Shown in pieces: positions 1 through 64,000 of a DNA stretch of 64,000 nt. The notes beneath the pieces are model-generated. The model had not been told where the DNA came from. It made no database searches and saw only the letters and a program-made list of their open reading frames with translations. The stretch covers positions 53,895,885 to 53,959,884 of the forward strand of contig CAIIXF020000001.1 of assembly GCA_903813345.2 (NCBI GenBank), in the 5' to 3' direction. This DNA is from Owenia fusiformis. Taxonomy: Eukaryota > Annelida > Polychaeta > Sabellida > Oweniidae. Both the position numbers and the translations under genes were made by a program. The number at the start of each line of letters is the position of its first letter. Position 1 is the stretch's first letter.

Positions 1-802
1 GAGGTGAGGGGTTTGATCATGAAATCTTTGGGTATAGACAGCAATAAATATACTGAATGCTCGGACCCATTCTGGAAATGAAAGGATTTTCCCTTCTTTG
101 AAGGGTTTAAATTCAAATGTTTTGATTCAAAAGAATTGTCAGATTACATCTCACAGAGGACATAATCATTGTTTTTGTCTTCTTCAATACAATCATGAAT
201 CAATACATGAATACCAAAATATAAGAATATGATAGAAATGAGTTAAAGTAAATCCGCAAAATCTGAAATATGGACAAATTAATGTAATGTAATATGTTGA
301 AAACTGGGAATTGGATTTATTGAAGCTACTGACACCTGTCCTTGTAGCATGGCATTTGTGTTGGGAATTAATCCATAAGCTGTAGAGACGGGTTGGGAAT
401 TATGAAAAGCTGAAAGGTTAGTAGAGACTGGAGGGATGAAAGGGTAGGGTTGGATATTAGCGCTTGATGCAAAAGATGGAATAGGGCGAGTAATAGATGC
501 TGTGGGTCTATTTAGAGAGAATGAAATGTTGGGTTGGAATGGAAGATGTAGTGGAATAAGAAGGGAAAGGGGATAAGGGAAAAGTTGTTGTAAAGTTGCC
601 CCTTATTAAAGTGGGCATAGACTTGGCTGCAGTCAGGGTATAAGAAGTGTGATACTCTTCAATAGTAATACTTGGGTTAGGTCCTTCAGTTTCAGACATT
701 TGCAGTGAAATAATTAGTAGTTATATAGAGGGTAAGCAACTTCAAGACATAGAAACATTTAGATAAATATAAATAGAAGCACATGCTCCATGTTAGATGT
801 AT

Positions 803-1385
803 ATAAATATGATGCCCATAAGGCTAATCATAATAAATATGATTTAGAATACACTGCATAAATAAATGCATATGATATATAAAGATTATGAATTATCATA
901 ATATAAATATGATGCCCATAAGGCTAATCATAATAAATATGATTTAGAATACACTGCATAAATAAATGCATATGATATATAAAGATTATGAATTATCATA
1001 ATATAAATATGATGCCCATAAGGCTAATCATAATAAATATGATTTAGAATACACTGCATAAATAAATGCATATGATATATAAAAATTGAATTATCATAAT
1101 ATAAATATGATAACACTTAAGAATAAAGGTAAAGTATACAATGCATGAATAAATGCATATGATATATAAAATAATATGAATTATCATAATATAAATATGA
1201 TAACCTTTAAGAATAAAGGTAAAGCATACAATGCATGAATATGAAATATAAAATAATATGAATTTTATCATAATATAAATATGATAACATATCATGTCTA
1301 AAGGTATAGTATACACTGCATGAATAAATGCAGATGATATACAAAATAATATATATTTATCATAATATAAATATGATAAAATATA
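803..1385. repeat. 100-bp tandem repeat, about six units
   Basis: Two nearly exact 100-bp units are followed by more diverged units of about 85-95 bp. The landmark 'gatgcccataaggctaatc' recurs at 811, 911 and 1011. Later units carry 'gataacactta' or 'gataaccttta' at the same place (about 1108, 1199, 1283). The units are about 80 percent A+T. Open frames here are by-products of the repeat. Bases 1-802 hold no feature I can support. Confidence 0.9.
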
Positions 1386-1728
1386 AGTAAACAGGAAACT
1401 AAATTTCCTAATATAAGTATAGTACTTATGAAGGATAACTAAGTGAATAAACTATTGTGAAAAGTTAACGACTCTCTGGCTTATGTTTGGTTAGAGAAGA
1501 GTAGCCGTCTCTTCTAATGTTAAGTCTAATTATTATTACCTAATAAATGTAATCAAGAAAACTCAGGACTGCGCCTTTCCAGGACTTGACGAAACGCTTT
1601 TCCCCTTTGCATTGAGATGTATGGGATCGTAGGAGTCAACTATCAAATTTGACCATTGATTCTATATTGGGTGGTATGTGGGTGATGTAGGAACAAAAGT
1701 CTATTGCCCTTATGATGATGAATATCAT

Positions 1729-2222
1729 TTAACAATTTGAAATTGGTAGATAAAATATTGAATTATATTGAATGCCTTCTGAAGCAGTATTGATCGAGGA
1801 TTTGAAAGGATGCCATGAGCGTTGAAATAGTTCTCCAATATAAAAGGCTTTTAATGAAGGATGTATATCTAAATATTGTTCAGCCAAAGTGATGAGATTT
1901 TTTGCAACAAAGGTAGATGATCTATGAACCAGATCATTTTCTCCTAGCTGTAATATAGCCATATCTGGATAGGGATTTTTATATTTTACATCATCTGAAA
2001 TTGTTTAATTGTATATACAATGATGGTATTATAGTTAACTATGTCTTCCTTTAATTTAAAGTCAAAATGGTTAGATTCTTCTATTTTCCGAACAAAACTG
2101 TGGCCTATAATGCTGACCCTAATAACATTAGGCATCTCTAATTGTCTTGTATAATGGGAGAAGAAAGGTAAGGATATTATTGACTCCTGTCTTATCCTCA
2201 GAGTAAAGTTTATTATGTGCAA
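1729..2222 (-). pseudogene. Broken SGNH/GDSL-hydrolase-like fragment
   Basis: Two adjacent minus-strand reading frames in different phases together look like one SGNH-fold domain. The upstream piece (2222-1986) has 'RVSIIGHSFVRKI', like the block I strand with the nucleophile region. The downstream piece (1962-1729) has 'MAILQLGENDLV', which fits block III (G-x-N-D), followed by a helix-rich stretch. A frameshift and a stop separate them, and there is no C-terminal catalytic D-x-x-H. Fragments like this are common in invertebrate genomes as parts of repetitive gene families or mobile elements; that last point is family knowledge, not visible here. It is probably not functional. It could also be two mis-joined exons, but no convincing splice sites lie between the pieces. 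Confidence 0.5.
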
Positions 2223-3630
2223 TAAGGTGTCAGAAATATAGAAGAAAAGGAATAATTATAGCTCTCTCAAGAGATAAATATATATCAAATAATAAAATGA
2301 TATCTGTACCTTAATGGTACTATGAATAATCCCAATAACAACCAGAAATCTCTGGAATGGGATAATACAATAGAATAGATATATTTATTTAATAGCCTAC
2401 AAGGTTACTTACACTCGTAAATAAATGAAATATCTATTATTAGATTGGATGGAGTCTATTGAACGTAACTTGAGGACATGTATGTGACTTACTTAGGTCC
2501 AAACCTTCTCTATATTCCGGCTTTGAGTAGAAAGATTAGCTGCCTTGGTGTTGTAAATATTGTAAATCAATGTGTCACACACACAGGAAATACGGCATAA
2601 TAATATGAAATATATCTTTATGTATAGATTTGAGAAACAACAGCACACATCTCCGTCTGAATCTATTGTTATATTTGATTTCTTTAAGCGAGAATAATTT
2701 CAAAGTTTCCTACATTATTGACGTCTGGAACCGGAAGCCATTTTTAGCTACAGCGAGAAAATGTAACCATGTGTCAAACTCCGAAAAGAAATTTTGAAAT
2801 ATCTAAAACCAGACAAGCAACGCTTCATCCTAAATATAATTAATATAAAATGATTTCTAGGTGCGTGTAGCAATTTTTACATACGAAATACGAGTACATA
2901 CGAAATAAATGAAGTTACATCTAGCTGTAAGGTAGAAACTCGAGTAATATGTGACGTGTCCATATTCATCAATAAATTAATTCTTTTGTATAAATTCAAG
3001 TTGTAAACCATATGAACGAGATATCAATTGAATACTTCAAACATAAAACTACAAAGTCATAAAGACAAAAGATAAAACGTGTTTGAAATTTTTTTTTTTT
3101 TTTTTTGAACTTTTTTAAACTGACGTTTTTTGTGTGAAATATTACGATAAAATTTTCACAAAACGATTCAGCGATAGATAAATGTATATACAAGAGATAA
3201 ATGTCGATAAAAAGAATCGAAATGTATAACTTACATTGATGTTAATGGATTTTGTACGCACCTAGGGAGAAAACCCTCCAACTACAATCCTATCGATATC
3301 TCGTCTAAAGTCTCATCTCGTACTCTCGAGATCTGAAGCTTGATGTTTCGTTCAGTGTAACTTACCAGAAACATTTACCTGGGATAACCGGGGAATGGTC
3401 TTCTTAGGGCTTGTTCATACCTAAACCTTAACCGACTCTCACATTGCCATAAATGAAATTATTGTCAATAATTTGAATAAAGGGGTGTTAGGTCAGTTGA
3501 CCTAGAGGGATTCAGGTTATCCTGTTGTTTTTGGACTTGCCCATTTTTCCAAATTAGGGGTATTAGCATATGTCATGGAATAGGTTGGATTGTATGTAAT
3601 TAGAATAAATAGAAATGAAATATATTTTAG
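2223..3630. other. Non-coding stretch upstream of the membrane-protein exon
   Basis: No exon, RNA gene or clear repeat was recognised. There is a run of about 19 T at 3090-3108. If the exon at 3631 has upstream partners, they are not identifiable here and may lie beyond the left edge. Confidence 0.4.
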
Positions 3631-6600
3631 GGTGCACCTCTAGGAGTGATAATAGGTGTTCCCATTGCAGTTGTACTTATATTGATCATCCTTGGGGTAC
3701 TCCTACTTGTTAAGTCTAAACACACAAGTAAGTTGATCAATTAAAATTGTAAATTCATAATTGACCTTTCTTATAAATGCTGAACTAGAGTCCATTTCAC
3801 TGTTTAACTTCGTCAGTAAAAGCTAAAAAATAAGAAATCAAAATATCATTTTGCAATAATATATAGAAAAATATATTCCTATTGTACATGAATGACATTT
3901 GTATATCTTGGATTGCTTCTAGTTTAGCTTATGAAGTGTGTGGCCTCTTATATTTGGATGCTTCTCTGCCATGTTATTTTCAATAAGATTAACATGGCTG
4001 AAATTTTTCAAATTACAAGACGGCACAGGCTTATTGCACAAAAAACTAAAAAATCTGAAATATACAAATGTCATTCATGTACAATATGAATATACTTTTC
4101 CATATATTATTGCACAATGGTCTCCCAATTTCTTATTTTTGCCGTTCTACTGACGAAATGAAGCAGTGAAATGGACTCTAGCTGTTGTGCAAGACCAAAG
4201 AAACTAGGGTTTATTTATTTATGGAAGAAATAATGTTTTTTTTGTTATGGTAGATAATAATCCAAGTTATTTCTTAGCATCCTTCTTCAAGAAAGAAATA
4301 TTGATGAACAAATAAAACCTTATATTACTCCGACCTATGTTATTTTATTAGCTCACATGGTGAGCTATTGCAATCACTCACTTGTCCGTCTGTCTGTCTG
4401 TCAACAATTGGCCAGTTTTAAAACCTCTGTCAATAGGATTCCTGTTTTAAGTTATTATTAATTCAGAAAACTCCCCTATGACTCCTGGCTCAAAAGCTCG
4501 CCTATTTTCAAAATGGCCACCATTTTTGTCTCACAAAATTCACTTTTGGCCCATTTCCTAGCTTTACAAATAATTTCAGGTGTCCTGCATTGTAAAAAGC
4601 CATGTCACTGTAAAGAGTAGTTGTATGAAATAATTTTGTTACAAAAAATTGGCAAAACATTTAATTTTTCCTGTTATTCAAATTATTTTTGTTCAACATC
4701 AATACAGAAAACTCCCCTATGACTCCTGGTTCAAAAGCTCACCTATTTTCAAAATGGTCGCCATTTTTGTCTTGCTTAATTCACTTATGACCCATTTTCT
4801 AGCTTTACCAATAATTTCAGGCATTGTAAAAAGCCCCCTTATACAAATTTACTGGCTGTCACAGCGCTCTCACAGCCCGCTGTCACAGCGCTCTCACAGC
4901 CCGCTGTCACAGCGCTCTCACAGCCCGCTGTCACAGCGCTCTCACAGCCCGCTGTCACAGCGCTGCGACAGCGCTCTCACAGCGCTGCGACAGTGCTCTC
5001 ACAGCGCTGTGACAGCCCATCGGAATGTACCATGCAAATGAGGCTGCGACAGCGCTCTCACAGCATTGCCATATATGGCATTGATTATGCATCCTTCCTT
5101 CCTACACATAAATTTTAGTTACCTATAGCAACAAGACAAGAAGATAAGGGTAGATATCAGAAAACATTTAGCTACCCAGACCCTGCATTTCCATCCAACT
5201 GATGACTATATATTTGCACCCTAGATCAAGTTTGCATTTAATTAGAAACTTACTTTATGGATTAAAGCCAGCTTATATATCTACACTCCTTATTTGGTTT
5301 TTGGCTTGAATTCCATTGTTCAGTTTGAAAGATAGCTGTTATTGTACATGTACATGCAAATTGCCCCAATTGTATCAATTTTATCCTTTATGATGCACTA
5401 TATGTGCATGCTAATACATTGATATTCCATACCTTTAGTTTAACCATGCAGTATGTACTAACTTGCACAAAATTCATTTCATTTGATCCTTTTTCTTAGA
5501 TCACTAGAACATTCCAAAGGTATCTATAAATAATCAGTAGTACAATACCTTACATATGCTTTGTAAATTAGTAATGATATGATGGCCATTTCAGCATAAC
5601 TCCTTTGTTCTTTCCTCCTACAAAATTCCTGCTCTAACTGATTTTTAGTTTGAATTTTTTAACCCACAATGCATTGGTACTTCCTGCTGTGAGAGGGCTG
5701 TGAGAGTGCTGTGAGAGCGCTGCCACAAACTGTGGCTAAGAGAGCATGTTGCTGTAATTGATTCAGCCACTTAATTACTGTCACATCCCTCTCGCAGCGA
5801 TGGATGGAAATAGAATGCTGTGACAGCGCTCTCACAGCGTTCTCGCAGCGTATGGATGTGAGAGGATTGTTGCTGAAATTGATCCAGCCATCATTTTAAG
5901 CCTATATGCTGTCACAGCGCTGCGACAGCGCTGTCACAGCGCTGTCGCAGCAATTATTTTCCGTAAGGGCCATGTCACTGTTAAGAGTAGTTGTATGAAA
6001 TAATTTTGTTACAAAAATTGGCAAAAATTACATGTTCATCCATTTTTTTTATTTTTTATTTTTTACTTTGGCCTAAGTTATCTTTATTATTTGTTCAACA
6101 AAAAACTTTATAACTCTGGCCTAACTTACTTTTATTGTTTGAGATATGACAGCTTCCCCTCAGGACTGACAAGTAATAATAATTCAAAAAAACAAAGTGA
6201 AACTACTACATGTATAATAACATATTTATCATAACTCTCTGGACGTACCTCTTTCCAAAACACAGATACATGCAGATGAAAGGATGGCTTTATTAGACAA
6301 GATCAAAGGATCAATGAAAAACACATTCACAATTAATATAATGTTTTGGCTTTTATTAATTTGGATATCTTGGAATTCTTTTTTTTACTTCACAATAATG
6401 GGGAGATCATTTTCAAATTATTGTATAGCAAATAATTCAGAAGACGATATCCAATTGAAGAAACTTTCAACTTTAAATATCTCAAAAATGACATTCAACA
6501 AATTATCATCTACAACACAAGAGAAACATACAACTCTGAATTTCAATTCTCAGATAAATAGAAATTTGGAGGTTGGAACTGATCAAATGCAACAAAGAAG

Positions 6601-9600
6601 AGACAGAATTAGATCCATTTGCGCTAAACTACCAGCGAGGTCTTACATAGGGAGCAATGTGTATATAGATAGGGAGCATAAGTTGCTGTATTGTTACACA
6701 CCAAAAGTTGCAAGTACAACATGGCGACTGATTTTGACTGCTAATCACTATAATGTAAACACCAGTGACGTTACTGAGGATATGACTGGGCCAGTTTGGG
6801 GGAAATGGTATGCTGGGAAGATTCTAGGCTCATTTACAATGACGGGTAAAACTTACGATGAAATGAGGACAATGCAAAAAGATTTGTTTAAGTTCATGTT
6901 TGTCCGGGATCCTATTGAGCGACTACCATCAGCATGGCGTTCGAAGATTATAGAACAGAATACTGATCATTACAGAAGAAATTATGGATCAAAAATGATA
7001 GAAAAATATCGAGAAAATCCTAATCCTATTGATATCATTCAAGGATATGCAACATTTGAAGAGTTTGTGAAATATGTTACCGATGACCATAATAAAGGAG
7101 ACGAACATTGGGAAGCATATAGTGATCTATGTAACCCCTGTCTAATCAATTATGATGTCATAGGTGACTATAAAACACTTTATGATGATGCCAAGCTAAC
7201 ATTTCAGCTGGCTAATCTGACTAGATTTGATTTTCCTGTAAAGAACTCTGAAACATCAGCTAATATTAAGGGTTACTATACCAACCTCACATCAGCTACA
7301 ATAGAAAAGATTTATGACAAATATGCCTTGGATTATGAGATGTTTGGATTTGAGAAGTGGCTCAGCCATTGAAAAATAATGGACTTTCTTTGTTGATTAA
7401 TGTTGTGTTATCACTTTCAACAAAATGACTTGTGTATTTTGAATGACCTTTGTAGTGTCTGACTGTAACAGATTCTTGTTGACAGGCATTTCTCTTTAAC
7501 CTGCATGCCAATGGACCTTTTGAAAACTTTTTGAACAACATAGATATTAACTTGCAATCACCTAAAAATCTTATCTCAAAAATGAATGAGTGACTTTCAC
7601 TGAAATATGTGATATTGAAATTTAAGGTGACATACTTGTAGTAAATATGTAATAAAGTAATAATTTGTAGTTTTGAAAGGTGTTTGTGTTTATGTCCCAA
7701 AAGATTACATTGTAGAATTGCTATCGGATATTTTCTGGTATAAGTCATTATCACATGGTTAGGTGTTTCTAAGCATTTTGATTGGTCAATTGTGACAACG
7801 TATATATCGTATCACTAATTTTCATGTGATATGGTGGGCTGTATTACTACGGAGTCAATAGTAACGATATGACATCACTGGTTATATAACTTCATAGCTA
7901 AAGAAAACAGTATGAAAACAGTATGAAAATAGTATGACGTCATATTGTACGAATACAACAGTATGACGTCATATTATTTCAAAGCGAACTTTCAAAACAC
8001 ACAAAATTATAATAGTTACTGGGAGTACAGAGTACTGAACACAATCATAATGACCAAATCAAAATGCTTCAATTCAACATTCCAAGACATGTGATAAAAT
8101 CCCATCACACTTTTCAGCTTATGTGATACAGGAAATATTCCACTCGGGTAAGAATGTATCACCACTCAAGCTTCGCTTTCTTGGATGTTACAATATTACC
8201 TTTCGTGGAATATTTCCTGTATCACATGCTGAAACGTGTGATAACTGATAGTATCACATACTTTAGTGAGGGCAATAAGAAAAATGGGAGCTGGAAAAAT
8301 TAAAGCAAAAACCCTGGTGGCTAAGATATTGAATTAATCCTCCCCATGTAGATAATCAAGAGTTGACTAGGAAACAATACATACACCTATTATGTATAAA
8401 TATATTTGCATCCACATGTATTACGTAACTGGGTTTTCAGAGAAAAATCAAGTGTCTGATAGCAACAGCCATATACCTCCTGACATTCCCCTAGAGCAGA
8501 TGACGCCAGTGGAGGAGACCACAACCCCACAGATCAGAGCACATGAACTTAAGCCTCCAGTCAGAGTTGAGATTGTTGAGGCTATGGGGCCCTCGGCGTC
8601 TGCTGCTGCTGATGTGGACCTCTTACCAGCTATACAAACTGTCAGGCCCAAGACAGCAATGGTCAATAGAACTCTGCCTAATGAGGTCATGATGACCCCA
8701 ACACCTCCAAAGGTCTCCGGTGAGTACCAATCAAGTATTCTTAAGTAAATTCTTAGTTATGCACATTTTAAAAAGTGTGTGAACAATGTTAAGTATGTTA
8801 TGACCATATAATAATAGCACCAGACCCATTTTGATCCCCTTGTGCAGATCGGATGTAATGTTTTATCATTCATTTAAATCCCCCCACCTATTGATGTGGT
8901 TCTTTCATCTTAATTCCATGATCTTACAGATGCTAAGATTAGAAAGCCGATCTATAGGATGAACACTGAGAGATCTTTCACTCCTGTGACAAACATCAAG
9001 GTTGGACCCTACACCACACTAGATAACCTTCGCAGACAGATACGTCCTCAGATGGAGAAGAATTTTGGTATGCTATATTCTCTTGGTTTTAGGTTACTAA
9101 GGTGTACAACCTTTAAAGGGTTCCTATAAGCTACCCGTATAAAAACAATATGGCGGCTTCAGGCGAGTCAACTGGATCAGTCCATTTTCAAGAATAAGGG
9201 GAGTTTTGTAAAATCCAGTTTATTGAAATTGTCTTGGAGATAAAGTGATCCGTTTATAATGATTCTGATAACATTATTGAGAGAGTGATTGTTCAAAGAT
9301 TGTTCATAGAACTGCTTTGTTTCATTTGGAGGATATTTCATATACATGTACCAAGCTGTGTACTAAGTAATGGGGAAATTTAGATGTCAAATTTTCATTA
9401 TTATACACAAATAGAAGATCCTGAAACTTTACCCATAAATGTGAAATTGATTTGTCAAAATAAAAATCACTCTTTTATAAATGTGTGACGATCTATAATA
9501 TACTAATGTATATAACAGATAGAGGTGTTGACACAACAACCTCGAGCCTGTGAACACTTGAGTATTATTCCAAAGCCTCTTTGATGTCTTTGTAATGATT

Positions 9601-10985
9601 ACAGTGAACAAGCATATGTGAAATAATAAAAACGTCTTCTCAGGAAGAGTTTGAAAATTTCAAGATTGTGAAATTTTCAATTTTTTCTGAAAATCGATTA
9701 AGTTAACAGTCAGTCACCAGGTCACCTTAACATTGATTTGTCCATCTGTCTCGCAAAATCCACTTTTGGACCATTTGCCTTAAACTCTCTGTCAATAGGA
9801 TTCCCGTTTTAAGTTAATTTTGTTCAACATCAATACAAAAAACTCTCCTATGACTCTTGGCTCAAAAGCTCGCCTATTTTCAAAATGGTCGCCATTTTTG
9901 TTTCGCGAAATTCACTTTTTGCCCATTTCCTAGCTTTACAAATAATTTCAGCTGTCCTGCATTGTAAAAAGCCATGTCACTGTAAAGAGTAGTTGTATGA
10001 AATAATTTTGTTACAAAAAATCGCCAAAATATTATATCCGTTTTTTTATTTTCACCCATTTTAGCTAACATTGATCTGTCCATCTGTCTCGCGAAATCCT
10101 CTTTTGGACCATTTGCTAACCTCTGTCGATAGGATTCCAGTTTCAAGTTATTTTTGTTCAACATCAATACAAAAAACTCCCCTATCACTCCTGGTTCAAA
10201 AGCCATTTCCTAGCTTTACAAATAATTTCAGGGGTCTTGCATTGCAAAAAGCCATGTCACCGTAAAGGGTAGTTGTATGAAATAATTTTGTTACAAATAA
10301 TTGGCAAAAAAATTATATCCGTTTTTTTTCAGCCATTTAACTTAAAATCGATTTGTCCATCTGTCTCTCAGTCGGTCCAAAATAGTGGCAAGTGGCTTGA
10401 TATAATTTTGTCATGGCGTTTGGGGTCACACAGGCTTGTAGTTAGACTTACTATTTATTCATTTTCTAAAAATTATAAATTATTTCCAATTCAGGAAAGA
10501 TGTCTGCATATGTTTTCCTGAACACCAAGCTTACCCCTGTCACCCCTCATGAGGAGAAAGAAGACACAGTCCTGGATACATATGGAAGAGAAGCTGTGCT
10601 ACTTAGAACTCTCAAGGACACTGGTGAATATTGACTTATTATGCATTTTTACATCATCTTAGATTCCAAATGTTAATGGTATTTGTTGAAGAACAAAGTT
10701 GATTGTGTTTGGGGATGGACGTATATGATAGCTTTGAAAGGTTGATATGGAGTTCAACACATTAAAGATTATTGTATTTCAAAAAAATTATTATGTGTAT
10801 GCTTTCAAATTGCAGATGTGGGGATGTTCTATTGTATCTGTGGAAGTGTTGCCTCTCTACCGTGTGTTCTCTGTAACAGTGTCAAGTACTGCAGTCCTGC
10901 CTGCCAATCTATTGACTACACCTCCCATCAAACACAATGCAAGTCCATACAGGATGACACAAGCTCAAACGAGCACATTTGTTAA
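3631..10985 (+). CDS. Membrane protein with cytoplasmic MYND zinc finger, 3' part of gene (5 exons seen)
   Basis: Unrecognised gene. Exons read as 3631-3727, 8441-8719, 8930-9067, 10495-10623 and 10816-10985 (stop TAA at 10983). All four introns are phase 1 with GT/AG sites, and the frame stays open throughout. The first exon encodes a hydrophobic segment of about 26 residues (GVIIGVPIAVVLILIILGVL core) followed by KSKHTKK, a typical single-pass helix with a basic stop-transfer. Next come about 90 residues rich in Pro, Thr and Ser, then a more ordered stretch (IYRMNTERSFTPVTNIKVG; later VLDTYGREAVLLRTLKD). The last exon carries a MYND-type finger: CICG, CVLC, KYCSPACQ, then H-x3-C. The first pair is C-x-C where the family has C-x2-C. 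If the last intron is retained, the protein ends Gly-Glu-Tyr at 10634 without the finger. The ectodomain must lie upstream and was not found. Join of exon 3631-3727 to the rest: moderate confidence. MYND exon: good. Confidence 0.6.
3785..4181. mobile_element. MITE-like element with long terminal inverted repeats
   Basis: The ends are inverted copies: CTAGAGTCCATTTCACTG at 3785 and its complement ending at 4181. Similarity continues inward for about 125 bp per arm, including 'gtacatgaatgacatttgta' on the left and its complement near 4060-4085. No coding capacity. It lies in the first visible intron of the MYND gene. Superfamily unknown. Confidence 0.75.
4354..4835. repeat. Dispersed lophotrochozoan-type repeat, two partial copies
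   Basis: The stretch has the shared words 'cctatgactcctggctcaaaagctc', 'cacttttggcccatttcctagc' and 'gccatgtcactgtaaagagtag'. It occurs once at about 4354-4660 and again at about 4700-4835. The second copy is interrupted at 4836 and resumes at 5970-6030. Related copies lie at 9730-10030 and 10060-10310. Confidence 0.8.
4836..5969. mobile_element. Non-autonomous TIR element carrying a CTGTCACAGCGCT minisatellite
   Basis: The element begins CCCTTATACAAATTTACTG and ends in the complement of CCCTTACGGAAAATAATTG. Both termini then run into CTG(T/C)(C/G)ACAGCG repeats. It interrupts a dispersed repeat: neighbouring copies read 'aaaaagccatgtcactg' straight through, while here 'aaaaagcc' and 'ccatgtcactg' flank the element, giving a 2-bp CC duplication (4834-4835 and 5970-5971). 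A 24-bp minisatellite, alternating 'gctgtcacagcgct' and 'ctcacagccc', fills 4855-5060; related units recur at 5690-5730, 5785-5860 and 5905-5952. The unit is largely self-complementary. The 130-codon open frame across the minisatellite (4649-5041) is a by-product. Superfamily not assigned. Confidence 0.75.
5970..6030. repeat. Right remainder of the interrupted dispersed repeat
   Basis: 'ccatgtcactgttaagagtag' plus the following 'gtatgaaataattttgttac' continues the host copy that was cut at 4835. From 6031 to 6283 lies the AT-rich 5' flank of the sulfotransferase, with no recognisable promoter element. Confidence 0.8.
6284..7372 (+). CDS. Carbohydrate sulfotransferase (CHST8-14 / HNK-1 sulfotransferase family)
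   Basis: A complete intronless frame of 362 residues. It has a short cytoplasmic N-terminus with basic residues, a hydrophobic signal anchor at about 18-39, a variable Asn/Thr-rich stem, then the Golgi-lumenal catalytic domain from about residue 105. The PAPS-binding motifs are plain: the 5'-phosphosulfate loop YTPKVASTTW at about 138-147, and the 3'-phosphate motif FVRDPIERLPSAWRSK at about 206-221. The family block EHWEAYSDLCNPCLINYDVIG lies at about 274-294. N-glycosylation sequons include NLT (311) and NLT (334). The length is typical of the family. Enzymes of this family move sulfate from PAPS to hexosamine, glucuronate or galactosamine in glycans; the substrate cannot be told from sequence. 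It lies inside a 4.7-kb intron of the MYND gene on the same strand. The lack of introns suggests a retrocopy or an ancestrally single-exon gene; the intact motifs argue for function. Confidence 0.92.
   Translation: MALLDKIKGSMKNTFTINIMFWLLLIWISWNSFFYFTIMGRSFSNYCIANNSEDDIQLKKLSTLNISKMTFNKLSSTTQEKHTTLNFNSQINRNLEVGTDQMQQRRDRIRSICAKLPARSYIGSNVYIDREHKLLYCYTPKVASTTWRLILTANHYNVNTSDVTEDMTGPVWGKWYAGKILGSFTMTGKTYDEMRTMQKDLFKFMFVRDPIERLPSAWRSKIIEQNTDHYRRNYGSKMIEKYRENPNPIDIIQGYATFEEFVKYVTDDHNKGDEHWEAYSDLCNPCLINYDVIGDYKTLYDDAKLTFQLANLTRFDFPVKNSETSANIKGYYTNLTSATIEKIYDKYALDYEMFGFEKWLSH
7651..7656 (+). promoter_or_regulatory. Polyadenylation signal of the sulfotransferase
   Basis: AATAAA lies 279 bases after the stop codon, in an AT-rich 3' flank. 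It is the first canonical signal downstream of the coding region. Confidence 0.55.
7765..8242. repeat. Two inverted-repeat structures with two CRE palindromes between the first pair of arms
   Basis: 'aagcattttgattggtca' near 7772 returns inverted near 8050-8068. Between them are two copies of 'agtatgacgtcatatt', each with a perfect TGACGTCA (7935-7942 and 7964-7971). A second inverted repeat has arms at 8104-8143 and 8205-8242, sharing 'gtgatacaggaaatattcca'. These look like decayed MITEs. No gene is seen from 7373 to 8440. Confidence 0.7.
9730..10320. repeat. Dispersed repeat, two copies in the MYND-gene intron
   Basis: These are two direct copies of the family seen at 4354-4835 (shared 'cctagctttacaaataatttcag' and 'gccatgtcactgtaaagagtag', the second with small changes). 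They occupy most of the intron 9068-10494. They are empty-site copies for the element at 4836-5969. Confidence 0.8.
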
Positions 10986-11514
10986 ATAGACAATTGATTC
11001 ATTTACAGAACAATAATAATATGTCAATCTATAGATATTAGGTAATAATGGTCTAACATAATTTGTACTGTGACTCTCTTGATGCTTAAGAGTAAAGCCA
11101 CTTTCCTGTGTGATGTCTGTCTGTCTTGCATGGTGTATAGAGTTCCTTGACTGGTGACTGCCTACATAGTATGTTTTCCAAACTTTTTGTGTAATTGATA
11201 GACATATGTGATATAAGTATCACATTAACAGTAGGTATTATTAACGGGTTGATAATGAGACAATGAATATGTGCCAATATGAAAATAATTATACTTAATT
11301 TTTTAGTGTATTTTAACAAAATGTATTATTTCATTGATATTAACAATTCATATCCGTCCAAAGTTCATGGATCATGAGATGTCTCCTGTATTACTATAAG
11401 TGCCAAAATGATACATCTAGTTACCATGACAATTCTGCTATAAATAATGAATATATAGTTTTTAATTTTGTATGAAATTTTATTTTTATATTTCTGTATC
11501 TTCTAGGAGCATGC

Positions 11515-11520
11515 AATAAA
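11515..11520 (+). promoter_or_regulatory. Possible polyadenylation signal of the MYND gene
   Basis: AATAAA lies about 530 bases after the stop at 10985. No canonical signal was noticed closer to the stop. The 10986-11835 stretch is otherwise featureless. Confidence 0.35.
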
Positions 11521-11837
11521 ATATAAAAACAAATTAATTCTTTTATGTTTCTTCCATAATAGTTTTTGTTAATAACCCGTTTAGAGGCATACATGTAGCT
11601 ATGCTCATTTTCCAATGTACAGTACGGAGATGGTTTTCCAGGTTTTAAATTAAGAGGGGCACCTTGATTGAAAGAAACCAGGTGACATGTTCCCCAAGTA
11701 AAAATTAATGCAGTGTAATTTACTTGAACCTTAATTTATGTTCACCAACTAAATTAAAATTTGAAAATAGTGGAATCAATATGTACAACAGGAAATAGTT
11801 ACAGAGCGCACAAAATGAACGGAGGGGGGTGACTATA

Positions 11838-11976
11838 GAGAGGTTTCGCGGGTTATAGCTAAAACGTATCAGTATCCGCAACCACATTTATTTTAATTAA
11901 ACTTCTACACATAAATATGGTGAATGAGTTACGGATTTTAGATACGTTGAGCCAAAACTGTTGTGCGAAACCTCTC
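11838..11976. mobile_element. 139-bp MITE with GAGAGGTTTCGC ends
   Basis: The terminal inverted repeats are GAGAGGTTTCGC, with weaker inner similarity ('aaacgtatc' against 'gatacgttg'). TA dinucleotides flank both ends (11836-11837 and 11977-11978), as expected for a TA-targeting family. No coding capacity. Confidence 0.75.
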
Positions 11977-11993
11977 TAATAACGTCTCTTGTA

Positions 11994-11999
11994 TTTATT
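11994..11999 (-). promoter_or_regulatory. Polyadenylation signal of HSPBAP1
   Basis: Read on the minus strand this is AATAAA, 183 bases beyond the HSPBAP1 stop codon. Confidence 0.5.
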
Positions 12000-12181
12000 A
12001 CAGGTACATGATGTGAAATTCGGATAAATTCAAATGCCCGGATGTGGGTCAATTTTGGAACTGATTTCAATTCGTCAACTATTATAGTGAGTTATCGTCA
12101 CAAGTGTGAAAAGTGTGAATATTTAAAAAAAAATATATTGCTTTAGATAATTACAAGAACTTTCAGTCTTCCACACTAAGA

Positions 12182-15100
12182 TCAATCCCCACATAGATTA
12201 TCTGACAAGGACAACTTTTCTTTTAACTTTTCACACATGAATAATAAAACATCTTTATCTGTAATAACATCCACTAACGTTTCTAGATAAACCTGGGTAG
12301 ATCTGAATGGCTTTTTCTGACAACTGCAAGTAGAATCACATTTAATTCCACTTTTATCACCACCTAGTTCAACTCCTATTTCTTCAAGATAATTCTCAAA
12401 TTTAGTGGGATTTATTGGAAGCATTTTATGGTTGTATTCTTTGACTACTTCTTCAATGTGCATATTGTGTAATACATGGTCGTTATCATATAATAATGCA
12501 CAGTGTTTGTCCAAATGTTCAGAAACTCCACTCACATTTACATCATTTCTTCCACCATCAAGTTTCTGTCTTTTATATGGTGATACATCACTACTGCCCT
12601 CTATTTGAGACACATTTTTACCTGTTGTAAGGATAGAAGAGCATTGTCCATGAACATCAGAGGGAAGAAAGGGTTCAGGAGATTTACTTGAGACACATTT
12701 ATCATGTTTAGTCCTTGGTTCAGATTGCTGTATTTCTGTACTTGGTGGAGAACTTTCTGTAGTTCTTGTTACATTTGCTACTATCTCGGAGTGAGAATGT
12801 AACTCAGTTGGGTCTCTGTTCATATTCTGCAGTGCTACCATCAGTAGTTGTAGGTTTTCTTGTTGCGTTGTTTTAGTCTGAAAATAAATATAAATTATTC
12901 TTATTCACATGTGAAGATTTTATCATATCCTAAAAGATAAAACCCATATCTCAACAATTAGATGGTTTATTATCCCATGGTATCAGGATATCACATGTAA
13001 TAGTGAAACAAAAATAAATGAAAAGGAAAGTGCCTATGGAGCATCATAGCTTGAATTTAGCATATGTTTCATCAAACAACTTCCAACACATGTTGGAACA
13101 ATCATTATAAAGATGTGTCGTCGTAGGAAAATAATGCACTATGGAAGTGTCATCATAAAAAACAGATAATAATAATTCATGAAAAAAGACATTCCATCAT
13201 ACAGAAATAGAAAAAATATCTATGCCAGATGATCCAAAGATTGGCAGTCCACAGTTTGAACTGATAAAACATATCCCTGCAACTTTTTAAATACTTCTTT
13301 TTTGTATATTTTCTGTGCATACAAACTATTTGTATTATAATTACCTCTGAAGGAGTTAACCAAGAGTCCTTCAATTTTTCAGCACCATCGTTATCCTTGA
13401 GGCTCTTTGAGCTGTACAATTCAGTGCACTGCTTATCCTGTTGCTCCATCAGAGAGAATACCAGAGTCCTTGTAATTGCCTCAGTGAGGTGGTCTATATC
13501 ATCAGATCTTAGATCAATCCACATATTCACAGATATACTTGGGGAGAGGGACTCGACATAGTGCCACCAGTGCTTGGGTACAAATAAGACATCCCCAGGC
13601 TCTAAGATCACAATGTGTGGTGTAGTATCCTAGAATATGACATAAACGTTCTATAACAATGTTTTATATAAATATTTCCCTATACTGAAACACAATACAT
13701 GTAAATATTTTTAAACTTGTTTCAATTTAAAAAACTCCACTAAACTGACAATTAACCTTCTCTAAAAGGGTCTTACTTACTTTTATCCTCTGATAGCGTT
13801 CAAAGTTTGGATTTCTGATATTGACTTGACTGAATACACTGGACTCTTCATATGGGAGTCTCGTAGGGTAGAGTTTGTCACTGTCTGTGGGTGGGAACAT
13901 GATCCATCTCTTTCTATAAGACAAATACAGGGTGTTACATATATAGTTTCCACCATTAAGGTTGAGTAAAGTTGTTGGAGGGTATAAGGCAGGATAAAAC
14001 ATTTCTCTTGTATCAAATTTTTGTTAAATAAAAACTAAAAAACATCCTAGCATATATTCAATTACTACTTTGCCATTTAAAACATACCTGCCCTCTATCT
14101 GTGCTACAAGATTACACCCATATGTGTCATAATGACATGGCGTATTTGCCCCCTTGCTACCAATCCATATGGTACTGTCAGCACCATTTCTATTGGGAAA
14201 CCCAAATGTATTCCAGTTGACACTCTGAAATAAGAAACTACAAATTTATTTTTAACATTATGACTGAATGAATTTAATTAAATGGATGTTTTTTTGCATA
14301 TATTTTTCATTTTCATATTTGGCAAAATGTAACCACATGCCATTTGCCACAGACTCAACCACTGAATACCAGACACCATCCACAAAAAAGTTATAACAAT
14401 ATGTCACGACTTCATGTAGTGACATAACAATATTACTGACAATTACCCTGAGCTTTAATCTAAGAGTGTTCTAGATGTCACCTAAAATTCAAGAATATGG
14501 AAACGTAAATCAAAAATAGCAGAGACCTTAAATACCATTCTGTAATAACAGAGATCAGTTACGTACTTCCAAGATGTTATCATTCTCATGAAATATTTGC
14601 TGCATGTACATGTAGTCTGCATAGCACCACTGGGTCTCTCTGTCCACAGCACTAAGCGGGTTGGAGTCTGTTGTCTGTCTCAACCAGTTATCATAGTCAC
14701 TTAGGGTAGCTTCAATATATTTAGCTTTATTCTCATATTCAACTTCTGAAACAGAAATTTGTTGTATATGTATGTCAATAAAAGTTATAATATAATATGC
14801 TGTACAGCATGATAACAAACACATTTTGGAAAGGTTGCCACCCAAAGAAGCGAAAATTATGCTAATCAATGTGTATATTGTATTGTTAAAATTGATAGTC
14901 ATCAATCACCATTAAATTGCCACTTGATGCCACTTCTGTCGCAAGAATCTTGGCAGTCAGACAATATATTTAAATGGATGGAATTTACTGAATGTTTTAT
15001 ACATGATTTAAAGAAATTGATACAAAAATAGTCAATTCAGATTATCATTCCTGGTTCATTTTAGTAATACATACAAATCAGAAGATAAAGATTTCTCCCT

Positions 15101-18100
15101 ATAGTGTGCGCCAAAACTCCAGAAAATCCCATTAACTGATGTTGAGGTAGGTTACTATGATTTGACCCATAGTCATTATAGATTGGTTCATCGACTATTC
15201 ATTTTTACTTGTCTGCACTCAAAAAAGTGACACGAAAGGGCTAAACGGTTTGCCCCAAGGTGCAACTGTCAAAAAAATGAGTTTGACAAAAATCTTTTTT
15301 TTCAAATAATAGCAGCGAGTATATGAAATAGGAGACAAATTTGATATTGATATGTATGATAGTCCATTTGGGTGTGGTCATTTTTATTAAAAACAATAAT
15401 ATTGAAGAATTATACATTTCTGACCTTAAAATGCCATTTTAATGAAAAAGTCACGGTTGCTATCAATTATATTCCTATTTTACCTATTCAATGTTTTCTA
15501 TATATTACACTTACCATTATATTCATTTTTGGCAAAGTAAATGATAATGGGGCTCACACAAGGATCCACTTTATTTACAACTTTTTCATATTTAGTGATG
15601 TTTGAAAAATTACTACGTTTAACAGAAAATGATTTGTTAAATGTTAAACAAAATAATGATTATGTGTTTGTTTCGTTGTTTCAACTGAAAAATCACAATT
15701 CATTGCTCTTGATCTTAGAGCGGCAGGGCATATACCAGTATGACCAATCTTCAATACAGTTGATCCTTGTGTGATCCCTACTATTATTTACTTTGCCAAA
15801 AATTAATATAATGGTTATTCAGATATATGAAAATCATTTGATAGTCAAAATAAGAATAATATAATTGACTTTTGAATAAAAAGCATTATATATTCAGAAG
15901 TACCAAATTTGTACCATAATTGTTTTTAAGAGAATAACCATACCCTAATGGACTATCTCTGCAAATCAATAACTAAATTTTGCGAAATTAAATTTGCTTT
16001 AAATTTTCATTTTTGAAAACGCACCTGCTTATACTTATTCAATTTAGAACCACAACAGAAAGTAACTCTTTCATGAAAAACTTCGTCAGCTTGACGGAAG
16101 ATTACTGAGTGCAGTCATTAATATGACCTCATATTTGGATAACCTCTCTTCTGTTATAATTTTACTTCAAATTGGCAAAGGAGCAGGGAAAGTATCGCAA
16201 CAGACTTTTGATAATTTTGACAGTTGATAATTTTTTTGTGAGTAGTTTCTGGCTATAAAAAGTAAATGCTTGGGAAAGGCGAATCTATAATCTTCAAGAA
16301 AAGTTCAAAGAATAGTTTCCAGATCAATTGGATTATCTTATAATCCATGTTTAATCCACCCATCAACAAGCTTTTTCAAAATACATTCGTCATTTTCACT
16401 ATTGTCCCTCATTTTTTTTACAATTTTTCATGCAAAGTTACATTGTACTTGAACACATGTTTCATCAAGTAAAATATGTAAGGAACTCCATGAAGTTTGT
16501 TTTTGAGTTTTTTTTGAAAAAATGAACCTCTTAAAATGCATGTTTACAAAAATAATTTAGGAGTGATGTAAAAGATGGCAATGTTTTTCAATAATAACAT
16601 GCATAGGTGGGTGAATTACTCATGTGTGTTGTGTTTTAATCCTGCATTCACTGACTGAGTTAGCCTATTGAAAAATCGTAGAGATTAATAATACAAACAG
16701 TAATACTATGAATACTTCTACTTCAAGCTCAAATAGCGCTTTCAGGGTCCTGTGTTGAAATACTAGATCACCTTATGTGCATGAATTTTCAAGAGAAACC
16801 ATCAGTGCAAGCAATTAAATGAAAGCATCATCCGAACATCACTTGAAAAGTACTAAAGTGGTGAAAAATTGCAGGATGTTGACAGAAAATGTGCCTAGGG
16901 GAGAGGGTCGTCTCTCAACCCCCTCCACCCCCTCCCTGATCACGGGACTAATACATGTGATATGGCAAAGTCCAATTCATAGATTAAGTTTCCCTTGCAG
17001 TCTTGTTGGCATTTTTATTAGAGTTCATGTTTTGTTTATGTTAATGGGTGAGTGGAAGACCCTTGGGTGGGAATCAAATATAAAATGTTTTCTAAAATAT
17101 ATATTTGAAATACTTTGTGTATGTACAGTCACAAACTCTAGGCAACATTAACTAGTAATGGGGCAACACCCCAACTCAACTGAGTGAATGTGTAAACCAT
17201 TTAAGGAACAAAAAACATTACATAAAACAAACTCAGCATGCAAACATGTAAAACTGGCATGGCAAAACAATAGATAGTGAAACTGAATAATAAAAGCACA
17301 TACGACTAGAAAACAAGGGATTAATGAACACTGGTGTAAAGTAATGAAGGGACCTGTTAAAATGACATGAATGGGGATTGGTCAATTTGAATAGTAGAAA
17401 TATAAAAAATGTGAAAATTAGCCAGGTAGAGGGGGAGAGATAAAGGGAGCTGCTGCTCCCCCAAGAGATTCTTTCAAAATGATGCAGTTTCTCACCAATC
17501 TGAGCACTTCGCATGATTTTTTAGCCAAAACTGTCAAAAAGTTCATCCCTAGGCAAAAGCTTTGCCCTTGGTAAAACTGCTCCTACCCCTTGGTAAAAGC
17601 TGGCTACAGACTGTGTAAAACACTTGTGTGAGAACTTGAACATGAACGAGTTCTGTTATGACCCCCAGTAATGTTGTCCATCTCTCAACTGGTTTAACTG
17701 GGGACCATTACATCAATTGGCATTATATCAATCAGGCAACAAAAAGAGGCCAGTGATGTGAAAATAGTCAATAGCACGGTGTTATAGCATGACGGTTACG
17801 CCACCTCTGAAAACGAGGTTGGACAGCTACGTTCACTAATTTATCCAATAAAATGGCCGCGATGGAAGAGAAAACTAAGGTTGGCGCATTATTTTCTATT
17901 TCTGTGTATCAATGAAAGGATGAACGATTTATGTAAAAATCGCATTCGGTGATACTTTCAGTAATGTATATTTTGAACGTAGCCTTTGCAAATTGATGCC
18001 CGGGGATAACATGAAAAAGGAGAAAAACTGTCGAGTTTGAAATTCAAAACTACACAAAAATTTAGTAATTTGTTTATTTTTGTTTTTGTTGTTAGGGCAT

Positions 18101-21100
18101 GGTCTACATTGCCTAAAAACCTTGTGGTATATAGATGTAACCTACATACGATCATGCAAAGCCAATTGAGCATTGGAAACCACCTATGTTCTACTCAAGC
18201 CATAATAATGTAATTTGAATTTGCAGTAGTTATACACAGTTTACTTATACTTACAGTTAATATTTTGAGTGGCTCATGTACTGAGACAACACGAGAATGG
18301 ACCAAATATTATAAACTTTGATATCTCAGTTGGTAGGTTTACAGATTATATTCTGTTTCTTGTAGACCACCTGGCAGATTTGACCCAGTCTTTATAACCA
18401 TCCATATATACGTCACCGAATGGAACTAGTTTAAAAGGAAATCTTATCTGTGAATATTTCCTACAGGCGAGAAAGAGGACATGCTGCCTTTCCCATCCGC
18501 CATTTTTTGTTATCGTTACCGCAAAATTTTGCAAATCGCCTTGACCTAACCATAATGCTATAACACCGTGAATAGGGGACCATAAGTTTACACATTCCAT
18601 GTGTACGTTCATCAAAATAGTGCGATCTTAACCTCCCTAATAACTGAAATTGTTGACTCAACCAATAGAATCATTCTATGTTTGTTTATGTTTGTTCACA
18701 TTAATATGGAAGAAAATCGGACATTTTACTAAAAAGATGTTATTGTAAATCTTAGAAATAATGATAAAGGTAGTATACACCACACACTCAATGGTATTGA
18801 TTGTGGTTTTCAGAGACTCTCAATAGGGACTTTAAGCTTGCAATGTTTTTCACAACCTAAATGTGAATGGAAAATATTTAGCGATGCATTTGTATGGGCG
18901 ATTGGTCATAGGTTGGCGTTTCGATTTTATATGCAAGCTTAATCTCCCTAATGTTAACATTAAGGTAAGAGTGTATGTTACTCATAACATTTTCTTAGGA
19001 TAACATTTCTTGAATTGATGAATATGCAAAAATTATTCTTAGCATATCATCCTTCATTTCATTATTTGAATAATCAATCTGGAGATAAACTCAAATAAGG
19101 AAGTGTGTTATAAAACATCATCATATATGTTCAATGTTTTTTCAGAAGCTGGATCAAAATATTTGTCTTACTAAAATTATTGGCAAAGGTATGATGTACT
19201 AAATTCTTGTACTGTATTTATGATTTTAATAGCACTGTACCTCGTGAATCATTACTGATAAACAAGATACAGAAAACCTGTTCAAAGTAAATGCTATAAT
19301 AAGGCATCATAGAAATTATCATAAAGAGAGGTATTTAGAATTTCTTAGCAACTTATAAATAACTAGATTTGTAAATTGAACAAAGTTCAATTTAAGACTC
19401 CAGATTGATTTACTTGAGTAAAGAGCTGAGTAAGTAACTGAGTAGGAAGCTGAGTAAGTAGATGATTAAGTAATTGAGTAAGTAGCTGAGTAGGTAGCTG
19501 AGTAAGCAGCTGAGCAGGTAGCTGAGTAAGTAGCTGAGTAGGTAGCTGAGTAAGTAGCTGAGTAGGTAGCTGAGTAGGTAGCTAAGTAGGTAGCCGAGTA
19601 GGTAAGTAGGTAGGTAAGTAGGAATTTTTGACCGGAAGTCGGATTGAAATTTGGTTTGCAGATTTGGACTCCTGAGAAAATTCTACCCTTAATTCATAAC
19701 TCATTTTATTTTGACCTACTTTACGGACACCATATCTCAAAAGTGGGTCAAAATACTCTCTGACGGCAAAAGGCTAACACTATTAGCACACTCTTTGCTA
19801 CCTGTATACAAAATTTTGAAGCAAATCCTAAAAGTGTAGTGCCAGAATCGCAAAAATAAGGAAAAACTATGAATTTGACCTAGATTTTGACCTAGGCATT
19901 TTGGTGTCCAAATATTGAAACTAGGTAGCTTTTGAGGTCCCCTTCTTTATAGGAATTCATTATCTTAAGATGTACTCAATCTATATCTCGTATTTTACAC
20001 TTCAAAAAAATCTTTTTTCCTTGACTTTCTATCAGGATAACATCAGATCGATTTTTCTCGAAATTTCAAAACGCCATAACTTTCAAACTGGAAGTCGGAT
20101 CGAAATTTGATTTAAAGATTCGGATTCCTGACAAAATTCTACCCCTTATTCATAACTCATACGTTAAATTTGGCGAATTTTTATTTTGACCTACTTTTCG
20201 GACACGCCATAACTTTGGAACCGGAAGTCGGATCAAAATTTGGTTTGCAGATTCGGATTCCTGAGAAAAATCTCCTCTTAATTCATAACTCATATGTAAA
20301 ATTTGGAGAATTTTTTATTTTGACCTACTTTTCGGACACCATATCTCAAAAGTGGGTCAAAATACTTTCTGACGGCAAAAGGCTTACGCTATTAGCACAC
20401 TCTTGGCTACATGTATACAAAGAATTTCGAAGAATATAATTAATCTGTAGTGTCAGAATCGCAAAAATAAGGAAAAACTTTGAATTTGACCTAGATTTTG
20501 ACCTAGGCATTTTGGTGTCCAAATTTTTATGAAAAGAAGGTCTTGTGCTCCCTTTCTTTTATGGGCTTCCATTATGTTTAGCTGTGCTTAGTCTATATCT
20601 CGTATTTTACACTTCAAAAACATATTTTTTCCCATTGAATTAACATGGGGCACCAAATTTAGCGATTTTTGAATTTTTAAAACGCCATAACTTCTGAACC
20701 GGAAGTCTGATCGAAATTTGGTTTTCAGATTCGGAATCCAGAGAAAATTTCCTATAAGACTGATATCCTGGACATTGGATTCGGTGAAATTCTTTTTGGA
20801 CCTCGTTTTCGGACACTGATATCTCGAAATCGGTTTGGGATACCAAAAAACTAAATCGACCCTAGGTTTTCTACTTTTTTATGAGGAACACAATGAAAAA
20901 AACCAGGATCAAAAATATTGAAGGACGACCGAGATAATGGGAAAAAGTGACAAAGTACTGGATTTGACCTAGTTCTTGACCTTTGACCTAGATAAAAATT
21001 TGACCTAATTTCCCATCATCCCAGATACATTCCCTAGTTAATCATGTAAGCAGCTTAAAGTAAGCTCTTCTAGTTGGCGAGAAATCTGGGAAGGAGGAAG

Positions 21101-24100
21101 AGGAAGAAAGAATAATAATAAGAAAACTGGCAAAAGCAATAGACTCCAGATTTTCATCTGGAGTCTAATAAAAAAAAGAGACTTCTACAAACCATCAGTG
21201 TAAAACTTACAAGTGATAGCACAGTGTGAAAAACAAGCACCAGAGACTAAACAAAGGTGGCATCAAAGCACCTAGTACAGATGGATAAAAACAAACAAAC
21301 AAAGCAACTTACACACATACACACAGGTTTAACTGCACTCAAACATTAAACAGTCAATTTGACAGGTATTCAGAATTTTTGGGGAAATGCTGCGGTAATG
21401 CTTCATTGATTAAACAGGGGACCAAACAGCAGGGGATCAAACAAGTCCAACCATTCATTTATGAAAACATTTTGAACTAACTTTATGGCACACTAATGAC
21501 ATCTTATATGAGTGTGCTGTACTAAAAGCATAGCTTTTAGATCCCCATTGGATCCCCTTATATTGGATTATCATAATCCTAATCCACGAGGAGTTCCTTA
21601 TATATTTTAAGTGATGAAACATGTGTTCAAGTACAATGTAACTTTGCATGAAAATTGTAAAAAAAAATGAGGGACGATGGTGAAAATGACGATTGTATTT
21701 TGAAAAAAGCTTGTTGGTGGGTGGATTAAACATGGCTTATGAGATAATCCAATTGATCTTGAAACCATTCTTTGAATTTTTCTTAGAGATTATACATTGG
21801 CCTTTCATATGCATTCATTTTTGTACAGCCAGAAACTACTAGAAAAAAATTATTTACTGTCAAAAATCTGTTGCGATACTTTCCCTCACTCTTTTATTAA
21901 AATTGACATGATAAAACAGAAATGATTGACTATTACTTTTGAAATGTCAATTGAAAAAATATATTGCTCTAACCGAATTGTAGTAGAAAATTGATTTGAA
22001 ATATTTATCTAAACAAAACAATATCGGTCCATGTTTTCTTTTTAATGGAATTGTAGCATGGCTGCTAGTTCAGGCAGTAGAGCATCAGAATCTAGACTCG
22101 AAGGTACTAGGTTTGGTTCCCACACAGAGCATTAACACGCAACTCCCTGAAGGAACCCTCAGGTCCATATTTGAATATAAAGTAAATAGACGATTTTGCC
22201 ACCCTCCCGCCATATTCTTGTGTATCTTTAATAATACTAGCAAACTACTATTCGAGTCGGTCACAGCAGCCCCACATGGCCTTAAAAATAATTGCAAATA
22301 CCTGGCTATTGACTTTTGACCTTTTCTGATGCATGAGATGAACTAGCCCAAAGGCCTTAAAAGGCTTAATACCTAGATATTGACTTTTGACCTTGAATTG
22401 ACATGACCCATCAGTAATGACTTTGACCCCAAGTCTAGTAATGAGTAACCAAGCGTCACAGCATCCCCAAGTGCCTTGAAACACCAATACCTAGATATTG
22501 ACCTTGACCTTGAGATGATCTTGAATTAAACCATTAAATGATGACTGACCTCATGTCACCTTATCATGAGTCGCCAAGGGCCACATCACGCCAGCAGCCC
22601 CTGTGGTCTTAAAACGCCAAACCCCAGGTCACGTTTCAATGGAGTCAAGTGCAGCAGCCGCCCCAAAACGCCAAATATTTAGATATTGATCTCTGACCTT
22701 GACCTATAACAATGACACTGATCTCAGGTCATTTATCATTGGTGATCAAATGTCAGTGTAGCCTCAAACGAGCCAACTACCAAGATATTGACCTTTGGCC
22801 TTACTATAATTTTGAACTATAGATATTGACTTAGTTGTCACCTTAGCATGAGTTGCCAAGGGTTATAGCAGCCCCCAGCGCCTCAAAATGCCAAATACAG
22901 AGATTTTGACCTTGTAGGAATGACCTTGACCTCAGAACACATATCAATGGGTCCTCACATGAAGCAGCATCCCCAAAATGCCAAATATTCAGATATTGAC
23001 CTCTGACCTTGAGATGACCTTGACCATAAACAGTGACATTGACCGTATGTCACTTTATCTTTGGTGATCAAATGGTACTGAAGACCCACAGTAGCCAACT
23101 ACCTATGACTTAGATATTGACCTTCGACCTTGAAATCACATTGGTCGCCAAAGGTCACAATTGTTCTTACGTCAACTTGCTAGATATTGACCTTTGACCT
23201 TGAAATTTCCTTGATCCATTCAGACCTTGACTTCAGGTCACCTAATCATTGGTTGTGGAGGGTCAAATCAACGGCCGGGTGTCTTAAAAAGCCAACTACC
23301 TAAATATTGACATTTACCTTGAAATGACCTTGACTTTTGTAGAATACACTTTTTATGAACAAAAATGAAACATTCAAAGTTGAAAACTGACCGTTTGAAA
23401 ATAAAATTGCTGCTAATGTTTCAAAACGAAGGTATCTGTATTGTAAAAGTAATAATCAAATTGAATAAACTCAAAGAAATATACTTCAATTATTTAATTC
23501 TCTATCAGACTAAGTAAAATTGTAACTGTTCTTAATGTAAATGTTGCGATGAAAGCTCACATATATCTTGTCTAGTGCAGCTGCTACAGGTATCACTCTG
23601 ACAAACATCGGTGAACAAATCAAACTTGATGTGATGCAAATCGGTATCTTTTAATTTGGCGCCCAAGCAGAATTTTGGACAAATAATAATGGAATTGTCA
23701 AAAGTTGCATTTATAAAATCAATTCCTGCCTCATCACTGTAACACCCATTACTACAAGATGTTGTCTGGACTAGATCACTGTCTGCAAGCTAAAAAAAGT
23801 ATCAAAATCACTGCCTGCTTTATCACAATAAACTTTTGTTACAAATAATTTTAGTAAAATGCAAATAGAAGGCCCATTTGATATTAATATGGAAAGATAG
23901 TCAGCTTTGGTGTAGTAATTTTACTGCAACAACTACATATATATGTACATGTATAATGCCTTTTTATTCAAAAGTCAATCATTGTATTCCTATTTAACCT
24001 ATTAAAGGATTTTTATATATCTGAATAATCGTTATATTCATTTTTGGCAAAGTAAATAATCGTAGGGCTCACACAAGGATCAACTTTATTGAAGACTTTT

Positions 24101-25750
24101 TGTACTAGTATATGCCCTGCAGCTCTAAGAGCAAGAGCAATGAATTGCGATTTTTAGTTGAAGCAATGAAACAAACACAATACCATCATTTTATTTAATA
24201 TTTAACAAATAAAATTGTGTTAAACTTAGCATTTTTTAAATCATCACTAAATATGAAAAAGTTGTAAATAAAGTGGATCCTTGTGTGACCCCTATAAATA
24301 TTTACTTTGCCAAAAACTAACATAATGGTAATTTAAACATTTAGAAAACATTAAATAAGTAAAATAGGAATATTATCATTAGCAACAGTGACTTTTGAAT
24401 TAAAATGGCATTTCAAGGTCAGTAATGTATATTTCTTCACCATTATTGTTTTTAATAAAAATGACCACACCCAAATAGACTATCATACAGGGTGGTCAAA
24501 AAAAATGGAAACCCTTACACCATTTTCCTCATATATTTGCCATTTTAAGAAATAACTCCCTGATATTTTGCACATTTGTACATCATTCAATTTCCTACCA
24601 GCCTACTTTATTTCACGACCATAAGATTGATAGTCACAATGTTACAGCACTTTACAGAACATGCCCTAGTGGCCACTATTGCACTGTTGGGCCACCTGCA
24701 CTCGCCGTCCAAAATGTCCCTACTTGTAGGGATATGGCAAGGAAAAGGTGTATGAGAATGACCTCAGGACAATCACAAACCTCAAAAGTGAGATCATCCG
24801 TACCATTCAGGCCATACCTGCTGAGGAATGCATTCGGCCCATTGACAACTGTGCAGGTTTGCCTACAGCGCGATGATGGCCAAACTTGAAGCATGTTATT
24901 CAAAGTGCTGTAAAATTGTGACTATTGGTCTGATGGTCATGAAATTTGATAGGGTGGTAGGAAATTGAATGATGTACAAATGTGTGAAATATCAGGGAGT
25001 AATTTCTTAAAATGACAAAGATATTAGGAAAATGCAGGGTTTCCATTTTTTTTGACCACCCTGTACATATCAATATCAAATATGCCTCCTATTTCATATA
25101 CTCACTGCTATTATTTGAAAAACATGATTTTTTTCAAACTCATATTTTTGACGGTTGCACCTTGGGGCAAGCCATTTAGCCCTTTCGTGTCACCTTTTTA
25201 ACTGCAGACAAGTGAAAATGAAAAGTCAATGAACCAATCTATAATGACTATGGGTCACTTCTTAGTAATCTACCTCAACATCGGTTTAGACTAACTAAGC
25301 CACTTTTGAAGCGATTTGGCGCATACTACTAGATCAATAAGTATGAACAAAATAATATGATGCTAAGATTATAAATTGTTAAAGAGACAATGTTTGTCAT
25401 ATCCGCCAACATAATTAAATTTAGAACTAATAGTTATGCAAAATAAACCATGCTAGATTTTGACAGATCTTCTTTTCTAAAAAATAAATATCAACTCACT
25501 AAACTTTAAAAAGGAGTTTACCTTTTTCTTTAGCTTTAGAGCCAACCCTCCAGCGAAGCACTCTGCTTCCCAATATGTTGCTCAAGAATTGTACAGTCCA
25601 TTGCATTGCTGGCCATGATTCAATGAACTGTTTGAAGACCGTGGGTGAGGTAACATGTTGGCATATAAAGTGAGCCAGATGTGGATTTACATGTGTCATA
25701 TCTGTAGACTCCAACTTTCCTTCCTTAGTTAAATGGATTGAACAACTCAT
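12182..25750 (-). CDS. HSPBAP1: HSPB1-associated protein 1 homologue, JmjC-domain dioxygenase-like
   Basis: Six coding exons on the minus strand: 25750-25522, 14745-14567, 14224-14088, 13913-13781, 13629-13345, 12877-12182 (stop included). Intron phases are 1, 0, 2, 0, 0 and all sites are GT/AG. The product is 552 residues, about the vertebrate length. The N-terminal exon has FKQFIESWPAMQWT, like the FxNMxxDWPARHW region of the family. The JmjC fold of the FIH-1 type spans about 120-260. The iron ligands are H167-x-D169 (NTPCHYDTYGCNLV) and H249 (PKHWWHYVES). Lys183 (GRKRWIMFPP) sits where FIH-1 has its 2-oxoglutarate lysine, so the active site looks intact. The last exon is a long, polar, probably disordered tail. 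The vertebrate protein binds HSP27; whether this one hydroxylates a substrate is unknown. Start Met at 25750: upstream in this frame an acceptor-like tttag/cag suggests a separate 5' UTR exon. The first intron is 10.8 kb of repeats. Confidence 0.93.
15085..16490 (+). repeat. Repeat family copy A, with an internal palindrome
   Basis: This ~1.4-kb repeat also occurs inverted at 21590-25345 (copy B). Inside it, arms at about 15357-15575 and 15750-15955 are inverted copies sharing TTTTTGGCAAAGTAAAT and 'cacacaaggatc', with a spacer of about 175 bp. The outer edge reads 'tgtgcgccaaaactcc', matching the complement of 'gcgatttggcgcata' at the far end of copy B. No coding frame is recognised. It lies in HSPBAP1 intron 1. 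Confidence 0.75.
16491..17769. other. Intron sequence without recognised features
   Basis: AT-rich intron DNA. Short open frames here have no recognisable domains. No repeat structure stood out. Confidence 0.4.
17775..18570. mobile_element. Transib/RAG-like non-autonomous transposon
   Basis: The terminal inverted repeats read CACGGTGTTATAGCATGACG (left) and CACGGTGTTATAGCATTATG (right, complement), both followed by GTTA. They are flanked by a perfect 5-bp duplication AATAG at 17770-17774 and 18571-18575. Transib and RAG-related transposons are known to make 5-bp duplications and to begin with a CAC..TG heptamer similar to the V(D)J signal; CACGGTG fits. The 796-bp body has no transposase. 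Short minus-strand frames inside (17958-18173, 18346-18615) have no recognisable domain. Confidence 0.7.
18576..19400. other. Intron sequence without recognised features
   Basis: No gene, repeat array or inverted repeat was recognised in this part of HSPBAP1 intron 1. Confidence 0.4.
19410..19625. repeat. Minisatellite of GTAGCTGAGTAG type
   Basis: A run of 12-bp and 24-bp units built on 'gtaagtagctgagtaggtag' stretches over about 200 bp, degenerating to 'gtaggtaagtagg' at the right end. Confidence 0.9.
19630..21167. repeat. Dispersed repeat of several imperfect units, ending in a hairpin
   Basis: Units of about 130-450 bp share 'ccggaagtcggatcgaaatt', 'cggacaccatatctcaaaag' and 'ttgacctagattttgaccta' (about 19640, 20080, 20210, 20680). 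The block ends in a perfect 11-bp stem, TAGACTCCAGA (21140-21150) and its complement (21157-21167), with a 6-base loop. 'gactccaga' also lies just before the left end at about 19395. Frames such as 20170-20439 and 20640-20846 are repeat by-products. A decayed Helitron-like or foldback element is possible but not shown. Confidence 0.6.
22058..22135 (+). repeat. tRNA-derived SINE-like head
   Basis: 'tagttcaggcagtagagca' resembles a pol III A box, and 'ggtttggttcccac', about 40 bases on, resembles a B box (GGTTCGANTCC). The acceptor arms do not pair, so this is not a tRNA gene. A short interspersed element fits best. Confidence 0.5.
22300..23340. repeat. Degenerate tandem repeat rich in TGACCTT half-sites
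   Basis: Units of roughly 100-200 bp share 'agatattgaccttgacctt' and 'cacctcatcattggtgatc'-like words. The result is dozens of TGACCT/TGACCTTGA motifs on one strand, including a perfect DR1 (TGACCTTTGACCT) at 23188-23200. No coding capacity. Similar repeats are widespread in invertebrate genomes. Confidence 0.7.
24488..25063 (+). mobile_element. Internally deleted mariner/Tc1-like element with transposase C-terminus relic
   Basis: The terminal inverted repeats CAGGGTGGTCAAAAAAAATG continue, imperfectly, for about 180 bp per side. TA duplications lie at 24486-24487 and 25064-25065. The inside (24733-24900, +) still reads YGKEKVYENDLRTITNLKSE, then IRTIQAIPAEECI and, after a stop, WPNLKHVI. 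This pattern (KVYxNxPRTxxxLKxxI, IPxE, HLxxVI) is the C-terminus of IS630/Tc1/mariner transposases. The catalytic DDE region is missing. The element lies inside repeat copy B; copy A keeps the empty TA site at about 15356. Confidence 0.85.
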
Positions 25751-25950
25751 ATTGAGACTGCATCTAAAATCAATGATGAAAAATAATTTAATAATATAGC
25801 GACATGTGGCAAACTTCTAAAAAGTGTGAGATTGGTGCCTTGGTGGGTTTTGGATAACAAGGGTTAACTCTTAAGTCAAGAAAAACTAAATGCTGCAAAA
25901 TATACATGTAAGTTCATCTCTGGGACTAAACTTAGGCTTTTCCACATCAA

Positions 25951-26031
25951 CATTGCATATATAGCATTGCAGGCATGTAAGACATGGCTGCAATGCATGT
26001 AAGACATGGCTGCAATGCTATATATGCAATG
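25951..26031. repeat. Perfect 22-bp stem hairpin
   Basis: The arms at 25951-25972 and 26010-26031 are exact complements (core TTGCATATATAGCATTGCAG). The 37-base loop holds a repeat of 'gcatgtaagacatggctgca'. It lies about 200 bases upstream of the HSPBAP1 start codon. Confidence 0.8.
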
Positions 26032-26150
26032 CAATTGCCCGGCAAGCGAGGGGTTGTGGGTTTGATCCCCACTGGGGTGAACTGACTTTTTCACATCAGC
26101 CCTTAGCACAGGATTTCATTCTGTGTTTTCATTAACTAATATTGCTTACA
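26030..26150 (+). repeat. SINE-like fragment with pol III B box
   Basis: 'gggtttgatccccactgggg', followed by 'tgacttttcacatcagccctt'-like sequence, is shared with 32255-32370. The B box is clear and an A box is weak. A decayed tRNA-derived SINE is likely. Confidence 0.5.
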
Positions 26151-26611
26151 TTATGTCATCCCCTATAGATCTGATTCTAAAAAATGTTATGATTTAGTCA
26201 TAGGCTAAGGGCGATAGAAATCATTTTTAAATAAAGATGGCATGGTAATCGATCTGTGTTTTCTATAATACTGGATTCTGTTGGTGCTGCCATCTTTATA
26301 TCGGCCCAGAACCTATGGATTTAATGTACATATGAACTGACGGCCCTTAGTATGTCGAGCTGAATGAGATGACACAAGGACCAAATACTGAGATAACGAC
26401 ACTATTTTTCAAACCTTGAATCATTTTATACATGATGACACCTTTCTTGGAAGATGACAGGTACTGGGTACTGAAGAGATGGAGGATGTGGGACTGAGAT
26501 AACAGGTGACGCATGCACACTAATGTTGAACTAACTTGATGGGCAGCTTCGGTATTTTCCGTAAAAGTGTTCAGTTGAAAATTTAGATAGATAGACTCTA
26601 CAGACTTCCAA

Positions 26612-26910
26612 CATGGGCTTTCAATTAGTTGAAAGCCCATGCTTCCATTAACCAAATCATCAGTTCTGACCTCACATACGATGGTTCTCACAACGTAAAT
26701 ATATCGATTCTTTTGTCATGAAACAACAATTCCTCTGTCCAAAACATATTTCTCCACTCGCGAATGGAGTTCAACAGAGCTTGTTCGCGAGAGGAACTGG
26801 TGTTTCGTGACTAAAGAATTGATGAATCAATATTCGCGTTGTGAGAATCGTGGTTCAGGTGGAAGGAATGTAGTTTGCGAGGTCTGAACTGATGATCGCG
26901 TTCATGGAAG
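26612..26910. repeat. Hairpin plus palindromic element in the HSPBAP1/PSMD3 spacer
   Basis: 26612-26641 is a perfect 13-bp stem (CATGGGCTTTCAA) with a TTAG loop. Next to it, 26643-26910 forms imperfect arms of about 125 bp: 'atcatcagttctgacctc' on the left against the complement of 'gaggtctgaactgatgat' on the right, with 'ggttctcacaacg' deeper inside. A small non-autonomous element is likely. Confidence 0.65.
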
Positions 26911-27370
26911 TCTATGAGGCATGTAAGTCTAATAATAATTTTTATAAGAAGTCTAGGCTAGTGGGCGATAATAAACATGAATTTGTGTGTGTAGATCAAT
27001 TATACAGTTTGCATCATCATATTTGCAAATAGACCATTAATGGGTCATAGAAAGGAAATAAATACATACCATGGAATATGTAAAATACGTATTATATACG
27101 TACTATACTGATTTTTGTGTTAATAATGTCAAAAATTGTGTCAAATATTTTTTTGAAAAATCAGCAAAATTGTTTTGTGGCAGGTCGTGAATCAAATTTT
27201 GACCAATCACATTTCAGGATTCAGTCAGTCCGTAAAGAAGATTTCCGCCATTGCTCAGAAAAAGTCATGCCGGTCTGATTGGCACTTTATATTTACGTAT
27301 AGCTCCATCAGTTCTTCTTTTATCTCTCAATTGTAATATTATTTGATACAAGTATATATTTCTCTTTCAA
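26911..27370. promoter_or_regulatory. Presumed PSMD3 promoter region
   Basis: This is the spacer between the divergent genes HSPBAP1 and PSMD3. It contains 'gaccaatcac' (CCAAT box) near 27203 and 'gattggcac' (inverted CCAAT-like) near 27278, and a pyrimidine-rich run at about 27305-27330 that could hold the start site. No TATA box stands out. The assignment is from position. Confidence 0.4.
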
Positions 27371-30300
27371 ATGACATATACAATGACGACTGAAATAAAA
27401 AAGGAAACGAGTACAGACGTCGAAATGAAAGATGAAAAAATTGAAGAACCAAAACCCAAAAAAGATGCAGATTTGCTCACCCTAGAAGGTACGAATATCC
27501 TTTGTATAAGCAATATATATTCATTATCAAAATCTTGAAAGCTTGTTGTTATCACATTTCATGTGATCTATGTATTCGTCATTTTCAGAGTCTATTATTT
27601 TTTTTGTATCATTTGTGAAACATCATTTCAAAATGTTATGCTGAATCATTGTTTTGGTCTTTGTTTTTGTACAGATATCTGCTATTTATGAAATTCAAAT
27701 CTGTTTCAGATATAAAAGAACATGTGAAACACATCGAGAAGGCTGTGTCAACTAAAGAGCCCAGATTTATGTCTCGTGCAATACGAGCATTGGCATCTAT
27801 ACGCAGACGTCTCAACCAGAAGATTCTCAGGAAAATTATCATTAGTGGATTCCCTGCATCATCTGGTCAAAAGGATACGCTTCTTACATATCTTGATGAG
27901 GTATTATTGTATTTTCCTCAATCTCATCATTCAGATATTGTTTTTGCGGCCAACATTGTAATTCCTTTTGGAATGTGCCCATAACAGATAATGTAAGTTC
28001 TTGATGGTCTTTGCATTTCAAATCTACCCAAAATTCGGGAAATTTTATTTTCAAATGGAAATCAAGAACTTCTAATGTTATTACTGCTTTCCTTATTTGC
28101 AAATATAATACTTGGCATTATGCTTGATTCTTTTGGTATATCGTTTCATTTCTGAGATGAGCTATATGCGCAATGGAACCTTACTTGGTTGCAAGAAACA
28201 AAAATTGCAGTAATGAGTGCCCTGTTGGTTCTTTCATGGATCTCTTTCCATATCATTTTTTAATTCTTTATGCTAAATTGAAATAAACAATGAAAGTCTG
28301 CTCATTGGTAAGGATGTAAGTACACATGTATTAAACTTAGGTTCATGCTTTGTATTAGTAAGATATTCTGTCAACTTTGTGCTTTTCACCATATTGAATG
28401 GGTTGCTACTGCTATCATTATGTATTCCTAAAATAAACAATAGTTTAAGGTATGACATTTCAGAAAGACATTTTACCTAACTCTCAACAACAGCCAATTG
28501 TTATTCTACCATTTCTTAGGTTATGGAAACTGATGAAAATGGCCATCCATTTCGTTTGAGAACAGGCAAAAATCCAGTCCTTCTACCAGAGATAGAGAGC
28601 TACCTACATTTACTGCTTGTCATGTACCTGATAGATCAAAAGAAATTCAAAGAGGTGAGAGAGGTGTTTTGTCACATTATACCAACAACTGTAGCTTTGA
28701 TGTAATAGAACTGTTAAAGGCAGAATCAGGTCTATAGGGGTGACAAAATTACAAGCAACATGTACAATTGACCTACCATTCTATTCCTTACTATCTCAAA
28801 TACAATATCTCCCAAAAGATTCTTGATATGTTATAAATTGGCGAAGTTATAATGTATTCAAAGTGCAAAAATGGTTGAAAAATGTTTAAATTCTCCTAAA
28901 TAATAAGAATGGTTACCATTCTTATAGAAAAATAATATATTATTGTAAAAATCTTTAGTCTTCCTGAAATAAAGTGTGCACCTAATAGATTTTTAGAAAA
29001 TAGACATAAAAAGGTTTATGTCTTGTTTGTGTCTCAACAATGTAGATGTTATTATATAGTGTCTGAATGTTGTATTATGGTATTTCTAGGCTGTCAAGTG
29101 TTCGGATAATCTCATAGAAAAGGTGACATCTCTAAACAGAAGGACTATAGACATGCTTGCCGCTAAGTGCTATTTCTACCATGCCAGGGTTTATGAGTTA
29201 ACAGATCAACTAGATAAAGTCAGAAGGTAAATAAAATACATTTCTGTCTATATATTTTTTTAAAGCAACACACCAGATCAATCTCATCCATGTAAAGGGT
29301 TTTTGTTATCTGACATAACTCAGACTGTAAACAGTACTCTTGGTGCCAGCTTAGATTATAACCACATAGCACAAAAATGGATTTATTTCCTATCAATGGA
29401 AAAATGACAGTGTATTACCACCTCACAAACAATTTTAAGACATACATCTATTGAGATAAGAAGTTTGCATGATGGTGCTTCAGTGATGTTTTACATCGTT
29501 CTGATTGGTGTTTCAGTTTTCTCCACCAAAGACTGCGCACATCTACTCTCCGATCTGACTATGAGGGACAGGCCACACTACAAAACCTCCTGCTTAGAAA
29601 CTACTTGGTGTACAACCTCTACGATCAAGCAGACAAACTAGTATCAAAGTCTACTTTTCCAGAAAATGCATCAAATAATGAATGGGCTAGATTCTTGTAT
29701 TATTTAGGTAAGAGTCGATCGAATTTGGAAAAAGCAGGAAATTATGTTCAGCAGTTTATACATCATCCAATCACAGGGCTTCAAAATCCAGAATATATTC
29801 TTTCTTTTGCCCCCTGCGATAAGCAGTTAGCCTTTCCCCGATTAAGAACTCGCAATCTGATTGGCTGTCGCAACACTGCGACAGAAATCATGTATAAGTC
29901 ATTGCGCATAATTAGATCACATGATTCAGTTTAATCTGGCGCTTCCAAATTGGGTATAGCAGGGGGAAGGAGGTACGGATTCTGGTTACCTGGTTAGAAG
30001 GATGCAGTTTATAGTAAACAGTTAATTGGATCAGAAACCTAGGTTTGTTTGATGAGCAATGATACAAATTACTATTGGGGCAATTTTTACATCAGTATAG
30101 TAGCATAAGAGGGGTCCAAACCAACATGCTTTTATTCTTGCTCCTATATGTTAAATCATTTTGGTGGTGTCAGAATCATATTTTATCAGTACATGTTATG
30201 TAAGAAGCTCGACTTACATTTACATTTGCACTGGTAGTTGATTAAAACCACAATAAAACAAAGCAGGTCACTAAGGAAATATTAAAAAAAAGCCAACGTT

Positions 30301-33300
30301 ATTAGTTATTTGTTGCCAAATATAACAATACAGCACAAGATAATGCAACAGTTCGAGCAAAGGAATTTGATCCTTTTTCTGAAAGTTTTTAATTGGTAAT
30401 AAATGGAAAGCTTCACATAACACATAGAGCTAAAAATGCAGGAAATGTGAAAAATCGAAACAAAATGTCCTTTAGGATTAGTAAATTAGTTTTTCTTTTA
30501 ATTCAGGGAGAATCAAAGCCATGCAGTTGGAATACTCTGAAGCACATAAAAATCTCCTCCAAGCAATAAGAAAGGCTCCTCAACATACTGCAGTAGGATT
30601 CAAACAAACAGTAAGTCACTCATACTTAATTGTCATCATATTTAATGACCAGAGATGTTTATAAAGTATTTGATGTGACATTGGCGATGTTTCACTACCC
30701 TGCAGACAATTTTAGTTTTTATTCAAAAATTGCAGATGAAACTCTCTTGAAAGAACCAAAAATCAAACTATTGGAAGGAACCATGAAATACATTTTTATT
30801 GCAAAATAATTGAATGTTTTTTAATGACTTTTTTCAGGTCCAAAAATTAGCCATTACAGTAGAACTTTTACTCGGAGATATTCCAGACAGATCTATATTT
30901 CGACAGACATCCATGAGGAAAACTTTAGCTCCATATTTTCAACTAACACAAGGTAATTGAATTAATTGTGCATTTACATAAGATATGCAAAGTGCACTCA
31001 TGTACTACGGAAAAAGACTAGTTTGGAAATATATCTTGTTAAATGTTAATTTACGCATACGCTTTACATGTGTTGAACTTCTTTCTTTGACACTTCTACC
31101 TCCTACTAAAGGATATGATCTTCAGTTTTCTTTCCACACATATTCTCAAAAATACTTGACTGTAATGATCAAAATAAAGTTGTTATATTTTGATGAGACT
31201 AAATTGGAGAAATATCAATAATTCAGTTCAATAAATAACAAGAGAATACGCTAAATTATAATCCACTGGTATTTATTGATGATGCTAATAATCACAATAT
31301 ATTTACAGCCGTGAGGAAAGGTAGTTTATCAGACTTCAGTAAAGTACTAGAAAATTATGGTGAGAAATTTGCCCAAGAGGACACCTATACATTAATCATC
31401 AGACTACGACACAATGTCATCAAGACGGGTGTAAGGATGATCAACTTGTCGTATTCTCGAATATCTCTGAGTGACATTGCACAGAAGTTGATGCTTGACA
31501 GTCCAGAGGATGCCGAATTTATTGTAGCTAAGGTATTGAAAATGTACTAGTAGAGGAGATTTGTTAGAGGATGATATTATGTTTGAGGATTTAAGCACAG
31601 GACTCAATGAATTGATGATTTTCGATCACTGGATGGATTCTATCTCGCAGTGACATCACAATTAGGCCACATTGCTATACCTGTTTGATTTTGAGAGATT
31701 ATCTTCTGTATTTCATACTTTATTGATTTATTTTTCACAAAAGTGTTTGATTTGACTAGATAATCATTCATTCTAAGCACATGCCAAGTCTAAGACCTTA
31801 CTGACATGATTTAGATAGCTGTTAAGCGGAATTTGATATAGTGAATTTTTTACTAAATCATGAATTATGTTTTGTAGGCCATTAGAGATGGTGTAATAGA
31901 GGCTGTGATCAACCATGAAGAGGGCTATGTGCAGTCCAAAGAGAACATTGATATATACAGCACAAGGGAACCTATGTCAGCCTTACATCAGAGAATCAGA
32001 TTCTGCCTTGACATTCACAATCAATCTGTAAAGGTGAGTTGATAAGCCACACCAAATCCAAAAACTGAACCTGCTCCAAAATGAAAAAGATCTTTATTAT
32101 GGAAACACTTTCGGCACCCCACTATAATGGGAATAACAAAGAAGGAAAATACCTTATGCCTTAATCCTAAGGTAAAAATATATATTTCACACATAGTTTA
32201 ACACTCTTGAATTTGACTGCAATGGTTGCCATATCTGTATATGAAATATTGTATTGTATTGTATCTCAGTGGAAGGATACTTTCCATGATTGCTAGGGAT
32301 TGGGACTTAATTTCCACTGGGTTGGACTGACTTTTCACATCAGCTCTTATCAGGAATTCATTTCTATACAAAAATTATGATACTATTTCTTCTTTTCAGG
32401 CAATGAGGTTCCCTCCCAAATCCTATAACAAAGATCTGGAATCAGCAGAGGTAAGTGTTTCTTTATATTAGAATAGAACAAGACTACAAGGAGGGGGCTC
32501 TGGGTCTTCTTCTAGAATATGTGTAAATTATGAATCATATCCAGCTATTGTGGTGGTAAACAAAAGATTCAAAGATGGTCTTGCACGGCACTTAATTCTT
32601 CATATAATTTCTCATGTTTCATAAATGAGGTACAAAATGTCATTTCTTAACTGAAAAATGCAGAAAATTTTTTAGTTCTTTTATTTTTAGAAAGCAAGTA
32701 GCTCAAGGTCTTGTGAAAGATTTGATTCTCTAATAAAGTTTTGGTAACAGGGCTGCATGGTAGTGATTTGGTAATTGACTAATTGTGTACACAGAGAACT
32801 TTGTGCCATATTTTAAACAACACTTTATATGCCCTCTAAGATCAAGACCATGCATATTCCCCACTATGTACAACCACATGAATGGGAATATATATATTTG
32901 GTAGGGTGAATTCATGTGAGACCATACTATTATCTCATCATCAGCCTTTCGGGATTAATAAAATATATAAATACAGATATTTAGAACACTCACAAGTAAT
33001 TCAGATTCCAAATTTTTTAAATGTCAATTTTTACAGATACAGTAAATAAATTTGAGATGAGATTCCAATCTCATTCAGGGTTGGTCAGGTAATTAGTAAA
33101 GATTATTCCAAAGAAAATGCTCTTACAATTTAGTAGTAGAAAGAAGTATGAACCAGTATGATGTATGAACCAGTGCACATTTTATATCCATCAGTTTTTT
33201 TAGGGACTTAATAATTAAGAATAATTAGTCCAGTCTGTGGCCTTCAAATGAGATATCTGTCCCATGTTTCAAATGAGATATCTGTCCCATGTTTCAAATG

Positions 33301-36300
33301 AGATATCTGTCCCATGTTTCAAATGTCTTCGCCAACAATCTTTCAATTAAAGATATTTCTCTGTTGCACTATATCCTTACCCTGCTCGCACTCTAGTTAT
33401 GTCACCACCAAAAAGTGGTGACATATTGTTATGGTCTCCGTTTTTTGTGACGGCAGTTGGTGATCGGCAGTTGGCGATCGGCGGTTGGCGTCTGTAACAA
33501 ATTCTTAAAACTTCCAATAACTTAAGAAATACTGTTTAGACTGACTTCAGGTTTTTCAAAATCATCTACTAGTTTCCAGAGGTTCAAATCTGACTTTATA
33601 TACAAGATTTGACCTTGAGGTCTTTTTTCAACTTGCTTCAAATTGACAATTTCTTTTTTCAAAATCATCTATGAGTTATCAGAAGTTCAAATCTGACTTT
33701 AGATTTGAGATTTGACCTTCATTGACCTTCTCAAGGTCAAAAAGGTATTTTTTTCAACTTGCTTCAAACTTAGCAACTTTTTCAAAATCATCTAGAAGTT
33801 CTCAAAAGTTCAAATCTGACTATAGATTTGACCTTCAATGACATTCTCAAGGTCAAAAAAATATTTGACCTCAAGGTCAAAAAGGTATTTTCCAACTTGC
33901 TTCAAATTGACCAATTTTTTTCAAAATCATCTACAAGTTCTCAGAAGTTCAAATCTGTCTTTAGATTGAACTAATAATATTATGAGCAACTAGGTGGTGA
34001 CATTTTGTCATGTCAATGCCTTGATACAAACTATCATCTGCCTAGTAAAGACTATATTTCAGTTTAGCAGCACGGCCCCCATGACTAGTGCATGAGCCAT
34101 GAATCATTTCAAACCTATTGCACTGACCTTTTCTCAACCAATCAGCAAGCTGGAATGAACACTTGCTAAATGCGTGCTCATTAACTCATTAAGCTCATTA
34201 TCACGACAGAAAAATGACCATATTGTATATAGAAAAGTCATCTGTCATCTCTGGATCTTTAAACTGAAGGAGTGAAAAGGTGAATTTGAAGGAATACAAA
34301 GTGAACTATATCCTAATTGTGAAATCTTAAAATCCTAAAACTTCACCATATTTTCTACATACTGAAGTTTACATGTAACTTACATTCAGACTACCATAAA
34401 AGCTATATTTGAGACCATTTGCTGTTTGGATTTTAGGTTTAAAGATGTAACTTCAAGATAGATGTCACCTTCATTTTTTTTATTGAATTTGTAGTCAAAA
34501 GAAAATGTTAATAGATAGAGCTTATTTGCTGACATCAACTTTATAGTGTTTAAACCCTTTCATGAAAGTTAAAAATTAATTCTTGTGAACTTAAAAGGTC
34601 TGGATTTCCAACACTAGCAGACCAGTCTAGCCATCCCCTCCCCTTCCCATTAGTATCTCCTATTAAGTTTACATTTGCCAAAGATCTAATGGACGGACGG
34701 CCCTTTATAATCCACCACACTTGTGTGTCAATATAGATCTGACCTTACGTTTTATTTGAGACACTGAATGACTATTTAGAAGTCATGTCAGAAAGTACCA
34801 AATTGATGATTTTTTATTTTTTTATTTTTGTTTATATATCTGCCAGTGTGGCATGTTGACATCTCATGGGGACATTACTATCCAGACTGTTTGTTTTATT
34901 ATTTGTTTTTACTGGCATACCTCCAGACCTCCACGCATTTCACTAAAGTTCAACTTCATAATATATGCTCTATGTATTATGTAGAACAAAATGCAGTATC
35001 GATTCTAGGGTTGACCCCGCCCCTGCCATAAAAATGCTGTTTATTTATTGAGAAATGCCATATTATACATGTACAAGTATATGTATCCTTTCAAAAATAT
35101 TCAAGGGTGGGAAATATTGAATCCAAATGATGGATTCCTTTTGATATTGGTGCAGCTGTCATCAAAAATGATGCTTTAAAAAGAATTGTGATCAGGAATC
35201 TAGGCAGTATACTTTGACTTTTTGGTTCACCAAAGTAGGACATATGATTGATTGAACTTTTGGTAGTTGATCCTTCCCAGGGTCATTGAACTGTTTTATG
35301 AAAGGTACTGTAACCAATAAAATCCAATGGAGCACTTGGGTCCAGTGGTGCCAGTCAGAAGAGATCAAAAAATTAATAACACGTTATGAAAGGATATAAT
35401 TTTATAACCTAATCCTGGTTGTTTAAAAACATCCTGTTCTACCTTAGTATATCTCTGATTGTGTACTAAATAACCTGGTAGAGGGCAGTATATTTCCACT
35501 GGGTACACTGTCAGAACAGGATTCAAATGTTTTTTTAGTACATAAAGATACCCAGATATTCCATTATCCTATGACATTTCACTGTTAGAATCCTTTATTT
35601 TATTGAAATAGAAACCCAGTCATTTAAAAGATGGCAGTTGTGTTCATTTTGATGATTTCATGAAATAATTGAAATTCATTGAACTTCCCTCTAAACACTC
35701 ACTTCCTATTATACAGGATATTGGTTGTGAAATTCAATGACATGAAAAAAAGTTCAAACATACAGTATAACAAAAATACTTCCTTATCACATGTCACTTA
35801 TATGTGAACATAATAAAATTTTAGTTTCATTTTATTTTACATGTACATGTCAAAAGGACTTGAGATAAACCATAGATATGCTTATAAAGCACTTAAATCA
35901 TGCATATTATGAGTGTATTGGTTATGAGATAACTAATTTGTCCTCCCCACCCTTATTGCACATGGCAATTACCCAGCAGGAACTAGCTGGATGATAATGA
36001 GTTGTGTGCCTTGAATTGTATTCAGCTTGTAGGCTTGGGGAGGCCTACTTATGCATAATTAACATCTCTCCACTGTTGAACATATGCTGTAGGGTTACAC
36101 ATACTGGTCGTTCAGAGTTGAAATAAAAAACACTCCCTATAGCCTAGTAGCATAATTTGGTATTTCTGTATTTTAACTCTTAGGGTTATATCAGGTCCTA
36201 GTAGTCCATTGTTCACTAATTTCCAAAATATGTACGTGTGGAATTTCAGTAGGGAGGAATGGGAAGTATAAGTAATGGTGTGAGATTTGTTTGATTTATT

Positions 36301-39300
36301 TCAGTTCATAAAATAGTCAACTTTTTTTTATAAAAGCTTAACTATGTGGTATGTCTCTGATATGATTTTTCTGCTATGTAAGCTTATTCTAAATTATACC
36401 ATAGTTAAGTTTATCACTTGTTTTAATTAGAACCCACACACCTCAGAATCTAAAGATATAAGCGCATATTCAGAACCAAGCAATATACCGCACCACTGCG
36501 AATCTGACTGTTGTTAAATTAATTTTTTTAATTATTGTTAGGACATTTTGTGAGGGTAGTTCCCAGGGGTCAATCCCCCCTGGGGAAATTTCTTGGCTCT
36601 TAGCTCCAACATCCTCCCTCCCCTGGGGTGACACACAGGCTCTTATTCACACATCCACCCTCCCCCCTTTGCAAATAACCAGACAGCTTCAGCTGTCATA
36701 CCTCTGCAGTCTGCATTGAAGCAAAATTGTGATGTATTGTGTTGGTCCAATTTATCACTATCAATTTCAGTGAAGATATTGAACTACTGGACCTTATCAT
36801 TTGTATCAGATGTGGTAAATAGAGCTGTTCACACCAGATATCTGTATTTTATATTGCATTGTATTAGATGGTTATTATGATATTATATTCACTAAATTAC
36901 CCACTGTGCTGACCTTTTCTCAACCAATCAGTGAGCTGAAAGGAACACATACTAAATGTATCCTTATAAAGTATACGGTGAAATCAGAGGAAATGATTAT
37001 ACAGGGTGTCAAATAAATATGTTCTTCCCCCCTCTAAGCTTTAACATCCTATGTTCTTAGGTACCTCAAAACTAGGCTACATGGAGCAACTCCACAAGAA
37101 GTACCAGATGACTAGCTCAACTTGATGCACTTTTATGCACAAAGTTTCATACTTTTGAATTAAGAGGGGAGAACATGTTCATTTGACACCCTGTATTTTA
37201 TAGAAAGTCATCTGTATTTCGACAACGACTTGGTGTTTCAGAGATTAAAGACAACTGAAATTATTGGGAAGGGTGGCACTGATTATTAATTATTACTCCA
37301 TAATTGTTTTTGGCATGTGAAAAATGCCATATCCAATGTTTTGTGTTCTTTGGTATTACATGGAGAGTTTTGAATGAATTGATATTATTCAAGAAAACTG
37401 AGAACTGTTCTATTCTTACCCTTTGCATTCGTTCAACTTCACTTCTTGAAAGAGAGCTTCGTCATCACTCTTTCAGTTTACAATAAATCTCTGATCTCAC
37501 AGAGCCAATCAGAGTTTGTCGTCCAAATACTGACAACTTTCTAAATGCATAGTTAATGAGCACGTATTTAGCATGCATTCCTTCAACTTCACTGATTGGT
37601 TGAGAAAGGGTCACACTGTGCAAAAAGCCAAATATAGTAGCATATAAGTGGCAAACTATTTGTGAATATAGTTCAGTATGTCCTCACTATATTGTATTCG
37701 GTATGGGAAACAAACTATTCTTGCCTCAGAAGCGGAACATTTAGTATTGGTGGTATATACTCTACGATACTAAATATCGTTTGAACTATTCTCTGATTAT
37801 TCTTAAGAGCCAGGAATAGTAGGATATAAGTACATAGAAAAGATGAGTATAGTATGTATTACGTAATCCAAAAACAAACTATACGCCTCTTATACGCGAG
37901 GCTATATATTCTTTGATGTGCCTTAATTTGCTTGGAGTTAATCCTATTTTATTTTTCAATTAAGCGCTAATGTAAACAAATAAAATCATGCATTTCACTT
38001 AAGAAAGCTTGATCAAACTTATTGTCTGAGATCTCATTTAAAATTTTATGATGTTGAAGTATATGATTTTAAATGAACTTTAAATGAATTTTAAAAATGT
38101 AAGTCAATACAAAAAGTGGAATGAAAAATTTGGGTATATTTCAAATATAAATCAGTAAATTATTTATTCTCCGTTTAGAGTAAAATAACCTTTCAATGTA
38201 AGGATTTAATTTGAACATCATAAAAATGCGCCAAATTGAGCTTTTTACTATATTGATGAAGTTTGAGCACAACACATACTATGTCCAAAATTGAAACATA
38301 CTCTCGTGGGCCAAGTTCAACCTTTCAATGTAAGGATTTACTTTGAACATCATAAATAATGCGCCAAATTGAACTACACTAATGCGCCAAATTGAGCTTT
38401 TTAATATATTGATGAAGTTTGAGCACATCACATACTATGTCCCAAAATCCAAAGTGAAACATACTCGTGTGCCAAGTTTAACCTTTCAATGTAAGGATGT
38501 ACTTTGAACATCATAAATAATGCGCCAAATTGAACTATACTAATGTGCCAAATTGAGCTTTTTAATATATTGATGAACTTACAGCACATCACATACTACA
38601 TCCCAAATTGTAACATACTCATGAGCCAAGTTTAACCTTTCATTGTAAGGATGTACTTTGAACATCATAAATAATGCGCCAAATTGAACTATACTAATGC
38701 GCCAAATTGAACTTTTTAATATACTGATGTACTTGAAGCACATCACATACTACATCCCAAATTGAAACATACTCATGAGCCAAGTTTAACCTTTCATTGT
38801 AAGGATGTACTTTGAACATCATAAATAATGCGCCAAATTGAACTATACTAATGCGCCAAATTGAACTTTTTAATATACTGATGTACTTGGAGCACATCAC
38901 ATACTATGTGCCAAATTGAAACATACTCATGAGCCAAGTTTAACCTTTCAATATAATGATGTACTTTGAACATCATAAATAATGCGCCAAATTGAACTAT
39001 ACTAATGCGCCAAATTGAACTTTTTAATATACTGATGAACTTACAGCACATCACATACTATGTCCCAAATTGAAGCATACTCATGAGCCAAGTTTAACCT
39101 TTCAATGTAAGGATGTACTTTGAACATCATAAATAATGCGCCAAATTGAACTACAATAATGCGCCAAATTGAACTTTTTAATATACTGATGAACTTGGAG
39201 CACATCACATACTATGTCCCATTGAAACATACTCATGAGCCAAGTTTGACCTTTCAATGTAAGGATGTACTTTGAACATCATAAATAACGCGCCAAATTG

Positions 39301-42300
39301 AACTATAATAATGCGCCAAATTGAACTTTTTAATACACTGATGAACTTGGAGCACATCACATAATATGTCCCATTGAAACATACTCATGAGCCAAGTTTA
39401 ACCTTTCAATGTAAGGATGTACTTTGAACATCATAAATAACGCGCCAAATTGAACTATAATAATGCGCCAAATTGAACTTTTTAATATACTGATGAACTT
39501 TGAGCACATCACATACTACATCCCAAATTGTAACATACTCATGAGCCAAGTTTAACCTTTCATTGTAAGGATGTACTTTGAACATCATAAATAATGCGCC
39601 AAATTGAACTATACTAATGCGCCAAATTGAACTTTTTAATATACTGATGTACTTGGAGCACATCACATACTATGTGCCAAATTGAAACATACTCATGAGC
39701 CAAGTTTAACCTTTCAATATAATGATGTACTTTGAACATCATAAATAATGCGCCAAATTGAACTATACTAATGCGCCAAATTGAACTTTTTAATATACTG
39801 ATGAACTTACAGCACATCACATACTATGTCCCAAATTGAAGCATACTCATGAGCCAAGTTTAACCTTTCAATGTAAGGATGTACTTTGAACATCATAAAT
39901 AATGCGCCAAATTGAACTACAATAATGCGCCAAATTGAACTTTTTAATATACTGATGAACTTGGAGCACATCACATACTATGTCCCATTGAAACATACTC
40001 ATGAGCCAAGTTTGACCTTTCAATGTAAGGATGTACTTTGAACATCATAAATAACGCGCCAAATTGAACTATAATAATGCGCCAAATTGAACTTTTTAAT
40101 ACACTGATGAACTTGGAGCACATCACATAATATGTCCCATTGAAACATACTCATGAGCCAAGTTTAACCTTTCAATGTAAGGATGTACTTTGAACATCAT
40201 AAATAACGCGCCAAATTGAACTATAATAATGCGCCAAATTGAACTTTTTAATACACTGATGAACTTGGAGCACATCACATAATATGTCCCATTGAAACAT
40301 ACTCATGAGCCAAGTTTAACCTTTCATTGTAAGGATGTACTTTGAGCATCATGAATAACGGGTCAAATTGAACTATGATAATGCGCCAAATTGAACTTTT
40401 TAATATACTGACGAACTTAGAGCATATAACATACTATGTCTTGAAACATACTCATGAGCCAAGCTTAACCTTACAATATAATGATGTATTTTGAACAAAA
40501 TAAATAACGCGCCAAATTGAACTATACCAATGCGCCAAATTGAACTATTTTTAATATACTGATGAACTAAGAGCATGTCACAGACTATTCCCAAATTGAA
40601 ACATACTCATAAGCCAAGTTTAATCTTTCAATACAAGGATGAACTTTGAACATGATAAATAGCGCGCCAAATTGATCTATACTAATGCGCCAAATTGAAC
40701 TTTTTAAAATACTGATGTACTTGGAGCACATGACATACTATGCCCCAAATTGAAACATACTCATGAGCCAAGTTTAATCTTTCACTGTAAGGATGTACTT
40801 TGAACATCATAAATAATGCGCCAAATTGAACTATACTAATGCGCCAAATTGAACTTTTTAATATACTGATGTACCTGGAGCACATCACATAATATGCCTC
40901 AAATTGAAACATACTCATGAGCCTAATTTAACCTTTCACTGTTTCTTTCAACTTTTGGGTAATAACTGTGGATTAAAGGTGAAGAAAAGTCATTTATTAA
41001 AAATCAAAAAATTAACTTTTCAATGAGTTTATCGATTCATTCCAAATTTTAACACAATATTAATCATAGCAAGAGGGACACTAAAGAATCAAATAAATTA
41101 GAAAGACTTAATTTGCAAATTATTTTTCTGTGGAAATCAGGGCCATCGGCTGTAGATATTAATCCTTTGACTCATAACAAACGGATTAGTTATCAGTGAA
41201 CAAAACTCATGTCATAGAAATTAAATACTTGGGGATTACAGTTTTATTTATATTGCTCTGACATGTCAATACATGTACGAGATGGTGAAAAACTGCATGA
41301 TCTTGAAAGAATTGTTGGCCAAGGGGAGGGGGTCGCTAGGTACGGGCCTGTATAAAATGCGTAATGTATTTAGCTGACTATTGAGCATTTCTGTGTCAAG
41401 ACTGTTTTTATGGCTGACGAAGTGAATACAGGTGGTTGTGCCTGTGTAATATAAGAGGGGGATGGGATGTGACAAAGAAACAATAGAATAAACATGTGAG
41501 GAAAACTTATTAATTAAGAATTAAAAAATTATCTTTCCAATGAATTGATCGATTGAATCCAAATTTAAACACAATGTTAATCATAACATGGGGGATAATA
41601 TACAATCAAATAAATATAAAAAACTTAATTTGCAAATTATTTTTTGTGGAACTTAGAATCGTTGGCTGTAGGAAATTAATCCATTGACTCTAACAAACAG
41701 ATTAGTTATCAGAGTGTTAACGAAACTCATTTCATAGAAATTGAATAATTAGGGATTAAAGTCTTACTTATCATATTGCTCTGACATACCTGTATGTCCA
41801 TACTGTATGTTATTTGCATCAGTTTGTTCTTCCATTCACCAATTTGCTCAAAACATAATCATAAATTTCTCAGATGAAACATTTGCAATAAATGTAAAAT
41901 GCGCCCGTTTCTTTATTTGCATTATTACATTATCGACTAAACATACCGAATCTTGCACCTTTTGTATATGTATATATTGAAACGGAAAACAAAGAATGAT
42001 TAATAAAACCAGCTGTTATAAACAGAAATGGTCCAATTCTAATAGAAACAATTGTATTGCACGGGCTAATCTCTGTTGTTTATCACGGGTGTTTATCTCA
42101 GATATCATATGGATAACAGCAAACACATGAATTGAGAAATGTGAAAGAATGCAAGTTTTAACTTTGTTTTAATATGGCTTAATACTACTTGTATCATTTA
42201 CATAACGCATGTTATTTCCTAATTTATTATAAGTGATTTGTCAGATGAAATCTGAGCAATATTTCTGGTATGTTAAAGGCTCGTAATAAGTTTGAGCTCA

Positions 42301-45300
42301 GGGGGTCAATTTTCAAAACATACCAAGGGGGTCAAAATTGATAATGTTGGCCAAAAATCACTTGACAGTGCGCGGATTGGTGAAAACTGTATGATTTTGA
42401 AAGAATCTTGGCAAGGGGGTGGGGGATTCACATGAACCCAACGACCCTCCCCCATGGCCACAGACCTGTATCAAATGCGTAATGTATTGAGCTGAATATT
42501 TTTGCAATTTTGTGTTATAAACGTTTTGTGTGGTTTGCGAAGTGAATAGTGGTGTTTGTTTGTGTCTGTGTAAGAGAGGGCTTTAAATGTTGTTTGTTGT
42601 ATTAAACTTAATGTTACAGAGAAACAATGGAGTTAAATTGTGAGGAAACCCCATAATTAAAAATCAAGAAATTACTTCCCAATGAGTAAATCAATTGAAT
42701 CCAAATTTTAACACAATGTTAATCATAGCACGAGGTACACTATACAATCAAATAAATATGAAAAACTTAATTTGTATTTTTTGTGGAAATTAGAGCCATA
42801 GGCTGTAGAAATTAATCCATTAACTCTAACAAACAGATTATTTATCAGGGTGATCAAAACTCAATTCATAGAAATTGAATACTTAGGGATTAAAGTTTTA
42901 CTAATTACATTGCTCTGACATGTCAATACATGTATGTGAATGGTGGAAAACTGCATTTCTTGAATTGTGGGTCAGGGGAAGGGGGTCTTTAGGTATAAAA
43001 TGCGTAATATATTAATTGAATATTGAGCAGTTCCGTGTCATGACTGTTTTTGGTTGGCAAAGTGAATAGTACAGGTGGTTGATCGTACCTGTGTAAGAGG
43101 GGGATTTAAATGTTGTTTGTTGTAAACCTGATGTGACAGAGAAACAATAGAGAAAAAATGTGAGGAAAACTCATTAATTAAGAATAAAAAATTAACTTTC
43201 CAATGGATTGATCGATTGAATCCCAAATTTAACACAATCTTAATCATAACTCGAGGGACATTATAAAATCAAATAAATATGTAAAAACTTAATTTGCAAA
43301 TAATTTTTTGAGAAATAAGAACCATCAGCTGTAGAAATTAATCCTAACAAACGGATTAATTAGTGTGAATGAAACTCATTTCATAGGAATGGAATACTTA
43401 GGGATTAACGGCTCAAAAATAAACGCATATAATCCGGTTTTGATTGCAAATGCCAACATATTATTTGCTCCTGACTAGATTATTATTCTATATTATATGG
43501 CATTATATATTGTTCCCTTCAAATAATACATGAATAATATTATTAAAGAAAAATTAATTTTTAAAAATAGTTATTATATCTTATTCCGCTATAATACAGG
43601 AAATAACTGCCTACCATACAGGAAAAAATATTCTCTACGATTCCCTCTTATTGCAACTATATTAAACATTTTATTCTATATTATTTTTACTTCAATACCA
43701 AGTGAATTGAAAATTGTAACTTTCCACAGACTTAATGAAATGAATCCAAAATTTAACACGGTGTTAATTATAATTCGACTGTCATTGTCCAATTTAGTAA
43801 AAGTAAAAAGCTTAATTGATAAATGACTTTTTGATGGAAATTAGAACCCTCAGTTATAGAAATGACCAGATTAATCTGACCAAGCGAATTAATTAGCATT
43901 GAAAACAAAATACATTCAATGCTGGACTTTGCTTTTAATCTGTTAAAACAACAAACTTGGGAACTGAAGCTATTACGTAATATCGCGTATAAGACGCGTA
44001 TAGTTTGTTTTGAGGTAGAATAAGAGAAGAATAAGTCAAGTATAGTTTGATATAGTCTGTTTTTATTTAATATAAGTTGTTTTTCACCGCATATAGTAGA
44101 TATAGTAGATATACACTCTGCAATGATATATGCAACTTATTTTAGTTTATATGGGCGTACCGGAGAGTATATCAGGACTTATATTAAAGTGTTCCGTTTT
44201 TAGGAATATGGGAGAAACTATTCTCGCCCATATTTTAGGTGAAATTCAAACTATATGGGGGTTATTCTAAAAAATAGTTTGCTATAGTACAAACTATATT
44301 TGGCTTTTTTCACAGTGTCAGCTTGGTGGATTTGAAATAATTTATTACCTGGGTTGTCACAGGCACAAATCTTTGGGACGGGGCTGCTAAACTGTAATAT
44401 ATGCTTCCTAGTCAACTCGTACCCAAGACAACTCGTACCCAAGACAACTCGTACCAAAGATTATTTTCAGTATTATGGGTGCATATTAAGGAAAAAATTG
44501 AGTTTGTAGTGCTTTCATGTTATAATGTGAATCAAATAAGCCTCAATAATTTTTTGAATTTAGAAGACAATGGATCAGTAAAGCATTTTTTATTAAATAA
44601 AAGAAGTGCTTGAAGCACTTGTTCTCAACATTATTTTGTCAAACATATATATAAGTAAATATAATTACATCATTAGATCTGACACTTGTTCCAAACACTC
44701 AGAAACAAACAATATTTTGAAAAATGATTATGAATATGTGGAATAAACATATGTCTCTTCACTCGAACATCCTGTGACCAATATAAAATAATAGTCAATA
44801 TAAATTGACATTCAGCTCAAAATGTCACAAAATTAAATAAATTTCAAACTATAAACTATTCTGAACAGTATGTTACAAACATAATATGTATAACTATTCA
44901 CATTCCCAGTCCAATACTTGATTCAAAACAAAACATATACTTGGGTACGAGTTGTCTTGGGTACGACTTGTCTTGGGTACGAGTTGACCAGTTACCGACT
45001 ATATAGTCTATATGAGGCAGAGGGTAGTATATAACTAGACTCTGCGCACAGGGTATTGTATTCTGCATTCTACATTGTAAAAGTGGTTGCACAAAGTAAA
45101 TAAAAGCTTAAAGCTTCCTGATGTTCATTTGTCTTTCATGATGTAACTATGGCAATATATCAGAAGAGAATTTCTTAGTATCTTAGAGAAATGGGCACCT
45201 GGTTGTTGTTTTATTTCGTCTTACCAGTTTTAGGCTACATATTGTACATACTTAAAGACCTAGACACTTCATGTACAAAATAATAAAATCACAAATGACA

Positions 45301-48300
45301 TTATTAGAAAAAACCAACAATATTAAAGCTCCTAATTTCACCACTGATAACCTACCCTGGACCCTACCAGGGCTAGTAAGATTTACTTCACTCTAGCTCG
45401 GATAGATGATCTTACAGATTTAATGCTGATAAGAAGTTTAATCTTATTGACTACAATAGAAGTAGCTTCTGAAGCCAGTGGTTACAATTTTCTGATTGGA
45501 AGGATTGTCTTTTTCGAAGAATGTATAAGGAGGTCTCTTATAAAAAAATATTGAAAAATGTACTGATGACCCAGCCGTGATGTCATTTTTAAAACTCAGT
45601 ACTGCATCTAAATTTGATCAACTGAGAGCTAGTCTCGTAATTGATTCTTGGCTAACCATCGTTATGATAACCTATCAAATATGTAGTTTAATTTGATAGC
45701 TCAATTATAAAATTATTAGTTGTACCATGATTACTGCCTCTATGGGTAGATGTAGTTTTGTTAGCTGCCATTCTCATGAGCTTGATTTCATCAACAGTAA
45801 ATATTCAGTTGAGATCATGAAGATCTTATTAATCAAAACTGTAAAATCAAAAAAGTTCATCAAAATAATAATAATTTTAAGCAACATATTACAATGGTCG
45901 TACATCAAGTCAGTCAACCCTTTGAAACCATAGAGAGGCAATAAAGCAGCTTGTCAAAAGGATAGTACTTATATGTCGAGAGAAAAAAATGTGAAATTTT
46001 CAAATCTCTCAAAATCTTATTCATGATAATATGAAATACCATAGAGAGGCAATATAGCAGCTTATATATTTTTAAAAATATATTTAAAAAGAAGAAAGAT
46101 GTTTCAAAGCAATCCAGAAAATGGCTCATTTAGTTGTTGATAACTTCATAGCATATTATGAGTTTGCAACAAGATGGCATTCAAAACTATTTTTGGAACT
46201 GAAAGGTCATGAGATTTATTTTTGGGATCATCTTATCTTATATATTGTGAATGTTGTGATGAAGAGAGGTGTTTACATTGTTTGTTAGTTACTCTCTCTA
46301 TGTTCATTTCTCTCTAGGATGTTTCAAATGCAACATTCAGGGTTATGTAATTTTTAGTATCACATTATAGGCATTTGAATTTTTAGAGCAAGAGTTAAGG
46401 ATTTTGAATTTTTTAGTATGACATATATTTGAATTTTTCAGTGGAGCTTTGAATTATTATGTATAAATTTGGCTCATTTAAGTTTGGAATTTATTAGAAG
46501 TGCAAGTGCTGCACTTACAAATTCAGTTTAAGGAATTCTCTGATGCCCATTCAATACAAAGTGAGACAATCTACCATTGGCCAATCTGATCATTTTCAAT
46601 AATTATACAACAACCTGTAGTTATTACATAAATGTAGGTATTCTTATTAAGGAAAATTAAGAGAGAATGTATGATAATGATATCAAAAATGATTAAAGGA
46701 AGATATATGTTACTACATATATGTTGTTAATTTATATATTCCTGGTTATAAATGTGTTGGATGTGATATTGTCTTTGAAGAAATTGTTGGTTGATGATGT
46801 TGCATTATTCAAACATAAACCTTGCTATCATATCTTCATATCTCCATAATACAATTTATGGCTATACATGCAAAACAATTTGCCTTGTCTTATGCCTTCG
46901 AGATAACATTGCTTTCTTATGTTACCTCTTGCATCAGCCTGTGAAGAACTGTTTGTCAGAGTATGGCGAGGAAGGGGGGGGGGGGTCTTCAAAAGCTTGA
47001 TGGAAGACTATCTTATATGGTATCCACTGTTCATCCAGTTTGTTCAGATTGTTATATTATATTTTATGAAATGAACAGCCTCTAACATCTTCTCAAACAA
47101 GCTAGTTCCCCGAGGGACAGGCTTCCTGTTGAGAAGCAATCAAACTATCATTTCACCACACAATAATATCCTGTTACTATAGCAACCTTGTGGGATGGAG
47201 CTTTACGATAAGCTTAAGGGGCTGTTTCAAAATGTACTACTTTTTTCAATTCCAAGGTGTGAGCATTGTTTGATTGATGGAACACAAACCTACAATTAAA
47301 AAACATATTGACATTCTGTCTATCATTGACACTTAACATCAAAAACTCCCATGTGTGTCATTTTAGAAAACACATATTATAGTTGATACCTTGATGTTCA
47401 GGGTGAAAAATATTACTTTGATAACTCGGTACAGAGACTCATTGATTTTCAATAAATAATTCACACATGGACTAGTCCCACATGGCGAGATCTCTTGCTA
47501 GATTAGAGAAAACTGTGGGTAGGCTTGAGTTTAATGTTGAGGTGAATGCCAGCATGTTATTGATATATCAGGGTTGTTGGTTGTGTTGTATTGTTTCTTG
47601 AAGAATGAAAGCACTTGTTGAATATGTGTAAACAGTATGTCATTCGTATGAATAGATAATGGTCTGGTGTTATAATAGTGAACTTGTTCTATTTTACTAA
47701 TTAGTGTGTGAAGTTGAAGAATATCAAAATATTAATTAGATACTTAAAAATCTGAGATACAAGATGGAATTTTAAATCTAGTAAAGCATGATGATAGGGT
47801 GAATTGTGTTTCACTTGTTGATAACGTATTGTTTTTAAAGATATGAACTATCAAATGTAATAGAATATAAAGGAATTGTTACATATTTAAATGACATTTC
47901 TTGAAATTGGGAGAATCAGTAATAATGTAATAATAATGTTATAAGGTTACAATATTCTGTAGGGTTGTTTCCAAAGCTGTTGTTTATCCTAGAACTGGCA
48001 TTTCTAGCTTGAATGTAAGTGTATGGGAACACAGCCAGATAAGCCTGGGTCTGGGGTATTAGAGAAAAATTGATCTACACTGGGTTATTCTGGGACTGCC
48101 TCTACTCAGCGTTTACCCTACATAAGACAGAAGCCTTGTTCTCACAGTGGAAATCATCATGTCAAATCCCCCCTCCCTGGCTTGTGAAGGGATATTGGCT
48201 GTAGTGGAAAAACAGGGATGAAGCCTCTGGAGGCTAGCTTTATGTTGCCATGTAATTAACAAATCCCCACTAGCAGTCTAGAAACTGTTTGGGAGGAAAG

Positions 48301-49881
48301 TGATAAGAGACCAGAGTATATGGTGAACTGAAAATCTAAGTATTTCCAGGCTGAGTACTAGAGTTCTTATGTTTGGTATCAGACAGATTTAGGCTATTTT
48401 TTCCATATATACTTTACTCCCTGTTCACTTATATCCTCCTTATCATAACTTCTCATAGGTTAGTCACAATCCCTTATGTCTAGTACAAATGACCGTTATG
48501 TCACAACTGACCACAAGTGTTGTAGTCTCCAACTTTTTTGTGGACAGTGCTTGGCTTTCCAAGGTTTGTATTTGGTGGTTGACATCTGTAACAAATGACA
48601 GGCGGTGACATTCTGCATGTTAATGCCTTGTTTAATGTTGATAAAATCTTGATGATTTCAAATGTACTTTATGAACTTCTATTTACAGAAGAAAGTTTTG
48701 AAGACTTTATATTCTGATTGGATATATGTAAGCTCAAAAATTAGATGAACTATTGAACTAAGCAGAGAAAAGATCACATGAAAAAGCTGAAAGAATATGG
48801 CAGTCAGAAGTCAGGCTTTAATTAATGTTTTCATTGTGAAAAGAAATATGTCAGTTTACAATCACAATGGGTTTATTATGTCACCACCACAAGTGATATA
48901 CTGTTATAGTCTCCAACTTTTTTATGGCTGGTGTTCAGCATCTGTAACAAATGGCAGGTGTTGACATTTTGCATGTTAATACCTTGAAATTCAATAAAGT
49001 TATCAAATCCATACTGTGTTTTTCTTTTTGGTTACTTATGTATTATATGTAGACTATATTGTCCTTGTGTAGAAGATGTAGGGTTGTTATAGGGTTGCTG
49101 GGGTCAGCCTAGATTATAGCTTGTATTGTTCTTTAACTGGCAGTCGTTCTACTGCATGCCAGATAACATTATTCACCATACTTGCTCTAGGTCTCTAGTT
49201 CACATGTAAAGTAAAAAAAATTTCAACTAAACATATTTGTGTTCAGATTTGCGGAAATAGGAATTTAACATATACAATTCTACAAGTGATTTGTTCTCTT
49301 TACAGAGGTTGCACGTGACAATATAACATCGGAGGTACATATTATATGTAGTTCATTGAATAATATAATAAGTATAGGGTATAGAGGTCTATTATAATTT
49401 CATACAAATGGTATAACAAGTGAAACAACAATCAAATTATTTGACATTATTATTTTAACATGGCGAAAGTTTGTTTTAAACAACCAGAGAAAATCACCTG
49501 TTGGCTGCTGATGGTATAACATGTGAGTGTGAGGTCCTCTTGAATGTTATACAGTACATACAGCCAAAATCACCTGCTCTCCCCTATACCTAGAGGGCAT
49601 TAAACATGCCAAATGTCTTTCTGTATTTTGTCTTATTGATTAGTTTTCTTATGAAAATTGACCTCACATCAGAAAATAGAAAATGACTCTAGGTTCAAAA
49701 ATTGTAAATATGATTTTTACAAATGAAAATCTAATTATGGTGGGTCAATTGTAAGATAAGTAAATATATCCTATAATAATCTGTAATTCTCTGTGTGTTT
49801 CAGGATCGTCGTGAGAGAGAGCAACAGGAATTAGAAAGTGCAAAGGAAATTGCTGATGAGGATTTTGATGGATTCAATTAG
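27371..49881 (+). CDS. PSMD3: 26S proteasome non-ATPase regulatory subunit 3 (Rpn3)
   Basis: Eleven coding exons: 27371-27488, 27710-27900, 28520-28654, 29090-29226, 29517-29707, 30507-30610, 30838-30952, 31309-31532, 31878-32033, 32400-32450 and 49804-49881. All splice sites are GT/AG and the phases join without a break, giving 499 residues. The order of conserved blocks follows the family: charged N-terminus (DVEMKDEK), [69 protein letters not shown], the PCI domain ([26 protein letters not shown]), then [17 protein letters not shown] and an acidic end. It is a structural lid subunit of the 19S particle that deubiquitinates and feeds substrates; it has no catalytic site of its own. A second in-frame ATG lies at 27383. 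The last intron is 17.4 kb, while the others are under 900 bases. Confidence 0.97.
32255..32370 (+). repeat. SINE-like fragment, second copy
   Basis: 'tgacttttcacatcagctctta' and 'ttccactgggttggactgac' match the fragment at 26030-26150. 'tatctcagtggaaggata' upstream could be a decayed A box. It lies in a PSMD3 intron. Confidence 0.45.
33245..33325. repeat. 25-bp minisatellite, three units
   Basis: Three exact copies of a 25-base unit beginning 'caaatgagatatctgtccca', followed by six bases of a fourth. Very recent by identity. 32451-33244 is otherwise featureless intron. Confidence 0.95.
33398..34010. repeat. GTCACCACC...GGTGACAT dispersed repeat with internal units
   Basis: It begins 'gtcaccaccaaaaagtggtg' and ends 'ggtggtgacattttgtc'. 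Inside are four imperfect units sharing 'ttcaaaatcatctacaagtt' and 'aagttcaaatctgac', with TGACCTTGAGGTC-type palindromes. Shorter relatives occur at 48490-48635 and 48878-48985 in the same intron. Confidence 0.75.
34060..34260. repeat. Intact copy of the repeat that hosts the 6.7-kb element
   Basis: It contains 'agtttagcagcacggcccc', 'tttcaaacctattgcactga' and 'ccttttctcaaccaatcag' in one piece. The first words match the complement of the right flank of the 37614-44317 element, and the last match the complement of its left flank. It therefore shows the site without the insertion. A further related copy starts at about 36895. 34261-36890 is AT-rich intron with no feature I can support. Confidence 0.6.
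37002..37193. mobile_element. 192-bp MITE with CAGGGTGTCAAAT ends (Tc1/mariner-like)
   Basis: The terminal inverted repeats read CAGGGTGTCAAATAAATATG and, complemented, CAGGGTGTCAAATGAACATG. Similarity runs on through 'ttc', then a C-rich or G-rich stretch. TA duplications lie at 37000-37001 and 37194-37195. It interrupts a repeat also present at 34130-34250 and, inverted, at 37500-37610. Confidence 0.85.
38186..40945. repeat. 154-bp satellite array, about 18 monomers
   Basis: Each monomer runs 'cctttcaatgtaaggatgta' ... 'tgaacatcataaataatgcg' ... 'gagcacatcacatactatgt' ... 'catactcatgagccaagttt'. Most monomers hold two copies of 'aatgcgccaaattgaact', about 22 bases apart. A block of five monomers (about 38780-39485) is repeated with almost no change 766 bases downstream (about 39546-40250), a higher-order repeat. 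The edges are more diverged, as usual for arrays kept uniform by unequal exchange. Minus-strand frames of 60-86 codons are by-products. Confidence 0.93.
40975..43905. repeat. Five tandem units of about 525 bp
   Basis: The landmark 'gaatccaaatttaacacaat' with 'gttaatcat' recurs near 41030, 41548, 42688, 43212 and 43740, and 'aaatgcgtaatgtatt' near 41355, 42474 and 42998. Spacing is about 515-530 bases, except 1140 between the second and third, where an extra 600 bp (about 41800-42400) intervenes. Adjacent to the satellite, inside the same 6.7-kb element. Confidence 0.75.
44411..44988. mobile_element. Foldback element with 16-bp repeats in its ends
   Basis: The left end is GTCAACTCGTACCCAAGACA and the right end its complement. 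Each end has about three copies of a 16-base unit (GTACCCAAGACAACTC). The interior is AT-rich and non-coding. It directly follows the 6.7-kb element. Confidence 0.75.
45928..46065. repeat. Short direct repeat
   Basis: 'ccatagagaggcaataaagc' at 45928 returns as 'ccatagagaggcaatatagc' at 46038. The rest of 44989-49803 is AT-rich intron: apart from a 13-base G run near 46974 and the repeats at 48490-48635 and 48878-48985, I see nothing in it. Confidence 0.6.
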
Positions 49882-50228
49882 CTATCACAAGGAAGGACTA
49901 GTAAATTCAATTAAAGTATCAATTGTGAACAGAGTATCCTCAATTTGTCATGTTTTGGGGAATTTGAGCGTTATATTACGAGCTGCAGTTTGCCAGTTTG
50001 TATTAAAAAGGATACTTGTTCATGTTCTTGAAAACTGCCTGGGAAATCCAGTGTAACGATGTTATTTGATTCTGTGCATTAAGAAAGCTGGTAGTAGAGT
50101 TGCAAATACATGACCATTTGACCAAGACCAACCGTGATTTTTCATTTTTTTATTTAAAAAAGTTAACAGATAAGATAAGCAAAGTGAACATTAATTCCAT
50201 ATCCCAGTGTATGTTACATTCTATTAAT

Positions 50229-50243
50229 AATAAAATGAATAAA
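50229..50243 (+). promoter_or_regulatory. PSMD3 polyadenylation signals
   Basis: Two AATAAA hexamers (50229-50234 and 50238-50243) lie about 350 bases after the stop codon. A third lies at 51005-51010. Confidence 0.5.
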
Positions 50244-51010
50244 AGAAAAGATTCCTATCACAGAACAAATAGTTCCAAATTCAAAATTTTAGAAAACAAG
50301 CCAGTTGCATTAGAATATAGTAAATATCAATTTACTTGTATCCTGTAATATCAGTACTATGGGTATGTACGGTGTTACACTCGATAAAAGTGGTTTTGTG
50401 TTGTGTTTTCTATGGTGACCAAGCTGCCAAGAAACAAGGAAATAATCTATATGAACAGTCATGTTACTTCCTTCTTGATGACGATTCATCACATTTTAGC
50501 TGATAATCTCATGGCTTAAACCTAAATATCTCATTGGTTTGTCAAGTCCAATGATCCATGATCCAAGCTTACCCCCTTAATGTTTTGTAAAGTCTGGAAT
50601 AATTTTGAAGGTCAATGTAATAGCATGAAATGTTCATTGTTATATAAATATATTTAAAAAATGATAAGATAATCAGTCATTTACTTGCTGGAGTTGCAAA
50701 CAGAAATAGAACATGTTGCAATAATTTGGCAAAAATCCATTTGTAAGAAAAACTTATGTCAACAATTTCTCCCATGTTATTGATGATGTCATATTAAACA
50801 AAATACACGGAGTGTCAGTTTCCCATATATGGAGTGATGACATCATCAAAAGTTGCGGTCACGTGTTAGTTGTGAAAAGTGCATATATTTTCTTTGCCAA
50901 ATTGAACCAGCATTCTTGCAATGGTTTGCAATTATTACACAAAATGAAAAAATGCACAATTGATGTATGTGTTATAACTACATTACATATTGTAGAACAT
51001 GTACAATAAA

Positions 51011-54000
51011 TACATGCATTATAGTATGCATAATGTACTTTAAAACATGTAGTATTCATACATTAAATTCTATTTTAAAATGTGTACGAAAACATGTAAA
51101 ACGTGCATGTATACTGTAAAACAGTTGATTGATAAAAGGTTTCATGATATTTTGAATGTAAGTTTCCAAAAACAAACAGTATATAGAAATGTAAATAAAC
51201 AAAACATAAACAAAATAAACATAATTGTAAAGAAACATTGAAAATTTATTATTGTATACTTTTAAATTTGTGATATCGATGATATGTTTCAAATCTATGT
51301 TAAAGTAAATCTGTGTGTGGGGGTCTCAATATAGCAAATTCAATTTTGCTTTCAGCAGATTACAAATACTTAGCAAAGTGTCAATCCGCTTAGTCAGTAA
51401 TAATGTCAAATAGGTGAATATGATGGACTGTCTTGTCCCTCTCTATTTTACAATATGTATAAATTCTCCCTTAAAGTATCAGGTTTTCGAACTCTACATT
51501 TGTTTTTCATAATGATATTCACATCATTTGATTTTCTTGAATTTCCCCTGGGTATTTATTGATTTAGAAATCAGTTTGGAATATTTTGTACCATATCTCC
51601 CTATACCATCAGCTTATACAAGATACAGTGCAGTACATGGGTGAAAGTCATTTTGATTCACTGAGCCTCCCAAAGTCTTGATAAAGGCAAAGGCCCAGTT
51701 CACTCCTATTACCCATTTCTCTATATTCTTGTGCAGAGGAGTGTATGTTTAGAGTGCTGGAGGGGGAGGGGGTAACCAGGCCTGCCTCTCTCTTATTTCT
51801 TGTTTAGGGGGTGCAGAGGGGAGGAAAGAAGTGAACTATCTTGGTTTATTGATCACTTGAAGAATCTTTATAAATAGTTTTGCCTTTGATCAATCTTTTA
51901 AAGGCCCTGTGAAAAGTTTGAAAATATAATTTAATCAGGCTAAAGTTCATTCTATTTATGATTTGATGTACAAGTATAATATAAACTTTTAAAGCATTCT
52001 TAAAACAGAGCTCTTTCTGAACTTATGAGTGAACATTCATCTATCTAATATGTCCTGTAGAACACCTGGTCAAGTGAACACCTCATCAATTGAACGCCTC
52101 TAATATTAACTATGATCACATTCTTATTTTTCTTTTGTTGGTTTCTGAGAACATTATATTAGATGTTAAATTCAGGCTGTGAGGGGGGAGTATTTATGCA
52201 ACATTTGTAATTTGTTAATACATTCATGACTGTTATTAGTTTTAGTAGGCCTATTAAAGTATAAACTATCTAATAGCTTGGACCTGCATCATGCTTCATA
52301 TTTGACCCACATAAGCAGGGAAAGGAATTATGACTCAATGTACATGGTGTTAGTCAGGTTAATCCTATAATCTCCCTGTGGGAGAAAATCTAGTAAAACC
52401 TTTCTCTGGGTGTGCTAGCCAACTAACCCTTTCAGAATATACTTTATAAAGCGAAGTCCCTGTGTGTAGAGATGGGTTCAGTCTAGAAGTACAAAATGGG
52501 AATTAAATTTTTTTTATATTTTGAAACTGAATCATCATGTTCGCAGTTTTTTTGTTGACTTTAATACGAGAATGGCATTGAAAAGTTGGGGAGAAATGAA
52601 TTGTTTGTGTAAAGGGTGTGTGGTATTTATAGTTGATTGGTGAGTGTATGTGGCTAGCCTGTAATACCCTGGTGCTTGGGGAGGCCAGCTTCTGTATTGA
52701 TCAGTGGCTAATGCTATTTCTAAGACTCCAGGCCTCATGTAGAAATCAATAGTCAGTCCCTATGTCCCCCAAGTCTTCATGAATTATGTAGATGACCCAG
52801 GCTGTTACTTTAGTGGCTTCAGACCTTACACTAGGCAATTTTCAATGTATTCTCCATGTGTTGTTCTCCATATGTGTTGAACCTAGCTGTGTTATTTGTG
52901 CCATTTATGAGATCTTGTTTAATCAGTTCTGTTCATGATCAATCAAAATGCAATTTCAATTTGGAGATCATACTTTAATATTGTATTGTTTGTAAAATGC
53001 TCTAAAATCTGCCTCAGGCTATATTCAATTTTTACCTGTGTAACCAGTCAATTTTAGCTCTCATCTTGTGATTTAATCCATTTTTTTTATTTAAGATTAT
53101 ATCACTTCTTCAAAAGAGAGCATCTATTATTAGCTAGCCATTGGGAGAAACTACTTTTGGGAGAAGTGCATATTGTTGATGGTACTTGTTCTGACTACCC
53201 CAGGGATATTATCTTAGTATCGTCATGGCAACCAAATGTAGTCTCTTGTCACTTCCATGGAATGGTGGAAACAAACACATTTACTTTGAAAGTTATGATT
53301 CACATGCATTACATTTTTAGAGCAAAAAGAAAAACTTCAAACGCACTTTGTCATAAAGTGAACCAGACGCCTATATTTAGAGGAGTCTGTTTGAAAAAAC
53401 AAAATCAAGGAAGCACCAATTTTATACAGTGTGTTCTTACCCGCTTTTTTATTTTATTTAATAGTACATGTAGTTCTACTATATCATTTAATATATCAGA
53501 TTACCTCAATCATGTTAGATACATATAGCTATCACATGCATCATCCATACTGTCATTTCATAAATAACATTGTTATAAAAAATCAATATGTAAGATTTAT
53601 AATGTTTGTGGTAATGTCATCAATGTTGATACACTATGATTTCACAATTAAATAGCTTTGACAATAGTTTCCTGTATTAAATTGGCAAAGACTAGAGAGT
53701 GTAAAATGTTGGAATCTTCTCCAAAAGCATGCCAATGATTCCATTTTGCATGCATTGAAAATTTTAGATGCAGAAATGTTTAAATTCATGAGAAATAAAA
53801 AAGAGGGGTTGAATTTTTTAAAAACTTTTTCAATTTTTGCCAGATTGAAAAAGGGTATTAAAGATTGAAGATTATCCTAAAAGAAATTCAGGGGTCTTCA
53901 GAAAATAGCCATGGCATGCATGAAATAATGAGAGCAACAAGTATTGTAAAATTATGAAAAATTCAGATTTAATGTCACTGTCTCCATCTCTTCTACATTC

Positions 54001-57000
54001 TTGAACAAAGTGGCTTTCCCGCCAACTTACATATATATAAACCCAAAATATCACCCTCCCATCCAAAGTTATATGATAACATATATACTGAGAAGTCAGC
54101 ATATTTCATAGGGTAAAGTAAACTTGGTATGTTTAGGTAATGTTAGCTCACTAATATGTCAACCCAGTCATTTTTTGAGTTGAGGGAAAGACTAATAAAT
54201 ATGAGAGTGGTTCATTCATGGTATGTGAACCACAAGGTATGCTACAAAAATACCCGAAAATGCAGTATTTCACAAATTGATTACTTGTGGGAGGGGTGTG
54301 TGGTCGTGGTAACTATAGAGCTGACGAAAAGATAAGTTACTTGTACTTCCCAAGTGGATAGAGTATTGTAAAAGCCTTGACAAAGATATAGCAATTATCT
54401 AAAGTTTATAGCTTCAATTTTAGAAGATTTCAAGTAAGCCCCAGATGTAAGAATCAAAGGGTATGCCCTATGCATAGAGTACTCCCTTTGAATGTCAGGG
54501 ATAACATATGAGAACTTTGAGTATATATTCCTTTACTTTTCAGAGAGGCTGCTGTACCCTCAAATGTTACTAAAATACAAGTTTAGTCCATATTACAGTT
54601 ATCATCAGGGGTGTATGTTATGAATAATTCACCCAATGCTATAGGCTATCTCAGCAATACTTGACCCCAGAGGGTTGACAACTATGTCTGGATAAGCAAC
54701 ACATCTTATAGAATTTTAAATGGTGTTTTGTACCAGGATCTCTGAATGTATAAAGGTTAGGTGTGTAAAGCAAAAAAGTGTTTGCCTGGGAAACTAATGT
54801 CACACCAGGTCCTCATGTGTAGATATTTCTCACAAAACTAGATCTCTTCACCCTGCAAACATAGTGTATACTGTGCTTGCAAAAAATATGAGGGACCATC
54901 TCACTAAATATGTTTTGACTGATTGTGAGTTAATTCTCTCTCGGAAACTATTGACTATAGAATGATGGTTCATTACATAATTAAAAAAACTCAAAATTAA
55001 AATATGAATTTGGATATGGGTTAGGGTAGGAGGGGTGTAGTTTATGAGCTATATCTCTTATGTCACTTTTAAGGGGTGGGATTTGTGAGGCACTGATATG
55101 GCCCCTGAAGAATGCTTTTTAACCTTACCTTGACCACTCATACATGCAAAGATACATGTACATGTTTTAAAAGTAAGATATTTAACATGAAATTCTAGTA
55201 GAAGTAAAGCTGGACTGACCAGTGTGGTTTTCAGTGTCACAGCTGCAACATTGGCCATCATTATTGGCAAATATTAGAGAGTATGTGTTGTCAATATTCT
55301 GCAAAAGGCTAATAAGCCCATAAAACAGATATATAATTTAACAGTGGTAGAATTTGAATAGAATATGATTAAACCTAACATTTAAAAATTATAAATTCAC
55401 ATATAGGTAGGTGTCCGATTCCAGCCAATCTGAACAAAGTATTTCATATAACTGCACTGCATTATGTATAATAACATTAACATTATATAACCTACCCAGT
55501 CATTCGTTGAATGGTTGTCAAGTTGACAATTTGACTCTTCAGATTGAAATTGATGCTTTGTCAACTTGACCCTTGCAGAAAGTTTCATTGAAAATATGTT
55601 CTTTTAGTGATTTTGTATCTTTAGGTGATTTCGAAAGTCCAAGACTCAATGCATTATGCCTGAATCATTCCACTCAGGAGTTTTCCGAAACTTCACACTT
55701 AATGCTTCGCATCTCGTGTAAAGGTTGAAATAACATGTTTTTGAGAAATGATTCCGTCCACATTGCACTGAGTTCAGGGCTTAAATCCTTAAACAATACT
55801 TGCAAAACTGGCCCAAAAATTGATGCATGGACATTTACCATTAAAGTAGTGCCTTGCCTACCAATAAATTAAGATGGTGTCAATGGATGGACATAGATTA
55901 CACCCCATCCATAAGTTTGGCAACCATATCCGGGCAACCATAACTCCACATTGAATATTTTGTTAAAAATGTTTACGTTAATCGTTTGATTTTGGTTCTT
56001 TAAAAGTGAGCTTCATATACACTCATGTACTAGGCTCTAGTACTCCGGGTAGTTTATGTTTAAATCTTAACAATGTTCCTCAGAAGGAGATTTCACATGT
56101 GGTCAAAATGGAACTTCTGGTTGGAAAACTTTGGAGGGGAGTGTATGTCTTATTTTAGACAGTCATTAGACAGTATTTAAACATTGACGGTCTACCTATA
56201 CCTTTTGCATTTTCTCTTTGATGTAGTTTCACGTCAGAATAGGTGTTCATATATGGGTGTTCATATATTGTAGGTGTTCATTTAAATAGTTTATACAATA
56301 GTTTGATTTCGCTTCTTAAAAGAGAGCTTCGTCTTCATATTACTAGCCTCTGGGTCTCATGGAAGATGAATATTTTATTTCTTCATCCTAGATATTTACA
56401 GCTGTGGTACATGTCTCAAATCATATATAATTCGTTCGGCATTGTGATGTTCACTTTAAAAGATGTTCAATTGAATAAGATCAAACTGAATTGATAATGA
56501 CACGTTCATTCAAAAGGTGATCGCACTTTCCACCTAGTGTTCACTGTACCTAGACGTACGGTTTTTATACAAGACTTAAATTATACAATTATCTAATTCT
56601 ATTTTCAGTGAAGATGATCGTGTTCAATTTTAAAATACGTTTTACAATTTCATCATTTTATATTTTACATTTAAATTGCTTAGGTGCGTTAACAGTCAAT
56701 TTAATACTAAATACATGGGTTATGCTTATGATGTATGGATGTGTGCTTTATAAATGTTTCTCCCTATAGACTCCAGGGGAGATGTAAGGCTGGGAACAGT
56801 AAGCTCCTAACTCATATTTCAAACCAACGTTATCCTCATCAACCCACAAGCCTGCCTGCCAAGCCTAGATTTCAGTGTTGCCAAGTTTTTTATACACATT
56901 CCTTTGAGTCAGTCGTACTGGGATACGTGGCCAGGTCATTTTGTAGGCTCGTGGAATGTGAGATATCTTCAAAGTACAATCCTGAAGTAAAACACACAGA

Positions 57001-57460
57001 AGGGGTTGTTGTATGTACATGCGATGTCACAATATTTCAATAGCCACATCAATTTTATATATCATTGATGATCGTCTCCCGAAACAGCGAAAGAGAAGCC
57101 CCCTTCAGATCAGATAGCATACTCTACATTTGATGTACTGAACCAATATAATTCAGAGGGAATAATATTAAATATACTAGCAAAATATATATCTAATATT
57201 TTTATCGAGAGAGAAAAAAACACGAAATGCATCCAATAAAATCTTGCAATGATCAAGCACCCTTTGATTAGTTAATATACTATATAGATAATTAGTTAAG
57301 CTTTTTCTTTTTTTTCTGTTTAAGCTGTACACTTTGCCCAAATGTGGGATACAAGTATAATAAAGCTCATAATAATGAAAATAATAAATCAATATAAATA
57401 AACCAATATAATTCAAAATAATACATGAAAATCATTATGATAGGTCACAAACCTCTTTCA
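51011..57460. other. Intergenic stretch without recognised genes
   Basis: No open frame here has a recognisable domain or splice context. The longest, 53157-53528 (123 codons) and 56735-57043 (102 codons), have irregular composition and no family motif. The DNA is AT-rich with occasional simple runs. Confidence 0.4.
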
Positions 57461-57471
57461 ATATAGTAACT

Positions 57472-57780
57472 CACTGGCGGATTAGGGGGGGGGGGGGGCT
57501 GGGGGCCCGCCCCCCCCCCTTGGGTGGGCCCAGAAAAAAAAATTGGGCCCAAAAAAAATTTTGGGCCAAAAAAGGCCTTAAGGCCCCAAAAAGTGGGCCT
57601 TTTTGGTCATAACTGGGCCTTTAAAGGCCTTATTTCTTAATTTCAGGCCAAATTTTGAAGAAAATGGGCTTTAAAATTTCAAAATTTGGGCCAACTTTTG
57701 GGTTTTAGGGGCCCAAAATTTTTTTCCGCGCAAACCTGAAATTTGGACCCCCCCCTTGTTGGTTCCCAGATCCGCCCCTG
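57472..57780. mobile_element. MITE with CACTGGCGGAT / ATCCGCCCCTG ends and G/C-homopolymer interior
   Basis: Terminal inverted repeats CACTGGCGGAT and CAGGGGCGGAT are flanked by a 5-bp duplication TAACT (57467-57471 and 57781-57785). Inside are runs of up to 13 G and 9 C and many 'ttgggcc' / 'ggcccaa' palindromes. No coding capacity. Confidence 0.75.
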
Positions 57781-58229
57781 TAACTACACTCCCTCCCATA
57801 AGTTCGATAACCTATGGGGAAATAAGGTTGCCAAACTTATTGCAGGGAGTGTATCTTTGAAAACAGAAATATGTGGCGACCGACGAGCATCAGAATGCAT
57901 GAAAAATAATTACATGACCTGCTATGCTAGGACAGAACACTCTGTGCATCAAGCTCATTATCAATCAGTTGTCCCCCTTCATAATTACCATAAGCGACAG
58001 GGGTTGCGTAAGCGCTATTTATTACTATAAGTTAACTAGTGTGATTTTGTCATTTGGTTAATTATTGCCAGCTGCGACAATGATATCAATGGGACTGTGG
58101 AATTAGGCCGCGTCGGGGTCATGATGGTCCGATATCCACATAAGAGGACATACTTGCAAACAGAACATTGCCAAAAGTGCGACAGTCAATCAATAAGGCA
58201 TTCAATCAATAGATCAATCAAGCGAGTTA

Positions 58230-58369
58230 TGCCTTGGTCACATTTGCTCCGATTTTCACTACGGCGCCCGGCCGATTGAGTATTTTGTTCAGAAATGTAT
58301 TCAATTTTGAACAAAATACTCAATCGACCGGGCGCTGGCCGATGAATCGCAGCAAATGTGACCAAGGCA
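58230..58369. mobile_element. 140-bp near-perfect palindromic MITE
   Basis: The ends TGCCTTGGTCACATTTGCT are exact inverted copies. The inner arms ('cgcccggccgattgagtatt' and its complement with few changes) pair almost to the centre. TA flanks both ends (58228-58229 and 58370-58371). Confidence 0.85.
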
Positions 58370-58372
58370 TAA

Positions 58373-61300
58373 ACGTCAAAGAAAACAGAACGATGAAATC
58401 GCCTCATACACCATTTCAAGTTAGCATATTAGTTTGGGAGTGTAGATGGTGTGGTGCTTTCCGGGGGGGGGGGGGTGCTTCAAAATCCATAATGTGTTCT
58501 CAGTCATTTTGCGATGCTGTATGTTATAAATGTACGGGTAAATATATGATCCCCTGGGAACCAATGTATGCTACAGTATGTTACAATAGCCACCTCTTCT
58601 TTTATCACGTATATCATGTTCTCCTTTTGGTAAGTAAACACCAAAGTTTTAAAGTACCTACCACCACCCTCGTCTAGTTTTACAAGGGGTTGGCTACATG
58701 CTACATAGCTACTTTCGGGTTGAATTTACTCATTAAGGGACAATGTCAATGAAGCAATGTTCGCCAACAGATAGAATTAATGATTAATTATGGACTTTAA
58801 GGGAAGTGGATGAAAGTCAAAATGTATTGGCAAATAATATTAAATGTTTTAATAACATTGGGGGAAGGAAAGGTGTCCAATTTGAACATTTTATGTTGTC
58901 GGTAACAGCTTTGAAATATTGACCTCATCCCTTAATAAAAATTATCTATACATTGTGTAACACATTTTGTGTGTGGATAGCACCCCTATCAGCATTCGAG
59001 CCCAGATGTAACCATGGGGGTCACGTCAGTTCAATGCTCTCTGTGTTGGAGTCGGGGTGACAGCCGGGACACTCAAAACTCACGACTGCCTGCCAATTGC
59101 AAATTATTGCCCTTTTGACCGCACCTCTAAACACTGTAGTTCACATCACATACCGATACTTTTTTCCTGTGGGTAAATGTATTTTTATGTCCTTTATTTT
59201 GATCATGCGCCCACGAACATATGCCCTTCACACGAACCCATTTAAAAAGACTTAATACTGTATCTAGTACTAAAGTAGTCATGTGTTTTCCGAAATAAAA
59301 ACGAAACGAGTCATTCAATTACATTTGAAGGTCTTGTTGAATTTTATTTACAAATGGCGCATAAGCGGAGGAGATACTTATAACAATCCATAACAATGAT
59401 TTATAGAATAATGGTGATGTCACCATGCATCAACTCAGAAAAAATTGTACTAATCAAGTACTAATCATTGCACCACCATAGCCCAATAAATAATGATTTG
59501 ATCATTTTTAATAATAATGATATGAATATGAAATATGGCCGGCTTGACGACTGAAAAATACTAGCCTACTACCTTAATATAAAACTCTTAAAAAATTTAA
59601 AAAAGACTAGTGATCCGTGACAACCAATAGTGTGTTAAAATATCACATACTTCGTTTTCTATCGTTAGAGCGGATTATGTTCTTTGATTAACATTTTACA
59701 ATTTACATCGACCACAATCATTTCAGACAGTGACATTGTGACATTGTTATTTGGATGTTTTTCAGTGATGTCTTTTAGCCTGTGTGTTTGTTTATTCTTT
59801 ATTTATTATTTCCTTGTTTATGAGTTTTTATATGTTTTTACATGTCCCGAGCGATTTCATGTCGTAACGAGGGGAACAAAAATAGTTTGTGATTATAGCC
59901 TAATCATGACCCTCAGATTGCTTGCAAATGAAAAGCACGTCGTTGCTTTTTTGTGATGAAGATACAGAGAAGATACTAAACTTACGCAAGCAACTCGCGG
60001 TGAGAGCTATTGAGAGCAAAATTTGAGACCAATTCAAACAAAGGCTACAACTGTCAACCCCACCTGCTGTTTGCGAGGGAACGATGTTTGTGGGTGCGGC
60101 GGAAAATAGTAACCCCGCGGGAGTCCTGTAACAGCTGGGTCTGCCAAACATTCATGCCACACTCCAAACTGACAAAGGAACAACCCAGCCCGTCGATCAT
60201 AGAAGTCAGCTTTGTTTCCTGGCGAGATTTTAATCATTAACTAGCAATGTATGATTTATTCTTGTATTCAATGTTAATCTATTGCCCAGATCTATTGATA
60301 AAAACTTGGGAGTGGGGTGAAATGGGGAGAGCCGTCATTTTTAATATTTCGTGCACTGTCTGTCCGACAAAATTAATTGCTTGAACATCATACTACAGTT
60401 TATCCCCGTCGTTCTATTCGGAATATATGGTTGAACCCCGGCAGTCTGTAGCGTCTGCACTTGACTGCAATCACAATTTTTTTTATTCCCCGTAATTTGT
60501 AGGCCGTAACTTATAGGCAAAGAATGTCAATATATTTTACAAATGTAACCTAAGTAAATGGCGTAACCGAATGGGGGCTAGGGAAGTTTTGATAAATTGT
60601 TATTTAGATAGGGGATAAGGTCCCCGACCGCGTTTAGATTAGCTCACTGCCTTGTTCGCGTTGTGGTAAATCTGTACTTAACCCAAAGGTTTCCGGGTGG
60701 TGATGTTGTTTAAAATAGAGGATATGAAAGTGTAAAATAACAACGCTGGCACGGATGTATGTGGCGGGGATGGATCACTCGGGTGTCACCAAGTACCCAT
60801 AACTCTTAGGTCACCCTCGTATCATGTCAGTCTGACTCGAGCTGTCCTCTGGTGTTCATATTTCGTGACCCATTTGAATTTGTTTTAGATTAATAACACA
60901 CGATCCCTCCCCCCATCAGTATGGCTCTTACTATGCCTTATTAGGCTATAATTTTAAAGGGGTGTTATTTTACGCGTCCCTTGAGTTTTTTTTGTTCCCC
61001 CTCCCTTATACATTGACCAACCACAAATATGTACAACAATTCAGTTTGACGCTGGTGGAATAAACGGGTGGTATCTGTAACGTTATGACTCGTTCAATAG
61101 ATAGTATATTCCCGGTGAACAGTAAAAGTTGTAACACCGGGCATGAACCTCGCCGGGGCACCAAATAATGTATATCAGGGTGTATATGACTTAGATAGCA
61201 GACAAAAAGATGAACAATTTACAGATTGTGTAGGCGTATGATCATTGATCAGTCATCATTATGATATGTTCATGGCAGGTTGACAACTAGTCACGCATGG

Positions 61301-61600
61301 TTGGGCATCATCATTTTTATAATTCACTCATCCATAAATCAATATTCTTTTTCAATAAACCGTGTAAGTTTCTTGTAGGTAAAACCTACAAACGTAGTTT
61401 AGTACATCTGCTTATTTATTAAATACCATGAGAGGTCACATATTATTAATTTTTCTCTGGAGGACAATAATTGCTTGTGGTAATTTTAAATGACTCAATG
61501 CGATGAGTTGATGAATTAAACATGGCTGAACTTGATAGTCTACTTTGTACATGGACTTTATACCATAGGTTTACTTGCCAATATGGTGTTTACAGGGGGA
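58373..61600. other. Intergenic stretch without recognised genes
   Basis: A 13-base G run lies near 58463. The overlapping frames at 59900-60240 on both strands show no domain and no splice support. From about 60000 the DNA becomes less AT-rich toward the nab promoter. Confidence 0.4.
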
Positions 61601-61859
61601 TATTTAGCCCTTACAAAGCGTTGAGAGTACAACAGTTTACCGGCCTTATCTGACACGTTAGTTTGCATTGGCACTTATCTCAGCACACTCGGGGGTAGTT
61701 GAGTTCATCGTGGGACCGTGTTATACCTTAGCTACTCAGAGTCAAACATGTGCACAAACACGGATCGATACGCTGTGGTTACCGCCTGGCTTAGCCATGA
61801 TTAGCTCGCTCCCCTTGGACTTGAGCCAGTGGCCTTTGTTATTTATGCAGCCGATGCAC

Positions 61860-62140
61860 GATCAAATATACCCCACGCCCTCCAGGGGATATACGTCAGA
61901 GCCATACGGTGCCTACCCACGACCGGAGCTGCTCACGTGGGGTAGTCAAACCAATCAGATGTGGGACCAGCAGTGGTGACGTAGCATGTATTTCCATATA
62001 TGGAAACAGTCAGTTCGTCCCCCCACCCAACGTGAGCATCCAGGGTAGGGAAGTAGACTAGTTAGTACACGAGGCACCCACACAAAGAACGGACGGATAT
62101 TTTATCGGATTTATTTCACTCCTATTTCTCATATTTGTGG
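61860..62140 (+). promoter_or_regulatory. Probable nab promoter and 5' UTR exon
   Basis: A strong donor, 'ttgtgg' followed by gtgagt, lies at 62141; the next acceptor (ctttccag, ending 62985) opens the exon that holds the nab start codon. The exon ending at 62140 is therefore a likely non-coding first exon. Upstream lie a KLF/EGR-like CCCCACGCCC (61871-61880), an E-box CACGTG (61934-61939) and a perfect CArG box CCATATATGG (61994-62003). The transcription start is not visible. Confidence 0.5.
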
Positions 62141-62985
62141 GTGAGTACTTCTGACATTTTTGTACTTTTATCACTGTATAAAAAGTTTGTTTACATTTTG
62201 AAGATGGATAAATAAGGAGGATATATGCCATAGATCTAATACTTCAAGATTTTATTTGAACATAAGCTGGAACAAGATTAGCTATAGTTTGCCTGTCCAA
62301 GATCTCAGTCACAGTGAATTCATATTTCTTGTCTGAAGATCTGTTCAAAGAACATATGGACACATAGGACGAGTAGTATGTAGTGATAATTATGTTTTTA
62401 TAGAACTATCTAATCGGATAGTCAATGAAATGATAGATCTAAATCAATTCAGAGTAAAAGTCTAATATTTTGTAATTTTTTACATATTTATTACTGATAT
62501 GTAATGTTTGAAATAATATTCTGTCGTTATATAAATAAAATAGAATGGTAGGGAAACCACACAATCCGTGTGAAATCAATGTTTTATACACGAGTAACAT
62601 AAACGCAGATAATTCTGGAAATTCCGTTTTGAAAAATACAGGAAATGAAAAATGGTACTCCCATTTTGAAATCACGTGACGTTTACATTTTGTTCAATTG
62701 AAAGATGGCAGCACCTACCTATGTACCAATGAAGAGAAATTACACAGTCAATGACAACTCATCATATTACTTTCTTTATTATTAAAATGTATGAAGAAAA
62801 TATAAATTATGTTATATCTTTGTTCAATCTCAAATACATATATATTATCCATTTCACCAGACCTCTAAATATTCATCTTGGGCTTTCGAGGGAAAGACCA
62901 TGTACAGAGTCTATTCATGTAAATATTCAGATTGAAAATGGGTCTTGAATAAAATAAAACTACATTTGTGTGCTTTCCTTTCCAG

Positions 62986-64000
62986 TGTTATTGGTAAACA
63001 ATATATAGCCCTAGAAGGTTATGGCCAGCCCTAGTACAGCATCAGAGTTGCAGCTCTACAGGGTGTTACAACGTGCGAACCTCCTACAATATTACGACAC
63101 TTTTATATCTCAAGGTAAGACAGGATTCTATTCATCTGGTTTGCAAGCATATCTCATGTCCAAAATTATTGATTTGAGGTCAATTTGTTTCAGTTTGTCA
63201 AACATTTGACCTCATTGAGATCTTCTTATGCATTAAACTGCATAATCTTATGTAATAGTCAGAGGGTTGTGTTAATAGCCAATTTGGATTCAGGGTAACA
63301 TTAGTTCATAATTTCCTCTATAGGTGGAGATGATGTACAACAACTGTGTGAAGCGGGGGAAGAGGAGTTCTTGGAAATAATGGCACTCGTTGGAATGGCC
63401 AGTAAACCTCTACATGTGAGGCGTCTTCAGAAAGCACTGCAGGAGTGGGTCACTAATCCAGGTAAGGATGAACAACACATAGTTTTGGATCATGATCATT
63501 ACTTAGATCAGGAAATTATGTGACACGTGACGATTTTTTGTGTAATGTATCCCCGACCAAAACACCTCTGCTTTCTGTTTATCCACTATATAGCTACTGA
63601 TATATTGGCAATAATGAAAACCACAAGAAGCACAATCAACTTAAAAATAAGAATGATCAATTGTAAAACACTATGGTATACAAACTGATTCATCATGAAA
63701 AAATAATTAATTTTATCATTGTTTTTCAGCTGTCTTCCAGCAACCAATCGCTACAGGTAAAACACAGCTACCTAAACCAACCACGGTGAGCTCTTTACCA
63801 GGGGGTCAGCGTCCTCCCCCACAGGTGGTCACCTACAGATGTCCTAGCCCCGTCACATCTAATGTCTGGACCCCACCTACAGCTTCATCCATAGAGAATG
63901 TGGCGCGTGATGCAATGTCAATATTACGTTCAACTAGTCCTGGATCTGATAGCTTAGATAGCGCTTATAACTCTAGTAATACAATCGTCATAGATGCTTC
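62986..64000 (+). CDS. nab: NGFI-A (EGR1) binding protein, nab co-repressor, 5' part
   Basis: Exons 62986-63114 (start codon 63021), 63324-63461 and 63730 to beyond the window; both introns are phase 1 with GT/AG sites. The first residues, [20 protein letters not shown], then [20 protein letters not shown] and [20 protein letters not shown], are the NCD1 domain of NAB proteins, nearly unchanged from vertebrate NAB1 and NAB2. NCD1 is a SAM-like fold that multimerises and binds the R1 region of EGR factors; NAB proteins repress EGR targets in the nucleus, partly through NuRD. After NCD1 the third exon is Pro/Ser/Thr-rich and probably disordered. NCD2 must lie beyond the right edge. Vertebrates have two paralogues; which, if either, this matches best cannot be said, so the invertebrate name is used. 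Confidence 0.95.

Follow-up and report, generated by a model that had tools for sequence, protein, structure and literature searches.

The element at 37614-44317 (6,704 bp) in the window, by which we mean the whole 64,000-nt stretch of Owenia fusiformis DNA analysed here, is very probably a copy of a young, non-autonomous family of cut-and-paste DNA transposons carrying a satellite as ordered, block-growing cargo. The window element is CACTA-like, and its membership in the CACTA superfamily is unproven. A transposase supplied in trans would bind the ends and move the whole block, the hallmarks of the family being CACTGTG ends, a 3-bp duplication of free sequence and clustered subterminal ATAGTTTG motifs. 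The interior would be cargo, made up of an array of a 152-154-bp satellite and, behind it, a 3' portion from another CACT-ended element. The array would be carried in order at each transposition, leaving monomers that follow the sister order in most copies, and copy number would shift by gain or loss of multi-monomer blocks (gains are shown in two copies), likely by unequal exchange or repair slippage. The window copy would have inserted into a host repeat within the last PSMD3 intron. The features are as follows.

31308-31541 and 31878-32033: further PSMD3/RPN3 exon matches, upstream of the element
32391..32450, + strand: exon match to PSMD3/RPN3 on the upstream side of the element
34053..34186, - strand: paralogous empty site, a host-repeat copy spanning the junction, with TCA present once
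37611..37613, no strand: target-site duplication, left copy (TCA)
37614..37638, + strand: left terminal inverted repeat CACTGTGCAAAAAGCCAAATATAGT
37614..38224, + strand: left subterminal region, motif ATAGTTTG/CAAACTAT at element positions 39, 98 and 262
38225..40942, + strand: satellite array, 152-154-bp monomer, 17 full copies
38851..40228, + strand: recent block duplication within the array
40963..43707, + strand: about five ~525-bp units, matching a second repeat family at ~80%
43684..43704, - strand: relic of the second-family right terminus, CACTTGGTATTGAAGTAAAAA
43708..44317, + strand: right subterminal region, five ATAGTTTG/CAAACTAT copies at most 320 bp from the terminus
44293..44317, - strand: right terminal inverted repeat CACTGTGAAAAAAGCCAAATATAGT
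44318..44320, no strand: target-site duplication, right copy (TCA)
49801..49875, + strand: last-exon match to PSMD3/RPN3 on the downstream side (64% over 25 residues, E 4.5e-6)

Boundaries and insertion site of the window copy

The original prediction of a CACTR-ended element with a TCA duplication at this place holds, as the terminal inverted arms of the window copy are 26 nt long with 96% identity and TCA stands on both sides. The 25-bp ends of the family read CACTGTG[C/A]AAAAAGCCAAATATAGT (the terminus shared by copies is also written CACTGTGNAAAAAGCC), in which C at position 8 marks left ends and A marks right ends. A weaker likeness of the ends for ~300 bp inward had also been described and was recovered, with a weak left-right alignment across the first ~160 bp (62%) and a second inverted arm pair (29 nt, 97%) ~260-335 bp inward. 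The ATAGTTTG/CAAACTAT motif occurs eight times in the window copy, in both orientations, against a simulated mean of 0.05, and the most frequent 8-mer in 500 Markov simulations never rose above 6; the motif is absent from the 5.3 kb of interior. The right subterminal region opens with another diverged ~200-bp piece of the 525-bp unit.

The pre-insertion site is readable, as had been claimed. Once joined, the window flanks align at 72% (144 columns) with 34053-34186 in reverse complement, and the alignment passes straight through the junction with one TCA. Both boundaries are confirmed by other genomic copies. For a left query of 201 bp, in which the element starts at base 15, 39 other genome matches begin at base 9-15, mostly 13-15 (40 of 50 candidates scored), and for a right query of 381 bp, in which the element ends at base 368, 39 others stop at base 368-379, mostly 368-372.

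Judged by its exon matches, the window copy lies in the predicted last intron of PSMD3/RPN3, a proteasome gene, and its target inside that intron was a host repeat. The downstream match is taken to represent the last exon. Insertion of a mobile, satellite-carrying element would account for the satellite in this intron, in line with what had been proposed for a housekeeping gene.

The family across the genome

A genome search with at most two mismatches over 24 fixed bases returned 85 ends (44 left and 41 right; 76 with no mismatch and nine with one), and the reversed control returned 0. Among them are 32 inverted left-right pairs spanning 4.7-38.6 kb, and an exact 3-bp duplication flanks every one, in 22 different words; this was read from 20 pairs fetched with both ends and, for 12, from the ends alone (one later read fully). 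None of the 20 pairs tested extends the duplication to 4 bp. The paired-end search suggested with the prediction thus yielded further loci with 3-bp duplications, differing satellite copy number and agreeing boundaries; neither outcome named as refuting the prediction arose. Altogether, 21 copies were read fully, 11 paired copies were read at their ends alone, and, of the 21 single ends, only a minority were read at all. A looser search (21-mer, at most one mismatch) gave 87 matches including the 85 ends; one of the others, C8:23560277, is a further family end that was matched at 96% in the left-end search, and C9:29513873 (CATTGTG) was rejected, its 501-bp surroundings matching no read copy. 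Left ends diverge from the consensus by 1-2% in 19 of 21 copies and by about 5% in two, and right ends by 0-2.6%; because the ends differ so little, the CACTGTG family appears young.

None of the 21 fully read copies yielded a transposase, and the predicted full-length copy with an EnSpm-type DDE transposase between the same ends did not turn up among them. The longest frames measure 79-135 aa in 20 of these copies; the copy at C12:36.1 Mb has a 360-aa frame with an overlapping antisense frame, within an insert. The 13.1-, 16.6-, 17.4- and 38.6-kb copies, considered as autonomous candidates, are without a long transposase frame, and their extra DNA is read as nested insertions. The 38.6-kb copy, read fully, holds satellite arrays and two inverted arms of 13,348 bp that are 99.985% identical.

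The satellite array and the second family

The prediction of a tandemly repeated interior stood in part. The repeat described as an 18-mer is a 152-154-bp monomer (TRF gives 17.7 copies at 38225-40942), in which the short motif GCGCCAAATTGAAC occurs twice, 23 bp apart. The ~525-bp units, with self-matches at roughly 517-560-bp multiples, are real but not private to the element: they also occur outside it and derive from a second family, which ends in CACTTGG and has CACTTGGTAAAAAAG as its right terminus. All 21 read copies retain a relic of this terminus, agreeing with it at 17-18 of 21 bases. The second-family right end was present at 9 of the 12 loci examined (two read plus seven of ten sampled). 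Its left end was found in one copy and in none of the 10 sampled windows, and in the other read locus it would fall outside the piece, so the length and duplication of this family rest on that one copy.

The satellite is almost confined to the CACTGTG family among the matches listed. A 21-mer word of the satellite has 270 genome sites, and all 100 of those listed face an element end; likewise, 37 of the 39 satellite loci among the matches listed lie at element copies. Arrays in the 21 fully read copies hold 6-21 full monomers. The C456 satellite locus lies at a contig edge.

Monomer order follows that of the closest sister copy beyond all 500 shuffles in 16 of the 21 copies; therefore, the arrays travel mostly as ordered cargo. 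Among the rest, shuffles reached the observed order 13 times in 500 for C4:10.36, 10 for C10:35.79, seven for C114 and once for C8:18.2, and the copy at C2:7.86 Mb shows no sister order (reached by 189 of 500 shuffles). In 21 of 21 copies, monomers are on average no less similar to those of the sister than to the other monomers of their own copy; the two means are equal in C7, and in C2:7.86 they are 0.963 (sister) versus 0.962. In the copy at C10:24.48 Mb, 13 of 14 best monomer matches lie in C3:2.75 Mb, at 98.7-100%. The nearest relative lies in another copy for 217 of 259 monomers, which is not evidence by itself because shuffled labels give even fewer same-copy relatives (17 on average and 33 at most, against 42 observed with ties counted).

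The arrays grow mostly by block duplication, with gains shown in two copies. Four consecutive window monomers recur with 100% identity 766 bp downstream, and the sister copy at C4:29.39 Mb shows 88-93% at the 766-bp spacing, without such identity. The array at C8:35.5 Mb has a 920-bp period.

Superfamily, rival readings and known systems

CACTA/EnSpm elements are defined by terminal inverted repeats starting with CACTA or CACTG (CACTR), and in plants their 3-bp target-site duplication has no set sequence. A further described feature is closely spaced repeats, direct and inverted, in the subterminal regions (PMC8978399). The family has CACTGTG at both ends (85 ends), 3-bp duplications of free sequence at all 32 pairs (22 words) and eight subterminal motif copies in the window copy, and the genome contains 14 matches to the tnp2-type profile PF02992, most in long open frames, with the domain confirmed in three loci. 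A true CACTA/EnSpm member moved by such a genome-encoded tnp2 (Transposase_21) protein is accordingly a serious candidate, with a chance we put a little below even. Against it, an autonomous tnp2 copy with the same ends is absent from the 21 read copies, and the exact 16-bp end has 82 matches, all among the 85, and occurs at no locus beyond the CACTGTG family. No tnp2 locus could be matched to the CACTGTG ends as a transposase source. The terminus is not CACTG in either of the two families bounded at one terminus: the one with nine equal-scoring matches ends on its right side in CCCCGGCG, and matches to other copies of the other begin at CCTTGTCG. The remaining tnp2 loci yielded no bounded terminus, and an inverted-end search on single loci gave chance-like pairs only. 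Tandem arrays of the tnp2 element did not match the 152-154-bp satellite. The CCCCGGCG-ended family recalls animal TRC elements, described as CCC-ended with 2-bp duplications (PMC1636069), neither of which characterises the CACTGTG family. SmTRC1, of this TRC/EnSpm type, is CACTA-related and has a region with tandem repeats, but it differs in its CCC termini and 2-bp duplication from the window family with CACTG and 3 bp (same source). The Plavaka transposase profile (PF18759) has 0 matches in the genome, and control genomes were silent too.

An origin from Chapaev or Chapaev3, of the same CMC clade, seems unlikely. As generally described, the group has CAC...GTG termini and a duplication of 3 to 4 bp, with which the window family agrees, and Chapaev3 shares both such ends and a 3-bp duplication, but the Chapaev3 elements examined in one study are flanked by TWA (PMC4079192), whereas the window family has no fixed word and TWA in 5 of 32 pairs. 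A Chapaev group with unrestricted 3-bp duplications may be involved.

We regard as rather improbable a broader reading, in which the CACTGTG and CACTTGG families would form an animal CACT-ended cut-and-paste lineage with the array as an obligate working part, kept for synapsis, host-factor recruitment or end shielding, and in which the transposase would belong to a novel CMC branch whose 3-bp duplications are unrestricted. It is suggested by the array never falling below six full monomers in the 21 read copies and by the lack of any pair below 4.7 kb.

That the satellite is an ordinary genomic satellite captured by the transposon, or seeded by it into new places, is more improbable still. An array of ~4.5 kb at C11:868-872.6 kb, whose flanks carry no element end over the ~2.2 kb and ~5.0 kb read, speaks for it, and further arrays could lie outside the assembly. 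This orphan, bordered at one edge by another repeat and breaking off within a monomer at the opposite edge, may be a decayed element copy; the placement of the listed sites and loci at element copies and the sister order of most arrays also oppose this reading, and no other long independent array of the classical satellite kind was found among the matches listed. Movement of the satellite by the element, one part of the earlier suggestion, is borne out by the duplications at all 32 pairs and the arrays of 6-21 full monomers in the 21 copies read, and seeding of free satellites, the other part, is unsupported.

The recombination-signal heptamer is CACAGTG, of which the terminal CACTGTG is the reverse complement, and Transib and RAG-like elements make 5-bp duplications. 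A Transib/RAG-type element, resembled in the heptamer only, is barely credible given duplications of exactly 3 bp here, 0 of 20 extending to 4. Segmental duplication or an assembly artefact is refuted by varied 3-bp duplications at 32 of 32 pairs, differing flanks and the empty site.

The non-autonomous, satellite-carrying DNA transposon, our working type, fits all 21 read copies. It represents a young family without a transposase found in the assembly, and its composite structure takes in part of another CACT-ended family. Satellite carriage by transposons is, in general terms, an established idea; the present family offers a clean case of satellite spread outside large satellite blocks. With an exact footprint at each of 32 paired copies and arrays open to monomer-by-monomer alignment, spread through transposition can be separated from growth at the locus, which is rarely possible for satellites.

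Known systems share parts of this design; among the titles and abstracts listed in one open-access library, none showed an animal CACT-ended satellite carrier. The Cg_HINE elements of the oyster Crassostrea gigas are non-autonomous Helentrons with satellite-like central repeats (PMC7492417). They resemble the window family in being non-autonomous, in the satellite-like array at the centre and in their genome-wide dispersal, but the window element is cut-and-paste with inverted ends and a 3-bp duplication, and some Cg_HINE central repeats are related to a classical oyster satellite (PMC7492417). Tetris, a foldback transposon of Drosophila virilis, is also apparently non-autonomous with internal tandem repeats; its ~220-bp repeats are housed within the terminal inverted repeats and build longer satellite arrays as well (PMC4079207), whereas the array of the window family is central and almost never seen outside the element. 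Jozin, a CACTA element of Chenopodium, likewise carries a satellite array inside, close to its 3' end, but it is a plant element with tnp2 parts, and its satellite either has monomers from a tnp2 fragment or belongs to a family also dispersed along chromosomes (PMC8978399; PMC7320549).

The element, its insertion footprint and its family

The CACTGTG-ended transposon of the window occupies exactly, to the base, the limits first proposed for it (37614 and 44317), with CACTGTG read inward from each end. The predicted 25-bp inverted ends with one mismatch (position 8, C left and A right) and the TCA on both flanks are present. The pre-insertion site is also readable: a copy of the host repeat, the reverse complement of 34053-34186, spans the junction with a single TCA and aligns with the joined element flanks over 144 columns (72%). 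Four exon matches to PSMD3/RPN3 are listed below. On the upstream side, two frames have matches among solved chains of proteasome subunit 3, with E of about 1e-29 and 1e-33. The element lies within the last PSMD3/RPN3 intron as far as the match at 49801-49875 holds.

Features of the window
31308-31541, PSMD3/RPN3 exon match
31878-32033, PSMD3/RPN3 exon match
32391-32450, PSMD3/RPN3 exon match
38225-40942, satellite array, unit 152-154 bp
40963-43707, ~525-bp units
49801-49875, PSMD3/RPN3 exon match (25 residues, 64%, E 4.5e-6)

Immediately right of the element, a 67-nt inverted repeat (87%; 44408-44474 and 44925-44991) containing the 16-bp unit CAACTCGTACCCAAGA is possibly a small foldback element.

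The genome search for paired inverted ends that the original prediction had proposed was productive. Across the 498-Mb genome, 85 sites match the 25-base end pattern (exactly in 76, with one mismatch in nine and with two in none), against none for its reversed control; these sites form 32 inverted left-right pairs, spanning 4.7 to 38.6 kb, and 21 single ends, five of which were looked at. In full, 21 copies were read, including the 38.6-kb one, and 11 pairs at their ends only. As anticipated, a 3-bp duplication flanks the other copies, with the same word on both sides in 32/32 pairs and 4-bp identity in 0 of the 20 pairs tested; 22 different words occur, and TWA, the Chapaev3-type word, in only 5/32. 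Left ends diverge from the consensus by 1-2% in 19 of the 21 read copies and by about 5% in two, and right ends by 0-2.6%; because the ends differ so little, the family is young. In the window copy, the 720 bp of subterminal sequence contain ATAGTTTG eight times (simulated mean 0.05), whereas 5.3 kb of interior lack this motif.

On C12, two left ends of the family point the same way with a spacing of 155 bp (L047; C12:8987933 and 8988088), possibly a truncated copy beside another. The copy at C7:39549111-39587740 (L071-L074) contains two inverted 13,348-bp arms, 99.985% identical, separated by about 1.6 kb, much of it similar to the element's own 525-bp units; the arms either arose by two inverted insertions very recently or are an artefact of the assembly.

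A composite interior and the search for a transposase

The ~525-bp units were found where expected, and are not private to the element. Among 40 scored of 742 candidates, a 341-bp unit probe matches at least 27 sites within element copies (91-100%) and at least 13 loci outside them (84-86%). Of two outside loci read in part, one matches the whole 2.7 kb of units at about 80% and the other is similar on either side of an insert, as far as it was read. In both, the similarity ends at CACTTGGTAAAAAAG, the point where the window element continues. This right terminus recurs with differing flanks in 7 of 10 further sampled loci (20/20 bases), and was not visible within the stretch read in the other three. 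One copy of this second CACT-ended family, 4,030 bp long, also shows a left end that matches, and is flanked by TAT on each side; none of the other loci looked at showed that left end. A relic of the CACTTGGTAAAAAAG terminus persists in 21/21 read element copies (17-18 of 21 bases), followed in the window copy by a further diverged unit piece. The element is composite, because it shares its units with the second family and keeps that family's terminus inside.

The predicted full-length copy, with an EnSpm-type transposase between these ends, was not among the 21 read copies. In 20 of them the longest frames reach only 79-135 aa; the remaining one has a 360-aa frame inside an insert that, by eye only, was read as Tc1/mariner-like. 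The exact 16-base end has 82 genome sites, all in this CACTGTG family and none outside it. Genes of the tnp2 (EnSpm-type transposase) kind give 14 genome matches, with the domain confirmed in three loci. Two of their families could be bounded, each on one side, and have CCCCGGCG and CCTTGTCG there instead of CACTG. The moving protein may be lost, unassembled, encoded in a copy outside those read or associated with diverged ends. The CCCCGGCG-ended tnp2 element (right end; L051, L052; C1:24.24 Mb, C9:16.11 Mb) has nine equal-scoring matches, two of its copies sharing 99.87% identity across 7.77 kb; it bears tandem arrays near both ends, one with a 152-bp unit unrelated to the present satellite on the right and one with a ~31-bp unit on the left.

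The satellite as part of the transposon

The satellite, originally described as an 18-mer, has a measured unit of 152-154 bp, each containing two copies of the short motif GCGCCAAATTGAAC, and it belongs to the transposon. Genome-wide, 270 sites match a 21-base satellite word (control 0); 144 sites fall in the 21 fully read copies, and each of the 100 sites listed, on C1 to C4, has an element end facing it at a distance of at most 17.5 kb. A 771-bp satellite query found at least 39 separate loci (40 of 50 candidates scored), of which 36 face an end found with the 25-base pattern, and one, on C61, faces a right end matched in the right-end search. This leaves C456, which lies at the edge of a contig, and C11:868-872.6 kb. 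The latter was read at its edges and flanks, its middle being known from search matches only, with one stretch unlisted. No element end occurs in the flanks read (about 2.2 and 5.0 kb), and a free array at C11:868080-872630 is possible. The array begins beside a repeat that is also inserted in the C2:23.7-Mb copy, and it ends mid-monomer against unrelated DNA; we take it to be a decayed element copy. With about 4.5 kb of satellite (L077, L078), it is perhaps the longest run seen. In the copy at C2:23695562-23712208, satellite adjoins a ~9.3-kb insert whose inverted arms are ~1.5 kb long, and one arm of this type abuts satellite at C11 (L077:639-2192); such inserts may preferentially target satellite DNA.

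Satellite copy number differs between copies, as predicted, from 6 to 21 full monomers in 21 copies. Mean monomer identity is about 91%, alike within and between copies. The closest relative of 259 monomers lies in another copy for 217, in the same copy for 29 and is tied for 13, a count which alone proves nothing because most monomers sit in other copies; same-copy nearest relatives number 42 with ties (shuffled labels: mean 17, maximum 33). Order was tested by comparing the best matches of each copy with its closest sister copy, against 500 shuffles. Agreement with the sister's order exceeds all 500 shuffles in 16/21 copies and is reached by 1, 7, 10 and 13 shuffles in four more; C2:7.86 Mb shows no such order (189/500 as good). 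At C10:24.48 Mb, 13/14 best matches lie in C3:2.75 Mb at 98.7-100%, the latter array being broken by 11 kb of other DNA. Since best matches follow the sister's order, transposition mostly passes arrays on as blocks with their order kept. Arrays also expand in place: four monomers of the window copy recur 766 bp downstream at 100% identity, the identity at that spacing being 88-93% in its sister (C4:29.39 Mb), which lacks the duplication, and the C8:35.5 Mb array repeats with a period of 920 bp and includes several monomers that are identical. The arrays at C4:10361564-10364123 and C11:4088229-4090788 have equal match scores row by row; one copy may be the donor of the other, or the two may be sisters of very recent origin.

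Relation to known satellite-carrying transposons

Non-autonomous transposons that carry satellites are already known: oyster Helentrons (PMC7492417), the Tetris element (PMC4079207) and CACTA in Chenopodium (PMC8978399). According to PMC12730594, CA...TG ends and 2-5-bp duplications are common to a whole clade of superfamilies, so the ends alone cannot decide the superfamily. The element joins the satellite carriers, with CACTA-like ends and apparently in an animal. The family stands out by how complete its evidence is: each pair bears an insertion footprint, and the satellite could be traced between copies by the order of its monomers.
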